Assembly (NCBI GenBank): GCA_002162955.1
Contig: MABD01000018.1
Location: forward strand, 124,001 to 188,000
Source of the DNA: Gammaproteobacteria bacterium 45_16_T64
GTDB lineage: Bacteria; Pseudomonadota; Gammaproteobacteria; Pseudomonadales; Ketobacteraceae
Reading direction: 5' to 3'
DNA length: 64,000 nucleotides
The position numbers were made by a program, and so were the translations under genes. Under the pieces are notes generated by a model. It was not told the DNA's origin. It made no database searches and saw only the letters and a program-made list of their open reading frames with translations. Positions 1 to 64,000 of the stretch are shown piece by piece. Position 1 is the first letter of the stretch; every line of letters starts with the position of its first letter.

Positions 1-214
1 TTGACGCTAGCAATATTGTGAACCCACCTTTCAACTGAACCCACGCAAGTATCATGAATAAGAATGCGTAAATCACACTTCTCACACCATGTATTTTTAG
101 TTCTAACTGAGCAGATTTTTTCCCTGGCAAGCATACTTTAAGTTCATGATGGTAAAGCGTATCAAACGCTCCCATTAGAGCTTGTATTACCACCAGCGTT
201 AACACCGTATTCAT
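1..214 (-). CDS. Small integral membrane protein, 3' end outside window
   Basis: Open frame read on the minus strand from an ATG at 214 to the window edge (71 codons seen, no stop), so the C-terminus is missing. A good Shine-Dalgarno (AAGGAG) lies about 6 bases before the ATG, which fixes the start. The N-terminus (MNTVLTLVVIQALMGAFDTL) is a hydrophobic helix, followed by a charged loop with His-His-Glu and a second hydrophobic stretch around residues 47-58. The pattern GAFDTLYHHEL followed by a charged loop resembles a family of uncharacterised proteobacterial membrane proteins; the resemblance is from memory. No function can be given. Confidence 0.6.
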   Translation of the reverse strand, partial: MNTVLTLVVIQALMGAFDTLYHHELKVCLPGKKSAQLELKIHGVRSVIYAFLFMILAWVQLKGGFTILLAS

Positions 215-244
215 ATTTATCTCCTTGCCCCCTAAATCACAGGG

Positions 245-850
245 TTATAAATCCTTGTTGTAACGCAACATCATACTATCCTGACTTTCTGGCTCCTGCT
301 GTAGGTTCAGCTGATCGTGAATCATGCGATTCATCGTTGGTAAGACAGAGCGCTCTACTTGAGCACCTTCCTCCCATAGTTGCGCGCGCATAATCGCCTT
401 AGCGCAATGCAAAAACACTTCACTAATGGTGATTTCAATACAACTTCGAGGTGGCCGCCTATCCGCACTAAATACATTGAGGTGCTGTTGATGAGTGGAT
501 ATGCGGGCCTTCCCATTAACCCGCAACACTTCGTCAACACCCGGAATTAAAAACAGACAACCAACACTTCCGGTTTCCACAATATTCACCAAACTGTCCA
601 ACCGATTATTTCCTTTTGCATCAGCAATAATGAGTGCGTTTCTATTGATAATTTTAACAAAACCCGGTGCACCTCCCCTCGGTGATGCGTCAACCTGCCC
701 CAACTGGTTGTAGGTTGAAAGTAATAGGAATGGGGATAACTGGATAAATCGGGTGGAATGCTCTTCTAACTCGCTAAGTTGCTTTTTTTTAGCGCGCTCA
801 TTAGGGGCCTCATATAAAGCCCTTAGCTTCTCGGGGGTGTCTATATACAT
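245..850 (-). CDS. Pyridoxamine 5'-phosphate oxidase-family FMN protein (MSMEG_1061-like)
   Basis: A 201-residue soluble protein with the split beta-barrel pattern of PPOX-class flavoproteins. An N-terminal helix precedes a strand with SPFLLLSTYN, then DASPRGGAPGFV (the Ser-Pro-Arg-Gly-Gly loop typical of this subgroup), then NRLDSLVNI and the strand VGCLFLIPGVDEVLRVNG. Members bind FMN or F420 and reduce small substrates or act as general stress flavoproteins; the substrate here is unknown. The ATG at 850 follows AGGATAG, a fair ribosome site. It follows no obvious operon: the partial membrane gene lies downstream on the same strand, 30 bases away, and could be co-transcribed. Family assignment is firm, role is not. 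Confidence 0.85.
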   Translation of the reverse strand: MYIDTPEKLRALYEAPNERAKKKQLSELEEHSTRFIQLSPFLLLSTYNQLGQVDASPRGGAPGFVKIINRNALIIADAKGNNRLDSLVNIVETGSVGCLFLIPGVDEVLRVNGKARISTHQQHLNVFSADRRPPRSCIEITISEVFLHCAKAIMRAQLWEEGAQVERSVLPTMNRMIHDQLNLQQEPESQDSMMLRYNKDL

Positions 851-1160
851 ATACTATCCTTAGTAAATAACCGTACATTAACAATTCTACAGTATCTAAA
901 TGACTAATTTACAGCACAAGTTATACCATATTACACCCTCTATTTCTTAGCAGAGAATACGACATCGCTCCAGCGGCACGAATACTTACTTCCTTATATG
1001 CTGATTCAGGCTCGGTGAGCATACCAGCAACCCTCGCCATCTTTTATGCCGATAACCCCATATCATATCAACCAGAGCAAGCTACACTTAGTAAACCCAT
1101 ATAGACCCATAGATAGCAGCCCCAGAAAAAGTGGAATACTTTGCTTGGTAGGACCTAGTT
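851..1160. other. Divergent intergenic region, 310 bases
   Basis: Lies between the PPOX gene (leftward) and the hybrid kinase gene (rightward). It is AT-rich and must hold both promoters, but I see no convincing operator, small gene or RNA structure in it. Confidence 0.5.
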
Positions 1161-3149
1161 ATGTCCATATTGATAATCAGCGATTCAACCCCTGATCGAG
1201 AGCTCATCAGCGCCATTTTATCCGTCAATTACCCGGTATATAGCGCTAAATCTGCCATGAGCGGCATCGAATTGGCCCATCAATTGATGCCTGAGACTAT
1301 TGTTATTGATGTCCACAATGACGAGTTCGACGGGTTTTCTATTCTACAGTCGCTGAAACAACGCCATGACACCAAGAGTATACCGGTCATACTACTAGGG
1401 CGAGAATGCGCAATTACCGCCAATACGGTAAGAGGCTTGAAGCTTGGCGCATTTGATTGCTTAGCCAGTCCAATTGACGATGCGCTATTATCCATAAAAG
1501 TTGACGCTGCCGTGCACATTCGGCGTCAAGAACTTGCACTTATTCAGTCTAAAGAACTCGCCAAAGAAAATCATCCCGATATCCTAATCGCAGATGATGC
1601 TCAAGAAATGATTATGCTATTGGATAGAACACTGACTGACGCAGGGTTCAAAGTCATAAGTGCAACCAGTGGAAACCAAGCCATTGCCCTTGCCCAGGAG
1701 TTTCAACCACAGCTGATTTTACTTGACGTCCTAATGCCCGGCCTAAATGGTTTCGATACTTGTAGGCGCCTCAAAAGCAACCCCAATACAGAAGCAATTC
1801 CCGTTGTGTTCGTAACCTCAGAAGACTTGAGTAGCGCAGAGGAAGAAGGGTTCAATGCTGGTGGTGTCGATTACATAACCAAGCCCATCAATGTCCCTTT
1901 GCTGGTGGCGCGAGTTAAGATACATATGCAATTAAAAATGTATCAGGACTCCCTTGAATCCGTGGTGAAGCAAAGAACTAAAGCCCTTAGAAAATCTCTC
2001 GAAAAACTATCTCACAGCAATCAAGTTAAAGATGATTTTCTTACCATCATCAATCATGAGTTACGCACACCTCTCAATGGCGCTCAAGGTGCGCTTTATC
2101 TTTTGCAACACACGGATCAGCCCCCCAGCGAGCAAAGAGAGCTGCTATCCACCGCTGACAGATCGATTGCTGACCTGTGTAACCTTGTCGAGAACATTCT
2201 CATCCTGACGGAAGCTATCGCAGGAACATTAAAATTAGAAAGTCAGTCATTCTCTTTAACCAAACTTATCGCTTCGATAGAAAAACAAGGTATAGAATCA
2301 GCGCAAAATAAAGCGCTAGAATTAACCACGAACATTGACTGCTCACTCGGGGATACGTTTTTGGGTGACCCTGCGCAACTTGCTCGAATCATGTGGCACT
2401 TAGTCGATAATGCCATCAAGTTCAGCCATCACGGCTCTATTAATATCACCACTTCACTTGCATACCACCCACATCATCCAGAATTACTCAACTTTACGTT
2501 TGTCATTACAGACCAAGGTATTGGTATCGATGAAGACAAGCTTCAACTTATTTTTCAACTATTTCAGCAATTGGAATCTAATGCAGCACGAAAATTCGGT
2601 GGGCTTGGCGTCGGCCTTCCCTTCTGTAGAGCATTATTATTTCTCATGAATGGGGAGATCAATGTAAGCTCCGAAGAAGATCATGGCACTACAGTAACCT
2701 TTGAAATACCACTGCGAAAATGCGAACACAGCATTAGCCATCGCGATATTGCCAGTGTCACCGCCGATACCGCTCAGAAAACTATCCTAATAGTAGAAGA
2801 CAATCCTGTTAATCAATTAGTCGAGCGTAAATTTGCAGAGAAATATGGCTTAGCTGTCGTCGTCGCAGCCAACGGCGAAGAAGCCATTGTAGCCCTAGAA
2901 AATGAGCATATAGACATCATATTGATGGACTGCCAAATGCCCATCATGGATGGCTTTGAAGCGACCAAGATTATTAGGCAATCCAGAGATAACACCAAAG
3001 GACTGCCTATTATTGCGGTAACGGCCAATTCGACAACTCTCGACCGCACGATGTGCCATGAGGCCGGTATGGACGATTACATTCCGAAACCCATCGACTT
3101 TGACGAACTCACTATTAAGCTCAATTATTGGCTAGCGCAACGAAAGTAG
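1161..3149 (+). CDS. Hybrid sensor histidine kinase, REC-REC-HisKA-HATPase-REC
   Basis: A 662-residue cytoplasmic protein with no membrane segment. Order: receiver 1 (residues about 3-120), receiver 2 (about 138-255, phospho-acceptor Asp189 in LILLDVLMPG), a short coiled coil, HisKA with His299 in NHELRTPLNG, an HATPase domain (DNAIKF, DQGIGID, GGLGVGLPFCRALL) and a C-terminal receiver 3 (about 543-655, acceptor in ILMDCQMPIMDG). Receiver 1 has lost the usual Lys-Pro pair (it reads CLASPID) and has SDS in place of the usual acidic pair, so it is probably a degenerate sensor or dimer module; receivers 2 and 3 look intact. No cognate regulator is adjacent. Its stop is only 4 bases from the stop of the convergent TetR gene. 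Confidence 0.92.
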   Translation: MSILIISDSTPDRELISAILSVNYPVYSAKSAMSGIELAHQLMPETIVIDVHNDEFDGFSILQSLKQRHDTKSIPVILLGRECAITANTVRGLKLGAFDCLASPIDDALLSIKVDAAVHIRRQELALIQSKELAKENHPDILIADDAQEMIMLLDRTLTDAGFKVISATSGNQAIALAQEFQPQLILLDVLMPGLNGFDTCRRLKSNPNTEAIPVVFVTSEDLSSAEEEGFNAGGVDYITKPINVPLLVARVKIHMQLKMYQDSLESVVKQRTKALRKSLEKLSHSNQVKDDFLTIINHELRTPLNGAQGALYLLQHTDQPPSEQRELLSTADRSIADLCNLVENILILTEAIAGTLKLESQSFSLTKLIASIEKQGIESAQNKALELTTNIDCSLGDTFLGDPAQLARIMWHLVDNAIKFSHHGSINITTSLAYHPHHPELLNFTFVITDQGIGIDEDKLQLIFQLFQQLESNAARKFGGLGVGLPFCRALLFLMNGEINVSSEEDHGTTVTFEIPLRKCEHSISHRDIASVTADTAQKTILIVEDNPVNQLVERKFAEKYGLAVVVAANGEEAIVALENEHIDIILMDCQMPIMDGFEATKIIRQSRDNTKGLPIIAVTANSTTLDRTMCHEAGMDDYIPKPIDFDELTIKLNYWLAQRK

Positions 3150-3153
3150 CCTG

Positions 3154-3879
3154 TTATTTAGTTCCTTGCGGAGCCACACTGAGAAGATCAACGATTTTGC
3201 CATTAAAGAAATGTGAGTGTGTTCTTGCCATTTGCTGAGGCGACTCTTTCATGCCAGAGCTCACCCACCGTTTCATTAGCTCATAGGTAGAGCCAACAAT
3301 AATGTCTCCTACATAATCTAACGTTTCAATGCTCTTCACTTCTACATTTGAATCACGCACAATCTTCCCTACAAAACGACGGTAATAACGACGCATTTGT
3401 TGACGCAACACTTCGTCTGCTTCAGCGCGCATCATAGATAAGAATACATCGCTATGTTTTTGGACTTCGCTATAAACCAGGTAAATAAAGAAGTATGAAA
3501 AATCTGTTTCTGCGTCACATAGAAAAGGCGTTGCTTTATCATAGAACTCATCAAAAAGGTCATCTACCGCAGCGCGAAATATCTCTTCTTTAGACGAGAA
3601 GTATCGATAAATATTTTGCCTAGACGTTCCCGCCATTTTTGCAACTTCTGCCATGCGAATTTTTGTGAAAGGTGTCTTCACCAACACATCTAAGAACGCC
3701 GCCTTGATACGGTCTTCGACCCCCATATCTTGACTGTGATAAGTCGTCATATTCAACCAATCACAGTTTGACACATCTTCTACGGATTTTCTGGACACCC
3801 CAGATGATTGGTCTTTCTTAACAACATCATTTGGCGCTAAGCGATCTTGGGCTGCGGCTTGACTCAAAACATTTTCCAT
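3154..3879 (-). CDS. TetR/AcrR-family transcriptional regulator
   Basis: A 241-residue regulator. The helix-turn-helix lies at residues about 65-100 (IRMAEVAKMAGTSRQNIYRY, then FSSKEEIF), preceded by an unusually long, polar N-terminal tail of roughly 50 residues. The start at 3879 is supported by AAGGTGA six bases upstream; internal ATGs before the HTH are alternatives. The C-terminal ligand/dimer domain is all helical and not assignable. It is divergent from the SMP-30-like gene at 4084 with 204 bases between, so it may control that gene. This is inferred from position only; I saw no clean operator palindrome in the gap. Confidence 0.88.
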   Translation of the reverse strand: MENVLSQAAAQDRLAPNDVVKKDQSSGVSRKSVEDVSNCDWLNMTTYHSQDMGVEDRIKAAFLDVLVKTPFTKIRMAEVAKMAGTSRQNIYRYFSSKEEIFRAAVDDLFDEFYDKATPFLCDAETDFSYFFIYLVYSEVQKHSDVFLSMMRAEADEVLRQQMRRYYRRFVGKIVRDSNVEVKSIETLDYVGDIIVGSTYELMKRWVSSGMKESPQQMARTHSHFFNGKIVDLLSVAPQGTK

Positions 3880-4083
3880 TACTTATCACCTTATTAATTA
3901 CGTTGACGATAATCATTGTGCTTAATGAGACAGATAAACACAATGTCCAGCCGGTCATTTTGCGACACTTTAAATTTATGTCACCTTGCCAATTTGAACT
4001 TGCTCTTCTATTTACTCTCGCAAAATCGCAATTTCTTTTTTAAGATGAGCATCTTAGACAATAATTGACGAGCATCACTCCTA

Positions 4084-5151
4084 ATGAAAAAACTCCTACT
4101 ATCTGTAGTTTCCCTGCTAGTTATCGGACTTTCGGCGCTATTTCTCTACCCTTCCCCCGTTGATTCCGTATCGTGGACACCTCCCCCCGCCCCAGACTTA
4201 GATGCTATCGCCCCACCTAATGAGCTATTGACCCAAGCAGAGTTGCTCGCCAAGGGTGAAATCTATGGCCCCGAAGATGTCGCTGTCGATAAACAAGGTC
4301 GCGTATACGGAGCCACTCAAGATGGACTCATCAAGCGCGTATTACCCAATGGTACCGTTGAAACTTGGGTAGAAACCTTTGGACGCCCGCTTGGATTACA
4401 TTTCGATGCCAATGACAACCTTATTGTATGCGACGCTTACAAAGGATTGTTATCGATCAGCCCAGATGCAAACATCACCGTACTAACGACAGAAGCCGAT
4501 GGCACCCCTTTCGTTTTCACCGATGACCTCGACATTGCGAGTGACGGTAAAATCTATTTTACTGACGCCTCTAGCAAATGGAATCAAGCTAACTTTATGC
4601 TGGACCTCATGGAGACTCGCCCTTACGGACGTTTTCTCGTTTATGACCCGGCCACTAAACAAACCACGACTTTGATCTCAGATATGTACTTCAGTAATGG
4701 CGTAGCACTTTCACAAAATGAAGATTTTGTACTGGTGAATGAAACATGGAGATACCGTATTATTCGCTACTGGCTAACAGGTGAAAAAGCGGGGACTCAC
4801 GAGATTTTTGTCGATAATTTACCGGGATTTCCCGATGGAATATCCAGTAATCGAAAAGGTCGATTCTGGCTTGCGCTACCAACATTACGCTTACCCACCG
4901 TGGACAAAATGCATCCCAAAGCCTGGCTCAAAAATCTATCTGCGAAATTGCCCGAGTCACTTAAACCTAAACCGATTGACTACGGACTAGTACTTGGACT
5001 AGACGAACAAGGTAATATTGTCACCAGCTTACACGACCCATCAGGCGCACACTTGAAGGAGATCACCTCCGTTGAAGAACATAACGACCACCTATATTTC
5101 GGCTCGCTACACAATGACCGCATTGGCCGTCTTGCATTAAAAAACCTGTAA
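4084..5151 (+). CDS. SMP-30/strictosidine synthase-like beta-propeller protein, secreted or membrane-anchored
   Basis: A 355-residue protein with an N-terminal hydrophobic segment (residues about 4-24, MKKLLLSVVSLLVIGLSALF) that would export or anchor it. The rest is a six-bladed propeller of the SMP-30/gluconolactonase/APMAP type: GPEDVAVD, GLHFDANDNLIVCD, DDLDIASDGKIYFTDASS, FSNGVALSQNEDFVLVNET, LPGFPDGISSN and GRFWLAL are the blade repeats that place metal and substrate loops. Relatives hydrolyse lactones or esters, and strictosidine-synthase-like bacterial members are mostly uncharacterised. The ribosome site is weak. Divergent from the TetR gene at 3879, which is a plausible regulator. 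Confidence 0.85.
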   Translation: MKKLLLSVVSLLVIGLSALFLYPSPVDSVSWTPPPAPDLDAIAPPNELLTQAELLAKGEIYGPEDVAVDKQGRVYGATQDGLIKRVLPNGTVETWVETFGRPLGLHFDANDNLIVCDAYKGLLSISPDANITVLTTEADGTPFVFTDDLDIASDGKIYFTDASSKWNQANFMLDLMETRPYGRFLVYDPATKQTTTLISDMYFSNGVALSQNEDFVLVNETWRYRIIRYWLTGEKAGTHEIFVDNLPGFPDGISSNRKGRFWLALPTLRLPTVDKMHPKAWLKNLSAKLPESLKPKPIDYGLVLGLDEQGNIVTSLHDPSGAHLKEITSVEEHNDHLYFGSLHNDRIGRLALKNL

Positions 5152-5214
5152 CACTCCAGGGAAAGGATAGTAGTGGGTTGTAAGCGGCTTACAGCAGAGA
5201 TTTCGATGAAAATA

Positions 5215-5338
5215 CACTGGGGGTTTTCTGCATGTTGAGCTAGATCAACCTGATTAGCGTATGCCTTCTCATCTACTCGCCTGTTGCTATGAGTATTGAG
5301 AAGGCCTAACGCCAAAGGAAACAAAAAAGCCCCCAGTG
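5215..5338. repeat. Spaced inverted repeat, 9-bp arms
   Basis: CACTGGGGG at 5215-5223 and CCCCCAGTG at 5330-5338 are perfect inverted copies about 106 bases apart, on either side of the junction before the serine hydrolase gene. The arms are flanked by T-rich and A-rich runs, so they could pair as the base of a long leader stem. Function unknown; could be chance. Confidence 0.3.
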
Positions 5339-5409
5339 ACTACCCGGTCTACATTGTAAACTTTTCGCGTTATACTCTAGTTAATGTATCGCAAAAGGCA
5401 GTAGACTTT

Positions 5410-6660
5410 ATGGGTAGTAAACAAAACCTAGTAAATATATTTAACCCCTCCGATGTCACTAGTGTTGACAGTCAATCAGAATGCAACCCGCTCGATGTAG
5501 ATCTAACCCCCCAGCAAGTTGAGAATATCTGGAACTCCGTCGTCAATTGTTATCGTAGCGGTTTACACCCAGCAATCACTATTTGCATTCGCAGGAAAGG
5601 TAAAATAATCATTAACCGCGCCATTGGTCATACCCATGGTAATGCCCCAAACGATTCGTCTCATGTAGAAAAGGTACGCGCCACCCCCAAATCGCTGTTT
5701 AACCTTTACTCTGCATCTAAAGCCATCGCGGCGATGATGATTCATCATCTAAATGAGAGGGGATTAATTCATTTAGATGAACCTCTCTGTCAATATTTAC
5801 CCGAATTTTCTGACGGACCTAAACGCTTTATCACGGTTAGGCACTTACTTGTTCACCAGGCAGGTATCCCTAAAGTACCATCGAATGCGCTCGATTTAGA
5901 TAATCTACATAAACCCGGTGAGATACGACGCATTATGGGCGACGCGCCAATGCAATGGTCTCCAGGACGACGAACGGGTTACCACGCAATATCCGGTGGT
6001 TTTGTTATTGGGGAGCTCGTAGAGGCCATTACGGGGTTGTCGATCAGAGAATACCTGCAGCAGCATTTTTTGAACCCACTAGGTTTTGACACCTTTAATT
6101 TTGGTATTCCAGAAGACAGAGTTTCTGAAGTCGCCCCCAATGTGTATACCGGATACCCTATTCCTGAATTTGCTGAAAAAGTGGTAAAAAAAATACTCGG
6201 AGTAACCTATCGCGAAGCGGTAGAAATATCGAATGACCCTCGCTTCCTTACCGGGATATTACCTGCAGCGAATATAATCGGTACCGCAGAAGAAACCTCT
6301 CGATTTTATGAAATGCTATTAAGGGGTGGTGAACTAGACCAAGTTCGAGTACTCAACCCAGAAACCATTCGCCGCGCTACAGCAGAGCAAACACATGCGG
6401 CGGTCGATAGGATGCTGGGATTACCCATGCGTTATAGTATGGGGTTCATGCTTGGCCGCTCTAGATTGAGCCTATACCAAGGCGACACATCAAAGGTCTA
6501 CGGGCATTTAGGGCTCATCAATATCGTGGGTTATGCAGATCCAGAAAGGGACATCTCGGTAGGGATTTTAAATAACGGTAAGCCGGGTATTTCAGTAAAA
6601 ATGATCAGCTTCTGGAATATTCTACGTACTATTTCCCATACCATACCTAAAACAGGCTAA
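5410..6660 (+). CDS. Serine hydrolase, beta-lactamase/EstB family
   Basis: A 416-residue class C beta-lactamase-fold protein if started at the ATG at 5410; an in-frame start at 5296 would add 38 residues with no domain value. The nucleophile motif S-x-x-K is seen in LYSASKAIAAMM, and the second-motif Tyr is probably in GYHAISGGFVIGELVEAITG. Other family landmarks are GLIHLDEPLCQYLPEF and ITVRHLLVHQAGIP. The third motif (K/H-x-G) is probably GHLGLINIVGYADP. There is no signal peptide, so it is likely a cytoplasmic esterase or amidase rather than a beta-lactamase. It ends 4 bases inside the convergent yjbR-like gene. Confidence 0.87.
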   Translation: MGSKQNLVNIFNPSDVTSVDSQSECNPLDVDLTPQQVENIWNSVVNCYRSGLHPAITICIRRKGKIIINRAIGHTHGNAPNDSSHVEKVRATPKSLFNLYSASKAIAAMMIHHLNERGLIHLDEPLCQYLPEFSDGPKRFITVRHLLVHQAGIPKVPSNALDLDNLHKPGEIRRIMGDAPMQWSPGRRTGYHAISGGFVIGELVEAITGLSIREYLQQHFLNPLGFDTFNFGIPEDRVSEVAPNVYTGYPIPEFAEKVVKKILGVTYREAVEISNDPRFLTGILPAANIIGTAEETSRFYEMLLRGGELDQVRVLNPETIRRATAEQTHAAVDRMLGLPMRYSMGFMLGRSRLSLYQGDTSKVYGHLGLINIVGYADPERDISVGILNNGKPGISVKMISFWNILRTISHTIPKTG

Positions 6661-7025
6661 GTATCAACGTCCCCATTTAATTCGGCCCGCACCGCCTTTG
6701 TTAACCCTTTCACCACTAAAGCGTATGAATTATCAATCATACGCTTTACCTCCCCATCAGGAACGTCACCTGGAACATGCACCGTGTTCCAGTGCTTTTT
6801 GTTCATGTGATATCCAGGCTTCACACAATCGAATATATCTCGCAAAGCTTGGGCTTCGTTCGGGTCACATTTTAGATTTATGTGCACCAAGTCTTCTTGC
6901 TCGGATGCAATCGCAAACATTTTATTCTTAACCTTAATTACCATCGCATCGGGGCCAAAGGGATAACTTTCTTCAGCACCGTTCTTTGAGAGCAAATAGC
7001 TTTTAACTTTAGTGATATCATCCAT
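6657..7025 (-). CDS. MmcQ/YjbR-family protein
   Basis: A 122-residue protein matching the YjbR (CyaY-like fold, double-wing DNA-binding) family across its length: an N-terminal KSYLLSKNGAEESYPFGPDA, KVKNKMFAI, VHINLKCDPNEAQALRD and the GYHMNKKHWNTVHVPG signature. Family members are small cytoplasmic proteins of unknown function, proposed to bind DNA or nucleotides. Its stop overlaps the end of the convergent serine hydrolase by 4 bases. Upstream on the same strand, 35 bases away, is the DUF2489 gene, so the two may be one transcript. Confidence 0.88.
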   Translation of the reverse strand: MDDITKVKSYLLSKNGAEESYPFGPDAMVIKVKNKMFAIASEQEDLVHINLKCDPNEAQALRDIFDCVKPGYHMNKKHWNTVHVPGDVPDGEVKRMIDNSYALVVKGLTKAVRAELNGDVDT

Positions 7026-7060
7026 GAGTTAAGGCCACCGTTATTTAGGTTCACAACCAC

Positions 7061-7555
7061 TTAGTGTTTTTTAATATAACTGTTCATTGTGAATGGTTTC
7101 TCTGCGACACTCGCCATGATATCCCTAACCTGACTATTGAGCTTACCCTCAATAGCAAACAGCTCCTGTTCAAATTTCTTTTGCTGCTTTCTATCAAGCG
7201 CTTTCCATTGCTGATGAGTCGGTATATGCCTAGTTTGATTATACACTTCAAAAACCGGCGAAAAGTAATGCTTAGATTCACAACTCAGTGGCAAGCTATC
7301 CATCAACACCGCCATCCGGATACAGCCTTCTGCTATCCTGACCTGATCATTTACAATACTTGAAGCAATGACATTAAGGCTTTCAAAAATGTAATCTAGT
7401 TTTTCTTGAGCCGCAAGCGCTTTAGCCTGTTCCTCTGCAACATTCGCGCCCTTCCTGTTTTGCTCTTCCAAAAAAACTCTGCGCCACATTTTCCAGGCAA
7501 CAGCCCCTAACACAACAACAATCAAAACCATCAAAGCAATGATGAAATACCACAT
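7061..7555 (-). CDS. DUF2489 domain membrane-anchored protein
   Basis: A 164-residue protein with one N-terminal membrane helix (residues about 2-23) followed by a basic stop-transfer and a helical cytoplasmic domain. The block IASSIVNDQVRIAEGCIRM, then HYFSPVFEVYNQTRHIPTH, is the DUF2489 signature found in gammaproteobacteria. Function unknown. Start supported by CAGGTG before the ATG. It is divergent from the lipoprotein gene that follows at 7682. Confidence 0.85.
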   Translation of the reverse strand: MWYFIIALMVLIVVVLGAVAWKMWRRVFLEEQNRKGANVAEEQAKALAAQEKLDYIFESLNVIASSIVNDQVRIAEGCIRMAVLMDSLPLSCESKHYFSPVFEVYNQTRHIPTHQQWKALDRKQQKKFEQELFAIEGKLNSQVRDIMASVAEKPFTMNSYIKKH

Positions 7556-7681
7556 AGAACACCTGAATCAGAACCAACCATTTGGCGCTATAATACGCTA
7601 AAATGGGTTCACACAAAAACGCTATCATTCTCAATGTGTGTACGACAACCCGCTTTACCTTACCGCTACCAAGGCTTTTCC

Positions 7682-8131
7682 ATGCTCTCTTATACGTATA
7701 AATGGCTCTTAATCACTATCTTACTCACGCTGCCTCTTGCCGGTTGTACGCCTGCACCCGATGAGGCCCAAATAACGGAGCATATTCATGCAATGGCGCA
7801 CGGTATTGAGGCAAGGCAATCTGATGAGATACTGGACAGACTTAACGAAGCGTTTAGATCCAGCCGCCTCAAAGACAAAAAAGAGGTGAATCGCCTACTA
7901 ATGTTGAGCTTCCTAAAATACAAGAATATCTCGATCTTGCTCACCAATATTCAGGTCGTTTTCGATGCAACTTACCAAAATCGCGCCCAAGCAACCTTTA
8001 ACGCGGTAGCAACCAGCAGCAGTGGCCTTATACCTCATGATGGCCAAATCTATCAGCTGGATAGCCAATGGGAAAAGCGCGATGGCGACTGGTATATGCA
8101 GGCACTCGAATGGAAACGGTCGTTCGAATAA
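7682..8131 (+). CDS. Small lipoprotein, NTF2-like
   Basis: Start set at the ATG at 7682, which gives a proper type II signal peptide (LLITILLTLPLAGC, lipobox Leu-Ala-Gly-Cys) and 149 residues; an upstream in-frame ATG at 7634 would put 16 extra residues before the signal. The mature part begins TPAPDEAQITEHIHAMAHGIEARQ and ends in beta strands with the pattern QATFNAVATSS, GQIYQLDSQWEKRDGDWYM, typical of the NTF2/SnoaL-like fold seen in many small periplasmic lipoproteins. No active site is evident, so it may be a binding protein. Convergent with the S41-like gene, 19 bases between stops. Confidence 0.7.
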   Translation: MLSYTYKWLLITILLTLPLAGCTPAPDEAQITEHIHAMAHGIEARQSDEILDRLNEAFRSSRLKDKKEVNRLLMLSFLKYKNISILLTNIQVVFDATYQNRAQATFNAVATSSSGLIPHDGQIYQLDSQWEKRDGDWYMQALEWKRSFE

Positions 8132-8150
8132 ATCATGATCGAAAAACAGA

Positions 8151-9878
8151 CTACCAGCTGCGCATCCCGGCATTCTTCACACCAAGCCAGTCCTGGGTGA
8201 TCTGCAGGCCTTGAAATAACTCGATATCACGAACACCACTTTTGGCCAAATACGCTTGTGCTGAAAGCAGTTTCTTATACTGCTTTCTTTGGCTATACAC
8301 ATCCATAATGTTACGTTTAGCTGCATAACTCTCTTCTTGGCGCTTCATGAGCACATACCGAGGCACAGCCTCACTCGCTTCTGCACGTAACTTCTGTTGC
8401 ATACGTAAATAAGGTAAGGGCGCATCTAGCGGGTATTGGCGTTGTCGAGAGGGGCGAATAAACGATGAACTCTTAGACAGCGCAACCACATAATCCCTCG
8501 CATCATGACGCATTCTCGACTTCATGAAAACCAACTCAATATCAGGGCTCACCCCTAAATTCTTGATTGCATGACCCGCTAACGCCATATACTCCCCAAT
8601 CACCACCTCTACAACACCAGATTCTAATCGTGTCACATCTCGGTAATTCCCAACTCCCCCGCTTCTTTCACCAATAACAATTCCTCTTTTGCGCCCCTGC
8701 ATGGTTGATGCAAGTACTTCTGCAGCACCTTGGGTGTGACGATCCACTAATATCACAATTGCCCCCCGATAGCGCGATTCACCAACGTACTCTACTGTCG
8801 ATACAGCTCCGCCAAAATCCTTCTTTTGCACAAGCAAACCACCGCCCAGCAATGCTTTGGCCACCAAAATCCCATCACTGATAGAATCACCTGAATTCCC
8901 CCTCAGATCGACCACGACACCTGAAACACCGCTATCGTTATAATCCCGGATGAAGCCGATAAACTTATCCTGCTGATGCTTATTCACACTCAGTTGGTTA
9001 TCAAAATTAGGCAACGTTAACACTGCAATCGTTGTTGCGACCCCTCCGGCCAAGATAGGGTATTTATCTGATCTCAATTGCCGATTCTTCGCTAAAGAAC
9101 GAATGAGCGGTAAGTCACACCCCATCCCTCCAGTGTCCCTGACAATAAGGTCCGTGCTTGGCACGTATTCCGCGTTAACCCCCACCAAATCGGCATAGGC
9201 TTTCACGGCATACGTTATTAACTTTCCGTTATTGAACGCTTGTAAGCATGACTGTTGTTGTTGATAAGCGCTCAGCACGCGACTGGAAACAGACTTCCAG
9301 GCCTTGCCCTCCACTAGCTCTGGCAGTGCAAGGTAATAGACTTTATCGCGCCAACGACGACGCAGTTCACTATCGGATTCTGCCCATTCGGTAGGTTTAT
9401 GGTATTTAACTTTCGGCCGCATGGGAGGCTCATTCCGTAACCAAACACTGGCCTGGTCCACGGTAATCGCCATTCTCCAATTCACCACATCATAGAGGCT
9501 TTTTAATGCCTGCGGCTCTCCAGATAAGAGTTTTTGATAGAGGTTACTTGATGCTTGCATGATGACATCCACATCCTTCTGGCGAAGAAAGTCTCTATCT
9601 GGGTCAAGCAGCAGCAAAAATGACAACATCCAATCGTCTGGCGTTACGTTCAGCGATACCTCATCAATAACTCGATAGCTATCAATAACTTGAATAGCCT
9701 CTTGAAACTCTGTTCCAGGCTGCACCGGAATGTCAGACTTCACTGGAGAGAGTGTATCTTGAGATTTATGGGCATTTTTTGCTGATAACGTATTCAGTGA
9801 AGAGTGATTGGCGCAACCAAACAATCCCATTAATAAAAACACGCATCCTACTATTCTTATTATTAGCAAAACATTCAT
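8151..9878 (-). CDS. Prc/Tsp-like S41 lipoprotein, catalytic Ser and Lys absent
   Basis: A 575-residue lipoprotein (signal ending VFLLMGLFGC) with the layout of Prc/tail-specific protease: an N-terminal helical region (LDPDRDFLRQKDVDVI), the WRDKVYYLALPELVEGKAW helix and a C-terminal S41 core (LTLPNF, VVVDLRGNSGDS, GAIVILVDR). Ungapped comparison from memory with E. coli Prc places the catalytic Ser at Gly384 (LVDRHTQGAAEV here, LVDRFSASASEI there) and the catalytic Lys, 25 residues later, at Val409 (SGGVGN against TFGKGT). The PDZ segment that normally precedes the core also looks missing or very short. So this is probably a non-peptidase S41 homologue that binds rather than cuts. The frame is intact, arguing against a dying gene. 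Confidence 0.82.
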   Translation of the reverse strand: MNVLLIIRIVGCVFLLMGLFGCANHSSLNTLSAKNAHKSQDTLSPVKSDIPVQPGTEFQEAIQVIDSYRVIDEVSLNVTPDDWMLSFLLLLDPDRDFLRQKDVDVIMQASSNLYQKLLSGEPQALKSLYDVVNWRMAITVDQASVWLRNEPPMRPKVKYHKPTEWAESDSELRRRWRDKVYYLALPELVEGKAWKSVSSRVLSAYQQQQSCLQAFNNGKLITYAVKAYADLVGVNAEYVPSTDLIVRDTGGMGCDLPLIRSLAKNRQLRSDKYPILAGGVATTIAVLTLPNFDNQLSVNKHQQDKFIGFIRDYNDSGVSGVVVDLRGNSGDSISDGILVAKALLGGGLLVQKKDFGGAVSTVEYVGESRYRGAIVILVDRHTQGAAEVLASTMQGRKRGIVIGERSGGVGNYRDVTRLESGVVEVVIGEYMALAGHAIKNLGVSPDIELVFMKSRMRHDARDYVVALSKSSSFIRPSRQRQYPLDAPLPYLRMQQKLRAEASEAVPRYVLMKRQEESYAAKRNIMDVYSQRKQYKKLLSAQAYLAKSGVRDIELFQGLQITQDWLGVKNAGMRSW

Positions 9879-9966
9879 TCCAAAACGACACCACTGTGTC
9901 CGAAAATCAATCCATTATGCTTGCGATTCAACCACTGTCAACACATTCGATAAGGATGCCGCCGAC

Positions 9967-10545
9967 TTATGATGCATTGTATGCCTCGCCATCCAATTCT
10001 CTATACCTTCGCAACGCTTCCTGGGCAAACTCCCGCAGCACTCCGCCCTCAACAGACACCCCCTTCACCTCTAGCGCACTTTTCCAGTCCTGGGGTACTG
10101 GACCCTCATCAAACCCCGCCAACGATTCAACATCCCCTTTAGTTGCACCATAAACCAATCGATTGATTCCCGTCCAAAACAACCCTCCCCAACAACTAAC
10201 ACACGGTTGCGCACTGCTATACAAACCAACAGGCGGCTCTGCAAGATCATAGCTCCCACGCTGTTGTTGTGCCATTGTCCAAGCGACGAACTCTGCGTGC
10301 GCACTGCTCCAATTCGTCGCCGTCACCTGATTCACTCCAATTCCTATCACTACTCCGGTCTCAAGTTCACATACGACGGCGCCAAAAGGCCCCCCCGTGC
10401 CCTCTTCTACCTGTCTTGCTGCTAACGCAATCGCAATTCGCATACGCTCCTTCTCAGATTCGACAATCTGCCCTATCACAACAATATCGGACACCCAACT
10501 AGGTAAAATCAACTCTCGCAACAAATACTTATGACTATCATTCAT
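9967..10545 (-). CDS. Nucleoside deaminase, CMP/dCMP deaminase superfamily
   Basis: A 192-residue zinc enzyme with the full deaminase motifs: HAEFVAW (zinc His and catalytic Glu) and SSAQPCVSCWGGLFW (P-C-x-x-C, two zinc Cys). GGPFGAVVCELETG is the substrate-loop strand before them. The C-terminal part (GINRLVYGATKGDVES) resembles guanine deaminase and related bacterial nucleoside deaminases more than TadA, which is shorter. Substrate therefore uncertain (guanine or another base). An N-terminal stretch of about 30 residues precedes the domain, and a later Met (MRIAIALAARQ) is an alternative start. Divergent from the histidine kinase at 10650. Confidence 0.85.
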   Translation of the reverse strand: MNDSHKYLLRELILPSWVSDIVVIGQIVESEKERMRIAIALAARQVEEGTGGPFGAVVCELETGVVIGIGVNQVTATNWSSAHAEFVAWTMAQQQRGSYDLAEPPVGLYSSAQPCVSCWGGLFWTGINRLVYGATKGDVESLAGFDEGPVPQDWKSALEVKGVSVEGGVLREFAQEALRRYRELDGEAYNAS

Positions 10546-10649
10546 GTCGCCATAACCTTATGAAAAACCACTAAATCCTACATATTCTGATGTTTGCAGC
10601 TACACTCAAACTTATCATATGAACTTAATCACGCCACACATAATCCTAT

Positions 10650-12185
10650 ATGGCCGAAATTAACATACCACTTCAGCATCGTTTATCGTTTCGACAGGCA
10701 CGAAGTGTTGTCTTTGTCGCTCTTTTTGTAGGGACCCTATTAAGTCTTGTCCAAGTTTTGGTGGATTACCAGAATCATCAAAAGGAACAAAATGACATTC
10801 TGACTCAAATGCTGGCGTCGATGACGCAAGCAGCCTCCTTTGCCGCCTATAATTTCGATGCACCCGCAGCCCTACAAGTCACAGAAGGTCTGGTTGGCTA
10901 CAAGCCTATTGTTCAATCTCAAATCACCGATGATTTTGGTCGTGTACTTGCAGGGTCAAGTAAAAGCGATGAAGAATTAGCGATGAATTTGCCCTATGCG
11001 TTGTTTGGCGAAAATAAAACTATCACTATCGACCTCAAAGAGCAGGTGGTATTTGGAGAATACGTCGGACAACTCAGCATCATTGTTAACCCCAATCTAT
11101 CATCCGAGTCCTTTTTTGATCGATCTATCGTTGTCTTCTTTTCTGGAGTCATTAGAAATATCATCTTGTCACTCATTCTTCTTGTGGTATTCCACGCGAC
11201 ATTAACCCGAGTCATTTTGGAGGCACATGCCCATACACTCGATGAGGAAACAAAACGAATCCCAATCCCCAAGTCCCACGAGTATGATGAGCTAGGTGCG
11301 TTACTTGCCGCCTTTAATCAACGATTTGATACCATAGAAGAAAAGAACAAGATCATTCAAGATGCGAATACCAATCTCGAATTAACGGTTCAAGAACGCA
11401 CGGAAAAACTCAAAGAAACCATCGACGAGTTAGAGGCATTTTGCTATTCCATATCCCATGATCTACGGGCACCCTTGCGATCAGTCCATGGCTTTAGCAG
11501 TGCCCTTGAAGAAGATCTAAGAGACCAAATAAGCGATGAACAAAAAGATATGTTTAATCGTGTTACTGGTGCAGCAGAGAGAATGGATACACTCATTCAA
11601 GACTTGCTCCAACTATCACGGGTATTCCGCCATGAACTTCAACGCGAACAGTTAGACCTTAGTAAAATCAGTGGGGAAGTCTTTGAACGTATCAGCCTGA
11701 ACACACCAGAAGACAAATTAGACACCCGCGTAGAATGGCATTGCGATGCCAACATCATGGCCTATGCCGACCCTGGACTGGTCACAATACTCATGGAAAA
11801 CTTACTGAGCAATGCATGGAAATACTCAATCAACGGAAGCAGTGTCGCAATTAACGTAGGTATTATGAACCATGGGGGGGAAAGCATCCTTTACGTCAGG
11901 GATAATGGTGTTGGGTTTAATATGAAATATCGAGACAAGCTTTTTGAACCCTTCCAACGTTTGCATAGCCCAAAAGAATTCCAAGGAACAGGAGTTGGAC
12001 TTGCCATAGTCCAGAGAATAATAAAGCGTCATGAAGGTCGAATTTGGGCAGACAGCCGAGTAGGAGAAGGAACCACTATGTATTTCACCCTCGAGCCGCC
12101 ACCGGATCACTTTGATATCCCCGAAGATTTGTCCCTCCAAGGGCCAAATACAGGCGGTGACAATTTGGAAGAAACGCAGGAATAA
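10650..12185 (+). CDS. Membrane sensor histidine kinase (phytochrome-like HisKA class)
   Basis: A 511-residue kinase: membrane helix 1 (residues about 20-40), a periplasmic sensor of roughly 120 residues, helix 2 (about 160-182), a HAMP-like linker (IPIPKSHEYDELGALLAAFN), a coiled coil, HisKA with His270 in FCYSISHDLRAPLRSVHGF, and a HATPase domain (ENLLSNAWKYS, VRDNGVGFNMKY, GTGVGLAIVQRI). The SISHDLRAPLR box is typical of cyanobacterial-type and phytochrome-type kinases. There is no attached receiver and no response regulator beside it, so it is an orphan kinase by position. It lies just upstream of hcp on the same strand, but 213 bases separate them. Confidence 0.9.
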   Translation: MAEINIPLQHRLSFRQARSVVFVALFVGTLLSLVQVLVDYQNHQKEQNDILTQMLASMTQAASFAAYNFDAPAALQVTEGLVGYKPIVQSQITDDFGRVLAGSSKSDEELAMNLPYALFGENKTITIDLKEQVVFGEYVGQLSIIVNPNLSSESFFDRSIVVFFSGVIRNIILSLILLVVFHATLTRVILEAHAHTLDEETKRIPIPKSHEYDELGALLAAFNQRFDTIEEKNKIIQDANTNLELTVQERTEKLKETIDELEAFCYSISHDLRAPLRSVHGFSSALEEDLRDQISDEQKDMFNRVTGAAERMDTLIQDLLQLSRVFRHELQREQLDLSKISGEVFERISLNTPEDKLDTRVEWHCDANIMAYADPGLVTILMENLLSNAWKYSINGSSVAINVGIMNHGGESILYVRDNGVGFNMKYRDKLFEPFQRLHSPKEFQGTGVGLAIVQRIIKRHEGRIWADSRVGEGTTMYFTLEPPPDHFDIPEDLSLQGPNTGGDNLEETQE

Positions 12186-12290
12186 GCACTTGATACAGCC
12201 CAAAAATCCCACTGGCAATACTGCCCTAATTTATGTGGAATATTCACGAGGAAAAGCCTTTCTCAATCGACACTCCTCTGCAATAATTTC

Positions 12291-12318
12291 TTCACAGATT
12301 CGGTAAAGGTCGTAATAT
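12291..12318 (+). promoter_or_regulatory. Candidate sigma70 promoter for hcp
   Basis: TTCACA (12291-12296), 16 bases, then TAATAT (12313-12318), about 80 bases before the hcp start. Five of six and four of six bases match the consensus. Inference from sequence alone. Confidence 0.3.
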
Positions 12319-12398
12319 AGCCCGGTACCAATAAGACAACATTCACACAGCAGTAATTACTCAACTAAAAACCACGAGACTGACAGAGGATTATCACC

Positions 12399-12881
12399 AT
12401 GGCAATTTACTTAGAAATCGAAGGTATTGAAGGCAACGGTACGGCGACTGGTTACGAGAAAATGATTGACGTAACCAGCTTTAACTGGGGTGTTGGACGA
12501 GCTATTTCACAGCAAGCGGGCCGCATGGCTAACCGAGAAGCATCTCGCCCAAGCATCAGTGAAATCACCTTCACCAAGATGCTAGACAAAGCGACCCCCC
12601 TACTTGTTCAAGAATCAACGGTAGGAACCAAAGGTAAGAAGGTTATCATTCACTTTGTTACCACCGGTGGCGACCAGCTCGAAGAGTTCTTAACGTACAC
12701 TTTAGAAGACACTCTCATCAGCAGCTACTCTATTGGCGCATCGAGCGATGGCGAACCAGGAGAAACCATCTCTCTTAGCTTCTCTCAATTCGAAGTCGCC
12801 TTCACTGAAAGTGGCGAGAGCAATGCCCGCGCAGGTAAAGGTCGATTTGGCTACGATATCTCTCTTGCCAAGAAAGCGTAA
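12399..12881 (+). CDS. hcp: T6SS inner-tube protein Hcp (TssD), Hcp1 family
   Basis: A 160-residue Hcp1-type protein. Hcp stacks as hexameric rings to form the tube that the T6SS sheath drives out of the cell, and it carries some effectors. Seen: start MAIYLEIEGIEGNGTATGYE, the core ISQQAGRMANREASRPSISE and TPLLVQESTVG, the beta strand HFVTTGG, and YSIGASSDGEPGETISLSFS with the C-terminal FGYDISLAKKA. Length matches the family. A strong ribosome site (GAGGAT) lies 6-7 bases before the ATG, consistent with a highly made protein. It is alone on the plus strand, converging on the T6SS operon, with a very strong terminator directly after it. Confidence 0.97.
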   Translation: MAIYLEIEGIEGNGTATGYEKMIDVTSFNWGVGRAISQQAGRMANREASRPSISEITFTKMLDKATPLLVQESTVGTKGKKVIIHFVTTGGDQLEEFLTYTLEDTLISSYSIGASSDGEPGETISLSFSQFEVAFTESGESNARAGKGRFGYDISLAKKA

Positions 12882-12900
12882 ACCACGCTCAGCAAAAAGC

Positions 12901-12944
12901 ACACATATAAAAAAAGGGGCCTACGCCCCTTTTTTTATATGTGT
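12901..12944. terminator. Strong bidirectional terminator between hcp and the T6SS operon
   Basis: A perfect 20-bp stem with a 4-base loop (CTAC): ACACATATAAAAAAAGGGGC pairs exactly with 12925-12944. A- and T-runs flank the GC core on both strands, so it can stop transcription from hcp and from the convergent operon. Confidence 0.9.
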
Positions 12945-12957
12945 CGATCGCTGGAAT

Positions 12958-13245
12958 TTAGGAAATTTTGTATAGCAACAATGCCATCACCGCAATTAAA
13001 GCGATAGAGGCAACCCCAGCCATGCGCCACCAAAACAGAGTCGCATCTCTTTGCTCTCGCGCAGCTTTGTGAGGGTCATACGGAGGCATATCCTGAGTAT
13101 CCTCATTATCTAACTCAAGACATTGTACCAATAGCTCTTTACGTCGCTGACGATACTCACCCTTGTTAAAGTGACCATCCGCATAATTCCTGGCTAATTC
13201 GCGTACTTTATTTCCGATGCTTTCTTCTAGTTGTTTATTCATCAT
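12958..13245 (-). CDS. Tail-anchored hypothetical protein at end of T6SS operon
   Basis: A 95-residue protein, not recognised. It has a soluble N-terminal helical part (ARNYADGHFNKGEYRQRRKE, resembling a short SHOCT-like hairpin, where Gly and Tyr sit between two helices) and one C-terminal membrane helix (about residues 72-92, MAGVASIALIAVMALLLYKI) ending at the protein's end. This layout implies a tail-anchored inner-membrane protein facing the cytoplasm. It is the last gene of the tagH-to-pppA operon and its start overlaps the pppA stop by 4 bases (ATGA), so it is translationally coupled to the phosphatase. A role with PppA or the T6SS membrane complex is inferred from this coupling only. 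Confidence 0.75.
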   Translation of the reverse strand: MMNKQLEESIGNKVRELARNYADGHFNKGEYRQRRKELLVQCLELDNEDTQDMPPYDPHKAAREQRDATLFWWRMAGVASIALIAVMALLLYKIS

Positions 13246-13964
13246 ACAGCCTGAACAGCAATTACCGTGACGTTATCTCTTGCTTCATTCTTCAGAGCAT
13301 CATTTACAAAGTCATTTGCATAATCTTCTACACTACTTAGTCTTAAGCGAGACAGCATTTCATCATGGGACAACGCGCCATACAAGCCATCGCTGCACAA
13401 AACGTAAATATCCTTGGGTTTCATCTCAAAAACTGTGACATCAACATATAGTATATCTGTTGCCCCAACGGCACGAGTTATCACATTTGAAGATGGATGA
13501 TTCACCGCCTCCTCTTCCGTAATTAAACCTCTTGCAAGCATCTCATTGACCTGACTATGATCTTCGGAGATTTGCTCAAGCATACCCCCGCGGTATCGGT
13601 ATAACCTCGAATCTCCCGCCCACATACAGACCCCAACTTTATCCCTTGCAAACATAGCAACAACGGTACTACCCATTGTTCTACCATCGCAATGAGTTCG
13701 AGAATATACCCGAATCTCATGATGCACTTCAAGCAAGGTATCTTCTATGCTATCAACTAAATCGGGTATGTCTAAGTCAGTATTCATTTTACCGAGAGCA
13801 GTAGTAATCATCTCACTAGCGACTTCGCCAGCATCATGCCCTCCCATACCATCAGCCACGACCCAGAAACTGTCTTCTGTTCGCGACATCAAAGAATCTT
13901 CGTTCATATTACGAACAGCCCCGCAATGGGTTGTCGCACTCTCTAACCAGGACTGCTCAGTCAT
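13242..13964 (-). CDS. pppA: PP2C-family Ser/Thr phosphatase of the T6SS (PppA/Stp-like)
   Basis: A 240-residue PP2C phosphatase with all metal-binding blocks: GAVRNMNEDS, VVADGMGGHDAGEVAS, MWAGDSRLYRYRGG, ARDNVTVIAVQ and LCSDGLYGAL. In T6SS clusters PppA removes phosphate from the FHA protein and turns the system down, opposing the PpkA kinase. Here it sits directly after tagF (8-base overlap) and before the 95-residue tail-anchored gene (4-base overlap), so the three are coupled. The matching Ser/Thr kinase is about 14 kb away at 27679-29028. Family certain; target inferred from established T6SS biology. Confidence 0.92.
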   Translation of the reverse strand: MTEQSWLESATTHCGAVRNMNEDSLMSRTEDSFWVVADGMGGHDAGEVASEMITTALGKMNTDLDIPDLVDSIEDTLLEVHHEIRVYSRTHCDGRTMGSTVVAMFARDKVGVCMWAGDSRLYRYRGGMLEQISEDHSQVNEMLARGLITEEEAVNHPSSNVITRAVGATDILYVDVTVFEMKPKDIYVLCSDGLYGALSHDEMLSRLRLSSVEDYANDFVNDALKNEARDNVTVIAVQAV

Positions 13965-14778
13965 TCATTTGCTCTTCATTAATGACGGTAGACTCATCAT
14001 CTCCCGCCGAATCAGGTACAGGTATCAGTTGCTCGTTTTGTGGAATCACGCCAAACGGGCTATTCCAGCTCCACTGCTGCCACTGACCATCCAGCATTGC
14101 CACAAACATTTGCGCAGGTGGTAAATGTCCAGAGACCAAAAAAGAAGGCGTGACGTATTCTGACCCTGTGCTCCACCATAAACTATAGCTTGGTAAACGC
14201 TGTTGTAGGAAACAATCCAGTAAAAAAGGGTGGCTTAACAGCGGATTTTGCTCCGCTTTTTCCATTTGAAGCGCTATAGGGCGCGAAAAATCCAGTGCAA
14301 CAGACTTGGTCGCAATGCCAGATAATTGAATAGGGGGAATACTCTCCAGGGCCTGATTAACACTCTCAACCGAGCCATGCTCATCCAGCCCAGATAACGC
14401 TATTTGCTCTAGCTCTCTAAATACGCTTTCTCCGCTCACCATCAACTCAACGGGGCTCGTGCTTTGCGGATAAGGCACCGCTAATGTTAGGGGAAAGTAC
14501 CGCCCCACTTTATCGACACTGGGCATCATCACTCCTACCCACACATTGCTATCGATAACACCCGGAGAAAGAGCAAAGCGCCACAATGGGCTGGTCAAAT
14601 ATAAATCAAGCCAGCGACCACCCAACTGCTCCTGACTACTGGCAACAGATCGCTGTAACCAATCATCCCACCCCTGTACAAACTCTGGCGATAGGTTTCT
14701 GCTTAAAAAATCACCATGTGCAGGAAGCTTGCCGTAAAGGCCAGCACCGCTTTGTGGTGTACTACTGAGATCATGCAT
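13957..14778 (-). CDS. tagF: T6SS-associated protein TagF
   Basis: A 273-residue protein with the TagF (BMA_A0400) hallmark N-terminus: GLYGKLPAHGDFLSRNL, then WDDWLQRSVASS, SPLWRFALSPGVI, WVGVMMPSVDKVGRYFPLTLA. TagF is a cytoplasmic post-translational repressor of the T6SS that, in Pseudomonas, works in parallel to or through the FHA/threonine phosphorylation pathway; in some bacteria it is fused to PppA. Here tagF and pppA are separate but overlap by 8 bases, echoing that fusion. It starts 2 bases after the tssM stop. Length is normal for a family member with a C-terminal extension. Confidence 0.93.
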   Translation of the reverse strand: MHDLSSTPQSGAGLYGKLPAHGDFLSRNLSPEFVQGWDDWLQRSVASSQEQLGGRWLDLYLTSPLWRFALSPGVIDSNVWVGVMMPSVDKVGRYFPLTLAVPYPQSTSPVELMVSGESVFRELEQIALSGLDEHGSVESVNQALESIPPIQLSGIATKSVALDFSRPIALQMEKAEQNPLLSHPFLLDCFLQQRLPSYSLWWSTGSEYVTPSFLVSGHLPPAQMFVAMLDGQWQQWSWNSPFGVIPQNEQLIPVPDSAGDDESTVINEEQMND

Positions 14779-14780
14779 CG

Positions 14781-17700
14781 TTACAATGCCTCCGGGCAGC
14801 GATAGCGAGAGATTGCTTTGGATTGAAACGGGTTATTAATGCTCTTTGCCGTTACCTGCCACGTTGCGTTTCTGCCCAATGTCGCAAATGTCACGTGATA
14901 GACATTAGACCTACGAGTTTGGCTCACTGTTGATTCATCCATTAACCTAAAAAATGCCCACGGCCCATCATAGGTCACGCGTTTTATGGAATCGTTCAGA
15001 TCTTCGAATATCATTCTTACATTTGTACCGCCGTCACCGGGCCAATTGACACTCTTCGATATCTTAGGTCCATGGGTATAGCGCAGCCGCTGATCACCGA
15101 AAGACAAATCAAACTTGCGCACACTTGAATCCATTCTATAGGGCTTCACTTTGAAGCTGAATCCAGGAGCTGTTGGGTTCGATGCAAACAACATCGTCTT
15201 AATCTGTACCGCACGACGCATTTGATCGATGCTATTACCAGAGATAGCCAATCCTCTTCCGTCCAACCGCTTCACTGTCCATGAATCATTTACGTCAACA
15301 AAGGGCGTTATATATTCTTGCACAAAACGATCATGCACACCTTCTGGCTTAAAATATTCTGAAAAGTCAAAAACTGCCAATTCGTCTACCGCATTTTCAT
15401 AGAGTGGATAGCGATTAGACAAGGCTGAAACATAACGACGATATACCTGCGTATTCCATTCTTTATTTACATGGGCTTTAGCATTTAACAACACCAGCCG
15501 CCAAGTTTCATCTGCGACAGTAAATAGCCAGCGCTGAACCGATGTTGGTAAACTAGAAGCATCAATGCGTAACTGCTTAATCACGTCGCCGCCAGCCCCC
15601 GTCATACGACCTTTGGCAGCATTGTAGGCAGCTTCTGCTGCGTTGGGTGCCAAGTTAATTTCATCCAGATACGCTTGCACATTTCGCAGCGTCAACATGG
15701 TTCCGCTGATCCGAGTTGGAACACCTTCCTGGGCCTCGGATAAAAGATTAATTTCTCTAAAATGCTTATCGACAGGAGTCTGTTTGAAAACACCACCGTC
15801 GCCCGAATTACCATCACCACTGAAGAAACTGGCTATTGCACCCGCCTTCTTATTTTTGATTTTCACTTTCGGGATTTTAGGTGAAAGCTCCGTATTTTCA
15901 GCCGTGACATTCAGTACCGCCAAAATTGGAGAATACACCGGATCGGCGAGAAGCGCTAAAATACGACGACTCTGTTGTAGGTCTGAAAAAGCATTAACCG
16001 ACATGCCATTGACAAAGCTACTCCATCGATCGATATATTCAGCCATATAGAGGCTTCGAATACGCTCGCTTATTTTACCCAATTCATTGTTGTTGTAGAC
16101 TGCATCAGCTTCATCACCCAAGATCCAACGATCAGAGAACATCTCTTTGATAATGGGAGAATCCTTCGATAGGTCCACAGTCTTGTAGCCCTCTTTGGTA
16201 AACATATAAGGCATACTAAAGAGCTTGGCATTCTTCTTATTCGCGAACACCGTGCGAGTACTATCACCCAGTAATCCCCGAAGGTCTACCACTCGACTAT
16301 AAGATGGATCGCTCTTAATTCGATTGTAAATACGGCCTGCAACCGGCACTTGACGCAACGCTGAGCGCCCGCGATCTAACGCTTGCGGATTTAACACAAC
16401 AGGAGTCATCGGATTTTCAAGTAAGGTATCTAGATGCACAGTCAGCACTTGCTGAACTTCATCTTGTCCACGAAATTGATTCTCCCAATCCCGTAACAAC
16501 CAGCCCTTTAATATCGCCGGATCTAGCTTATCGCTATCGCCCAACATCAAATAAGCCAGCAATGATTCATGCAACTCTGGGTCAGTAGATTTCGCAGCAT
16601 TTAGGTACTGCTGGAAACGCCAGTCAATTCTAGGAAGAAGCAGTGCTTGCAGCTGCTCAAGGTAGGTTTTCTTAGCGGCTTTATCAACTCGAGAATCATG
16701 TAATCCTAAGCCCGCTAACCAGGGCAAACTCTCCTGATCATAGATTTCACTTGCACGCTTCAACTCTTGCAATGCAGGAATCACCAACCGTAAGTCATGA
16801 TTATCTTCACGAATATTTGAGGCAAAATCTTGATAGCGATCAATATGCCCAGCAACTTGCTCTAAAAACGTTTGATTACGGCTATAGGCTGCGGTCCACA
16901 CAATAATGCTCACCACAAACATCACGGCCAAACCACCGAAGGCACCACGACGCATCCATTTCAGAAGTTGTTCATATTGACGGTTAGAACCCACCATTTC
17001 AGCTTCAGGAAAAATAATATTTTTGAACAGTCGATTAATAAAAAATGCCTTGCCCTGTCCTGGTGTGAGGCTAGCAACTTCTGGAGGCAACCCGAAATTA
17101 GACACTACAGAAGACATCATTCGATCAATCGGCGTACCTTCTTGGGTACCACTAGAGAAGTACACCCCACGTAATAAAGGTTGTTCCTGGAATCGATTGA
17201 GCCCAAAGGTTTGCGCCAGAAAATCCTCAATAGGCGATCGCATGGTTTCAAATTGATTAGGGAAATTGTAGATTGCGGCACGACGCTTAGCATCACGCTC
17301 ACGATGAACTCGATCCAACACTTTTGGTTGCAGTCTGCTCAACAGTTCAGAATATTTGTGTTGGAATAATTTGGTATCAAATGCTTGAGGCTTACCTTCA
17401 TCCGGTAAAGGTAGGGTCATACCCCATACTTGCTCACGCTGCTCAATACCAAGCTCTTCAAAAAACTCACTAAAGCCCGCAACCAAATCACATTTCGTAA
17501 ACATGACATAAATGGGAAAATTAATGCCGAGACTTTCAACCAACTCATCAATACGGGAACGGATGGTTCTGGCGTGATACACCCTCTCATCAGAGGTTTG
17601 CGTTAAAATATCCTGAATGCTAATGGCGATAATGGCACCATTGATAGGGCGGCGCTTACGATGGCGCACCAACAAACTGAGAAACCCCTGCCATGCTTTA

Positions 17701-18308
17701 CTATCAACCACTTTATGAGAGTCTTGTGTCGTATACCGACCTGCGGTATCGATAATGACGGCCTCATTCGTAAACCACCAATCGCAGTTTCGAGTTCCAC
17801 CAATGCCACCAATCGCACCTTTACCCAATTGGTCCGACAAAGGGAATTCTAACCCAGAGTTAACCAATGCTGTAGTTTTACCCGATCCTGGAGGCCCAAT
17901 CACGATGTACCACGGAAGATCATACAGCGCTTTGCTGCCGTTTTTTTGCTTAAACTTGGTTTTCTTCAGGACCGACAACGCTTCTGTAAAACGTTTTTGT
18001 AATACGGCCACTTCTTCACCACCACCGTCCCCGGCCGGAGCAGCATCACTCTCAAGGCCCTGCACATCGCTTAGCAGTTTGTTGTTTCTTTGCTTGTTTC
18101 TCCAAACACCCCAGAGGCTCATCAGCCCCCACAACACAAAAATACTAACAATTGCGATAAGTCGAGACACCTCTGTTCCTAGCGGCGCGTAATTATCCTC
18201 GCCAAATCGAAACAAAGGCCCCCCAAACCAAATCAATACGGACAAAGCCAATAGCCCGATAAAAGTAAGCACACGCTTATCGGTGAAAAATGCAGCAATA
18301 CGTTTCAT
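14781..18308 (-). CDS. tssM: T6SS membrane-complex protein TssM (IcmF/VasK)
   Basis: A 1175-residue inner-membrane protein, normal length. TssM spans the periplasm and, with TssJ and TssL, forms the trans-envelope channel. Seen: two N-terminal membrane helices (about 13-30 and 45-66), a cytoplasmic NTPase-like domain with an intact Walker A (GPPGSGKTT, residues 138-146), WFTNEAVIIDTAGRYTTQD, a third membrane helix (about 453-470) and a large periplasmic part ending in the TssJ-binding beta domain. The conserved Walker A suggests the ATPase-type subgroup. It is preceded by tssL (60-base gap) and followed by tagF. Confidence 0.96.
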   Translation of the reverse strand: MKRIAAFFTDKRVLTFIGLLALSVLIWFGGPLFRFGEDNYAPLGTEVSRLIAIVSIFVLWGLMSLWGVWRNKQRNNKLLSDVQGLESDAAPAGDGGGEEVAVLQKRFTEALSVLKKTKFKQKNGSKALYDLPWYIVIGPPGSGKTTALVNSGLEFPLSDQLGKGAIGGIGGTRNCDWWFTNEAVIIDTAGRYTTQDSHKVVDSKAWQGFLSLLVRHRKRRPINGAIIAISIQDILTQTSDERVYHARTIRSRIDELVESLGINFPIYVMFTKCDLVAGFSEFFEELGIEQREQVWGMTLPLPDEGKPQAFDTKLFQHKYSELLSRLQPKVLDRVHRERDAKRRAAIYNFPNQFETMRSPIEDFLAQTFGLNRFQEQPLLRGVYFSSGTQEGTPIDRMMSSVVSNFGLPPEVASLTPGQGKAFFINRLFKNIIFPEAEMVGSNRQYEQLLKWMRRGAFGGLAVMFVVSIIVWTAAYSRNQTFLEQVAGHIDRYQDFASNIREDNHDLRLVIPALQELKRASEIYDQESLPWLAGLGLHDSRVDKAAKKTYLEQLQALLLPRIDWRFQQYLNAAKSTDPELHESLLAYLMLGDSDKLDPAILKGWLLRDWENQFRGQDEVQQVLTVHLDTLLENPMTPVVLNPQALDRGRSALRQVPVAGRIYNRIKSDPSYSRVVDLRGLLGDSTRTVFANKKNAKLFSMPYMFTKEGYKTVDLSKDSPIIKEMFSDRWILGDEADAVYNNNELGKISERIRSLYMAEYIDRWSSFVNGMSVNAFSDLQQSRRILALLADPVYSPILAVLNVTAENTELSPKIPKVKIKNKKAGAIASFFSGDGNSGDGGVFKQTPVDKHFREINLLSEAQEGVPTRISGTMLTLRNVQAYLDEINLAPNAAEAAYNAAKGRMTGAGGDVIKQLRIDASSLPTSVQRWLFTVADETWRLVLLNAKAHVNKEWNTQVYRRYVSALSNRYPLYENAVDELAVFDFSEYFKPEGVHDRFVQEYITPFVDVNDSWTVKRLDGRGLAISGNSIDQMRRAVQIKTMLFASNPTAPGFSFKVKPYRMDSSVRKFDLSFGDQRLRYTHGPKISKSVNWPGDGGTNVRMIFEDLNDSIKRVTYDGPWAFFRLMDESTVSQTRRSNVYHVTFATLGRNATWQVTAKSINNPFQSKAISRYRCPEAL

Positions 18309-18368
18309 GAATTCCCTCTAGATACGAATTCGTCAGTTAAAAAGCGGACGGGTGTGGCGCTAAGAAGC

Positions 18369-19265
18369 CTATGGCTTTTCCGTCTCTGCGTCTTTTTCTT
18401 CTAGTTCAAGAAATTGTTCATACAGTGGTGTCGATGTGTTGTATAAAGCAAAACGATACCCTGAATAGGTCAACAACATCACAGCGCCAACACAAGCAGC
18501 AACAACCCAAAGCGGAATGTAATGGACCATGGAGGACAACCTACCCTCGACTTGACGCCAATCAAGGGACAAATCAGCCTCAGGCTGCCCTCGAAAACGT
18601 CGAATAGCATGATACAGATCATCTCGTATACTATCTAATTGATCACGTCCTCTATCCTGTACACGATACTTGCCTTCGAAGCCAAAACTGATCAACAGAT
18701 ACAGCAACTCCAACACATGTAAGTTCTCTCCAGGAGATTGCTTCATTCGATCAAGAATAAGGAAAAACTTCTCCCCTCCTGCGGTTTCGTTATGAAATGC
18801 GCTCAATAGTGTTTTTTGCCCCCAAGCACTGTTGGCACCCCATGGCGTATTCAGTACTACCTCATCAAGAACAGCACAAATACAATAGCGCGATGCGAGC
18901 ACAACCTCGGGACGCCCGCCTTCTTGTTTAAGTCTCGCCTCAAATTGCTTCAGCTCCTGAGATATCTGATTAAACAACCCTGATACATTCGCATGAGATG
19001 CTGTGTTGCGTAATTTAGCCATTAAACTCAACAGCGTAGAAGCCGCATTTACCACAGGGTTTAGCCCGTCAAACACGTCAATTCGAGTGGACGTCTGATG
19101 CCCCATCATTGGCGGAGGAGTATGTTGGTATGGCGTCGATGGCGGTGGTGGTGGTGCAGCCGGCGGCGCTCCAGCAGGAGGCGGCGCAGGTGCAGGGCCT
19201 CTGCCTCCTGGGTTAGGCCGAATAGGGCCTGAACTTTGTATCAGGGTACGATCATCATCTGACAT
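18369..19265 (-). CDS. tssL: T6SS membrane-complex protein TssL (DotU/IcmH), proline-rich N-terminus
   Basis: A 298-residue DotU-family protein. A disordered N-terminal tail (residues about 14-48) is rich in Pro, Ala and Gly; then the cytoplasmic hook-shaped helical domain (ASTLLSLMAKLRNTAS, YCICAVLDEVVLNTPWGANS, LLYLLISFGFEGKYRV) and a single C-terminal membrane helix (about 253-275). There is no peptidoglycan-binding OmpA domain, so cell-wall anchoring must come from another protein. TssL contacts TssM, TssK and TssE. It sits between tssK and tssM. Confidence 0.95.
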   Translation of the reverse strand: MSDDDRTLIQSSGPIRPNPGGRGPAPAPPPAGAPPAAPPPPPSTPYQHTPPPMMGHQTSTRIDVFDGLNPVVNAASTLLSLMAKLRNTASHANVSGLFNQISQELKQFEARLKQEGGRPEVVLASRYCICAVLDEVVLNTPWGANSAWGQKTLLSAFHNETAGGEKFFLILDRMKQSPGENLHVLELLYLLISFGFEGKYRVQDRGRDQLDSIRDDLYHAIRRFRGQPEADLSLDWRQVEGRLSSMVHYIPLWVVAACVGAVMLLTYSGYRFALYNTSTPLYEQFLELEEKDAETEKP

Positions 19266-19345
19266 AGCTAATCTCTTTGTGCAAACCCGTTAACGACATG
19301 AGTGCGGCTCTTATGATCACACCTCTTGCAGCCGTATCGCTCTAG

Positions 19346-20680
19346 TTATTCTCTTACTGCCCAAAATTCAATTTCTAGGCTGGGGAAATCCCCTCCGACA
19401 TGAACAGCAAAACCACCTGATTGCTGAAGGTCGCGCCAATACTCACTACTTCGATCAAGTTCAAAATACGTATACCCAGCATGATACGGGATCTGCCTCG
19501 GTGCAACAGGTAATGCACGTAAGCCAATGCCAGCCAGTTGAGCATTGACCAATTGGCGTATTTTCTCTACCGGACCAATTTTAATTTGCGCAGGAAAGCG
19601 CGAGCGCAACTCATCATCAGGTAAATCACTCTTAACCGCCAACACAAAGGTTGCTGTATTAACCAAAGAGCGATCATTGATGGGCGACACACGTATACCG
19701 TACTTTCGTTCCGCAAGCTCAAGGGAAACAGCGGTCTGCTCAAGAACCATACTTAAGTTCTGACGCAATGACTGCAACACCAATACATAGGTCTCTTGCA
19801 GCTGGTCATGCAAATAATGTGCGAATTCAGCCGGCCGCTTACTTCTCGAGGTAAACGTCGATAGCTCCCCTGCCATTTGCACTAATTCTGTATATAGCGC
19901 TAAAGGGTGGAGATTCTTTATTGTCGAAAGATGTATCGTTAATGGCTCTAATCGATTCACCAATTGCAACAACATATAGTCAGCAACTTCAGCCGATCCA
20001 GCCCTCCCACTATCCGCTAATCGAGACCCCAGTGCCTCGCCTCGGTGGTGTAACAAGCCGACAAGCTCAGATAAAAAACCACTCAATCGAGCGGTTGCTT
20101 TAATATCCACGCAACTCACAATGTACTGGTCGTCCAATATAACTTGCTTATCTTCTCGACTTTCGATAATCCGGCAAACGCCCAGGCAAGCATATCCAGA
20201 AAGGTCTTCGGATTCTCGCAGCAGCTTCAGCTGTAATGCCCCCAATTGAATCTGCTGAAGATCACCGCTGTTATCGGCAGCATCACGCACATCAGAATCC
20301 GCCGAATGGTACCGAGCAAGCCCCTGTGGATTCTCTCCCATGGTGACATCCAGAGAACCAGCACGACGTAAGGGAATCGCCAAATAGACCATTTCATTAT
20401 GAACATTCTCAGGAATATCAATGATATCTGGTGCATTATCTTCTTGTGGCAGATTAAAGGGCGTGCCATCAGGAAGAACCCCGCTCGCAGAGCGCAATGA
20501 GATCTTACCCACTTTAAGGAGATCTTGATCTACCGAGATTTCTTGAAATCCCCAACCGTAATTGTCTACCGCGTTGCATCTCGCATCAACAATACGTTCG
20601 AAATATCGATCCTGCTGTTGAAAGTGCTGCGGCCGTAAAAACATACCTTCAGACCAGACAACTTTATTGCTCTGGGACAT
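19346..20680 (-). CDS. tssK: T6SS baseplate adaptor TssK
   Basis: A 444-residue protein matching TssK over its full length: start KVVWSEGMFLRPQHFQQQDR (family signature), LLHHRGEALGSRL, LHPLALYTELVQMAGELSTF, and the C-terminal head domain with YTYFELDRSSEYW. TssK trimers link the baseplate to the TssJLM membrane complex and descend from phage receptor-binding proteins. AAAGGATATAG lies just before the ATG. Flanked by tssJ (18 bases) and tssL (80 bases). No deviation from the family seen. Confidence 0.97.
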   Translation of the reverse strand: MSQSNKVVWSEGMFLRPQHFQQQDRYFERIVDARCNAVDNYGWGFQEISVDQDLLKVGKISLRSASGVLPDGTPFNLPQEDNAPDIIDIPENVHNEMVYLAIPLRRAGSLDVTMGENPQGLARYHSADSDVRDAADNSGDLQQIQLGALQLKLLRESEDLSGYACLGVCRIIESREDKQVILDDQYIVSCVDIKATARLSGFLSELVGLLHHRGEALGSRLADSGRAGSAEVADYMLLQLVNRLEPLTIHLSTIKNLHPLALYTELVQMAGELSTFTSRSKRPAEFAHYLHDQLQETYVLVLQSLRQNLSMVLEQTAVSLELAERKYGIRVSPINDRSLVNTATFVLAVKSDLPDDELRSRFPAQIKIGPVEKIRQLVNAQLAGIGLRALPVAPRQIPYHAGYTYFELDRSSEYWRDLQQSGGFAVHVGGDFPSLEIEFWAVRE

Positions 20681-20698
20681 TACCCTATATCCTTTTTA

Positions 20699-21202
20699 TT
20701 ATTCGTCTTCAGGCTTTTCGCCATCACCGACTTTCAATTTCGTCTTATTGATCCAAATGATTTTATTGGTCGTTCTATTGGGCTCAATGGCAAACACTAC
20801 GCGAGCCTGAGCATTTTCATACTGAATAAACTCACCTAACAACCCGATATACTTCACTTCTGGGGAAAGTTTGAACGTTTCTGTACGATTGAGACCCGGA
20901 GTCAATTCTCGCAACCGATGTTCGGCAATAAGATCAGCACCCAAACGCTCTTTGCTCTCTTCAAAAAGATCGATAAAGTCTTCAGCCAAGAATTGACGAG
21001 AATCCTTCAATTCATATACGCGCACTACTAGAGGTGACGCACGCCCATTGTCGTCCGGATTGATTTTAGGCCAAACTTGAAAGTCCACCACTGCTTCTGT
21101 ATCTAGATTGAGCATTTTTGCTGTCGTACTGCAACCAGCACCTAGTAATACAGCAATTAAGACAATCGCAACTTTCCCCAACTGCATCCCACGATCAAAC
21201 AT
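20699..21202 (-). CDS. tssJ: T6SS outer-membrane lipoprotein TssJ
   Basis: A 167-residue lipoprotein. The signal peptide ends VLLGAGC (lipobox Gly-Ala-Gly-Cys), and the transthyretin-like domain follows: DFQVWPKINPDDNGRASPLV, VRVYELKDSRQFLAEDF, DLFEESKERLGADLI, and FKLSPEVKYIGLLGEF. TssJ sits in the outer membrane, faces the periplasm and binds the C-terminus of TssM. Strong ribosome site (AGGAGGT). Located between tagH and tssK. Confidence 0.95.
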   Translation of the reverse strand: MFDRGMQLGKVAIVLIAVLLGAGCSTTAKMLNLDTEAVVDFQVWPKINPDDNGRASPLVVRVYELKDSRQFLAEDFIDLFEESKERLGADLIAEHRLRELTPGLNRTETFKLSPEVKYIGLLGEFIQYENAQARVVFAIEPNRTTNKIIWINKTKLKVGDGEKPEDE

Positions 21203-21222
21203 CCAAAACCTCCTATTTATGA

Positions 21223-22995
21223 CTATCTATCTTTATTTCTAGCGGTGGCAAGCGTATTCATTTGCTGCTCGTATGCTTCGGCAAAATCTTCCCCAAACAG
21301 ATCCTGAAAAGCATCTTCCATATTATTTGCCAAATCTTTGTAAAACTCTGCGTAAGATTCCCAATACTTTGCACTTTTTCCCTTCATCAAGCCACCTTTG
21401 CTCTGCTGCTTATCGAATCGCATCGAGAGATTGCTCGGGTCAAATTGCTTCATCATGGAATTAAATGCTTCCCGCATCCCCGCAATAACGGCTATTTGAT
21501 GATCAGCTATATCCTGAAAACCGTGGCGCACTGCCAACACGCCGGGAAGGTATGCGTTGCTTTGCGCCGTAAACATATTCTTCAATGCTTCTTCAACATT
21601 GGGTGAAAACTTGAGCGGGTTATTTTCCGCCGCTTGAATGAGGGTGACGTTCATTCTAAACTCGTTCTTGATGGCATTTCGTGCACCCAATACAGCCATC
21701 AACCCTCTCGTCGACTCAACTGTAATATCCGCTATCAACTGGTTAAAGTTAGCTTTTTGCTCGTCATCAACTTGCGCAGGATCAAGACCCAGCGCTTCGA
21801 TCAATTCATCTGTATTTGACGATGCACCCGCACTTGCCTTATTTGTTGGTTGAACACTCGCAGGGGCACTCGCTTTCTTCTCGCTCTTAATCGTTGCCTT
21901 CGCTGGTGTCGGAATCGGCGCAGCTTTTTTCTCAACAACCTCTTTTGGTGGCGCTACAGGTGCTGCGGCCGCTATCGGTGTAGGCGTGTCATCAAGGCCT
22001 AGAAAAGCATCTAATTCATTAGTTTCCTGTTGCGCGACATCTTGAGCGTCTTGTTGCGCACCAGGAAGCTCCACATCGGCTGATAACAAGGATTCAATTT
22101 CATCAAGAATTTGACCTTTTTCAGCATCGCTGGTCATTGCAGAAGGCGCGGCAGAAATCACTGCTGGAGGTGGCTCGACAACAGGAGCTGCTGGGGTTGG
22201 CTTTACCACTGGCGCCGGCGGAGGCGGAGCAGCAGCCAGAATTGGCATATCACTGGCGCTATCAAGGTCATCTCCGCCGAGTAAGTCGTCAATATCCCAA
22301 TCATCAGGAATAGATTGTGCTGAAACCGGTGTTACGGGCTCTGGCGCTACTTCTACGGGAGCAACGGGAAGAGGAGCCAGAGGAGCGTCATTATCGCTCA
22401 CTGACGGCGGTAACGAAAAGGCCTGTTCGATCGGCAATGCATTATCAGGTTGACTTGAACCCAGCCAATCTTCATCAGGAATCCCCCCGTTACCAGAGCT
22501 CCCGACGCCTACGCTTGAGGTTGCTTTATCCAATGCTGCTAAGGGGTCAAGCTCTTCAGATTCAGACAGAAGGTCAGCCCCTCCCGCAGTATCCACGATA
22601 TTAAAATCGCTAGCAGGCTTAGGATCTAACCATTGGTCAAAGTCATTGAGATTCATATTATCGGCAACCGGTGACTCTTCTAAGTCGACGGTTAATTCGT
22701 ACTCACCAAAATACAGCCTATCACCCTGAGTCAGCGCCACTTGGTTTCCAGTGCCCAACGCTTCATCGGTATTATTGTGATATACACCATTTGTACTGGT
22801 ATCAACTAAGTAAAACTGATTACCTTCGCAACGAATACTTGCATGACGAGAAGATACAAACCGTTCAGGGTCCGGTAATTGCCAATTATTCTCAGCATTG
22901 CGGCCGATAGTTCCACCGGCAACGTCAAAAGTCATGCGTGTTTGCGCTAGTTCAACTCCCTGCGGCTGGCGTACAATTGTGAGTACCAATGACAT
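21223..22995 (-). CDS. tagH: T6SS FHA-domain protein TagH
   Basis: A 590-residue protein: an N-terminal FHA domain (residues about 20-105; TIGRNAENNWQLPDPERFVS, SSRHASIRC and NGVYHNN are the phosphothreonine-binding loops), a long low-complexity linker rich in Ala, Pro, Val and Asp (about 115-390), and a C-terminal VasC/ImpI-type domain (about 395-590; LMAVLGARNAIKNEFRMNVT, WESYAEFYKDLANNMEDAF). FHA proteins read phosphothreonine and switch on T6SS assembly when the kinase is active. It is the first gene of the tagH-tssJ-tssK-tssL-tssM-tagF-pppA operon and divergent from the lipoprotein hydrolase at 23120, so one promoter region may serve both. Confidence 0.94.
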   Translation of the reverse strand: MSLVLTIVRQPQGVELAQTRMTFDVAGGTIGRNAENNWQLPDPERFVSSRHASIRCEGNQFYLVDTSTNGVYHNNTDEALGTGNQVALTQGDRLYFGEYELTVDLEESPVADNMNLNDFDQWLDPKPASDFNIVDTAGGADLLSESEELDPLAALDKATSSVGVGSSGNGGIPDEDWLGSSQPDNALPIEQAFSLPPSVSDNDAPLAPLPVAPVEVAPEPVTPVSAQSIPDDWDIDDLLGGDDLDSASDMPILAAAPPPPAPVVKPTPAAPVVEPPPAVISAAPSAMTSDAEKGQILDEIESLLSADVELPGAQQDAQDVAQQETNELDAFLGLDDTPTPIAAAAPVAPPKEVVEKKAAPIPTPAKATIKSEKKASAPASVQPTNKASAGASSNTDELIEALGLDPAQVDDEQKANFNQLIADITVESTRGLMAVLGARNAIKNEFRMNVTLIQAAENNPLKFSPNVEEALKNMFTAQSNAYLPGVLAVRHGFQDIADHQIAVIAGMREAFNSMMKQFDPSNLSMRFDKQQSKGGLMKGKSAKYWESYAEFYKDLANNMEDAFQDLFGEDFAEAYEQQMNTLATARNKDR

Positions 22996-23119
22996 ATATA
23001 ATTCTCGTTGTCTTAATAGGGTAATTCCGATTTACTAATATTACCTTTGAGTTGGCATTCAACCAACTTTTTATCACAATAAATCAACAGCTTCCTTGAA
23101 CCAACGAAAGCAATTCATC

Positions 23120-23962
23120 ATGAAAAAACGTCAGCGCCTATTTTATCGTACAATTTGCCTCATTCTGTGTGGAGCCTTGCTTAGTTGTAGCTCCACCCCA
23201 TACGAACAAAATGTAGCCAAAGACTACAAAGCCAACCTCCAAACGGTTTCTGGTAACCCGTTCATCCATAAAGTGTATGTCAACCCAGCCGCTTTTACCG
23301 ATCAAACTGATGAAAGAAAACAGCGTTTTCTTCATGTTTATGTCGGCGGTGACGGACGACCATATGTAAATGGCAAATTTACCCTTAATCCAACGCCACT
23401 CAATCCATTGTTGCTTGGGTTGATGGAGCAAGATTCCCAGCCCGCAATCTATCTCGGGCGCCCGTGCTACTTCAACCCAGAGGACAGCCAATGTGACCCA
23501 ACCTGGTGGACACTTCGACGCTACAGCGAAAAAGTCGTCAATAGCATGATCAGTGCCCTCTCCAACTACAGTAAGCACTACGATCATATCGTACTGGTCG
23601 GCTATAGCGGCGGTGGCGCGCTTGCCATGCTTATGGCCGAAAAGATACCCAAAGTACGAATACTGGTGACTGTCGCGGGTAATTTGGATATTTTCGAGTG
23701 GACCACGTATCACCAATACACGCCATTAATGGAGTCTATCAATCCCGCTGAGCAGCCTCCATTAAGAAACAACATCATCCAACTCCACTATGCTGGGGAA
23801 GATGATGACAATATCAAAGCAGATTGGATCAAAACGGTCTCCGAAAAACAAAAACGCGCCGAATTCCACCTGATCGAGGAAGCAGACCATACATGCTGTT
23901 GGAGCGAGTTATGGCCCGGTGTCCTCGAAAAAGTTAAGTCATATGAATCATTTGTAGACTAA
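23120..23962 (+). CDS. Lipoprotein alpha/beta hydrolase next to T6SS genes
   Basis: A 280-residue lipoprotein if started at the ATG at 23120; an upstream in-frame TTG (23096) seems unlikely. The signal peptide ends LCGALLSC. The fold is an alpha/beta hydrolase: nucleophile Ser in VLVGYSGGGALAM, probable acid in YAGEDDDNIKADW, His in EEADHTCCW, so the triad looks complete. LHVYVGGDGRPY near the N-terminus and CYFNPEDSQCDPTWW (possible disulfide) are further landmarks. Relatives are esterases or lipases of unknown substrate. It is divergent from tagH and co-oriented with the caspase-fold gene, so a link to the T6SS is suggested by position; no immunity or effector marker is visible. Confidence 0.75.
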   Translation: MKKRQRLFYRTICLILCGALLSCSSTPYEQNVAKDYKANLQTVSGNPFIHKVYVNPAAFTDQTDERKQRFLHVYVGGDGRPYVNGKFTLNPTPLNPLLLGLMEQDSQPAIYLGRPCYFNPEDSQCDPTWWTLRRYSEKVVNSMISALSNYSKHYDHIVLVGYSGGGALAMLMAEKIPKVRILVTVAGNLDIFEWTTYHQYTPLMESINPAEQPPLRNNIIQLHYAGEDDDNIKADWIKTVSEKQKRAEFHLIEEADHTCCWSELWPGVLEKVKSYESFVD

Positions 23963-24126
23963 GCTGCTCAACGAGGGTCAGATTACAGCGCTCGATGGTA
24001 AGCTGCTGCAAATTTTACCCATCTAAAATGTGCATTATTCACCATTATTACCGGCCCAGTGTTTATATACTGGGTGGTAACGTTAAGGTCACACAGATAC
24101 ATCTGGCAGGTACACAAGGTAGAATC

Positions 24127-26178
24127 ATGAGGTTATCCATTATGAACACTAACGCACTCCGTGCTTTTCTCACCGGTAGCATCGCATTCAGCATTACCCT
24201 GTTGGCTGGCTGCGCCATCAATGGCAGCACCGACATCCCCAAGGAAGCCTCTCGCAATGCAGATGACCTGTTAATCATTGACTGCCTGCTACCTGGACAA
24301 GTTAGGAAGCTAGGCAGCTTTTCAACCTATATCACAGCGCGCCGCCCCATTAAGACGTCAGCGTCAGATTGTGAAATCCGCGGTGGCGAATATGTCGCCT
24401 TTGATCGCGCAGATTACGCTACAGCGTTGAAAATTTGGCTTCCCGTCGCCCAATCAGGTGACCCCGAAGCGCAAACCTATGTCGGTGAAATATTTGAGAA
24501 AGGCTTAGGGTTGCAACCCGATTATGCGCTTGCCGTACAGTGGTATGAAAAGGCAGCAGAGCAGAACTTCTCTCGTGCACAGATTAACCTTGGTAACCTT
24601 TACGAAAAAGGCCTAGGGGTAACCCAAGACAAGGCAATCGCGCTTAATTGGTATAGACGAGCATCCGGCATGAAGAATGATGACCTTCTCTATGCCTCAA
24701 CAGTAGAAATCAACTCAAATGCGCAAAAAGAACTCGATGCGCTGAAGGACGTAGTTCGCACCAAGAACCAGCAATTAGAATCGATGCAATCTCGACTCGC
24801 TCGCACACAGAAGCAACTTAAAGACGGCAAGCATGCCCTCGTTGCCGCAGAGAAGAGTCAAAAAGAAAAGGAACTCGAGCTATTTGCCCAAGAATCAAAA
24901 GCCATTCACGAGCAAAGCAGAGAAACTATCAAAGCCTTACGCTTAGCGCTGTCTAAGGCTAAAGCCAACGTTGCCGCGCAAAAATCCCAACTCGCCACAC
25001 TCAGCTATGATGCAGAAAGCATGTCCAATGAGATTGAATCAACCACAGAAGACGTGAACCAACAGCAAATGCTGGTTGCTTCAAATGGGCAAGCTCCGTC
25101 AATTGAAATTATCGACCCACCAATGGCATTAATGCGTGGCATTCCAACAATTCGCTTACGTTCTGGCACCAAAGAAAAAGAGATTGTCGGCAAGATTAAA
25201 GCACCCGAAGGCCTAAAAAACTTCAAAGTGAACGGCAGAGCCACCCAAGTTGATGATTACAGCTTGTTCTGGGTAAACGTTCCTGTTAAGTCCGTGCGCA
25301 CCACAGTAAAACTAGAAGCAACGGATAAGAAAGGTCGAGTCGTGAGTTTTGACTTTTCACTCGTCACCGCCAAGAAGCAATTGGCCAGCTCAACTCAAGA
25401 GTCTCGCTCTGCACCACTTCGTACCAATAAAGACCTAGACTTGGGCAAATATCATGCACTTGTGATCGGTAACAATCGTTATGCCTACTACCCAGACCTA
25501 GAAACACCCAAGAACGACGTTACCGAAGCAGAAGAACTGCTGCGAACCAAGTTTGGGTTTGAGACAACCACCCTTCTTAACGCAACGCGTTATGACATTT
25601 TATCTGCACTAAATACACTGCGTTCAAAGCTAACACCTAAGGATAATTTACTCATCTATTACGCCGGTCACGGTGAACTGGATGATGTAAATAGCCGAGG
25701 CTATTGGCTGCCGGTTGATGCAGAGCCAGGCAATACAGCCAACTGGATTTCAAATGTATCCATCTCAGATATTCTAAACACCATGCCAGCCAAGCATGTA
25801 TTGGTAGTCGCTGACTCTTGTTATGCAGGAACGCTCTCCATGGCGTCTGTACCGAGGATTAACGAAGCGATGACAGATGAGGCCCACGGTGAATGGGTAG
25901 AAATAATGTCCAGGGCACGTGCTAGAACAGTATTGACATCCGGCGGGATCGCCCCGGTACTGGATGGCGGCGGCAGCGGTCATTCTGTATTCTCTCAAGC
26001 ATTCCTAGAAACATTGAACAAGATTGAGGGCGTTACCGAAGGGCACGCTATCTACCGGGATGTGCTAGGTAAAGTCCGACGTAGAGCGCTAGAATTAAAC
26101 CATGAACAGGTACCCGAATACGCTCCAGCCCGATTCGCAGGACATGAAGCTGGTGAGTTTTTCTTTCAGTCAATCTAA
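24127..26178 (+). CDS. Lipoprotein with Sel1 repeats, coiled coil and caspase-fold (C14) domain
   Basis: A 683-residue protein started at 24127 (ATG at 24142 also possible); only this region gives a signal peptide and lipobox (ITLLAGC). Order: N-terminal part, two Sel1/TPR repeats (YVGEIFEKGLGLQPDYALAV, then LGNLYEKGLGVTQDKAIALN), a coiled coil of about 110 residues rich in Lys, Glu and Gln, a beta-rich module (SIEIIDPPMALMRGIPTIRL), and a C-terminal peptidase C14/caspase domain. The catalytic pair is present: His515 in LLIYYAGHGELDD and Cys565 in VVADSCYAGTLSM. The lipoprotein signal means the caspase acts outside the cytoplasm. It lies 164 bases after the hydrolase and before the acidic-Thr-motif gene. 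Substrate unknown; protein-protein platform plus protease is the likely design. Confidence 0.87.
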   Translation: MRLSIMNTNALRAFLTGSIAFSITLLAGCAINGSTDIPKEASRNADDLLIIDCLLPGQVRKLGSFSTYITARRPIKTSASDCEIRGGEYVAFDRADYATALKIWLPVAQSGDPEAQTYVGEIFEKGLGLQPDYALAVQWYEKAAEQNFSRAQINLGNLYEKGLGVTQDKAIALNWYRRASGMKNDDLLYASTVEINSNAQKELDALKDVVRTKNQQLESMQSRLARTQKQLKDGKHALVAAEKSQKEKELELFAQESKAIHEQSRETIKALRLALSKAKANVAAQKSQLATLSYDAESMSNEIESTTEDVNQQQMLVASNGQAPSIEIIDPPMALMRGIPTIRLRSGTKEKEIVGKIKAPEGLKNFKVNGRATQVDDYSLFWVNVPVKSVRTTVKLEATDKKGRVVSFDFSLVTAKKQLASSTQESRSAPLRTNKDLDLGKYHALVIGNNRYAYYPDLETPKNDVTEAEELLRTKFGFETTTLLNATRYDILSALNTLRSKLTPKDNLLIYYAGHGELDDVNSRGYWLPVDAEPGNTANWISNVSISDILNTMPAKHVLVVADSCYAGTLSMASVPRINEAMTDEAHGEWVEIMSRARARTVLTSGGIAPVLDGGGSGHSVFSQAFLETLNKIEGVTEGHAIYRDVLGKVRRRALELNHEQVPEYAPARFAGHEAGEFFFQSI

Positions 26179-26209
26179 CCAATTGATACTATAACCGTAT
26201 TTCGCAAAT

Positions 26210-26231
26210 AGGCGCCTATCTCGGCGCCTTT
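26210..26231 (+). terminator. Hairpin after caspase gene
   Basis: AGGCGCC, loop TATCTC, GGCGCCT, then TT: a 7-bp GC-rich stem with a short T-run. It lies between the caspase stop and the next start, so it may only partly stop transcription. Confidence 0.45.
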
Positions 26232-26250
26232 ACTATATGGTTATTAAGCA

Positions 26251-27669
26251 ATGGAAGAAATCGTCGCCCTGTTCATCGATTATAGAGATCAACGAATTTC
26301 CTATGACGAACTTCATCGCTCGATTCTAGATAAAGCACAACGAGAACCTGCCTTCCAACGCCAGGCTATACCGACGCTGGATCGCATTCAAAAAACCACT
26401 CCCATTGATATCGCCAGCTTTATTACACTGCGAGGGGAGTTGGACACAGAGATCCAGCAATTACCCTCTCCGACCACAAATGAGAATGATGTCACGGATG
26501 AATGTAATGACCCTGACGCAACCTTAGTCACTCAATTACCTTCAGACAATATCCACCCCAATGCTAAGGTAACACACAAGGTTTCAACGACTCCCGTCAC
26601 TTCCGGGCCCAGTGAACCCACCTTGCTCAGCACTCAATCAGGCCTCAATATGGAACAGACAGACAGCAAATCTGCTGCTGAACCTGACCCAGATGAAGCC
26701 ACCATGATTATGCCTGCGGGCATGCTGAGTAACAGCCCATCCGCTCCAGCAAGGGTACCCGCTTTAGATCCTGATGATGAGGAAACGGTGATATCCACTA
26801 TCACCAACCTGGAAGTTGATATTGATGATGAAGAAACACTCATATCTACGTCAACCAACATCCCAACTGTAAATAATGACAACACTGAAGAAGAGACACT
26901 GGTTGCCGGACAAAGCACCAATCCCCCCCCTATTTCTACTCCTACAGCCGGTACAGGACCACACGATTCCACGCTCGTCAATGGTGAAACATCACCTCAG
27001 ATAGCCCCTACCATTGAAGCAGTATCAACACCGTCGAAAAAAACCTCCACTCCTGTAATTATGGCAATAAGCCTTGCCCTCGTGGCTGCTATATCCATGG
27101 GGGTCACATTAGTCAAGACTTCACCACCTTCCAGTCACGATGCGGTAAATACAGAGCCCACTACTCCGGTACCAAACCCTTGGAGCAAGCAACCGAGCAT
27201 AGTAGAAACCGCAGAAACCAATGCCTCCAGCCCCTCCGCCGAAATAACACCCACAACCGATTCAGCGTTGGCACCAGTTACAACCACACCGATAATAGAA
27301 TTAGCACCACCTATTATCCCCAATGAAGAAGTCACGGCTTCGCTGCCTATCACCACATCTGACACAAAAAGCTCACCAATATCCTTCGCATCACCCGCTG
27401 AAGAAGAGAATTACCTGTTTGAACAACTAAAACAAGCCAAGCAAGCAGAGCGACTGACGCCAGCAGAGACACAAGGTACCGCCACGTACTACCTCGTCAA
27501 ACTGATCCAGTTGAACCCCAATTCAGTAAAAATAAGCCAAGCACGCTCACTTATTTCGAAGGCACACTTATCGTTGGCCAATACCGCCAGAGAAAATGAA
27601 GATTGGGATATGGCTCAGCAGCATCTTGATGATGCATTTACCGTGCGGTTACCGGACAGCTACCAATAA
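26251..27669 (+). CDS. Membrane protein with repeated acidic-Thr-hydrophobic motifs; candidate kinase substrate
   Basis: A 472-residue protein, family not recognised. Residues 1-70 are helical and charged; 71-265 are disordered, rich in Thr, Pro, Ser and acids; one membrane helix spans about 268-288; a second disordered Thr/Pro region follows, and the last about 95 residues are helical. In the first disordered part, Thr preceded by acidic or polar residues and followed by two hydrophobic residues recurs seven times: Thr91 (DPDATLV), Thr124 (SEPTLL), Thr151 (PDEATMI), Thr179 (DDEETVI), Thr196 (DDEETLI), Thr216 (EEETLV) and Thr241 (HDSTLV). These look like multisite phosphothreonine motifs that an FHA domain could read. 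The gene converges on a Ser/Thr kinase gene, 9 bases between stops, and its C-terminal helical block resembles the kinase's own. Confidence 0.8.
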   Translation: MEEIVALFIDYRDQRISYDELHRSILDKAQREPAFQRQAIPTLDRIQKTTPIDIASFITLRGELDTEIQQLPSPTTNENDVTDECNDPDATLVTQLPSDNIHPNAKVTHKVSTTPVTSGPSEPTLLSTQSGLNMEQTDSKSAAEPDPDEATMIMPAGMLSNSPSAPARVPALDPDDEETVISTITNLEVDIDDEETLISTSTNIPTVNNDNTEEETLVAGQSTNPPPISTPTAGTGPHDSTLVNGETSPQIAPTIEAVSTPSKKTSTPVIMAISLALVAAISMGVTLVKTSPPSSHDAVNTEPTTPVPNPWSKQPSIVETAETNASSPSAEITPTTDSALAPVTTTPIIELAPPIIPNEEVTASLPITTSDTKSSPISFASPAEEENYLFEQLKQAKQAERLTPAETQGTATYYLVKLIQLNPNSVKISQARSLISKAHLSLANTARENEDWDMAQQHLDDAFTVRLPDSYQ

Positions 27670-27678
27670 CCGCGCATT

Positions 27679-29028
27679 CTAGCCTTTTCGTACTTGCGCC
27701 CTGAGCTCATCCAGTAGCGGTTCGCCCTCAAATAGCTCCTCCGCAAGCGTTAAGTGACGTCGAACTTCATCCTTTTCCCCTTGTAGCCATAAAATATTGG
27801 CTCGCTTAAAGAAACGATTCCGAACTTCATCAAGACCTTGCTTGGCTTTTAAATTCTCGCTATCAACACCCAATACCATTCGATAGGCGTCGTAGGAATT
27901 GCTGCCCTGAGGTGAGACTAAACGCCCGACCAAATAATGCGCACGAGCAACATCCAACAAGCGATTAACTTTATCCAGTTCTGCGGGGGTTAGCTTCGCT
28001 GCCAACCGTTCAGGCTCGGAATATCCGATGTCTGACATATCAGAACTATCTGCCACAGTAGAGACTGTGCTAACTGAACCAGAGGCTGGGTCCACTACCA
28101 CAGAATCAGTCGATAACTGGGTGTAACTGACCCCTCCGCCAACTGCTAATGCTCCGATAACAGCAGCAGTAATCCACCATTTCTGGCTACCACCAGAAAC
28201 GCGCCCTCCCGCACTAATCTTCGCAAGATCATCAATATATTCCTGTGCGGTTTGATAGCGTTGGCTCGCGTTCTTCGCTAACGCTTTTTTTACCACATGA
28301 TCAAAGCTACCCGACAGCTCCTTTCTTACCTGTGACGGAGGCTCCGGCTTTAGATTGATAACATTATGGATGATCGCGTTGGTCTGATCACCTCGAAAAG
28401 GTTTTTTGCCCGTGAGTATTTCATACAGCAATGTACCCACAGAAAACAAATCAGAGCGCGCATCAACACCCGCTCCAATACACTGCTCAGGCGACATATA
28501 AGACGGAGTTCCTAGCACACTGCCCACTTGTGTCAGCTCCGAATCATCCATTCGAGCAATACCAAAATCAGCTATTTTCACTTCGCCTTTTTCGGTAATG
28601 AAAATATTAGCCGGCTTGATATCTCGATGCACGATACCCAGCTTATGGGTATAGGATAGACCGGTGAGGATCTCAGTGGTGATACGAACAACTTCTTCTG
28701 CGGTAAACACTGTACCTTGCTTGATTAGGGATTTAAGATCCTTCCCCTCTACATATTCCATCACAAAATAGGGAGTACCACGATCTTGGTCAAAATCAAA
28801 AATCCCCACGACATTAGGGTGCGTCAATCGGCCAACCGCTTGGGCTTCGGTCTGGAAGCGCTGTAGCATTTCCTTTCCCATTTCACTGGAGAGCAAGTTG
28901 CCGTGAATTGTTTTTACCGCAACGGTACGGGCAATATTTGGGTCATAGGCCTTATAAACCACCCCCATAGCCCCACGCCCCAGTACTCCTTCAATGGTAT
29001 ATTTCCCAATTGTTTCCAGATCTGTCAT
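27679..29028 (-). CDS. Membrane Ser/Thr protein kinase (PknB/PpkA type)
   Basis: A 449-residue Hanks-type kinase. Kinase domain residues about 8-265: Gly-rich loop GRGAMGVVYKAYD, VAVKTI (ATP Lys), HRDIKPANIFI (catalytic loop), DFGIARMDD (metal Asp), GTPSYMSPEQ (activation/P+1), so all catalytic residues are present. One membrane helix follows (about 285-305), then an external or periplasmic helical domain (LTPAELDKVNRLLDVARAHY to the end). Such kinases phosphorylate FHA proteins and themselves; in T6SS loci the kinase PpkA activates secretion. It is convergent with the acidic-Thr-motif gene and 14 kb from pppA. Role as T6SS activator is inferred from the company it keeps. Confidence 0.93.
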   Translation of the reverse strand: MTDLETIGKYTIEGVLGRGAMGVVYKAYDPNIARTVAVKTIHGNLLSSEMGKEMLQRFQTEAQAVGRLTHPNVVGIFDFDQDRGTPYFVMEYVEGKDLKSLIKQGTVFTAEEVVRITTEILTGLSYTHKLGIVHRDIKPANIFITEKGEVKIADFGIARMDDSELTQVGSVLGTPSYMSPEQCIGAGVDARSDLFSVGTLLYEILTGKKPFRGDQTNAIIHNVINLKPEPPSQVRKELSGSFDHVVKKALAKNASQRYQTAQEYIDDLAKISAGGRVSGGSQKWWITAAVIGALAVGGGVSYTQLSTDSVVVDPASGSVSTVSTVADSSDMSDIGYSEPERLAAKLTPAELDKVNRLLDVARAHYLVGRLVSPQGSNSYDAYRMVLGVDSENLKAKQGLDEVRNRFFKRANILWLQGEKDEVRRHLTLAEELFEGEPLLDELRAQVRKG

Positions 29029-29116
29029 AGCTCTCTATATTCTAGTTGCCTGATTTGAATGCTAGAAATTCTACCCCAGCCACGACCAAATTGACGACAA
29101 TAACTTTGTCCAAAAC

Positions 29117-29146
29117 AAAAAAAGGGGCGCAGCCGCACCCCTTTTT
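29117..29146. terminator. Rho-independent terminator before the kinase gene
   Basis: GGGGCGC, loop AGCC, GCACCCC (one G-T wobble on the minus strand), flanked by seven As and five Ts, so it can work on both strands. It ends the small DUF7352-like gene upstream and insulates the kinase gene. Confidence 0.8.
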
Positions 29147-29168
29147 AGAGAATCTCTTACCTGCGAAA

Positions 29169-29447
29169 TCAATCGATCAATTCATAGATGTGATAGGACT
29201 CAGGTAAATATTGATCAATCGCGGTAGCAACATACTCTCCCTGATCGGGTATACCGTCGCCTGTAGCAAAAATCCGATATTTATGAGGCGCTGTACAAGC
29301 CGTCATATCGGCTGTTACCTCAAACCAAAGATTTATTGCTCGGATTGGCATCACGTACTCTGCATGCAGTAAGCGACTACCCTCTGCCAATTCCAATATC
29401 TGAGAATCGGTACTAATATCCAACTGAAATTTATGAATGGTTCTCAT
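29169..29447 (-). CDS. Small DUF7352-like protein
   Basis: A 92-residue soluble protein. It begins MRTIHKFQLDISTDSQILEL and contains SRLLHAEY, INLWFEVTAD and KYRIFATGDGIPDQGEYVAT, which is the conserved layout of DUF7352, a family found in phages and scattered bacterial genomes; I make this call by memory of the family. It is an all-beta mini-domain without catalytic residues. Ribosome site AGAGGAT is good. It is followed by a strong terminator, so it is a stand-alone transcript. Function unknown. Confidence 0.7.
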   Translation of the reverse strand: MRTIHKFQLDISTDSQILELAEGSRLLHAEYVMPIRAINLWFEVTADMTACTAPHKYRIFATGDGIPDQGEYVATAIDQYLPESYHIYELID

Positions 29448-29563
29448 ATTTATCCTCTACAACGCTCAACAACAGCGACTAAATAACATGGGACGAGTAG
29501 TAGACTCTCGACTTAATTCCCCGTAACCGTATAGACGAGAGTCAACCGAAGTTGGGCCCAGGC

Positions 29564-29683
29564 CTAGTTAAACCACTGATACAGCGAAAATAACGCCAAC
29601 CAGGACACTGCCCCCATTAGAATACAAGGCCCTAAGCTGGTATTCATTCGATAATCCTGAGCCTCTATGCGCTTACCCGCCAT
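29564..29683 (-). CDS. Possible 39-residue small membrane protein
   Basis: A short frame: ATG at 29683, stop TAG at 29564, AAGGTG about 6 bases before the start. It reads MAGKRIEAQDYRMNTSLGPC and continues with a hydrophobic helix (about residues 17-37) ending QWFN. A basic, soluble N-terminus plus one membrane helix is typical of small inner-membrane proteins. No family recognised; it could be a chance frame. Confidence 0.45.
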   Translation of the reverse strand: MAGKRIEAQDYRMNTSLGPCILMGAVSWLALFSLYQWFN

Positions 29684-29693
29684 GACACACCTT

Positions 29694-29951
29694 CATATTT
29701 ATTGTTTTTGGTAACTGCCCTTGAGTAAAAATAGTCTATTTTCTTTATCTGTGAAGGGAATAATCACACTTTTTAAGCAACTCAACATTTTATCCCCAAA
29801 ACTGTGATTTCTGCCGCCAAATCAAGTACTCAGCGCCCCAATAAAGCTCTTACCCACAGACTTTAAAAGTTACCAATAAGTTAGTGGTGGATAGCGCAAA
29901 ATAGCTAAAATTGTCTATTCTTTTGAAATAGCACAACCCCATCAACCATCC
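29694..29951. other. Intergenic stretch before the FliL-like gene
   Basis: The gap 29448-29951 holds only the possible 39-residue frame. The rest is AT-rich with no clear structure. It should hold the promoter of the FliL-like gene, but I see no convincing -35/-10 pair. Confidence 0.4.
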
Positions 29952-29963
29952 GTGGACACGCAT

Positions 29964-30365
29964 ATGAAGCCTCTCAACTACCTATTGATTGCCTTAAGCA
30001 CCATAGTTTTCTGCTCATACGCAAGCGCTGAGGGAGACGGTGACGGTGGTGGTGTCCAATATGTACCGCTATCACCTGCCATCATCACCAACTACCAGTC
30101 CAAAAATCTGAGTTACGTCAAAGCAGAGATTACCTTACAGGTCAGCGGAAGCGCGACGGCAGAAGCCATTGATCGGCATTTACCATTTATCCGCCATAAC
30201 TTGGTCATGCTTTTCAGTCGCCAAGATGAAACCAGCCTTACGTCTCCTGATGGTAAAATCAAACTCAAAGAAGATGCATTGGCCGCTGTTGTCGCTGCAC
30301 TCGATGAGGAAAGCGAGCCCTCGGACATTGAAGCGATTTTGTTCACCAGTTTTATCGTCGAATAA
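29964..30365 (+). CDS. Orphan FliL-like periplasmic protein
   Basis: 133 residues from the ATG at 29964 (a GTG at 29952 is in frame, and ribosome sites are weak for both). The signal peptide ends about YASAEGDGDG. The mature part follows the FliL plan: VQYVPLSPAIITNY, YVKAEITLQVSGSATAEAI, HLPFIRHNLVMLFSRQD and a C-terminal helical part with KLKEDALAAVV. FliL proteins sit at the flagellar motor and control stator output, but they normally keep an uncleaved N-terminal helix; here it looks like a cleavable signal. No flagellar genes are in the window, so this is an orphan paralogue, possibly with a non-flagellar role. Followed by a hairpin and the MATE gene. Confidence 0.75.
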   Translation: MKPLNYLLIALSTIVFCSYASAEGDGDGGGVQYVPLSPAIITNYQSKNLSYVKAEITLQVSGSATAEAIDRHLPFIRHNLVMLFSRQDETSLTSPDGKIKLKEDALAAVVAALDEESEPSDIEAILFTSFIVE

Positions 30366-30377
30366 TAATTCGACGAT
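30354..30377. terminator. Perfect inverted repeat after the FliL-like gene
   Basis: ATCGTCGAAT, loop AATA, ATTCGACGAT: a perfect 10-bp stem overlapping the stop codon. No T-run follows, so it may be a weak terminator or a stability element rather than a full stop. Confidence 0.4.
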
Positions 30378-30429
30378 TATCGCTCAATCTATGGGATAAT
30401 GTGTCGCTTCAGTACTTTGAGTTTCGTAC

Positions 30430-31839
30430 ATGATCGACACAAAAACACCGATTTCCCATAAGCCTACGTTAACCCAGTCCCCGATTGTTCCTACTCTTCG
30501 CAGAATGACCCTGCCTATGGTCGGCGGCATATTGGCCATTCTCTTATTCAATTTAGTCGACACGTTCTTTATCGGGCTTATGGGTGCGAAAGAACTGGCC
30601 GCTGTCAGCTTCACTTTTCCCGTCTCCTTTGTACTCATGAATACTGCCATGGGCTTTGGTATCGGCACCGCCACCATCCTGTCAGCGAAAATTGGATCAG
30701 GCGATAGACGCTCGGCAAAACGTATTTGCACCCATGCACTTCTGCTGGCTGTCACCTCCGCTATCCCCCTTTCACTCCTTGGCATCATGCTGCAAAGTCC
30801 GATATTTCGATTGCTAGGAGCCGATGAAAACACGCTGCCTCTAATCTCCGATTACATGAACATCTGGTTTAGCGGGTTAGTGTTTCTCTATATCCCAATG
30901 ATTGGCAACAGCACCATTCGAGCCACAGGTGATACCAAAACACCCAGTATCATTATGGCATTAGCAGGATTGGCCAACGGTATTCTAGACCCTATATTGA
31001 TCTTTGGCCTTGGCCCTATACCAGCACTAGGTATTCAGGGGGCGGCTATCTCTACCATTATTTCTTGGTTTGTCGCGTCTGTCGCCGTCATCTATTTGCT
31101 CGCACAGAAAAAGAAAATGATCACCCTCGAAGGGTTTGGTTTTACTCGCTTAAGAACAACGCTGCCTTCAATTTTACACGACTGGAAAGCCATGCTCACC
31201 ATTGGCATACCAGCCGCAACAACCAACCTTATTGGACCCATCGTGTTGGGAATGCTGACCCGGCTGGTCTCAGGCTACGGCGAAGCCGCTGTTGCAGGCT
31301 ACGGCGTAGGCACCAGAATCGAAGCACTTGCCATGGTTGTCATTATGGCGCTGTCGTCTGTCATGACCCCTTTTGTCGGCCAAAATTTCGGGGCTGGCAA
31401 GCAATCACGTATCAAGCAGAGCCTACGCGTTGCACTTGTATTTACTATCCTGTGGGAACTGTTTATTACCCTATTACTTCTCGCCACCGCACACCCCATT
31501 GCCAAACTCTTTAACACCAATACCGATGTGATTTACGCCACCAGTTTGTTTCTTTGGATTGTTCCCATCAGTTATGGCTGCCAAGGGATTGTCATGCTCA
31601 TTGGTTCAACGCTAAATGCGCTGCAGCGACCACTGATAGGATTGACCATAAACATCGTCCGCCTCTTTCTACTGAGTATTCCTCTCGCTTATATTGGAGA
31701 ATCCTTTTTCGGATTGAAGGGTATTTTTATAGGTATAAGTGCTGCTAATATAATTGCGGGCATAGGCGCGCTGCTCTGGATGACTCGACAACTGGATTCA
31801 CTCACTCAGCCTGTCTCAACAACGCCCTCCCAATCATAG
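30430..31839 (+). CDS. MATE-family efflux transporter
   Basis: A 469-residue inner-membrane protein with twelve hydrophobic segments in two related halves, the MATE fold. Landmarks: LPMVGGILAILLFNLVDTFF (helix 1), FTFPVSFVLMNTAMGFGIGT, GNSTIRATGDTKTPS (loop typical of MATE) and IGIPAATTNLIGPIVLGMLT starting the second half. MATE carriers export drugs or metabolites using Na+ or H+; substrate unknown. It starts 64 bases after the FliL-like gene and is followed at 30 bases by the DUF4282 gene. Confidence 0.93.
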   Translation: MIDTKTPISHKPTLTQSPIVPTLRRMTLPMVGGILAILLFNLVDTFFIGLMGAKELAAVSFTFPVSFVLMNTAMGFGIGTATILSAKIGSGDRRSAKRICTHALLLAVTSAIPLSLLGIMLQSPIFRLLGADENTLPLISDYMNIWFSGLVFLYIPMIGNSTIRATGDTKTPSIIMALAGLANGILDPILIFGLGPIPALGIQGAAISTIISWFVASVAVIYLLAQKKKMITLEGFGFTRLRTTLPSILHDWKAMLTIGIPAATTNLIGPIVLGMLTRLVSGYGEAAVAGYGVGTRIEALAMVVIMALSSVMTPFVGQNFGAGKQSRIKQSLRVALVFTILWELFITLLLLATAHPIAKLFNTNTDVIYATSLFLWIVPISYGCQGIVMLIGSTLNALQRPLIGLTINIVRLFLLSIPLAYIGESFFGLKGIFIGISAANIIAGIGALLWMTRQLDSLTQPVSTTPSQS

Positions 31840-31869
31840 GTCAATATAAAACCATCGGAAGCGAAAGTA

Positions 31870-32409
31870 ATGAGATCACCCGCAGGAAGTGAAGACAACA
31901 CACCTGAAAATAAAAGCGACCCGCAAAACGATCAAAGTAATAACGTTCTGACTTTTTTCCAAATGTTATTCGATTTTTCGTTTTCTAAGTTTATTACGGT
32001 GCAAATGTTCCCCGCACTTTATTTCGTTATTCTTGCTTCAACCCTATTCGCAATTCTCTACCTTTGTTTTGAAGCATTTTTGATCTCGGCTGCCCGTGGT
32101 TTATTTTTCCTATTTGTGGCAGGCCCCATAACCTTCATTGCCATTGCCACCGTAATACGAGCACTGATGGAGTTTTACATCGTCATATTTAGAGTGGCAG
32201 AAAACGTTGAGGAGGTCAGAATTGCATCTGAAAAGCTCATGGGCTTTACTGACACAATGGACGAATTTAAAGGGTTAACCCGAAAGCTTCCTTTTTGGAA
32301 CTTGAAGTCGAACAAGACGGCAGATAAAGAAACGCCTTCATTCGACGAGCCAGAAGCTTCCCCTAGGACGAAGGCAAAATCCAAGAAAAATGCCAATTGG
32401 CCCTATTAG
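31870..32409 (+). CDS. DUF4282 membrane protein
   Basis: A 179-residue protein with two membrane helices (about residues 41-67 and 72-96) following the DUF4282 signature FFQMLFDFSFSKFITVQMFP. The C-terminal tail (about 125-179) is charged, Lys/Ser/Glu rich and probably disordered. Function unknown. It follows the MATE gene by 30 bases with a GCGAAAG ribosome site and may be its operon partner. Ends 12 bases before the convergent GMC oxidoreductase. Confidence 0.85.
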   Translation: MRSPAGSEDNTPENKSDPQNDQSNNVLTFFQMLFDFSFSKFITVQMFPALYFVILASTLFAILYLCFEAFLISAARGLFFLFVAGPITFIAIATVIRALMEFYIVIFRVAENVEEVRIASEKLMGFTDTMDEFKGLTRKLPFWNLKSNKTADKETPSFDEPEASPRTKAKSKKNANWPY

Positions 32410-32421
32410 ATACAGGGTTTA

Positions 32422-34074
32422 TCACATTATTTCTGTTGCAACCTCTCCTTTCTCCCCCGCTTCTGTTCGTTCGTAATACTCGGCATCCGGCGGGGTATTA
32501 CCCAAAATCATATCAGCGCCCTTTTCTGCAATCATAATCGCGGCGGCATTGGTGTTACCTCCAATCAGCGTTGGCATAATGGAAGCATCAATAACACGTA
32601 TGGATGACAAACCTCTCACTTTTAGATCAGCACCCACCACAGACATGGTATCACCGCCCATTTTGCAGGTACCCACGGGATGATAAATGGTCTCTGCTTT
32701 ATCACGTATAAAATCGGCAATAGCATCATCCGTCTGAACCAAAGCTCCTGGCATAAATTCATCGCCACGATACGGATCAAATGCCGGTGATGCAAATATG
32801 GTTCGACATATCTTCACGGCCTTCACCATCACATCAATATCGCTAGTGCTATTCAGGTAATTGGGTTGAATCGCTGGCGGGGCAAAGGGGTCCGATGAGT
32901 TCAACGAAATATACCCGCGACTCTCCGGCCTCAACTGGCATGCGTGTAGCATATAGCCGTGATCCGGTCCCGTTTCTCTCGCATGGTCAAGCATAAACGC
33001 GGGAATAAAATGTAACTGTAGATCAGGACGCTCAAGCGCTTGACTCGTCTTTACGAATGCTCCAGCTTCCAATCCATTACAGGCGCCTTTCCCATCTTTA
33101 AATAACAAGTAACGAATAAGCGTCGTAAAAGAGTTATGGAATTTAGTTTCGCTAAACAAGGTAATAGGCTGGGTACAAAAATGCTGAACGCAGACATCAA
33201 GATGATCTTGCAAGTTTTTACCAACGCCCGGTAAATGATGCTCTACCGCAACGCCGTGACGCATCAACTCTTCTCTATCACCAATGCCTGACAACATGAG
33301 TAATTGAGGAGACTGAACCGCTCCTGCACACAACAACACTTCTCGTCTGGCCATTGCTTCGTGGTGATGAAAGCCCTTTTTGTACTTAACCCCAAGAACC
33401 TGTTTATTACTAATAATAAGCCGTTTGACCTGCGCCCCCGTAATAATGGTTAAGTTCTCTCGATCCAACACTGGACGTAGATACGCCAAGGATGCGCTGC
33501 ATCGCTGACCTTTAGCAATAGTGACTTGATAAGGCCCAACCCCTTCTTGTTCAGCACCATTAAAGTCGGCATTAAAGGGAATACCCGCTTGCTGACCAGC
33601 ATCGATGAACGTTGTAAACAGTTCATGACCAGACTTAGGGTCTTCCACAACCAACGGCCCACCTATCCCGTGATAATCGCTTGCTCCTCTCTCTTGATCC
33701 ATCGAACGCTTAAAGTAAGGCAATACTTCAGCATACGACCACCCCTTGTTCCCAAGCGCCGCCCAGTCATCATAGTCTTTCGCATGACCTCGAATATAGA
33801 CCATACCGTTAATGGCACTAGAGCCCCCTAACCCCCGTCCTCTAGGCCAATATAAGCTACGACTATTAAGATGCGGCTCTGGAGCAGTGTCAAAACACCA
33901 ATTGTGTTTTCCGCCTTTAAGTAGCTGTCCGACCCCTGCTGGCATGTTAACAAATAACGATCGATCACTGGGGCCGGCTTCCAACAGCAATACCTTATGA
34001 TTTGGGTTCGCTGATAATCGATTCGCTAAAACACAACCAGCCGACCCCGCACCCACAATAATATAATCATACAT
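32422..34074 (-). CDS. GMC-family FAD alcohol/choline dehydrogenase
   Basis: A 550-residue FAD enzyme. Start set at ATG 34074, giving MYDYIIVGAGSAGCVLANRL, the dinucleotide-binding N-terminus; a TTG six bases earlier is less likely. GRGLGGSSAINGMVYIRG and GAVQSPQLLMLSGIGD are GMC signatures 1 and 2, and YHPVGTCKMG carries the active-site His. Members oxidise choline, primary alcohols or other polyols; AlkJ of alkane degraders is a similar case, but choline against alcohol cannot be told apart here. No betB or transporter lies next to it. It is divergent from the M14-like peptidase gene, 214 bases between. Confidence 0.93.
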   Translation of the reverse strand: MYDYIIVGAGSAGCVLANRLSANPNHKVLLLEAGPSDRSLFVNMPAGVGQLLKGGKHNWCFDTAPEPHLNSRSLYWPRGRGLGGSSAINGMVYIRGHAKDYDDWAALGNKGWSYAEVLPYFKRSMDQERGASDYHGIGGPLVVEDPKSGHELFTTFIDAGQQAGIPFNADFNGAEQEGVGPYQVTIAKGQRCSASLAYLRPVLDRENLTIITGAQVKRLIISNKQVLGVKYKKGFHHHEAMARREVLLCAGAVQSPQLLMLSGIGDREELMRHGVAVEHHLPGVGKNLQDHLDVCVQHFCTQPITLFSETKFHNSFTTLIRYLLFKDGKGACNGLEAGAFVKTSQALERPDLQLHFIPAFMLDHARETGPDHGYMLHACQLRPESRGYISLNSSDPFAPPAIQPNYLNSTSDIDVMVKAVKICRTIFASPAFDPYRGDEFMPGALVQTDDAIADFIRDKAETIYHPVGTCKMGGDTMSVVGADLKVRGLSSIRVIDASIMPTLIGGNTNAAAIMIAEKGADMILGNTPPDAEYYERTEAGEKGEVATEIM

Positions 34075-34288
34075 AGCCAATATTCACCCCTATGACAAAT
34101 CATCCTTTTTCTTAGGTATGACATGAGATAGCAGCTTATGCAAGAAATTGCAGGGTAATTCACAACAGCTGCCCTCAAAATAAACAGGATGCAAGACACC
34201 GTATACTTTTCTGTCATCAAAGCGTCACCCTGCTCTGTCTTAATTATTCAGTCTCCACGATTTATTTTTCTTAGCCTATGGTTACTTC

Positions 34289-35308
34289 ATGTTCAGAGAG
34301 CGGCAGATTCTAGATATTCTGATTGGAAGGCTCGATGCAAACCCTTCCGTACGATCCAATATTTATCGTGCAGAAAGTATCACTTGGAAAGGTAAGAGTT
34401 TTCCCATCGATGTAATTGAATTGGGCTCAGATAATATCGATCACCCATGTATAGGTTTCTTTTCTGGTGTACATGGCATGGAGCGAATCGGCACCCAAGT
34501 CATACTAGCATTTCTGCAATCATTAACAGAACGCCTCCAATGGGACGACAGTTTGATCAACTTATTAACCCAAGTGAAACTGTTATTTATGCCTATCGTG
34601 AACCCCGTGGGCATATTTATGCATAGCCGCTGCAACGGGAATAACGTTGACTTGATGAGAAACGCTCCCATTAACGCGGAAGTTAACGTTCCATTTTTGG
34701 TGGGGGGCCACCGGCTAGGAAAAGCGTTACCTTGGTATCGTGGCAAGAAGAATGCAGATATGGAAGCTGAATCCCAAGCGCTAATTAACACCGTTAATCA
34801 GCGAATAATTCCTCACAAAAAAGCCATTACCATTGATTGTCACTCAGGTTTCGGATTAAACGACCGTTTATGGTTTCCCTTCGCTTACTCTGCGCGTCCA
34901 TTTCCACTACTTGCAGAAGTAACCGCACTCAAGAACACACTCGACAAAAGTTATCCGTACCATCATTTTTATCATATTGAGCCACAATCCAATGCATACC
35001 ACACTCACGGTGATCTGTGGGACTACCTTTCTGTTGAGAATGAAGGGCGTGACTTTATTCCCCTCACATTAGAAATGGGGTCATGGCTTTGGCTTAAGAA
35101 AAACCCTAAACAAATATTCGATATTTTTGGTGTGTACCATCCAATACAAGAACACCGAATTAAACGCGTATTACGCCAGCATATGCCACTTCTTGATTTT
35201 CTAATAAGAATGACTGCATCTCACAAGTATTGGTGGCCTAATACAACTAGAGCACGAAAAACCTTAGAAAATGAAGCTTTCGAACTTTGGTTTCGAAAGG
35301 TGTCATGA
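34289..35308 (+). CDS. M14-like zinc carboxypeptidase (DUF2817/aspartoacylase-related)
   Basis: A 339-residue cytoplasmic protein without signal peptide. Zinc ligands are visible: GVHGMERIG (H-x-x-E) and IDCHSGFG (third ligand His). LTLEMGSW holds the probable catalytic Glu. NPVGIFMHSRCNGNNVDLMR is the typical Asn-Arg substrate-binding block of M14 enzymes. Family members remove C-terminal residues or deacylate; this branch is uncharacterised. 74 bases separate its end from olsB, so it is probably not part of that operon. Confidence 0.83.
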   Translation: MFRERQILDILIGRLDANPSVRSNIYRAESITWKGKSFPIDVIELGSDNIDHPCIGFFSGVHGMERIGTQVILAFLQSLTERLQWDDSLINLLTQVKLLFMPIVNPVGIFMHSRCNGNNVDLMRNAPINAEVNVPFLVGGHRLGKALPWYRGKKNADMEAESQALINTVNQRIIPHKKAITIDCHSGFGLNDRLWFPFAYSARPFPLLAEVTALKNTLDKSYPYHHFYHIEPQSNAYHTHGDLWDYLSVENEGRDFIPLTLEMGSWLWLKKNPKQIFDIFGVYHPIQEHRIKRVLRQHMPLLDFLIRMTASHKYWWPNTTRARKTLENEAFELWFRKVS

Positions 35309-35382
35309 ACTTTCAATATTACATTAAACAAACTGCCATGATGGGAGCCTAGTCTAAGCAAAACAGTTCAGGAGAACCTGTA

Positions 35383-36168
35383 ATGCTTAGCCAAGCGACC
35401 CAGCTACTTAAACATATTAGCAGTCTTACAAGGGACAACCACAGCACGGATGCTGCCCCTATTCAATTAGAAGCAAAATTCACACGCAAGAGAAAGGAAA
35501 TTATCGCTGCACAAAAATTACGTTATCAGATCTTCACCGATGAGTATGGTGCAAAGATAAAAAGCGTACGAGGGATAGACAAAGATCGTTTTGACAAACA
35601 TTGCCTTCACTTGATAGTAAAGGACACCAACAGCAACGAAATTGTCGGTTATACCCGTGTATTGACTGACTCCGCCTCGCAACTAACTGGAGGTTACTAT
35701 TCAGAGTCCGAGTTTGATATATCCGCACTTCGCCCCTTCCATGGACGCACAATAGAAATAGGGCGTACCTGCATCGATTCGAGATATAGAAATGGAGCAA
35801 CCATTGGTGTTCTTTGGTCTGCCATTGGACGCTACCTCGCCGACAACCACGTACGTTACCTTATCGGCTGTGGTAGCATTTCCATGGCAGACGGCGGTAT
35901 AGCAGCACAAGCAATTATGCAAAAAATTCGCAACAAGTACATGATTGAAAACCAACAACATGTCACGCCGTACCGAAGCATAGCCTTTCCAAAACAGCCT
36001 GCTGTGATTAATCCCAAGATACCTCCTTTGCTCAAAGCGTATTTAAGTATGGGGGCAAAGATTGCAGGGGAACCCTATTGGGATATTGATTTTAATGTTG
36101 CCGATGTTTTTATTGTCTTAGATATGGAAACGGTATCAAGCCGATACAAAAAACACTTTATCCGCTAA
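35383..36168 (+). CDS. olsB: OlsB-type ornithine N-acyltransferase (GNAT fold)
   Basis: A 261-residue protein of the Acetyltransf_5/OlsB family: RKEIIAAQKLRYQIFTDEYG, FDKHCLHLIVKDTNSNEIVG, ARVLTD-like YTRVLTDSASQL, the EIGRTCIDSRYRNG motif and YLIGCGSISMADGG. In the ornithine-lipid pathway OlsB attaches a 3-hydroxy fatty acid from ACP to ornithine, and OlsA then adds the second chain. The next gene, 11 bases on, is an OlsA-like acyltransferase, which supports the call strongly. Ornithine lipids replace phospholipids when phosphate is short. AHL synthases share the N-terminal pattern but differ in the core. Strong ribosome site (CAGGAGAA). Confidence 0.88.
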   Translation: MLSQATQLLKHISSLTRDNHSTDAAPIQLEAKFTRKRKEIIAAQKLRYQIFTDEYGAKIKSVRGIDKDRFDKHCLHLIVKDTNSNEIVGYTRVLTDSASQLTGGYYSESEFDISALRPFHGRTIEIGRTCIDSRYRNGATIGVLWSAIGRYLADNHVRYLIGCGSISMADGGIAAQAIMQKIRNKYMIENQQHVTPYRSIAFPKQPAVINPKIPPLLKAYLSMGAKIAGEPYWDIDFNVADVFIVLDMETVSSRYKKHFIR

Positions 36169-36179
36169 AGGAAAAAACC

Positions 36180-36983
36180 ATGCAAGAGCCCGCGCTGGTC
36201 CAACCCACTGCAGAAGCCTCTACACTAACGCAGAAATTTATACAGAAACTCATACAGAAACTCAGAATTGCGACCAAAGCAACAAAGCTATTAGTACATT
36301 TCAGCCTAGGGGGGATACTCATCCCCACCCTAGGATTTTGGCTTCCTTTCAATACCTCATTTCACAAAAAGATCACTCAATGGTGGTTGAAAAGAGCCTG
36401 TAACATTCTTTCCTTAACGGTAAAAATCAAAGGCCAACTTCCCTCAGATCCAGGTTTCTTTGTCTCAAATCACGTCTCATGGATGGATATCATTGTGATT
36501 GGTGGACATACCCCCATACGCTTCCTATCCAAAGCTGAGGTCAGGCAATGGCCCATCATCGGCTGGTTCGCTGCTTGCACAGGTACGCTATTTATACAGC
36601 GGGGTAATGGAAAATCCACCGTAATGGCAAATATTATTCAAGAAGAGCTTGGTAAGGGCGAGTCAATATTAGTTTTTCCGGAAGCAACAAGCACTGACGG
36701 TAAACAAGTCCGACGCTTTTTTCCCAATATGTTCTCCGCCCCGATTAACGCCAACGCCCCAGTTCACCCGCTGGCAATACACTATTCGGAAAATGGAAGC
36801 CCTAGTAGCAAAGCTCCGTTTATCAATGATGATGAATTCTTTAGCCACCTACTTAGCATTCTTAAATCAGATAACATTAACGTTACACTACACGCTCTTA
36901 ACAGCATCTCGACAAACATAGACAGCCGGCGAAAAGTCGTCAGTGATTTAGCGAGAGAGCAAATCACTGACGCGATTCTTTAA
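36180..36983 (+). CDS. olsA: OlsA-type lyso-ornithine-lipid/1-acylglycerol-3-phosphate acyltransferase
   Basis: A 267-residue PlsC-family protein with N-terminal hydrophobic segments (about residues 40-62). Acyltransferase blocks: NHVSWMDI (H-x4-D catalytic), LSKAEVRQWPIIGW, GTLFIQRGNG and LVFPEATSTDGKQVRRFFP. Located 11 bases after olsB with a good ribosome site (AAAGGAAA), so the pair is co-expressed; OlsA acylates lyso-ornithine lipid made by OlsB. It can also act as a general PlsC, since the motifs do not separate the two. Ends 84 bases before a convergent gene. Confidence 0.87.
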   Translation: MQEPALVQPTAEASTLTQKFIQKLIQKLRIATKATKLLVHFSLGGILIPTLGFWLPFNTSFHKKITQWWLKRACNILSLTVKIKGQLPSDPGFFVSNHVSWMDIIVIGGHTPIRFLSKAEVRQWPIIGWFAACTGTLFIQRGNGKSTVMANIIQEELGKGESILVFPEATSTDGKQVRRFFPNMFSAPINANAPVHPLAIHYSENGSPSSKAPFINDDEFFSHLLSILKSDNINVTLHALNSISTNIDSRRKVVSDLAREQITDAIL

Positions 36984-37029
36984 TACTTTTTCCAATATCG
37001 TCATTTAACACTACCGATGAAATCCTTCT

Positions 37030-37057
37030 TGCGTGGCCACACACTTGTGACCACGCA
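37030..37057. terminator. Hairpin between convergent genes
   Basis: A 12-bp stem with one C-A mismatch (TGCGTGGCCACA against TGTGACCACGCA) and loop CACT, located between the ends of olsA and the periplasmic hypothetical gene. No T-run on either side, so function as a terminator is only likely by position. Confidence 0.4.
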
Positions 37058-37067
37058 TAACAAGACG

Positions 37068-37820
37068 TTAATGCCTGTGGTGTGGCGACGCGGACTCTAA
37101 TGCATCGCCATTCGCATTATAAAACCCCGATGCTCCGTGAGACACAAACCCCAAGTTAATCATTTTCAGTAAAAATGGATCGCTCTCATTATCCCCTATA
37201 TCAGCATAATCTGTTGTCTGGTAGCTATCTCGATCCGTGAAAAAACTGTCGACCTTACTCTCGTCCGGCTCATAAAGGGTGAGTGTCGCGGTAAAAGAAT
37301 AATGCTGAGTCACTTCCTTATAGCGCACAGGTAGCTCTTTCGAGGGCGACCACGTTAACAAATAATGTACCCCCTTCCTTTGAGCACTGTAATAGTCCAG
37401 CTTGTCGCAACCATCCCCTTGAGATCTTAGGAGCTTCATGGTGTTTTTCGAAATCTTCGTAATCAGTCGCGTCTTTTTAGCCCATATCTTTTCGTCCGTG
37501 CTACCTTCAACTTCGTTGGGTTGATATTCAATCCCTCGGCGATATTCATCAAAGTAGCGAACCGGTCGAACACGCCCATTAGGTAATAGATTCCACACTT
37601 CGGTGACCTGTTGATCCTCTAATTCATGAGCAACCTCTTTCCCTCTTCGCCACAGAGCCAATCGCGAGGTAGACGTTAATGCCTCGCTACCAGCCTGTTT
37701 GTGCAGTTTCTTTTCCAACATATAGTGCGCCCCCATTTTATTGGGGTTAGTCTCACACGCAACGCCATAGACGTTTGCCGACAATACGCCCAATACTACA
37801 GCACCAACTATCTTTATCAT
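37068..37820 (-). CDS. Secreted protein downstream of alkaline phosphatases
   Basis: A 250-residue protein with a cleavable signal (residues 1-22, MIKIVGAVVLGVLSANVYGV then ACETNP). The mature part is beta-rich with many Lys, Asp and Tyr residues and two likely paired Cys (in VACETNP and GDGCDKL). No family recognised. The C-terminus ends in a His-rich tail (SASPHHRH). It follows the two alkaline phosphatase genes on the same strand, 69 bases after the nearer one, with an intercistronic hairpin between. A shared role in phosphate scavenging is only inferred. Confidence 0.75.
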   Translation of the reverse strand: MIKIVGAVVLGVLSANVYGVACETNPNKMGAHYMLEKKLHKQAGSEALTSTSRLALWRRGKEVAHELEDQQVTEVWNLLPNGRVRPVRYFDEYRRGIEYQPNEVEGSTDEKIWAKKTRLITKISKNTMKLLRSQGDGCDKLDYYSAQRKGVHYLLTWSPSKELPVRYKEVTQHYSFTATLTLYEPDESKVDSFFTDRDSYQTTDYADIGDNESDPFLLKMINLGFVSHGASGFYNANGDALESASPHHRH

Positions 37821-37835
37821 TTTATTTCTCCCGCA

Positions 37836-37860
37836 ACAAAGGGGGCAGCGCCCCCTTTGT
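37836..37860. terminator. Intercistronic hairpin between alkaline phosphatase and hypothetical gene
   Basis: ACAAAGGGGGC, loop AGC, GCCCCCTTTGT: a perfect 11-bp stem. The T-run (CTTTTTT) is on the plus strand; on the minus strand, where the flanking genes lie, only TTTGTT follows. It probably lowers or processes read-through into the downstream gene. Confidence 0.6.
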
Positions 37861-37889
37861 CTTTTTTACACCAAGAATTATGTCGTTAT

Positions 37890-39557
37890 TTACTGCAGTC
37901 TATTATCAGCGGTTTCCGTTAGTAAGCCTGCATAATCCATAATATGAAACAATATATTCTGCTCATTCGTACTGGTCACCAGTGATGCACCCGGCCCCAT
38001 TGCATAAATACCGACATCCTCACCAGAATGGGTTTCTGAAGAAAGCGGCACTAACGCCTCTTGATGGAAACCTGCTGACTCCGTATCAATAAATAGAAGA
38101 TCATGCCGTCCCGGGTTAATACGCTCGCCATACCCCTTATCAGCATCAGTTTCATCCCCTAGATGGCTAAAACCACGCCCATTCATATACCCAAGCGTGG
38201 TATAAGGCATACCATCAGACGCTAACGCAGGTGCTTCAGCGCCAACGTTCACCACTTTACCCAAAATTGGGTTTCCACGCTTAGGGTAACCTGCAATGGT
38301 AAACACGTGGCCATGATCGGCTGTCACAATAATCAACGTATCCTCACTGTCTGTCGCATCCACAGCAGCTTGCACTGCTTCAGCAAATTCAATGGTATCC
38401 GTTAACGCTGAATAAGCAGAACCCGCATGATGGGCATGATCTATACGCCCCGATTCAACCATCAAGAAAAAGCCGTCATTATTGTTATCCAATACATCAA
38501 TGGCTTTCTCCGTCATTTCGCGCAACGAAGGTTCGCCTGCAATGTCATTATGGCGATCAGCTTCATAGTGCATATGGGACTCGTTAAACAACCCGAATAT
38601 ATGTTCAGCCGTTGACGCATCAATAGCATTAAACCCAGCACGATCAATCACGTAATTCCCATCCGTATATAATGACTGCCACTCAGCCGTCAAATCACGC
38701 CCATCGGTTCTATCACCCTCGACCGTGCTAACCGCATCGATGGTATTGAATGCAGCATCCTTAGGTAAGAAATGACGTCGACCACCACCCATCACAACTT
38801 CAAGACCATCCACGTCTAAACCTGGGAAACGATCTTCTAGATTTGATTCAAAGTTCACCAACTGAGACGCGATATCTTCTGGTAGATCATTTACATCGCA
38901 GTTGACCTTATCATCGTCACCTTCTATGTCAGAAACATCCTCCCAATTTCGATCCGCGGATTTAGCATAGGTTGCGGCCGGCGTCGCGTGAGTGATTCGT
39001 GCCGTTGATATGACGCCTGTAGACTTACCCGCTATCTCGGCAATTTCCAATGCAGACATTAACTCGTTACCGGCAATGGTAGAGCAGTCACCTCGAACAA
39101 TATCTTCATCCACACCAATCACGCCAACATCCGTTTTTGCGCCCGACATAATTGCCGTCATGGTGCCAGCGGAATCTGGTGTCTGCGCATCCACATTGTA
39201 AGTTTTAGCAAGCCCTGAAAAAGGGAACTTACCAAAGCTAAGTACATTTTCCTCCCCATCCATACCTTTAAGCTGCCCCTCCAGAATGCGCGCTGCGGTG
39301 ACGGTAGAGATTCCCATACCATCCCCTACAAAGAGAATAATATTCTTCGCCGAGCCTGCTTCGACCGTATAATCTGCAGCACTACTCACGTTCAATTTGG
39401 CCTCACCAAACCAAGAATTATTTTCCGTATTTTCTAACATGGCACTACGGTTCACATTATCAGTGTCGGAAGACGAACTGCCAGAATCACTACTGCTGCC
39501 ACCGCAACCCGATAAGATCAGTGTTGCTATCGCAGAAACCATCAATGTATTTTTCAT
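37890..39557 (-). CDS. PhoA-type alkaline phosphatase, lipoprotein form
   Basis: A 555-residue alkaline phosphatase. The signal ends ATLILSGC, followed by a Ser/Gly/Asp linker, so it is a lipoprotein tethered to a membrane. Active-site blocks: FVGDGMGIS (metal Asp), TPDSAGTMTA (nucleophile Ser), VESGRIDHAHHAG (Glu, Asp and His zinc ligands), TADHGHVF and TETHSGEDV. At the positions of E. coli Asp153 and Lys328 it has His (ITHATPAA and IDHAHH), the mammalian/marine-type pattern. It follows its close paralogue at 39572 by 14 bases; large blocks of the two are identical. They probably share one transcript from the Pho-box-like promoter at 41212. Confidence 0.94.
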   Translation of the reverse strand: MKNTLMVSAIATLILSGCGGSSSDSGSSSSDTDNVNRSAMLENTENNSWFGEAKLNVSSAADYTVEAGSAKNIILFVGDGMGISTVTAARILEGQLKGMDGEENVLSFGKFPFSGLAKTYNVDAQTPDSAGTMTAIMSGAKTDVGVIGVDEDIVRGDCSTIAGNELMSALEIAEIAGKSTGVISTARITHATPAATYAKSADRNWEDVSDIEGDDDKVNCDVNDLPEDIASQLVNFESNLEDRFPGLDVDGLEVVMGGGRRHFLPKDAAFNTIDAVSTVEGDRTDGRDLTAEWQSLYTDGNYVIDRAGFNAIDASTAEHIFGLFNESHMHYEADRHNDIAGEPSLREMTEKAIDVLDNNNDGFFLMVESGRIDHAHHAGSAYSALTDTIEFAEAVQAAVDATDSEDTLIIVTADHGHVFTIAGYPKRGNPILGKVVNVGAEAPALASDGMPYTTLGYMNGRGFSHLGDETDADKGYGERINPGRHDLLFIDTESAGFHQEALVPLSSETHSGEDVGIYAMGPGASLVTSTNEQNILFHIMDYAGLLTETADNRLQ

Positions 39558-39571
39558 TTCATCCCTTCCTA

Positions 39572-41173
39572 TTATTCAGATATCAACGCAAGCGCATTAT
39601 TAATCAAATGGAAAACAACGTTCTGCTCCACGACACCTTGCACCAGATGTGCGCTAGGGCCTTTCGCATGTATTGCGACATCTTCACCAGAGTGTGTTTC
39701 TGAACTTCGTGGCACAAGAGATTCCTGATGAAATCCTGAGGTTTCCGTATCAACCGCCGTTAAGTCTTTTCGTCCCGCATCCACTGCAAGGCCGTAACGT
39801 ACATCAGCATTGGTTTCACCCCCAAGGTCTGCAAATCCACGGCCATTCATATATCCCAATGTCGTATAAGGAAAACCTTCAGCATCCATGGAAGGTTCTT
39901 CTGCTCCAACGCCAACAACTTTTCCTAAAATTGGATTTCCTCGCTTAGGGTACCCAGCGATGGTAAAAACATGGCCATGATCCGCAGTGACGATAATTAA
40001 CGTTTCTGCAGGATCGGTACCGTCAATTGCCGCTTGCACTGCTGTTGAAAACTCAATCGTATCGGTTAGGGCGTTATATGCACTTCCGGCATGATGGCCA
40101 TGATCGATGCGCCCCGATTCAACCATAAGGAAAAAGCCTTTATCATTATTATCCAAGACTTGAATCGCTTTCGCTGTCATTTCGCTAAGAGAAGGTTCTC
40201 CTGCGATATCATTTTCGCGGTCTGCCTCATACTGCATATGCGATTCGTTAAATAACCCAAAAACATGCTCTGTAGAATCGACATCAATGGCATCAAAACC
40301 CGCTTGATCCATAACATATACACCATCGCTATAGGTCGCACCCCACTCATTAATAAGGTGGCGTCCATCGGTGCGATCACCTTCTGTAGCGCTTACAGCG
40401 TCAGCGCTGTTAAAGTCTGAATCTTTCGGTAAAAAATGTCTTCGACCTCCCCCCATGATCACTTCAATGCCATTCACATCCGCACCGGGAATGCGACGCT
40501 CAAGGTTGGCTTCAAAATTGACTAACTGAGATGCAATATCCTCCGGAAGGTTATTGAGATCACAATTAGCCTTTCCATCATCCCCTTCAATATCAGAAAT
40601 ATCCTCCCAATTCCGATCGGCTGACTTCGCATAGGTTGCCGCGGGGGTCGCGTGAGTGATACGCGCGGTACTAATTACGCCAGTGGACAATCCATTTAAC
40701 TCGGCAAGTTCCAAGGCAGTGATAACCTCATTTCCTTCAACCGTCGAGCAATCGCCACGTACAATATCCTCATCGACCCCAATCACACCAACATCTGTTT
40801 TAACCCCAGACATCATTGCTGTCATGGTCCCAGCCGAATCAGGGGTTTGCGCATCAACGTTGTAAGTTTTAGCCAATGCAGTATAAGGAAACTGCTCAAA
40901 ACTTAGATAACCCTCCTCCCCTGACTCCCCTTCTAACTGGCCCTGTAAAATACGAGATGCCGTCAATGTTGAGACCCCCATACCATCCCCCACAAATACA
41001 ATGACGTTTTTGGCCGTGGTGGTCTGGGTTCGCGCCAACTTTTCTGTTAGCTGAGATTCGGCTTGTGTGAACCAAGCATTCGCTACCTGCGACTCTGGCA
41101 GCACGCCGGCACTACTACTGACCGAGACAGCAAGGGCTATCGCTCCTGATAGCATACATATTCTTTTATCCAT
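39572..41173 (-). CDS. PhoA-type alkaline phosphatase, secreted soluble form
   Basis: A 533-residue paralogue of the next gene, but with an ordinary Sec signal (AIALAVSVSSSAGVLP) and no lipobox. Same catalytic blocks: FVGDGMGVS, TPDSAGTMTAMMSG, VESGRIDHGHHAG, TADHGHVF, ETHSGEDV; His again replaces the E. coli Asp153/Lys328 pair. It releases inorganic phosphate from organic esters in the periplasm or outside. It is the first gene of the run and sits behind a candidate Pho box, which fits induction by phosphate limitation. Confidence 0.94.
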   Translation of the reverse strand: MDKRICMLSGAIALAVSVSSSAGVLPESQVANAWFTQAESQLTEKLARTQTTTAKNVIVFVGDGMGVSTLTASRILQGQLEGESGEEGYLSFEQFPYTALAKTYNVDAQTPDSAGTMTAMMSGVKTDVGVIGVDEDIVRGDCSTVEGNEVITALELAELNGLSTGVISTARITHATPAATYAKSADRNWEDISDIEGDDGKANCDLNNLPEDIASQLVNFEANLERRIPGADVNGIEVIMGGGRRHFLPKDSDFNSADAVSATEGDRTDGRHLINEWGATYSDGVYVMDQAGFDAIDVDSTEHVFGLFNESHMQYEADRENDIAGEPSLSEMTAKAIQVLDNNDKGFFLMVESGRIDHGHHAGSAYNALTDTIEFSTAVQAAIDGTDPAETLIIVTADHGHVFTIAGYPKRGNPILGKVVGVGAEEPSMDAEGFPYTTLGYMNGRGFADLGGETNADVRYGLAVDAGRKDLTAVDTETSGFHQESLVPRSSETHSGEDVAIHAKGPSAHLVQGVVEQNVVFHLINNALALISE

Positions 41174-41211
41174 GATAGTTACCTCTATCGGTTATGAAAT
41201 GAACTGAAATG

Positions 41212-41267
41212 ATAGTAACGATCAAATATGACTATTTGTCGTCGAATACATGACAATTAATAGTCAA
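41212..41267 (-). promoter_or_regulatory. Candidate Pho-box promoter of the alkaline phosphatase genes
   Basis: Read on the minus strand: TTGACTA, TTAA, TTGTCAT, GTAT, TCGACGA, CAAA, TAGTCAT, each 7-base unit repeating every 11 bases with mostly AT spacers. Units 2 and 4 resemble the CTGTCAT half-site; units 1 and 3 are weak. Ten bases after the last unit comes TACTAT, a possible -10, the spacing expected for PhoB-driven promoters. Match to consensus is partial, so this is a candidate. Confidence 0.45.
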
Positions 41268-41297
41268 TATGAATAGAATACGAACTACATAAATCCA

Positions 41298-41816
41298 ATG
41301 ACAACATACCAACCTTTAGGTCTGCTTATGAATATTGCATGTAAAGACGTCGATGAGAGTTACCTACATAGCGCTCCTATGCGCTTTGTGAATGAAGTCA
41401 TTCTCGATGCAACCCCAGAAGAAGTGTTTGCAATTTTTGAAGACGAGAACAGCTGGCCCAAATGGTTTAAAGGGATCAAACACGTTGAATGGACCAGCCC
41501 TAAACCCTACAGCGTTGGAACCACTAGAACGGTGACTCTTGATGCAATGAAAGTTTACGAGCACTTTATTATTTGGGAACAGAACAAACGCTTTGCCTTT
41601 TACTTTACCTCTACCGGGTTACCTTTCGTCAAATCCCTGTGTGAGGACTATCAGCTAGAAGCCGTTGGTGATAGCCAAACTCGCTTTATCTATACCGTTG
41701 CTTGTGATCCGATTCTATTGATAAAAATGACCGGGCCGCTGGCAAAATATGCTCTCGGGAATATGTTTAAGAACGCAGCGGAATCACTGCGACTCTATAT
41801 TCAAGATAACAAGTAG
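41298..41816 (+). CDS. SRPBCC (polyketide cyclase/START-like) protein
   Basis: A 172-residue helix-grip protein: FVNEVILDATPEEVFAIFED, SWPKWFKGIKHVEW, VGTTRTVTLD, IIWEQNKRFAFYFTSTGLPF and the C-terminal helix FKNAAESLRLYI. These bind hydrophobic ligands; no catalytic residues can be named. An internal ATG about 10 codons on is an alternative start. Divergent from the alkaline phosphatase genes, and followed by a clear terminator. Confidence 0.85.
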   Translation: MTTYQPLGLLMNIACKDVDESYLHSAPMRFVNEVILDATPEEVFAIFEDENSWPKWFKGIKHVEWTSPKPYSVGTTRTVTLDAMKVYEHFIIWEQNKRFAFYFTSTGLPFVKSLCEDYQLEAVGDSQTRFIYTVACDPILLIKMTGPLAKYALGNMFKNAAESLRLYIQDNK

Positions 41817-41834
41817 CTCTCCTATTCCTAAGCC

Positions 41835-41872
41835 AATCCCTAAGCCCAGAAATTGTGCTTAGGGATTTTTTT
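41835..41872 (+). terminator. Rho-independent terminator of the SRPBCC gene
   Basis: AATCCCTAAGC, 11-base loop, GCTTAGGGATT then a run of seven Ts (41866-41872). The 11-bp stem is perfect. It overlaps the last codons of the convergent M23 gene. Confidence 0.85.
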
Positions 41873-42907
41873 ATCGGCAAAAAAAGCACCCCGATAAAAG
41901 TTCGACGATAATGGCAACGTTAACTGTCGAGTCTCCCCCCCTTTCTTTCCGCGCAACGAAACACCCCGTAATGCTTCTGGCCACGCCCATTTATCATGAT
42001 GTAGCGAGTCTTCTAACAACGCCGCGATATATTCATATTGCCCATCTAATGCTTGTAGTTGATCACGAACCGCGTCGTCGATACATTGAGGAATAACATC
42101 GTTGATAGCCTGAATGTCTACTGCGCTCGTATCAGGAATGAGCTCTTCCCTGAAAGCCTCTGTAGCCGCTACGGAGACTGGCATACCACTACCATCAGGG
42201 GAATACCAAGTGCTGTTATCGGAATTAAACGGGTCCAATGGAACACCATTCTCCCACACCATGAAGTGGATATGCGGGGGGATCCAGGGACAAAATATTG
42301 TCATGTCCATACCACTCACGCCGCTTAGTGCTACAACATCCCCTCGCTTCACTTTCTGACCTAAGTGAACCTTCGCCTTCCAGCAATGCGTATATTGCGT
42401 CAGTACACCATCACCATGATCTAGAGCCACCGTTAATCCCCCACGCAACCACGTATCCCGAATCATCACTACCGTTCCAGGAGCTGCGGCAACTAATTCC
42501 GTGCCCACAGGGCAAACAAAATCGACACCATCATGCTCATCATAAGTTAACCCCTTGCCCCGAAAATCCCTTGAGGTTTTACGCGTTACACGCTGGCTAT
42601 ACCCTTTCCCTCCACCCACTTCATCAAAACAATGATAGATCGGAGCCAAACCATGAATAGGTCGCTTGCCCTGATAGGTTGGGATCGAAATATCAGGCCG
42701 AATAAACCCCAGCGAACTCACGCCAAATTGAAACCCTGCCCCCTGACGACGCAAAGCACTGCCTAGGTCACTGAACAACTGAGTTGAAGAACGAATGCCA
42801 AACATATTCGCGACATTCTTGATTGCTCCACCTATTGGTTGCCCTCTCATTGCTTCATGAATTTCATTTGGCGCGGCTTCAATATTTTTCTCATAGGACA
42901 TTGTCAT
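41840..42907 (-). CDS. M23-family LytM-type metallopeptidase
   Basis: About 355 residues from ATG 42907 (or 353 from 42901); GAGGAGGT sits 3 or 9 bases before these two ATGs, so the second is slightly better spaced, while a longer frame upstream has no ribosome site. The LytM domain has its zinc ligands: HDGVDFVCPVGTEL (H-x3-D) and PPHIHFMVW (H-x-H), with the beta-hairpin VVMIRDTWLRGGLTVALDHG between. There is no signal peptide visible, so export to the wall is uncertain. Such enzymes cut peptidoglycan cross-bridges or act as regulators of amidases. Upstream, divergent, is a TetR regulator. Confidence 0.85.
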   Translation of the reverse strand: MTMSYEKNIEAAPNEIHEAMRGQPIGGAIKNVANMFGIRSSTQLFSDLGSALRRQGAGFQFGVSSLGFIRPDISIPTYQGKRPIHGLAPIYHCFDEVGGGKGYSQRVTRKTSRDFRGKGLTYDEHDGVDFVCPVGTELVAAAPGTVVMIRDTWLRGGLTVALDHGDGVLTQYTHCWKAKVHLGQKVKRGDVVALSGVSGMDMTIFCPWIPPHIHFMVWENGVPLDPFNSDNSTWYSPDGSGMPVSVAATEAFREELIPDTSAVDIQAINDVIPQCIDDAVRDQLQALDGQYEYIAALLEDSLHHDKWAWPEALRGVSLRGKKGGETRQLTLPLSSNFYRGAFFADKKIPKHNFWA

Positions 42908-43117
42908 ACGACCTCCTCTTGTGACTCGACGATAAACGTCGTCAATGGGTGACTCACCTTTCACCCTAACTCAGCATTACGTGAACATTGTTCAGATATG
43001 GAAATATTCAATCTTAGGGTATAATTTGTCAAGGTTTTTTAGCCAAAGGCCTAATTCCACTGGGCTTTCAGCTCAAAAACAGACAATAATTACACATCAT
43101 CAGGGGCTATTGTTTAC

Positions 43118-43753
43118 ATGGTGTTATGCAAATCCAAAGATCTACCAAGAAGAAAGCCCAGCCAACACAGAGGCAAAGAAAAGGTAGAGATAATATTAGA
43201 ATCAGCCAAATCCCTGATCGGCGACCGTGGTAACGACGCTGTCAGCATGAGGGAAATCGCGGCGCACGCAGGCATTTCTCCTAGTTCTATTTATCAATAT
43301 TTTCCCGATAAAAATGCAATTCTCAGCGCATTAATTAATGAATACTTCGAGCAAATTCACCACATGATTACCACACTGATTGAGTCCGTCAGCAACCTGG
43401 ATTCGATAGGGGAACATATTGCCAACGGTATGGATCAGTTTATTGAAATATTTCGGAAAGAGCCTGCACTAGCAACCATTTGGGCTGGGGTTCAAGCAAA
43501 TCCTGTGCTTCGAAATCTTGACGCAGAAGATAGCGCAAAGAATGCAGCGCTATTAACAGAAGCATTGACTCACTTAGCCCCCGGTATCAACAAGGCTGAA
43601 GCCTTTAACGCAAATCTATTGCTGATGCATACCGCAAGTACCACAGCAAGATTGGCATTAAACGTAGGTAAATCTGAGGGGGATGCATTACTCAGCGAAC
43701 TGAGAACCCTAACAAAATTACGTATTGAAGCGCTACTTCAAAACTCTATCTAG
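43118..43753 (+). CDS. TetR-family transcriptional regulator
   Basis: A 211-residue TetR protein. The HTH is at residues about 20-66 (ILESAKSLIGDRGNDAVSMR, then EIAAHAGISPSSIYQYFPDK). The C-terminal domain is helical and of unknown ligand. It is divergent from the M23 peptidase gene, about 210 bases between start sites, and a few dozen bases before the frameshifted lipoprotein gene that runs toward it. No operator recognised. Confidence 0.88.
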   Translation: MVLCKSKDLPRRKPSQHRGKEKVEIILESAKSLIGDRGNDAVSMREIAAHAGISPSSIYQYFPDKNAILSALINEYFEQIHHMITTLIESVSNLDSIGEHIANGMDQFIEIFRKEPALATIWAGVQANPVLRNLDAEDSAKNAALLTEALTHLAPGINKAEAFNANLLLMHTASTTARLALNVGKSEGDALLSELRTLTKLRIEALLQNSI

Positions 43754-43761
43754 TCATTTCA

Positions 43762-43770
43762 CCCCCCCCC
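43762..43770. repeat. C9 homopolymer tract
   Basis: Nine Cs between the convergent TetR and lipoprotein genes. Noted because a longer tract lies 330 bases away inside the lipoprotein gene. Confidence 0.5.
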
Positions 43771-43795
43771 TAAAACCACCTAACGATATTACCGG

Positions 43796-44678
43796 TTATT
43801 CTTCAAAGCACGATTCATCAATACCCTGTCCGTCTTGAGACAGCTCATTGACCCAAAGTGGGGCTGCATATTGCGTCATGCTATTTACGATATAATTGAA
43901 ACGAATCACCTGCGTCCCGTCGACCTGCACTTGCCATCCGGACAGATTTGCCCCGACAGGGCCGAGTTCAATAGTGGCCATTCCATTTGAAGGTAGAATT
44001 GGATGCAGCACCGTACCGGAAGGCGGATCGAGCAATCCGTTACTTTCAAACTCTACAACGCCTGACAATGGAAGCGCAGCTGAAGCCAGCTGACCTTCCA
44101 TGTCCCCCCCCCCTGATATCCACCGCTTCACCATCGATATAATAAAACACCTGCCAAACATTACCACTGGGTGCATTGAGGTCTTTGACGTAATACAGAG
44201 TAGATAAGTGTGCTGTACCTAGGGAGTCAAATATATCTATCGACACACTTTCATTGTAACTTGTGTCGTCATCAGATGAAAAATCCGTAACAAGCAAACC
44301 AACAGACGATGCAGGTAAATTCAACCCTATTGATACCGACGCTGTCTGTAACGGCACACAGGCATCCTCAACGAACTCAGCGATTACTCTCTTGTGGCCA
44401 GAAACATCACCCATATCAACAACACAATCAGTTTGACCATCGCATTCACCGGCCCATCCAGAAAAAGCATATCCCGAGTCTGCAGAGGCCGTTAACGTTA
44501 CGTTTGTTTCACTTTCATAATTCCACTGGCATTGATCACCACAATGGATTTTTTCATCATCAGAAGCAACAACACCTCCTCCTGAATTTTCGACCGTGAG
44601 ATTACACCCGTTCAGCAGTAACAAACCCGCGCTGACAATCAGAGCATTTTTTCTATTATTTTGATAAGCCCAATTCAT
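43796..44678 (-). pseudogene. Frameshifted lipoprotein with bacterial-repeat and FlgE-D2-like domains
   Basis: Two overlapping frames form one gene: the first runs 44678-44046, the second continues to 43796, one base out of step. The signal ends LLLLNGC (lipobox Leu-Asn-Gly-Cys is unusual). Residues about 45-105 form a beta repeat (NVTLTASADSGYAFSGWAGE, typical of the InlB-type bacterial repeat). Then comes the flagellar-hook FlgE D2 pattern: SIDIFDSLGTAHLSTLYYVK, NVWQVFYYIDGE, and in the second frame VEFESNGLLDPPSG and SMTQYAAPLWVNELSQDGQG. The shift lies at ten Gs (44104-44113 on the plus strand as Cs); with nine Gs the two frames fuse cleanly. This may be a phase-variable on/off switch, a sequencing error, or a real mutation. 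Confidence 0.7.
44104..44113 (-). repeat. Poly-G (C10 on plus strand) tract inside the lipoprotein gene
   Basis: Ten identical bases at the exact point where the lipoprotein frame breaks. Loss of one base (or gain of two) restores a single frame joining IDGEAVDIRGG to DMEGQLAS. Homopolymers of this length are known slip sites for phase variation, and for assembly error. Confidence 0.8.
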
Positions 44679-44841
44679 AACAATTCCCTATGACAACTTT
44701 GATAGCCTGATAAAAAAGGAAGGTGTCTTCTTGACTGCAACTAAAAACACAACGCATCCCATGCGCAAAGCAGTATAGATAGTTTTTGACGAATTAGACA
44801 AGATGAGCGACGAAAGATAAATTAGCGTAGAATATTATCAG

Positions 44842-44877
44842 ACAAAAATAACAAAAGCCCATATATGGGCTTTTGTT
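44842..44877 (-). terminator. Terminator of the PstS-like/porin transcript
   Basis: A perfect 28-base palindrome (14-bp arms, AACAAAAGCCCATA and its complement, 44850-44877) followed on the minus strand by ATTTTTGTC. Lies directly after the PstS-like gene stop. Confidence 0.85.
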
Positions 44878-44892
44878 ATTTACATACAAGAC

Positions 44893-45321
44893 CTATGGCA
44901 TGGAAAATAGCACCTTCGCTCCTGTGGTATCCATATCACCACTGACATAACCCACCAAATTAGGATTAGCAATAATAAGCTCCATCACTTCATCATCATC
45001 CAACACCCTTTTATTCGGTAATGCCTGCCCGGTAAAAATCAACCGCGACCAGTAGGATTTAAGTTGAGCCGCCGTTTTATTAGTGACTTTTTGATAAAAC
45101 TCATCCCGTGCTTCTTCGCCAGTCTCTTGGTCTATTGGTATTGCCTTTGTGCCGCTTGGGAAATTTGAGACTTTTCCAAGAAATAACTTCGCCGCCACCT
45201 CTTTGGTCAACGACGCATCCTTTAGGCTTGGATGAGCAACAATTTTCACCTCAGCTGCAACAAACCCAGAATAGATAAACAATGATAAAAACAGTGCATA
45301 TATGAACATTGATTTTTTCAT
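44893..45321 (-). CDS. Small PstS-like phosphate-binding protein
   Basis: A 142-residue exported protein (signal to about VAAEVKIVAHP). It has the short form of the PBP-like/PstS fold: AEVKIVAHPSLKDASLTKEV, LFLGKVSNFPSGTKAIPID, ARDEFYQKVTNKTAAQLKSYW, LIANPNLVGYVSG-like (IIANPNLVGYVSGD). It is half the size of PstS, with only one lobe's worth of sequence; this mini-PstS family is common in marine gammaproteobacteria, often before or after a porin gene. Here the porin gene lies 12 bases upstream, so the two are one operon. Ligand likely an oxyanion such as phosphate, not proven. Strong ribosome site (AGGAGGG). Confidence 0.82.
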   Translation of the reverse strand: MKKSMFIYALFLSLFIYSGFVAAEVKIVAHPSLKDASLTKEVAAKLFLGKVSNFPSGTKAIPIDQETGEEARDEFYQKVTNKTAAQLKSYWSRLIFTGQALPNKRVLDDDEVMELIIANPNLVGYVSGDMDTTGAKVLFSMP

Positions 45322-45333
45322 GACCTTACCCTC

Positions 45334-46710
45334 CTAAAAGACTGCATCAATAGCAATGGTGTAAATATTTGCATCGTCCAGGTCGGTTTCACCTGGCTCT
45401 AGCGCCCCCTCATCAAAGCCGTCTGTGCCTTCGAAATCATACAAATGGTTCCATTCAAATTTTATTGATGTACTGTCATTAAGTATATGCTGCAAACCTA
45501 GCAACCAAGATCGTCTTGAAGTTTCAGTAGAGCCTGGTATTAAATTAGCTGGGTCTGACTCAGTCACGCCACCCGCAATATAAGGTGTCCATGACTGAAA
45601 GCGGTATCCGAAGGTAACAACATCAGCACGACCATTACCAAAGATAGACTCTTCTTTCAGGTCCAGTAAGGCTGCTTCATATATGGTAAAAAAAGTACCA
45701 TTATCATACTGAAACGCTAACGAGTTGTAGGTTATAGTGTCATCGATGTCGATTATCAAATCCCATCGGCTACAAATACTTTCTCCTGCTATCACGGTCA
45801 AAACAGGTGAAGGCTCTAGACAAGTGGCTGTCCCCCCCGTCGCAAATGCGTACCCAGCAAGCCCAGCATCATTAATATCAGAATAAAACTCAGTAGTTTG
45901 CGTTCCTTCAAGCGCAATACTGGTTGTAGCCAACCGAAGAGTAAATGCCCGCCAAGAAGATGTTATATTAACTCCCCGTGTATCATAGACATCAATATCA
46001 TCCAATGCATCTGCATCTGTATTGGTCCACCCCGCAACCCATACCTGAACCCTATGATTTACCGGGCCTGTAGGGAACTTGAATGCTACATCCATTCCAT
46101 CAAAAGACGTTACCAGGGTCGTATACAAATCTATCGGCGGGCGAACCCAAGGATAAGAATATCCCACGTCCAAACTTTCGGAATAAAGGTAGAAAGGAAT
46201 TCTTAATCGGCCGACTCTTACTTTCATCCAGTCAGTAAATCTCTTACCAACATAAGCCCATTCGGCATCCGCTGTCCAAACATCCTCGTCCCGAGAGCGA
46301 GCTACCAGCTGAATAGTCGCATCCATATCCTCACTTAATTTGTAGTCAAACTGCATTCCAACTTTTGAATCGCCTCTAAAATTCACCCTATCATTAAAAT
46401 GATAAGCAGATCCCAACTCCGCATCTGCTTTTGACGCAGCAACCGTCATAAACCCATTCATCTGAAAGCGCTCTTTCTCGGAGTCCATGAGTTTCTTTAA
46501 TTTCGAAATCCTCTTTTTATTCTTCTTAACATTTTTTACCATTTTTTTATTAACGCTAGCTGGCGATGCATTTACCTTTTTTTCTAACGCTTTAATCTTT
46601 GCCTCATATGCATCAAACTTTTTTTCTATCTCTGCATCACTCATTGCAAAAACACTGGGTGCACCTATAAGTAACAACACCGTAAAGATGAAACGAATTT
46701 TCTTATTCAT
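45334..46710 (-). CDS. Outer-membrane porin with N-terminal coiled coil
   Basis: A 458-residue porin. The signal peptide ends GAPSVFAM; residues about 25-75 are a Lys-rich coiled coil (KKFDAYEAKIKALEKKVN) that would trimerise or bind peptidoglycan, as in OprP/DcaP-type porins. The rest is alternating beta strands of a barrel with acidic and aromatic loops, e.g. SKVGMQFDYKLSEDMDATIQ, MKVRVGRLRIPFYLYSESLD, and a final Phe at the C-terminus (AIDAVF), the barrel-assembly signal. Paired with the mini-PstS gene. Selectivity for phosphate is inferred from the pairing. A Pho-box match upstream was too weak to call. Confidence 0.85.
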   Translation of the reverse strand: MNKKIRFIFTVLLLIGAPSVFAMSDAEIEKKFDAYEAKIKALEKKVNASPASVNKKMVKNVKKNKKRISKLKKLMDSEKERFQMNGFMTVAASKADAELGSAYHFNDRVNFRGDSKVGMQFDYKLSEDMDATIQLVARSRDEDVWTADAEWAYVGKRFTDWMKVRVGRLRIPFYLYSESLDVGYSYPWVRPPIDLYTTLVTSFDGMDVAFKFPTGPVNHRVQVWVAGWTNTDADALDDIDVYDTRGVNITSSWRAFTLRLATTSIALEGTQTTEFYSDINDAGLAGYAFATGGTATCLEPSPVLTVIAGESICSRWDLIIDIDDTITYNSLAFQYDNGTFFTIYEAALLDLKEESIFGNGRADVVTFGYRFQSWTPYIAGGVTESDPANLIPGSTETSRRSWLLGLQHILNDSTSIKFEWNHLYDFEGTDGFDEGALEPGETDLDDANIYTIAIDAVF

Positions 46711-47021
46711 ACCACCGCCTCTATCAGTTTATTAAAAAATCGGCACTGCGAATTCAACCGGGTCAAAAGTAATAGTAGTTGACATACATATTTTGTACAG
46801 AAAACAAGCAGAACAAAGAGGAAGCGTTAGGTCATTCTATTGCATATGGTAAAAGCGAATATAGATATAACGAAAATAGCGTTAGAGGAATTTAGCTTCA
46901 AGGCGATTGAAGCCAGATAAAAACCAATACAGTGGGGCAACCTACAGACAACCTTAATTATATTTGGAATAACAATAGAACAAGGTAATCTATAGATTCA
47001 CCGAAAAAACCTAGCGTGTCA
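46711..47021. other. Intergenic stretch, 311 bases
   Basis: AT-rich region upstream of the porin gene and downstream of the acyltransferase gene. It contains a small hairpin (GCTTCAA, loop GGCGA, TTGAAGC at 46895-46913) and should hold the porin promoter. No gene seen. Confidence 0.5.
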
Positions 47022-47783
47022 TTAATACCATGCAGTGCGATGTATATATTGTTCGTCCGATATCTTACATTGGCGATACTGGCTCATCGTATCAAACATG
47101 TTTTTTCGTAATTGCTGTGCCGCAACGTCATAACCTTGCTCTTTATCCAGTACTTGCTCAGAAGACGCCGAAACCAAACTCTCATAGGTACACGGCTCAC
47201 CAATAACGACAGTCACTTTGAACGGTAAAATCAACGGTGGGTGTAGCGGAAAATGTAACGGGACACTTTTAAATTTTGGACCAAAAAACGTCGCAGCAGC
47301 TTCTTCCGCACCAATAATGGTTACAGGGATAATGGGTGCATTTGCTACGTCAGAATACTTACACACATGCGGACTAAATCGAAATAAGGTATAACGATGG
47401 CGAAATGAGTGATAGGACTCCTCTGGGTAAATACACATAAGCCTTCCTGACTTAGTCAGATTCACAACACTGCAATCTTCATCAATATCGCAACACTCTT
47501 CATCTAGAAAGCCACACTCCAACCCCTCAAGCAATCGTCGCATCACTGACACTTTTGCATCCCAATGATGTGCGACAAAATTCACAGGTCGATCACCGAC
47601 TCCCGCAATCAAGCACAATGCATCCCACCATAAACTTCCCGAATGGTTACAGGCTAATAACGCTCCATCACCTTCGTCAGGAAGGTTATCCAAGCCAACA
47701 ACCTCCAGGCGTGAATACTTTCTCACCAATGGAGAAATATTCCGCTGCACAAACCCATACAACCCTGATGTCGATTCCATCAT
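47022..47783 (-). CDS. Lysophospholipid acyltransferase-family protein
   Basis: A 253-residue member of the LPLAT/PlsC superfamily (MGAT-like branch). The catalytic block is LLACNHSGSLWWDAL (N-H-x5-D form), with LDNLPDEGDGALL before it and CIYPEESYHSF, APIIPVTIIGAEE after it. Strong hydrophobic N-terminal helix is absent; it is likely peripheral. These enzymes acylate lysophospholipids or diacylglycerol; the substrate is not clear. It is divergent from the methyltransferase gene at 47899, 115 bases between. Confidence 0.82.
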   Translation of the reverse strand: MMESTSGLYGFVQRNISPLVRKYSRLEVVGLDNLPDEGDGALLACNHSGSLWWDALCLIAGVGDRPVNFVAHHWDAKVSVMRRLLEGLECGFLDEECCDIDEDCSVVNLTKSGRLMCIYPEESYHSFRHRYTLFRFSPHVCKYSDVANAPIIPVTIIGAEEAAATFFGPKFKSVPLHFPLHPPLILPFKVTVVIGEPCTYESLVSASSEQVLDKEQGYDVAAQQLRKNMFDTMSQYRQCKISDEQYIHRTAWY

Positions 47784-47898
47784 CTCGCCCTAGACTTTTA
47801 TAAAAACAGCACTCTAACACACCTAGAAAAGCCTTCCTTGTAGTATCTGGTCTTCACTTCCCATATGATAATTGATAACTCTATTTAGGAGAGTCGCA

Positions 47899-48951
47899 AT
47901 GAAAATAGCTGCTCAACGAAACCTCTCTGACAATGCTCTCTCTGCATTTGACGAAGCCTGGCACCACCACTTTCACCGCCTAATCTTTGAAGGCTCCAGA
48001 CTTCCACTGCGTGCTATTTTACCTTTGCTATCAGGAAAAAGGTCGAAACCCTCACCGGAGTTTTTGTACAAACTACGTGAAGAATTATCGGAATTAATAG
48101 CGCGGGACATTCAGAATGTTAATGATGGGTATTACCCGAAATCAACGCTGCGCTTCCCGTTGAAATCATACCTATACTCAACGTTGACCTCTAATCCTCT
48201 AGATGGGCTTCGCGTTCTAAAGCGCGCTAAGAATAATAATTGGAAAGAACTGCCGACCCACGCCAATAAACATGCTTACCCTGATTACTATCTACGGACG
48301 TTTCACTGGCAAACCGATGGCTGGTTCAGTGAACGTTCCGCTAAACGTTACGATGCCTCGGTGCAATTTCTCTTTGGTGGCGTGGCTGACATTATGCGCC
48401 GCATGGCACTTCCTCCAGTAGCCAAATCGATTCACAACAAGCACAAACCCATTATCGTTGAGTTGGCTTGCGGTACCGGTAGCTTTCTTCCTCAAATACA
48501 CTCGGCCTTCCCTAATGCCATCGTCTTTGGGATCGATCTCAGCCCAGACTATATCAACTATGCCCGCAAAAAAATCACACACCCCAACATTCGCCTAATA
48601 CAACGAAATGTCGAATCCTTACCATTCGATGATAATTCCGTTGACGCAATCATCTGCAACAATCTATTTCACGAATTGCCTCCGGTAATACGCCGGCATA
48701 TCTTCCATGAAGTGCACCGGGTATTAAAAGTGGACGCGGTATTCTCGTTGACGGATAGTGTTCAGCAAGGCGACAGCCAAATAATGGCCGAATCCATCAG
48801 TAATTTCAGCTCATTATTTCACGAACCGTTTCATAAAAACCACATCCAGGATGACCTAAAATCAATCTTCGTGGAATGTGGGTTTGAACCCAGCAACGCG
48901 CAAACGAATGTTTTTTCAAAATCCATTTTTGGTGTAAAACACGAGCAATAA
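47899..48951 (+). CDS. Class I SAM-dependent methyltransferase
   Basis: A 350-residue protein. Start set at ATG 47899 because AGGAGAG lies 6 bases before it; the frame extends upstream to 47872 without a ribosome site. A helical N-terminal region (about 1-185) precedes the Rossmann domain: motif I VELACGTGSFLPQIHSAFPN, GIDLSPDYINYA, RNVESLPFDDNSVDAIICNN and FHELPPVIRRHIFHEVHRVL. This is the UbiE/ubiquinone-type methyltransferase pattern; the substrate is unknown, possibly a lipid. It ends in a strong terminator. Confidence 0.86.
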   Translation: MKIAAQRNLSDNALSAFDEAWHHHFHRLIFEGSRLPLRAILPLLSGKRSKPSPEFLYKLREELSELIARDIQNVNDGYYPKSTLRFPLKSYLYSTLTSNPLDGLRVLKRAKNNNWKELPTHANKHAYPDYYLRTFHWQTDGWFSERSAKRYDASVQFLFGGVADIMRRMALPPVAKSIHNKHKPIIVELACGTGSFLPQIHSAFPNAIVFGIDLSPDYINYARKKITHPNIRLIQRNVESLPFDDNSVDAIICNNLFHELPPVIRRHIFHEVHRVLKVDAVFSLTDSVQQGDSQIMAESISNFSSLFHEPFHKNHIQDDLKSIFVECGFEPSNAQTNVFSKSIFGVKHEQ

Positions 48952-48985
48952 AAAAGGGCTTCAGTGAATGAAGCCCTTTTTTATT
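48947..48985. terminator. Bidirectional terminator between methyltransferase and patatin genes
   Basis: A perfect 17-bp stem, loop GTGAA: AATAAAAAAGGGCTTCA pairs with TGAAGCCCTTTTTTATT. Contains the methyltransferase stop codon and lies just before the convergent patatin gene's end. Confidence 0.88.
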
Positions 48986-49019
48986 GCGTTTACCATTACG
49001 ATGCTGCTATCACATCATG

Positions 49020-50486
49020 CTATGCCGTAGCGTGAGACACCGAGTACTCGTTGAGTTCTCTTTCTTCTTCAGCTTTAAGCCCTTCTAAGCATTCATTAAT
49101 GGTACGACTGATCATTGTACTATTTCGAATAGACTCCATTTTTGGATACGCTGCCGCAGTACCTTCTTTGATATATTGCTCAAGGTCGGCTGGGGTTGCG
49201 TTCGCAATCAGCTTAAGTATGTTCGCAGGACGCCGTGGTGGCACGATATTTACATCCCCCACATACGTTTGATTAACAACGGCATGCGCTTTATCACATA
49301 ACAGTGCTAACTGCTGGTTTGACACGCTGTTAGTTAAATACTCGAACGCTTGGGACACAGTATTACGCACGTTAGTAATGACGGTATCTGTTACATAACC
49401 TAAGAATTTTTTCTCTTTATGCTTTTGTGCAATAAAAGGAGCAACATGAGGGTTGGTTTGACTCACAATGGTATGGTTCACACCATATAAACGCGCCAAC
49501 CGTTGCGCTGGCAAATCATTCTTAATCGAACCATCAACCCATTGCCTTGACGGAATAAAGGGACACTTCTCACCGTCAATATTCTTAGCCCATAACATTA
49601 CAGGCGGATACACGTAAGGTATTGCACAAGATGCCAACGTTGCCTTACGCAACAATACATGGGGAGAAGAGAAAGCATTCAGCAATCGTGATTCTTGATG
49701 TGGGTCGGCAGGTGAGACTGTGATATTCACTTTCCGACCGCTGTGCTTATACGCTTCTTCGAATGTCATATCTCGCACATTTCGCTCAAGGCAAAGCTCT
49801 AACTGAGCAGGATCCAAGATTCCCTGACCTTTCAGAGTACCTCTCCACCCAATCGTCCTGAACGCTTCAACATATAAGTATTCAGGATCAAAAATCTGCT
49901 CCAATTCATCATCGTTATGGCTAGCCAATACAGAAGCCATGATTGAGCCTGCACTAGAACCGGAAATAACCGTAGGTAATAGGCCTTCGTCAAACATCGC
50001 TTTCAACACACCAAGGTGAAATAGACCCAGTGCCGCGCCGCCACTTAGCATCAACGCAGATTGCCCAAATGACTGGCTTGTACGCTCAAAGAATTCGAGT
50101 TTCTGTACGAATGAAAAGTTAGGGAATTCAGTTTGTGCAATCCACTGTAGACAGGCACACACTTCATCAAGGTAATCAGTGACTAAATTTTTCGTACCAA
50201 AAAAGCTCTGCTGGTAAAGCATAGGGTTTGCAATACGCCCCAAATTACCGTGCAGCCCTTCGTTAAAGAAAAATACAAGCTGATTAACATCGCCACGTTC
50301 ACGGGCTGTACGCAGCTCGTTGTAACGCAATCGAATCATCTTGTAATCGTAGTGTGGAGAGGCATCGTCCTCCTTCCACTCTTCGTTTCCTGATAACCGG
50401 TCATATTCTTTTGCAGCATCCGACCAAGCCTGGTAAGAATCCGCATGCTTCATTGCCTCTAAACAGGCCTTCAGCTCTTTTTTCAT
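49020..50486 (-). CDS. Patatin-like phospholipase/triacylglycerol lipase (DUF3336-patatin)
   Basis: A 488-residue enzyme; start set at ATG 50486 (MKKELKACLEAMKHADSYQA), six codons after a longer in-frame ATG that lacks a ribosome site. N-terminal DUF3336 (residues about 10-130), then the patatin domain: GGAALGLFHLGVLKAMFDEG (oxyanion), SGSSAGSIMAS (nucleophile G-x-S-x-G), WVDGSIKNDLP (catalytic Asp-Gly). This is the layout of yeast TGL-type triacylglycerol lipases and of bacterial storage-lipid lipases. No signal peptide: it works inside the cell. Followed by a terminator shared with the methyltransferase gene. Confidence 0.92.
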   Translation of the reverse strand: MKKELKACLEAMKHADSYQAWSDAAKEYDRLSGNEEWKEDDASPHYDYKMIRLRYNELRTARERGDVNQLVFFFNEGLHGNLGRIANPMLYQQSFFGTKNLVTDYLDEVCACLQWIAQTEFPNFSFVQKLEFFERTSQSFGQSALMLSGGAALGLFHLGVLKAMFDEGLLPTVISGSSAGSIMASVLASHNDDELEQIFDPEYLYVEAFRTIGWRGTLKGQGILDPAQLELCLERNVRDMTFEEAYKHSGRKVNITVSPADPHQESRLLNAFSSPHVLLRKATLASCAIPYVYPPVMLWAKNIDGEKCPFIPSRQWVDGSIKNDLPAQRLARLYGVNHTIVSQTNPHVAPFIAQKHKEKKFLGYVTDTVITNVRNTVSQAFEYLTNSVSNQQLALLCDKAHAVVNQTYVGDVNIVPPRRPANILKLIANATPADLEQYIKEGTAAAYPKMESIRNSTMISRTINECLEGLKAEEERELNEYSVSHATA

Positions 50487-50621
50487 AACACCCCCTAACA
50501 ACAAGAACTCTTCCTAGAGATCTATCTCTCTCATTATAGTCTTCATACAGAGAATTATTTCGTTGTCATTTTTATAACACAAACCGAGGGGGTATCGCGG
50601 GAAGTTTTATGTCGTTTTGTA

Positions 50622-50656
50622 AACGATCGTTCGATTAGACGACTGACCAAGCAGTC
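50622..50656. promoter_or_regulatory. Palindromic operator-like sites between patatin and thioesterase genes
   Basis: AACGATCGTT (50622-50631) is a perfect 10-bp palindrome; GACTG at 50641-50645 and CAGTC at 50652-50656 form a second inverted repeat. Location upstream of the patatin start suggests a regulator site (such as a TetR- or FadR-type repressor). Inference only. Confidence 0.3.
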
Positions 50657-50698
50657 ACAAGCAAGTATTTGTAACTTAATAAGAAAAACGGCTACTTT

Positions 50699-51127
50699 TT
50701 AGACGTCAGATTCAAGAACGTGACAACTAAGTCGTTCTTTTACGTCACCAGGAATAGGTACAGACTTACGGGTGTGTTTATCAAAATTAACCATCGTCGC
50801 GGTTGCTGTCGCGCAAAGCTCATCATTTTGCCAAGCTTCTTGACCAACTAGCACCGAGGAGGTACCAACGCGTAGAACAACTGTGCGAATTTCAACCGTC
50901 TTGCCAAAAAAGATCTCTTCGATATATTCGATTTCTAGTTTTGCCAATACCAAGCTAACTTCTTCAGTCGCAAGGTTCGGGTTAAATATCTTTAAAACAG
51001 ACTCTCTGCCCTCGAGAAACCATACGGGATACACCGTATTGTTAATATGGCCCATCGCATCCGTATCACAAAAGCGCGGGTTAATTACGAGAGAAAACAT
51101 AGGGTCGTCTGTATTCATATGACACAT
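50699..51127 (-). CDS. Acyl-CoA thioesterase, 4HBT hot-dog family
   Basis: A 142-residue hot-dog protein; the ATG at 51118 (fourth residue) is an alternative start. The 4HBT pattern is clear: FSLVINPRFCDTDAMGHINN (the catalytic Asp in DTDAMGHINN), TVYPVWFLEGRES, KLEIEYIEEIFFGKTVEIRT and VGQEAWQNDELCATATATMV. Members cleave acyl-CoA or 4-hydroxybenzoyl-CoA thioesters; the acyl chain is unknown. Upstream of the patatin gene on the same strand, 212 bases away, so not clearly co-transcribed. Confidence 0.9.
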   Translation of the reverse strand: MCHMNTDDPMFSLVINPRFCDTDAMGHINNTVYPVWFLEGRESVLKIFNPNLATEEVSLVLAKLEIEYIEEIFFGKTVEIRTVVLRVGTSSVLVGQEAWQNDELCATATATMVNFDKHTRKSVPIPGDVKERLSCHVLESDV

Positions 51128-51338
51128 CTACTTATTATGCTTGTTCAACTTGAAAAACTAAGCGAGTGGAACCGATAAACAAACAGCGGTAGCCAACTTC
51201 GGGGGCATTATACACATATCAACCCCAATCCGCTTGTTTTTCCCTCCCTTTTGACACGTAGCAAGCTAACCCATTGTTATAACTGGCCCGCGCAATAAGC
51301 AAGTACTCACATACAGACCAAGACAGCAGCTCGCGTGG

Positions 51339-53132
51339 TTAATCATTAAACTGTAGAGACGCCAAACGTTCGTAAAGCGGGTTGGTTTCTATAAGCTGAG
51401 CATGAGTACCTACCGCTTCTACTCTCCCATCATTCAAAACTGCAATCTTGTCCGCATGAAGCACAGTCGCCAATCGATGGGCGATAACAATGGTGGTTCG
51501 CCCCACCATCAATTCATTCAATGCATTCTGAACTTGATGCTCACTTTCTGCATCCAGAGCACTTGTGGCTTCATCTAATAAGAGAATCTTGGGATCATTC
51601 AAGATGGCCCGTGCAATGGCGATACGCTGCTGCTGCCCCCCTGATAAACCAATACCATGCTCTCCCAACAGCGTGTCATAGCCATCAGGTAGTCTCTCAA
51701 TAAATTCATGAGCGTAAGCGGCTTTAGCCGCTCGCGTTATCTCGCTGTGACTCACACCCACCGTACCGTAGGTAATATTGTCTTTTACCGACCCACTGAA
51801 TAATGCCGGCTTTTGGGATACCAAAGCGATCTGTTCCCGCAACTCGATCGGATCAAGCCGCTGTATTGGCACGTTGTCCAGCAAGATTTCGCCTTTCTGC
51901 GGGTCATAGAATCGCAATAGTAAATCAAACAAAGTCGTCTTCCCTGCCCCTGAAGGCCCGACCAACGCACACACAGTACCCGCCTCAATAGAAAGGGAAA
52001 GGCCATCCAGCGCCCAACTTTCAGGTCGCGAAGCATAATGAAACGACACACCTTTCACCGTCAAGTTCGCTTGAAAGGGCTCAGGTAAAGACAGTGCATT
52101 TTCGGGTATCGATATCGCGTTTTCTGTCGCTAACAGTTCAAGTATTCTCTCTGCTGCCCCCGCCGCTCGTTGTAGGTCGCCAATCACTTCACTAATAGCT
52201 CCCACCGACATCCCAACGATCACCGCATAAAACACAAAAGCGGCCAGCTCCCCCCCCGAGATTCTTCCCGCCAATACATCATGGCCACCGATCCACATCA
52301 TAACGCCAACAGCGCCCATCACGAGAAGAATAACCACCCCCATCAGCAAGGCCCGTTGAGATACTCTCTTTCTGGCTACATCAAACGCCTCTTCCACATG
52401 CCCACCAAATAACTGCATGTCTTCAAATTGGTGATTATAGGCTTGCACCGTTTTGATATGGTGTACGGTTTCCCCCACATAAGCACCAACATCCGCCACA
52501 CGGTCCTGACTCACCCGTGCCAATCGACGTACCCGGCGACCAAAAATGATGATAGGCATAACCACCAAAGGTACTGCAGCCAAGACAATCAAACTGAGTT
52601 TTACATTCGTAACAAATAGCCAAACAAAGCCTCCGACAAACAACAATCCATTGCGCAAAGCCATCGACAAAGAAGAACCAATGACAGTTTGCAGTAACGT
52701 TGTATCGGTTGTTATACGCGACTGAATTTCGCCACTGTGTTGCATCTCAAAAAAACCTGGGTGTAATTGCACGAGATGATCGAAAATAGCTTTTCGAATA
52801 TCTGCCACCACCCGCTCGCCTAACCAGGACACCAAGTAAAACCGGCTATAGGACCCAATCGCTAAACAACATACCAACCCCAAAAAGATGAGCACGGCAC
52901 GGTCCAGTAATTCCGGTGAATTCGCACTAAAGCCATCATCAATCATCAACCGTAAACCCTGGCCAATGGATAATGACATTCCCGCGGTGAACACCAGCGC
53001 TATCATCGCCCCTACAACCCGCAACTTATAAGGAGACAAGAAGCCCATAATAGGCAGTAATATTGAAAGTCCTTCGGTTGAGGGATTCACCGAATTATTT
53101 ACACTGTTCTCTTTGTCGTTTTGATTAGGCAT
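51339..53132 (-). CDS. ABC exporter, fused membrane and ATPase domains (MsbA-like)
   Basis: A 597-residue half-transporter that would dimerise. Six membrane helices (residues about 25-330), then the ATPase: Walker A GPSGAGKTTLFDLLLRF, signature LSGGQQQRIAIARAIL, Walker B KILLLDEATSALD, switch His in IVIAHRLATV. Length and layout are those of ABCB/MsbA-like exporters of lipids or drugs. No substrate can be named; the neighbours are thiD and a thioesterase. The ATG lies 41 bases from the divergent thiD start. Confidence 0.93.
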   Translation of the reverse strand: MPNQNDKENSVNNSVNPSTEGLSILLPIMGFLSPYKLRVVGAMIALVFTAGMSLSIGQGLRLMIDDGFSANSPELLDRAVLIFLGLVCCLAIGSYSRFYLVSWLGERVVADIRKAIFDHLVQLHPGFFEMQHSGEIQSRITTDTTLLQTVIGSSLSMALRNGLLFVGGFVWLFVTNVKLSLIVLAAVPLVVMPIIIFGRRVRRLARVSQDRVADVGAYVGETVHHIKTVQAYNHQFEDMQLFGGHVEEAFDVARKRVSQRALLMGVVILLVMGAVGVMMWIGGHDVLAGRISGGELAAFVFYAVIVGMSVGAISEVIGDLQRAAGAAERILELLATENAISIPENALSLPEPFQANLTVKGVSFHYASRPESWALDGLSLSIEAGTVCALVGPSGAGKTTLFDLLLRFYDPQKGEILLDNVPIQRLDPIELREQIALVSQKPALFSGSVKDNITYGTVGVSHSEITRAAKAAYAHEFIERLPDGYDTLLGEHGIGLSGGQQQRIAIARAILNDPKILLLDEATSALDAESEHQVQNALNELMVGRTTIVIAHRLATVLHADKIAVLNDGRVEAVGTHAQLIETNPLYERLASLQFND

Positions 53133-53173
53133 AAGCTATGATACTTGTAAATAGAAAGGAAGGAGTACGCTGA

Positions 53174-54004
53174 ATGTCCTCATTAGAACAGACCAAGCCA
53201 CCTATCGTCATGTCTTTTTCTGGTCATGATCCAAGCGGTGGTGCAGGCATTCAAGCGGATATCGAAACCCTGACCAGTCTCGGCTGCCATTGCACTCCTA
53301 TCGTGACGGCGCTTACCGCTCAAGATAGCGTCAATGTAAAAGATTTTAGCCCCACAAACCCCACATTGTTAGTGGAGCAAGCAAGAGCAGTATTGGAAGA
53401 TATGCCCATTGCTGCTTTTAAGTGTGGGATGATTGGCAGCGTAGAGAACGTTGAGGCTATCCATACAATATTACATGATTACCCCGACACCCCCGTTATT
53501 CTAGACCCGGTACTTAAGGCAGGTGGTGGTGGAAACCTTGCGGAAGCGTCATTAGTGGATGCTATTCGCCACCTTCTAATACCCTACTGTACGGTGATCA
53601 CGCCAAACTCTGTAGAGGCACGCACCCTTTACCCAGATGCCGATTCGCTGGATGCCTGTGCACAAGGGCTGATGGATGACGGCTGCCATTATGTATTGAT
53701 CACAGGGGGTCATGAACCCACCAGTGACATTACCAATCGTCTCTGGGGACAACGCCAATGCTTAGACCAACTATCTTGGCCTAGAGAAGAAGGCGAGTTT
53801 CACGGCACAGGCTGCACCCTCGCCTCGGCCATCGCAGGTTACATCGCTCGCGGTAACAGTGTTGAGCTCGCCGTTAAAGACGCCCAGCAATATACCGCCA
53901 GTACCATTCAACATGCCCGCAGACTCGGAATGGGGCAACTTATTCCTAATCGCTATTACTGGGCCGACCTCGGCCTCTCACAGCCTTGGAAGAAAGTCCA
54001 TTAA
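53174..54004 (+). CDS. thiD: Hydroxymethylpyrimidine/phosphomethylpyrimidine kinase
   Basis: A 276-residue ThiD: FSGHDPSGGAGIQADIETLT, HCTPIVTALTAQDS, CGMIGSVENVEAIHTIL, DPVLKAGGGGNL, TPNSVEARTLYP and the C-terminal EFHGTGCTLASAIAGYIARG (the anion hole and catalytic Asp region). It phosphorylates HMP twice to give HMP-PP for thiamine synthesis. A good ribosome site (GGAAGGAG) fixes the start. thiE follows 48 bases later and hemL next, a common order in gammaproteobacteria. Only 41 bases precede it, so no TPP riboswitch can fit. Confidence 0.95.
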   Translation: MSSLEQTKPPIVMSFSGHDPSGGAGIQADIETLTSLGCHCTPIVTALTAQDSVNVKDFSPTNPTLLVEQARAVLEDMPIAAFKCGMIGSVENVEAIHTILHDYPDTPVILDPVLKAGGGGNLAEASLVDAIRHLLIPYCTVITPNSVEARTLYPDADSLDACAQGLMDDGCHYVLITGGHEPTSDITNRLWGQRQCLDQLSWPREEGEFHGTGCTLASAIAGYIARGNSVELAVKDAQQYTASTIQHARRLGMGQLIPNRYYWADLGLSQPWKKVH

Positions 54005-54052
54005 TCGCGTATGATCGCTGCTTTAACGTATAGCGATAGAGACCCATACTAG

Positions 54053-54679
54053 ATGCACCTGCATGGTTTATACGCGATCACAGATAATCGCCTAACACCC
54101 TCCCCTGTTCTCCTCGACAACGTCGAACAAGCATTGCGGGGCGGCGCGCAGATTCTGCAATATAGAGACAAAACCAACGACAGTCGCAAGCGGCTCCAGG
54201 AAGCATTGGCCCTCAAAGACCTATGTGCTAGCTACCACTGCTATTTTATTATCAATGATGACATCGACCTCTGCGCAGCTTCCGGAGCTGATGGCGTCCA
54301 CCTTGGTCTCTCTGACTCGAATATTATTGACGCACGAAACCTACTTGGCCCAAAGACAATCATTGGCGCGACATGCCACGGCTCACTTGAACTTGCACAA
54401 CAAGCCGTTTCTGAAAGCGCAGATTACGTAGCATTTGGGCGCTTCTTTAGCTCTAACACCAAACCGAATGCACCGCTCGCAAACCTCGAAAGCGTCAGCC
54501 GAGGATTAAAGAACCTTTCCGTTCCAGCCGTCGCAATTGGAGGAATTACACTGAATCACGCAGACCAGCTCATAGAATCAGGTTTTTCTATGCTGGCAGT
54601 GATTGAAGACATTTTCAAACTCGGTACTATTACGTCTCAGTGCGAGGCCTATCAACAGGCTTTCGCTCGCCACGATTAA
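54053..54679 (+). CDS. thiE: Thiamine-phosphate synthase
   Basis: A 208-residue TIM-barrel Thi[15 protein letters not shown] at the N-terminus, [20 protein letters not shown] (substrate phosphate/pyrimidine site), [44 protein letters not shown] and [15 protein letters not shown]. It joins HMP-PP and thiazole phosphate. The ribosome site is weak, so translation may be coupled to thiD. hemL starts 44 bases after its stop. Confidence 0.95.
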
Positions 54680-54723
54680 TCAGACAATCACTCATTCACA
54701 GAGAAATATCGGACACCAACACT

Positions 54724-56004
54724 ATGACTCAATCAGAAAACCTCTTTGCCGCCGCACAACAGTATATTCCCGGTGGCGTAAATAGCCCCGTGAGGGCATT
54801 TAAAGGTGTTGGTGGTACCCCCATATTTTTTAAAGCCGCCGAAGGCCCCTTTCTTATTGATGAAGATGACAAACGCTACATTGATTACGTTGGCTCCTGG
54901 GGGCCAATGATCTTAGGTCACGGTCACCCTGGCGTAATTAAAGCCGTACAAGAGCAAGCGGCCAAGAGCCTGGGGTTTGGTGCGCCAACCGCCATTGAAA
55001 TTGATATGGCGAAAAAAGTCTGTGAGATCATGGGAAACATCGAAAAAGTCCGCATGGTGAATTCAGGTACCGAAGCCACCATGACAGCGATTCGCCTGGC
55101 TCGAGGTTACACCGGTAAAGACAAAATTCTAAAATTTGAAGGCTGTTATCACGGCCATGCCGACGCGTTGCTAGTAAAAGCAGGTTCAGGTGCGTTGACC
55201 CTCGGCGTACCGAGCTCACCCGGTGTACCCGATAGCGTTGCTCAACACACTATCACCGTGACCTTTAACGATATTGAATCGGTCAAAGCCGCATTTGCAG
55301 AGTCCGGTGACGATATTGCCTGCATCATCGTTGAGCCCGTCGCAGGTAACATGAACTGCATTCCACCCGAAACAGGGTTTCTTGAAGGTCTACGAGACGT
55401 ATGTGATGAATATAGCTCGGTACTCATATTCGATGAAGTCATGACCGGATTTCGCGTTGCACTCGGTGGAGTGCAGAGTGTTTATGACGTGCGCCCAGAC
55501 CTCACCACACTCGGTAAAGTTATCGGCGGTGGCATGCCTGTAGGCGCCTTCGGCGGCAAAGCAGAAATCATGGATTATATCGCCCCCGTCGGCCCCGTTT
55601 ATCAAGCCGGAACCCTATCAGGAAACCCCGTAGCAATGGCAGCAGGCCTGACTATGCTCAATGCGGTAACCGAAGATGGATTTTATGAGGAGTTGACTGA
55701 AAAGGCGCGCTACCTTATGGAAGGTTTACAAGCGAAAGCTGACGCAGCCAATATCCCACTAACAACCAATCAAATAGGCGGTATGTTTGGCTTCTTCTTC
55801 ACCGAAGAGAAAAATGTCAGCCGCTTTGCACAAGTCACCCAATGCAATATGGATAGATTCCAAAAATTCTATCACCTTATGCTAGAAGAAGGCGTTTACT
55901 TAGCCCCTAGCGCTTATGAAGCCGGTTTTGTTTCTGCTGCGCACACCAAAGCAGAGCTTGATCGTACCTTGGACGCGGCAGAAAAGGTATTTGCCAAACT
56001 CTAA
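54724..56004 (+). CDS. hemL: Glutamate-1-semialdehyde 2,1-aminomutase
   Basis: 426 residues from ATG 54724 ([20 protein letters not shown]); the frame is open further back into thiE but the normal N-terminus is here. PLP enzyme of class III transaminases that makes 5-aminolevulinate in the C5 haem pathway. Seen: [70 protein letters not shown] and the PLP lysine region [20 protein letters not shown]. Length and motifs are standard. Confidence 0.97.
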
Positions 56005-56014
56005 GTCTGTAGCC

Positions 56015-56060
56015 CTCTGCTAGTTCAATTCACAATTCTAGTGATTTCGAGCTAGCAGAG
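56015..56060. repeat. Inverted repeat between hemL and the chorismate mutase gene
   Basis: CTCTGCTAG (56015-56023) and CTAGCAGAG (56052-56060), 9-bp arms, 28-base loop. No T-run follows. Could be a weak stop or an intercistronic hairpin. Confidence 0.4.
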
Positions 56061-56089
56061 CCCCCTCATCACTCCAGTAATTGAAACCC

Positions 56090-56644
56090 ATGAACCTTAT
56101 CACTCGCTCCCCTCTTCTATTATTGTTCAGCGTTTTATTCTTCAGCATTCAATGCCACGCCAATACATCCGCTGAGCGCGTTTTCTCCACCGTCAATCAG
56201 CGCCTTAGCTACATGGAAGATGTTGCCCGCTATAAACACCAGCAGCACTTACCCGTCGAAGATCTAACCCGCGAAAAAATCGTGCTTAAAAAAGCGCTAC
56301 TCGCGGCAGAAAATTATGGATTCAACATAACCTCTATACAACATTTTTTCACCGTCCAGATAAATGCCGCCAAAGCAATTCAATACCGACATCGAGCCGA
56401 TCTTCTAGCGGAAAAAAACAATACTCAGCCGCCGAAAGATCTTATAAAAGAAGTCCGCCCTGCGCTGATTTCCCTCGGTACCGAAACACTGCGACTGCTG
56501 CATGATTATCTGAAAGACAACACCGCTTTTGGCCCCGATCAGTATCCGCTCTTCCATCAATCAATCACAAATCGATACCTATCCGATAACGATAAGCAAC
56601 TCTTGTTTGATGCCTTACTTAACATTCGCTTATCGAATAATTAA
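56090..56644 (+). CDS. aroQ: Periplasmic chorismate mutase (AroQ-gamma type)
   Basis: 184 residues from ATG 56090 (a TTG three codons earlier is possible). Sec signal to about IQCHANTS. The mature part has the secreted AroQ pattern: VFSTVNQRLSYMEDVARYKH, LPVEDLTREKIVLKKALLAA, NITSIQHFFTVQINAAKAIQ, where the Arg, Lys, Glu and Gln of the active site fall. It converts chorismate to prephenate outside the cytoplasm; the purpose of exported chorismate mutases is not settled. Follows hemL by 85 bases. Confidence 0.85.
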   Translation: MNLITRSPLLLLFSVLFFSIQCHANTSAERVFSTVNQRLSYMEDVARYKHQQHLPVEDLTREKIVLKKALLAAENYGFNITSIQHFFTVQINAAKAIQYRHRADLLAEKNNTQPPKDLIKEVRPALISLGTETLRLLHDYLKDNTAFGPDQYPLFHQSITNRYLSDNDKQLLFDALLNIRLSNN

Positions 56645-56772
56645 TAAACCAAATAGCCATTCCAAGCTCTTAGCAATTCGGTTTTGATTGCAGAGGCCAA
56701 TCTCAGTGATATACTGCACGCCCTCCAAAGCTCAACCTCTACTTTTTTGTAATTCAAGGTGAAATAACAGGA

Positions 56773-57057
56773 ATGCATAGTCACTTATTTTCTGACGACA
56801 TTATCGACAAACTCACATTCGAAAAAAGCGTGTTGAACGGCATAGGCAGAGATTTACAATTGCCTCAATCCGTCGCCTTACAACAGTGCCGACAATATAC
56901 TGCTAAGCTGTATCAAATGTGGTCTGACGGTTTTAGCGTACAATTTACCTTAGAAAACCTAAGTGACTGGATACAAGAAAGTGCAAAGAGCGACGACGAT
57001 TTGTTCTGGCACCTCCATAAACGCAGCCCTGATGCGCAAGATATGCTAACGGCATAA
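56773..57057 (+). CDS. Small hypothetical protein
   Basis: 94 residues, not recognised. It is helical and acidic, no signal or membrane segment; it begins MHSHLFSDDIIDKLTFEKSV and has a mid-block LPQSVALQQCRQYTAKLYQM. ACAGGA lies 6 bases before the ATG. It is followed 20 bases later by the SRAP gene, so they may be co-expressed. Confidence 0.6.
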   Translation: MHSHLFSDDIIDKLTFEKSVLNGIGRDLQLPQSVALQQCRQYTAKLYQMWSDGFSVQFTLENLSDWIQESAKSDDDLFWHLHKRSPDAQDMLTA

Positions 57058-57077
57058 TCCAGTAAGGTAAGAACCCT

Positions 57078-57668
57078 ATGTGCGGCCGGTTAAACGTTAC
57101 CACAGACCCATTAGTCGAATGGTTAAGAGAAACCCTCGGCATATCATTCTCTATCGAATCCAATACTGATTTACGCCCCACTGAAACCATTGCCACCCTC
57201 GCGACGATTAACGGCCAGCCACAACAATTGAATACTCAGTGGGGAATCAAGCCCAGCTGGTCAAAAAAATTGATTATTAATGCACAGGGGGAAACTGCTG
57301 CGTCCAAGAAAACCTTTGCATCTGCATTTGCACACCAACGATGTCTTATTCCTGTAACAGGTTGGTATGAATGGAGCAGCAATCCCGAGACAGGCAAAAA
57401 AGACAAGTATGCGTTTAGCCACCCAGAGGGTAAGCCACTACTCATGGCGGGGATCTGGTTTGCTAACAGCGCTCAAACCAGCAATAACCTACCCCAACTT
57501 GTTACGCTTACGACTCAACCTACCGCGCAATGCAATGAAATACATCACAGGATGCCAGTAATTATTTCGCCCGAAAATACCAACCACTGGTTGACCGACA
57601 GTGCTACGAACGTACGCCCATTAATGACGGCAGATGAATCGATAATCTTATCGATAAAAAAGCAGTAA
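57078..57668 (+). CDS. SRAP/YedK (HMCES) abasic-site DNA-protein crosslink protein
   Basis: A 196-residue SRAP-domain protein. The catalytic Cys2 is present (MCGRLNVTTDP after Met removal), with LRPTETIATLATINGQPQQ, NAQGETAASKKTF, QRCLIPVTGWYEWSSN (catalytic Glu in WYEW) and CNEIHHRMPVIIS (catalytic His). These proteins covalently trap abasic sites in single-stranded DNA and protect them during replication. Standard length; all catalytic residues visible. Confidence 0.93.
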   Translation: MCGRLNVTTDPLVEWLRETLGISFSIESNTDLRPTETIATLATINGQPQQLNTQWGIKPSWSKKLIINAQGETAASKKTFASAFAHQRCLIPVTGWYEWSSNPETGKKDKYAFSHPEGKPLLMAGIWFANSAQTSNNLPQLVTLTTQPTAQCNEIHHRMPVIISPENTNHWLTDSATNVRPLMTADESIILSIKKQ

Positions 57669-57711
57669 ACAAAAGATGACCCAACACTTTCATCTACTGC
57701 TTTCAAAGGGT

Positions 57712-58596
57712 TTACCCTTTAAGGCTTGTATACACTAGGGTTATCCAGACACCCTCTTTAATAAAGCCATTCCCCCAGCTCTTCCATTTACTCGGTAATC
57801 CTTTCTTTTTGATATCTTCTAGGCTCTTGCCTTTGTCCATTGCACGTTTAACAATGGCGGTCGTCTTCACTAACATTTTGTGATATGTCTTTACATCCTT
57901 CTGGGTCGACAACGGTCCATGCCCAGGAATTACCTTGGTATCCTTATTCATTTTCGTAATCACAGCCTCAATATTCTTAGTCATCCCCTGCACACTGCCG
58001 CCAGACTCTAGGTCTACGAAAGGAAAAAAGCCGGAAAAGAAATGATCCCCCATATGAACGACGTTCGCCGGTTGGATAATAACGATGCTATCACCGTCAG
58101 TATGGCCATTGGGATAGTGAACTACATCTAACGTTTGACCATTAAAATGCAAGGTCATTGACTGCTCAAACGTAATAAGCGGCAGCGCAGCCTTTGGGCT
58201 AGCAGGTACGTTCATCCCAAAGAACTTAATCTCTTGGTCACTCGCCATACGAGAACGCACATTATCATGGGCGACAATAGACGCATATTCACCAAGGTGT
58301 TCATTACCTCCAGTATGGTCACCATGCCAATGGGTGTTAATAATAAAGCGAGGTTTCGCACTTTTTTTATCAAGAGCCTTCTCTAGCGCTCCAATATTTT
58401 CTTTATAATCGTCATCAATAAGCAATACACCATCTTCACCTTGAAGAAGGCCAATGTTCCCACCTTTGCCCTGCAACATAACAATATCGTTTGTCACTGG
58501 CACTTCTTTAAATACCTGGCCGCTATCCGCCATATCGCCATGTCCATACGCGACTGACGATAACAACAACGCCATCAAACCAACAGTATTCTTCAT
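57712..58596 (-). CDS. Secreted MBL-fold metallo-hydrolase
   Basis: 294 residues from ATG 58596, where AAGGATATAG precedes; longer upstream frame lacks a signal. Signal peptide to about LLLSSVAYGHGD. Zinc motifs: HWHGDHTGG (H-x-H-x-D-H), the next ligand in HYPNGHTDGDSIV, then NVVHMGDHFFSG (metal-bridging Asp) and VIPGHGPLSTQ (late His). Substrate unknown; related exported enzymes act on lactones, sulfur compounds or beta-lactams. Converges on the SRAP gene with 43 bases between stops. Confidence 0.88.
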   Translation of the reverse strand: MKNTVGLMALLLSSVAYGHGDMADSGQVFKEVPVTNDIVMLQGKGGNIGLLQGEDGVLLIDDDYKENIGALEKALDKKSAKPRFIINTHWHGDHTGGNEHLGEYASIVAHDNVRSRMASDQEIKFFGMNVPASPKAALPLITFEQSMTLHFNGQTLDVVHYPNGHTDGDSIVIIQPANVVHMGDHFFSGFFPFVDLESGGSVQGMTKNIEAVITKMNKDTKVIPGHGPLSTQKDVKTYHKMLVKTTAIVKRAMDKGKSLEDIKKKGLPSKWKSWGNGFIKEGVWITLVYTSLKG

Positions 58597-58715
58597 TACT
58601 ATATCCTTGTCATTTGAATGAGTTCTAAGATGCACCGTAAGTTGATGCACCTGCAGTCTAAACCGTATAGGAAGCATTGAAAATATCGTATGGAAGCAAA
58701 TGGGACGGCCATAAC

Positions 58716-58749
58716 TAAAAAGCCGCCTAAACGTAGGTTTAGACGGCTT
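58716..58749 (-). terminator. Terminator of the SCP2 gene
   Basis: Stem AAGCCGTCTAAAC against GTTTAGGCGGCTT (13 bp, one G-T wobble on the minus strand; loop CTAC), then TTTTT on the minus strand. Downstream of the SCP2 gene. Confidence 0.75.
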
Positions 58750-58777
58750 AATGTCAGCGTGAAGTTAGATTAACAAT

Positions 58778-59164
58778 CTATTTGGATTCTTCAGGGCCAA
58801 AGTAATTAGAAATTGCTTGGAACCAAGTCATATAGGCCATATCACCTTCAATCTTGATATTACCTTCTTTAATCCCCATCAAGAAAATGGTTTTATCCGT
58901 AGGGGCCTCTCCCATTTTCTTGATCAAGTCCATGGCGACTTTAGAGTTTTTAAAGACAAACGCCATGGTAGGACTATCGTGAACCTCACCTCTTGAGCTT
59001 GTCTTACCGGCATCAAATTTGTAGTAACGTTTTACTTTGTGGTCTGCAGTTTTAAACTGCAATACCACTTGGTAATCACCAATGACCTTTTTGAATCCGT
59101 CACTATTCTTTGATAACGAATTAATTCGCCAAGATAAAATCCATAATAAAAATCGAAATAACAT
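58778..59164 (-). CDS. SCP2 sterol-carrier-like protein
   Basis: A 128-residue protein with an N-terminal hydrophobic part (FRFLLWILSWRI) and an SCP2 fold: YQVVLQFKTADHKVKRYYKF, SPTMAFVFKNSKVAMDLIKK, IFLMGIKEGNIKIEGDMAYM. SCP2 domains bind lipids or acyl-CoA in a hydrophobic tunnel. Start at 59164 is supported by AGGAGAG. It lies downstream of the SDR gene, which has its own C-terminal lipid-carrier-like region, with a terminator between. Confidence 0.87.
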   Translation of the reverse strand: MLFRFLLWILSWRINSLSKNSDGFKKVIGDYQVVLQFKTADHKVKRYYKFDAGKTSSRGEVHDSPTMAFVFKNSKVAMDLIKKMGEAPTDKTIFLMGIKEGNIKIEGDMAYMTWFQAISNYFGPEESK

Positions 59165-59178
59165 ATGCTCTCCTCACA

Positions 59179-59201
59179 AAAACGGCTCCGCCGGGAGCCG
59201 C
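59179..59201 (-). terminator. Terminator of the SDR gene
   Basis: CGGCTCC, loop GCCG, GGAGCCG, with five As on the plus strand (T-run on the minus). A compact 7-bp GC stem 20 bases after the SDR stop. Confidence 0.75.
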
Positions 59202-59222
59202 TATTCTTGTATCGTGCGAGTA

Positions 59223-60614
59223 TTATCCAAATATTTTCGCAAAAAAGCCTTTCTTAGCGCCATCGGTTGTCGCATGTTTTGCGCTTTCCGCTTTAGCTGC
59301 TTCTGCCTTTTCGCCTTGTACAACCTTACCCACAACACCACAATCCATCACAGACTTGCCCATGATCGTACCGACCACTTTACCCTGTAGGCTTTGCTCT
59401 TTATCGACCTGTGCGGTGTACGTAAGTGTCATTGGTACTGGCTTAGTAAGTTTGCACTTCCATGTCATGGTGTCTCCACCTTCAACCTTACCGGTCAATA
59501 CTTGCTGAGCACCGTGCTCATCATTGAGTACATGACCTTTGATAGCCCCGCCCTCAGACTTAAGTACCAGACGACTAAATTGATCACCGACTGGTGATTT
59601 AACGGTGATATCCCACACGTTATCAACACTATCAATCTTAATAGCATCAATCTCACCTAACTCTTCCTGAGTCGCCGTCATATCAAAGAACATTTTGTAT
59701 TCTTCTTCAGAAAACCCGAGATTCTGTAAATCATCAAAGGTGTTTTCTACACGAAACGCCTTAGTGGTATCTTCTTCCATCATCTGCTTCATGGCTGGTT
59801 CTACGCTATCAATTGTCATATCAACATCAACCGCTGGGGTTTCAACCAACATAACGCGCGCAAACTTACCGCCACCCACAGAGAAAATCTCTCGAGTAAT
59901 ATCGCTTTTCTCATGACATAGATAAGACACGACCGGTGCCAATCTGTCAGGCTGGAAATCTTTCTCAAGGTGATCTCTAAACTCACCTTCAGGTAGCAAC
60001 GCAGACAAACGGGTAAACGCCGCAGGTAATAACACGTTAACGTTGATGTTGTGCTCTTGACCGATCAATCCAACATTTCGCGTCAAGCCAATTAACGCAG
60101 ACTTCATTGTTGGGTAAGTAATCTGAGGGCTAAAACCCATCACAGAATCCGATGCGGTATTAATGATACGTCCAAACTTCTGCTTCACCATATGAGGCCA
60201 AGCTGCACGCATCGTATTAATCGCTCCCATCACGTGCACACCAAGATGCATCTCAACTTCATCTTTGTCGACATTGGGGAAAACTGACGTGCTGGCAATA
60301 CCCGCATTGTTGATAATAATGTCAATGCGACCCCAGTTCTTTATGGCCGCAGCCACCATTTTCTCTGCACTAGAATATTCAGAAACACTGTGCGCATCGG
60401 CAATGGCTTTACCTTTACCCAACGCATTAATCTTTGCGGCGGCGTCATTCGCAACTTTTGAGGTTGGCTTGCCATCAATACCAAAGGTACCGCCACCAAG
60501 GTCATTTACGATTACGTTACAGCCATGTTCAGCCAAATATTTCGCATAAGCGAACCCTAGACCACCACCTGCACCTGTAACAATCGCTACTTTACCATCA
60601 AAATTGAAAGACAT
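59223..60614 (-). CDS. Short-chain dehydrogenase with an extra C-terminal domain
   Basis: 463 residues from ATG 60614 (MSFNFDGKVAIVTGAGGGLG; GGAGAAGG precedes); a longer frame upstream has no support. The SDR part (residues about 1-265) has the cofactor loop TGAGGGLG, NNAG, a Ser in NTASDSV and the catalytic YPTMK. It resembles the hydroxyacyl/17-beta-HSD4-type SDR. The remaining about 200 residues are an unrecognised alpha-beta domain (VWDITVKSPVGDQFSRLVLK, KCKLTKPVPMTLTYTAQVDK) that looks beta-rich and SRPBCC- or carrier-like, then an Ala/Lys-rich tail ending in FFAKIFG. Fatty-acid or sterol oxidation is a fair guess. Divergent from the hydrolase at 60817 across a palindrome. Confidence 0.87.
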   Translation of the reverse strand: MSFNFDGKVAIVTGAGGGLGFAYAKYLAEHGCNVIVNDLGGGTFGIDGKPTSKVANDAAAKINALGKGKAIADAHSVSEYSSAEKMVAAAIKNWGRIDIIINNAGIASTSVFPNVDKDEVEMHLGVHVMGAINTMRAAWPHMVKQKFGRIINTASDSVMGFSPQITYPTMKSALIGLTRNVGLIGQEHNINVNVLLPAAFTRLSALLPEGEFRDHLEKDFQPDRLAPVVSYLCHEKSDITREIFSVGGGKFARVMLVETPAVDVDMTIDSVEPAMKQMMEEDTTKAFRVENTFDDLQNLGFSEEEYKMFFDMTATQEELGEIDAIKIDSVDNVWDITVKSPVGDQFSRLVLKSEGGAIKGHVLNDEHGAQQVLTGKVEGGDTMTWKCKLTKPVPMTLTYTAQVDKEQSLQGKVVGTIMGKSVMDCGVVGKVVQGEKAEAAKAESAKHATTDGAKKGFFAKIFG

Positions 60615-60682
60615 ACTGCCTTCTCCCGAGCCGTTTCTGTTGTTAGTTATTGTTCTGAACTGTTGTGACTGATCAAAACGAA

Positions 60683-60697
60683 GTATACAATGTATAC
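60683..60697. promoter_or_regulatory. Perfect 15-bp palindrome, candidate operator
   Basis: GTATACA-A-TGTATAC lies in the 202-base divergent region between the SDR and epoxide-hydrolase-like genes. The palindrome and its position in a shared promoter are typical of a repressor site, such as a TetR or GntR protein; no such gene is adjacent. Confidence 0.5.
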
Positions 60698-60816
60698 CAA
60701 CTTTCAGCCGTTTGCGCAACCGTTACGCAACTATTTTGCAATTCTATTGCATATTATTTATGGTGGCTATCATTCCATCGCGGAAAGAACAAAAACGAAT
60801 TATGTAAGGAGTAATA

Positions 60817-61800
60817 ATGCCTGATTTCACGAAACCGACTATGATCGACACCAACGGGATCCAAGTCGCAGTCTACGAAGAGCGCCCAGAGGGTGATGCC
60901 CACCGTTTCCCATTGGTTCTTTGCCACGGTATGCCTGAGCTAGCCTATTCCTGGCGGCATCAGTTTGATGCTCTGGTAAAGGCTGGATTTCATGTTATTG
61001 CTCCTGATATGCGTGGCGTAGGTCACTCAGACTCCCCTCCCAAGAAAGAAGACTATACCCTCGATATTCGCCTGAACGACCTCTGCGGTATTCTTGATCA
61101 TTTCGATTACGAAAAGGCGATTTTTGTCGGGCACGATTTCGGGGGCACTGTCATTTGGGGAATGGGGTTATTTCACTCAAACCGAGTTGCAGGGCTTATT
61201 TCGATGAACTCTCCATTTGCGGATATGCCAATTAATCCGGTTGAGCTATACGAAATCATGTATGGGCCTAAGAATTATTTTGCTTATTTTCAAACCCAAG
61301 AGTGTGAAGACAAGCTCAACAGCGACCCACAACGTAGCTTTCGGTTTTATATGCGTCGTGACACCGGTTCTGGAACAAACTTGTCGAGAAACAGACGACA
61401 CGACCCAGAAAGCATGTCTCATGTACATTGGATTCATGACGATGAGGCTACCTGGCCAGGCGAAGTTATCCCTAATGATCAAGAGCTAAACTATTATGCA
61501 GACTCCTATGCTCGCCACGGGTTCGGGCCAGCATTAAATTGGTACCGGTGCTTGCCGTTAGACTTTGAGCACCAACAAAAAACCTTCCCCGACGGACTGC
61601 CTAAAATTAATCAACCGGTCCTCGCGATTGGAGGAGAGTTGGATTTTATCGCCTCCCATGTCTTTTACGATATCTTGGATGACTACTGTTCTGATTGGGA
61701 AAAATCAGTCATTCCCGCATGCGGGCACTGGTCGCAACAAGAAAAGCCAAAAGAACTCAACCAACTCATTACTCAGTGGTTACACAAGCGCTTCAAGTAA
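60817..61800 (+). CDS. Alpha/beta hydrolase, epoxide-hydrolase-like
   Basis: A 327-residue cytoplasmic enzyme. LCHGMPELAYSWR is the oxyanion motif HG-x-P, VGHDFGGTVIWG places Asp as nucleophile (an Asp nucleophile marks epoxide hydrolases and haloalkane dehalogenases, Ser would mark esterases), AIGGELDFIAS gives the acid and CGHWSQQEKP the His. Two ring-opening Tyr in the cap domain could not be assigned with certainty, so a dehalogenase is an alternative. Divergent from the SDR gene across a 15-bp palindrome; a joint role in lipid or xenobiotic breakdown is inferred. Confidence 0.9.
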   Translation: MPDFTKPTMIDTNGIQVAVYEERPEGDAHRFPLVLCHGMPELAYSWRHQFDALVKAGFHVIAPDMRGVGHSDSPPKKEDYTLDIRLNDLCGILDHFDYEKAIFVGHDFGGTVIWGMGLFHSNRVAGLISMNSPFADMPINPVELYEIMYGPKNYFAYFQTQECEDKLNSDPQRSFRFYMRRDTGSGTNLSRNRRHDPESMSHVHWIHDDEATWPGEVIPNDQELNYYADSYARHGFGPALNWYRCLPLDFEHQQKTFPDGLPKINQPVLAIGGELDFIASHVFYDILDDYCSDWEKSVIPACGHWSQQEKPKELNQLITQWLHKRFK

Positions 61801-61819
61801 CCACTCACGAGTAGCGACC

Positions 61820-64000
61820 CTACCGCCCGGCAGATTTATCTTTCGGCTGTAGGGGGCGCACGTTGGATGCGGACTCGCCCCTTTTATAGTCGAGCCATTG
61901 TTCAAGCGCTTCACTAACCTTCGGGACCGCTAACGGCTTGGTGATATAGTCGTTCATGCCCGCTGCCAAACATTTTTCTCTATCCCCCGGCATAGCATTC
62001 GCCGTCATCGCAACAATAGGTATATCATTACCATCCAACCTTATTTGTTTTGTCGCTTGATACCCATCCATAACAGGCATCTGACAATCCATAAAAATCA
62101 ATCGGTAGTTCTTTTTCTTTAATGCGTCTAAGGCTTCTTCTCCGTTCGTGGCCACATCAATCCGAAGTCCCATTTTTTTCAACATACCCCTAGCAACAAT
62201 AACATTGACTTGATTATCCTCCACTAACAGCAAGTGACAATCATCTGCCTGATCGAAGTAACGACTGGTAATTTTAACTTCCTCAACACCGCTTCCAGCC
62301 TCTTTGTTTTGTTCACTTGCAATCAGAATTGGTATGGAAAAATAGAATCGACTCCCTTGATTTATCACCGACTCTACACCGATCTCCCCACCCATTAGCT
62401 CAACCAGTTTCTGGCATATCGCCAACCCAAGGCCAGTGCCTCCAAACCGGCGAGTCACACTGCCATCGGCCTGCCTAAAACTATCGAATATCGTATCGAG
62501 TTGATCCTCATCAATACCCACACCTTCATCAATCACGTTCACGTCAAGTTGAGCATGGGCATCATCGATCGCTCGACAAACCACTTGATAATGCACGATT
62601 CCGCCTTCCAAACTAAATTTTAAAGCATTACCCAATAGATTCTTGGTCACCTGCCCCAAGCGAGTACTATCGCCACACAACCATCGGCACTCTTCATCGA
62701 TATCCAATTGAACAGAAAAGAATATTTTCTTCTCCTTAAAAGAGGGTGTCAGCAACTGAACATCGCGTTCCAATTCATCTTTTAAACAAAATGGACGCAG
62801 TTCCAACTCGTCTTTGCCGACATCCAGCTTTGAAAAAATGAGAATATCATTAATTATCCGAATCAGGTCTTTTCCCGATTGCTTGGCGGTCTTCACTAGC
62901 CCTTTATCTTCATCGCTCAACACGCTCGCATCGATGAGTTCTATCAGTCCTAACACCCCATTCATTGGTGTCCTTATTTCATGACTCATATTGGACAAAA
63001 ACTGCGACTTGGCAATAGCCATTTCAACAGCAGAATTTTTGGCTCGCTCAAGTTGATTGTTCGCAACAATTTTATCTTTAAGCGCCTTATTTAGCTTCTC
63101 CGTATAATCAATAATTGCACCGTTAGCGTCCTGAATAGCGAGCACCATTGAACCAATTTCATCCCCCTCTAACATATCCTCCGACACAGAGGGAAACTCT
63201 CCCTTTGCCAACAAAGGAACCCCTTTAGAAACGGCCACAATCCTATCTGATATATGATCAAGAGAACGATAAGAATGAAATAAAATCAGCGAGCTGGCGA
63301 TCACCACAAGTATCAGCATTACCGCAAAAGCGGTAAATATATCAGCGCGCTCATCTGTATCTGATACTTTCACATAGAAAGATACACCACTTACAACAAG
63401 ATCCTCAATAACGTCGACTTTAAGGTACGCATCACCTTCAAGGCCCACTTCAAATGGCACGTTACCGTAAACCACTTGCATATCGAAGGTTTGCTCTCCT
63501 TGCTTTACATGTAGGAACGACGCGTTGACGAATCGCCCAACAACAAGCACCCCACTAAAACCATTAATCGATTCCAGCGGAACAATATGAAGAAGAGTGA
63601 GTTTATCCAGGTAAGGAAGCATGTAAAAGGTCGCCACCCTGCTTTTCATTACAATATTGAGCTGCGGAATAAGTTCATCGAGATGTCCAAAATCACCAGG
63701 ACTATCCGATCGGGAAAATAACGTAAGATAACGATCATATACATTCACAAAATCCAATCCAGAGTGATCTGAAAACGCACCAATAATATCCAATACCTCG
63801 AATTGATTATCTAACTCTAGCGAGTTAACCAGATTTTGTTTTCCAGAAATTACCTGCGCAATAGATGAAAGTGAATTGACAGCCCCATCAATAACCAGAG
63901 CGGCACTCGCTTGCGCCATGTCATTTCTAGCTTGAGTTTGAATCTCTAAATTACGATACCCAAGGATTGCAATAACAACAATAAATAATACCAATAGACA
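61820..64000 (-). CDS. Hybrid sensor histidine kinase/response regulator, N-terminus outside window
   Basis: The frame is open to the window's end, so the start and the beginning of the first membrane helix are missing (the TTG at 63994 is not a credible start). About 727 codons seen: rest of helix 1, a periplasmic CHASE4/Cache-like sensor (about 210 residues), a second membrane helix, a HAMP-like linker, HisKA (SQFLSNMSHEIRTPMNGVLG), HATPase (LLGNALKFS, DEGVGID, GTGLGLAICQKL) and a C-terminal receiver (VEDNQVNVIV, acceptor in FMDCQMPVMDG, YITKPLA). All catalytic residues are present. The receiver means phosphate passes inside the chain, usually on to an Hpt protein not seen here. Converges on the hydrolase gene, 19 bases between stops. 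Confidence 0.92.
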   Translation of the reverse strand, partial: CLLVLFIVVIAILGYRNLEIQTQARNDMAQASAALVIDGAVNSLSSIAQVISGKQNLVNSLELDNQFEVLDIIGAFSDHSGLDFVNVYDRYLTLFSRSDSPGDFGHLDELIPQLNIVMKSRVATFYMLPYLDKLTLLHIVPLESINGFSGVLVVGRFVNASFLHVKQGEQTFDMQVVYGNVPFEVGLEGDAYLKVDVIEDLVVSGVSFYVKVSDTDERADIFTAFAVMLILVVIASSLILFHSYRSLDHISDRIVAVSKGVPLLAKGEFPSVSEDMLEGDEIGSMVLAIQDANGAIIDYTEKLNKALKDKIVANNQLERAKNSAVEMAIAKSQFLSNMSHEIRTPMNGVLGLIELIDASVLSDEDKGLVKTAKQSGKDLIRIINDILIFSKLDVGKDELELRPFCLKDELERDVQLLTPSFKEKKIFFSVQLDIDEECRWLCGDSTRLGQVTKNLLGNALKFSLEGGIVHYQVVCRAIDDAHAQLDVNVIDEGVGIDEDQLDTIFDSFRQADGSVTRRFGGTGLGLAICQKLVELMGGEIGVESVINQGSRFYFSIPILIASEQNKEAGSGVEEVKITSRYFDQADDCHLLLVEDNQVNVIVARGMLKKMGLRIDVATNGEEALDALKKKNYRLIFMDCQMPVMDGYQATKQIRLDGNDIPIVAMTANAMPGDREKCLAAGMNDYITKPLAVPKVSEALEQWLDYKRGESASNVRPLQPKDKSAGR

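Follow-up and report, generated by a model that had tools for sequence, protein, structure and literature searches.

The window is a 64,000-nucleotide stretch of contig MABD01000018.1 of Gammaproteobacteria bacterium 45_16_T64. The following genes are relevant here; the protein encoded between the caspase-like protein and the kinase is hereafter called the motif protein.

13242–13964, minus strand: PP2C phosphatase, Stp1/PppA-like, candidate eraser
13957–14778, minus strand: TagF, of a post-translational T6SS repressor family
14781–18308, minus strand: TssM
18369–19265, minus strand: TssL/DotU, with the N-terminus MSDDDRTLIQ, which carries the motif described below at Thr7 (19245–19247)
21223–22995, minus strand: TagH, with an FHA domain and T6SS_FHA_C, candidate reader
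23096–23962, plus strand: alpha/beta hydrolase-like protein with a lipobox-like N-terminus
23995–26178, plus strand: caspase-like (C14) protein that has Sel1 repeats and a lipobox-like N-terminus; no partner of the kinase is more conserved
26251–27669, plus strand: motif protein, 472 residues, predicted N-in, single-pass membrane protein
27679–29028, minus strand: Hanks Ser/Thr kinase with a kinase domain (residues 10–261), a membrane helix, and a C-terminal domain, candidate writer
29169–29447, minus strand: DUF7352 protein, 92 residues, upstream of the kinase gene and kept there within the family

The open reading frames of the kinase and the motif protein are convergent and 9 bases apart. 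The catalytic residues of the kinase (K39, HRD, and DFG) are intact, and its order of kinase domain, helix, and C-terminal domain agrees with that of PpkA. The first-pass annotation had named a convergent Hanks kinase with TagH and PP2C encoded nearby, and all three are found in the window. The folded N- and C-domains of the motif protein, the motif in TssL, TagF, the caspase-Sel1 partner, and the tss genes on the left flank are features beyond that annotation.

Genes for the T6SS core proteins TssM, TssL, TssK, and TssJ lie inside the window, and tssA-B-C-C'-E-F-G-H-like genes lie on the same contig, left of the window. A Hanks kinase, a PP2C, a T6SS_FHA_C protein, and the core genes, the constituents of the T6SS threonine phosphorylation pathway, are thus all present, and we file the module as a variant of this pathway to which the motif protein is added. 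A different, longer kinase frame, 33% identical to the window kinase, adjoins the other T6SS of the same genome (G000:C8; G denotes a genome, g a genus, f a family, and L a locus). Left of the window, two tssC-like genes are adjacent (G000:C26:112077–114572, L128), as in all tested carrier genomes; such paired tssC genes mark a particular T6SS type. The gene for a 95-residue membrane protein (window positions 12958–13245), which has no family match, stays beside that of the PP2C even in module loci away from tss genes. Promoter and terminator scans gave results not clearly above shuffles.

The motif protein consists of two folded domains separated by a disordered segment, a membrane helix, and a second linker, as predicted.

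26251–26460, plus strand: N-domain (residues 1–70), four helices, pLDDT >90, kept in orthologues, predicted cytoplasmic
26461–27054, plus strand: disordered segment with seven motifs (residues 71–268, ~195 residues), low pLDDT, motif excess
27055–27111, plus strand: membrane helix (about residues 269–287), at a hydropathy peak and helical in the structure model
27373–27666, plus strand: C-domain (about residues 375–472), helical, TPR-like, pLDDT >90, with weak TPR-like fold matches, predicted periplasmic

In the structure prediction, built from 15 aligned relatives, pLDDT is mostly 34–46 over residues 82–268, indicating predicted disorder, and the predicted helix 269–282 coincides with the hydropathy peak. 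The prediction agrees with the earlier description of a disordered stretch ahead of a single membrane helix. The second linker, between the membrane helix and the C-domain, is also of low confidence. Because the protein has no N-terminal signal sequence and has one internal hydrophobic helix, we infer that the N-domain and the motif segment are likely cytoplasmic and the C-domain likely periplasmic. The kinase is laid out in the same order, with a catalytic domain, a helix, and a C-domain, and its C-domain is probably periplasmic as well.

Profile and sequence searches of Pfam, NCBIfam, PADLOC, and PDB sequences gave no family match for the motif protein, and a PDB fold search with the model gave weak TPR-like or designed-helix matches, none of them significant. 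When the C-domain of the motif protein was compared with that of the kinase, hhalign placed 65 columns in register with a probability of 4.6%, which makes homology of the two no more than a lead. A comparison of the N-domain with the 95-residue membrane protein showed no relation.

In the strict motif, as we define it, both residues after Thr belong to VILMF, and D or E lies at most three residues ahead of Thr. The seven acidic or polar Thr-hydrophobic pair motifs claimed for the protein are all confirmed under this definition.

26521–26523, plus strand: Thr91, DPDATLVT, strict motif
26620–26622, plus strand: Thr124, PSEPTLLS, T and L invariant in 10 aligned orthologues
26701–26703, plus strand: Thr151, DEATMIMP, T invariant in 10 aligned orthologues
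26785–26787, plus strand: Thr179, DDEETVIS, T nearly invariant in 10 aligned orthologues
26836–26838, plus strand: Thr196, DDEETLIS, strict motif
26896–26898, plus strand: Thr216, EEETLVA, strict motif
26971–26973, plus strand: Thr241, HDSTLVN, strict motif

Seven of the nine hydrophobic pairs in the disordered segment are preceded by Thr. When the segment is shuffled, the mean number of motifs is 0.48, and seven are reached in 0 of 100,000 shuffles. The motif density is 36 per 1000 residues in the segment versus 1.4 per 1000 residues in the other proteins of the window. All 12 full-length family relatives exceed the shuffles of their own segments (p from 0.009 down to 0 of 20,000 shuffles). 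In four congeners, which are ~40% identical overall, conservation is 93% for the motif Thr versus 21% for the other Thr of the segment. Together, the shuffles and the position-specific conservation rule out chance or composition as the origin of the motifs, and the pattern is that expected if selected sites lie in an otherwise freely evolving disordered segment. The second linker, beyond the membrane helix, is also T-rich; it is motif-free in 13 of 15 sequences, and the other two have one motif each. A Ser version of the motif occurs in none of the 15 sequences of motif-protein relatives, as expected if the readers are pThr-specific FHA domains.

The N-terminus of the window TssL presents the same motif. 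Every genome in which TssL was read has it, in one or two copies: DKTVFT plus a second STVFV- or RTLFI-like site in g5 and g2, and STVILP or DKTVILP in f22. In A. tumefaciens, TssL is phosphorylated at Thr14 (peptide DLPpTVVEI) in a PpkA-dependent manner, and the FHA domain of Fha binds this peptide with a Kd of 1.58 mM, or 0.54 mM for a 20-mer (PMC3953482). The sites of the motif protein match this TssL-type ligand pattern of an upstream acidic residue, Thr, and two hydrophobic residues, and the window TagH keeps the pThr-binding Arg, Ser, and Asn of the FHA domain. Given such affinities, single sites would be weak, and the multivalency of several copies of so weak a ligand would supply the missing strength. 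The match to TssL, which the first-pass annotation had not connected, is the strongest argument from sequence for a phospho-scaffold. An FHA protein other than TagH is a possible reader, since the genome has 13 FHA matches.

The motif protein is a real and conserved partner of a T6SS-associated kinase, and we found no description of it; the literature search, which left most subscription papers outside its reach, returned no paper on the protein or on Ketobacter T6SS regulation. On balance, we favor the reading that it serves as a dedicated, membrane-anchored, multivalent phospho-threonine docking scaffold for TagH within a T6SS regulatory module. The convergent kinase would phosphorylate some or all of the seven sites on the cytoplasmic side. 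Each phosphosite would imitate the N-terminal tail of TssL and be read by the FHA domain of TagH, and through the array a contact that is very weak on its own would become strong and dose-dependent at the membrane. TagH, with the membrane-complex and baseplate parts brought along, would be concentrated where the kinase is active. The PP2C would remove the phospho-marks, and TagF would restrain TagH. The C-domain of the motif protein may tether the scaffold to the kinase or sense the envelope signal that the kinase receives. In this scheme we infer the phosphorylation, the FHA binding, the topology, the graded recruitment, and the activating sign of the scaffold effect. More tentatively, the protein may represent a distinct class of T6SS component, in which an array of copies of the TssL tail seeds clusters of TagH to a degree that follows kinase activity and thereby determines the time and place of assembly.

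Motif-bearing relatives are found only in the family of the window (13 of 15 genomes) and in one other family of the same order, f22 (order-wide profile search, 392 genomes). Strong profile matches comprise those 13 genomes, two f22 genomes, and, from a third family, G046, where the match is C-terminal. A class-wide profile search of 369 genomes found no wider family; it gave five weak partial matches beyond the window genome, four of which fall on the C-domain region inside long reading frames. The f22 relatives have a looser motif, T-x-hydrophobic (TQL, TEL, TRL, and TLL), and in them the strict motif is not above chance (p about 0.2) and the loose form is.

Wherever the locus is intact, the motif-bearing relatives are convergent with Hanks kinase orthologues. 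The protein is tail-to-tail with the same kinase (50–80% identical) in the genus of the window, g2, g3, and g5, and the f22 relatives keep the arrangement. The first-pass annotation had made its proposal depend on co-occurrence with the kinase in related genomes, and a kinase orthologue indeed lies beside the motif protein in both families. In the genus of the window, g2, g3, and g5, the hydrolase and caspase-Sel1 genes precede the motif-protein gene where present on the contig, and the DUF7352 gene lies upstream of the kinase gene in most loci. Synteny of the locus extends across genera, with fliL-like and MATE-like genes next to it.

The module flanks the TssM-L-K-J-TagH genes in the window, and the same holds for g1 and g3 wherever the contig extends far enough; g5 and g2 have these genes at a different genomic location. 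The PP2C is retained in the module in g3, g5, and f22. TagF is kept as well in four g5 genomes (G009, G010, G012, and G014). In f22, the module contains a TagH-family protein (FHA and T6SS_FHA_C) together with the PP2C, and TagF-TssM-L-K-J with their own TagH are on another contig. The TagH-family protein inside the kinase module (L094, 2883–4283; L095, 15062–16405) exists alongside the tss-cluster TagH (read in G035, L104).

Two genomes of the window's family, G008 and G013, have no motif protein, kinase orthologue, or caspase. Both are also without the T6SS with two adjacent tssC genes, which all tested carriers have: in G008, the two tssC-like genes are separated by about 8 kb and TssM gives only a partial match, and G013 retains the other T6SS plus that system's own kinase. 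G046 has no TssC and no TssL match, and its relative of the motif protein lies away from the kinase and is without motifs. This co-occurrence, which involves few events and two family genomes lacking the protein, is consistent with the motifs serving the double-tssC T6SS.

The caspase-Sel1 protein (23995–26178) is 86–90% identical within the genus, far above the conservation of the motif protein. Its pairing with the kinase extends to genomes that lack the motif protein (G045, G153, and G377), and it is probably the ancestral envelope partner of the kinase. G377 has the caspase and a 39% identical kinase; one site, SSEETLLVP, lies within the juxtamembrane segment of this kinase (L126, 9153–10583) itself, possibly a simpler version of the array in this one example. 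Relatives of the caspase and the kinase are present without a T6SS_FHA_C protein in G045 and G153, and also in genomes without TssC (G046). The caspase-kinase pair, judging from these occurrences, is probably older than the association with TagH. Because the pair occurs without TagH or T6SS, the ancestry of the window kinase is not confined to T6SS. The T6SS link of the first-pass annotation stands in part: the association with PP2C, TagF, and TagH-family proteins persists away from tss genes.

The same distribution bears on one of the two main rivals of the FHA-docking scaffold, which we regard as unlikely though worth weighing. The motif protein could be a phospho-scaffold or co-receptor of the kinase that is read by another FHA protein and has an output other than T6SS assembly, the caspase-kinase pair being the real unit and the T6SS genes mere neighbors. 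The pair without TagH or TssC, the modules of g5 and g2 that do not adjoin tss genes, and the thirteen FHA matches all fit this reading. However, the motif-bearing form is absent from G045, G153, and G046, and the module, once separated from the tss genes, still includes TagF or a TagH-family protein.

The other main rival keeps TagH as the reader and reverses the sign, and we give it a small chance. The phospho-array would be a sink or threshold device for TagH that competes with the single TssL tail, and T6SS assembly would start, under this improbable scheme, after the array is dephosphorylated, saturated, or released. The motif is identical in kind to that of TssL, and seven sites could outcompete one. 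In addition, TagF represses T6SS through Fha binding in other species (PMC5995506), so that holding back Fha/TagH is already a mode of control in the pathway, and TagF belongs to the same module. The sequence fits sink and recruiter alike; a kinase that generally activates T6SS would, however, then also make an inhibitor.

It is considerably less probable that the motifs are short linear docking sites used with Thr unmodified, for example for kinase binding. As with linear motifs in general, the acidic context and the pair of hydrophobic residues are conserved too, but none of the 15 sequences has Ser in place of Thr, the protein is encoded together with a kinase and a PP2C phosphatase, and the pattern equals that of a proven Fha phospho-ligand. 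A system of caspase, kinase, and partner for anti-phage or abortive defense, suggested by PADLOC caspase and PD-T4-6 kinase matches, is very improbable and was dropped as the main reading, because these matches cover generic kinase and caspase domains, the synteny is unlike that of a mobile defense island, and PP2C, TagF, and TagH suit T6SS regulation.

The FHA-docking scaffold touches on the question of how a T6SS kinase signal becomes a localized assembly event, given the near-millimolar contact of Fha with the TssL phosphopeptide (PMC3953482). Condensates of Fha and PpkA have recently been proposed to localize T6SS assembly in another species (PMC12607579). If the scaffold is real, avidity and site counting on a naturally multivalent version of the FHA-binding tail would make for a simple mechanism, and the protein would be a ready test substrate. 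The module also indicates that post-translational T6SS control can sit away from the tss genes yet together with TagF, TagH-family proteins, and PP2C.

As an accessory envelope protein encoded beside a T6SS kinase, the motif protein resembles RtkS of Serratia marcescens (PMC6082577), TssW of Acidovorax citrulli (PMC12607579), and TagQRST of Pseudomonas aeruginosa, all of which are encoded next to the T6SS kinase and act together with it. RtkS and TssW, which these papers do not describe as multisite phospho-targets, function on the periplasmic or outer-membrane side, whereas the sites of the motif protein would be cytoplasmic. The proposed scaffold would work like Rv1747 of Mycobacterium tuberculosis, to which no relation was found. 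Rv1747 combines FHA domains with a disordered linker, and its phosphorylation by a kinase drives a clustering that a phosphatase reverses (reviewed in PMC9312465). Both elements of Rv1747 belong to a single ABC transporter, whereas in the window reader and target would be separate proteins. A further comparison is with the PpkA/PppA/Fha/TagF pathway, with which the module shares a membrane Hanks kinase, a PP2C, a TagH-family FHA protein, and TagF, and, as in the A. tumefaciens pathway (PMC3953482), an acidic-x-T-hydrophobic-hydrophobic site at the N-terminus of TssL. Unlike that pathway, the module adds a separate membrane protein with up to seven such sites, and its kinase has a caspase-Sel1 lipoprotein-like partner.
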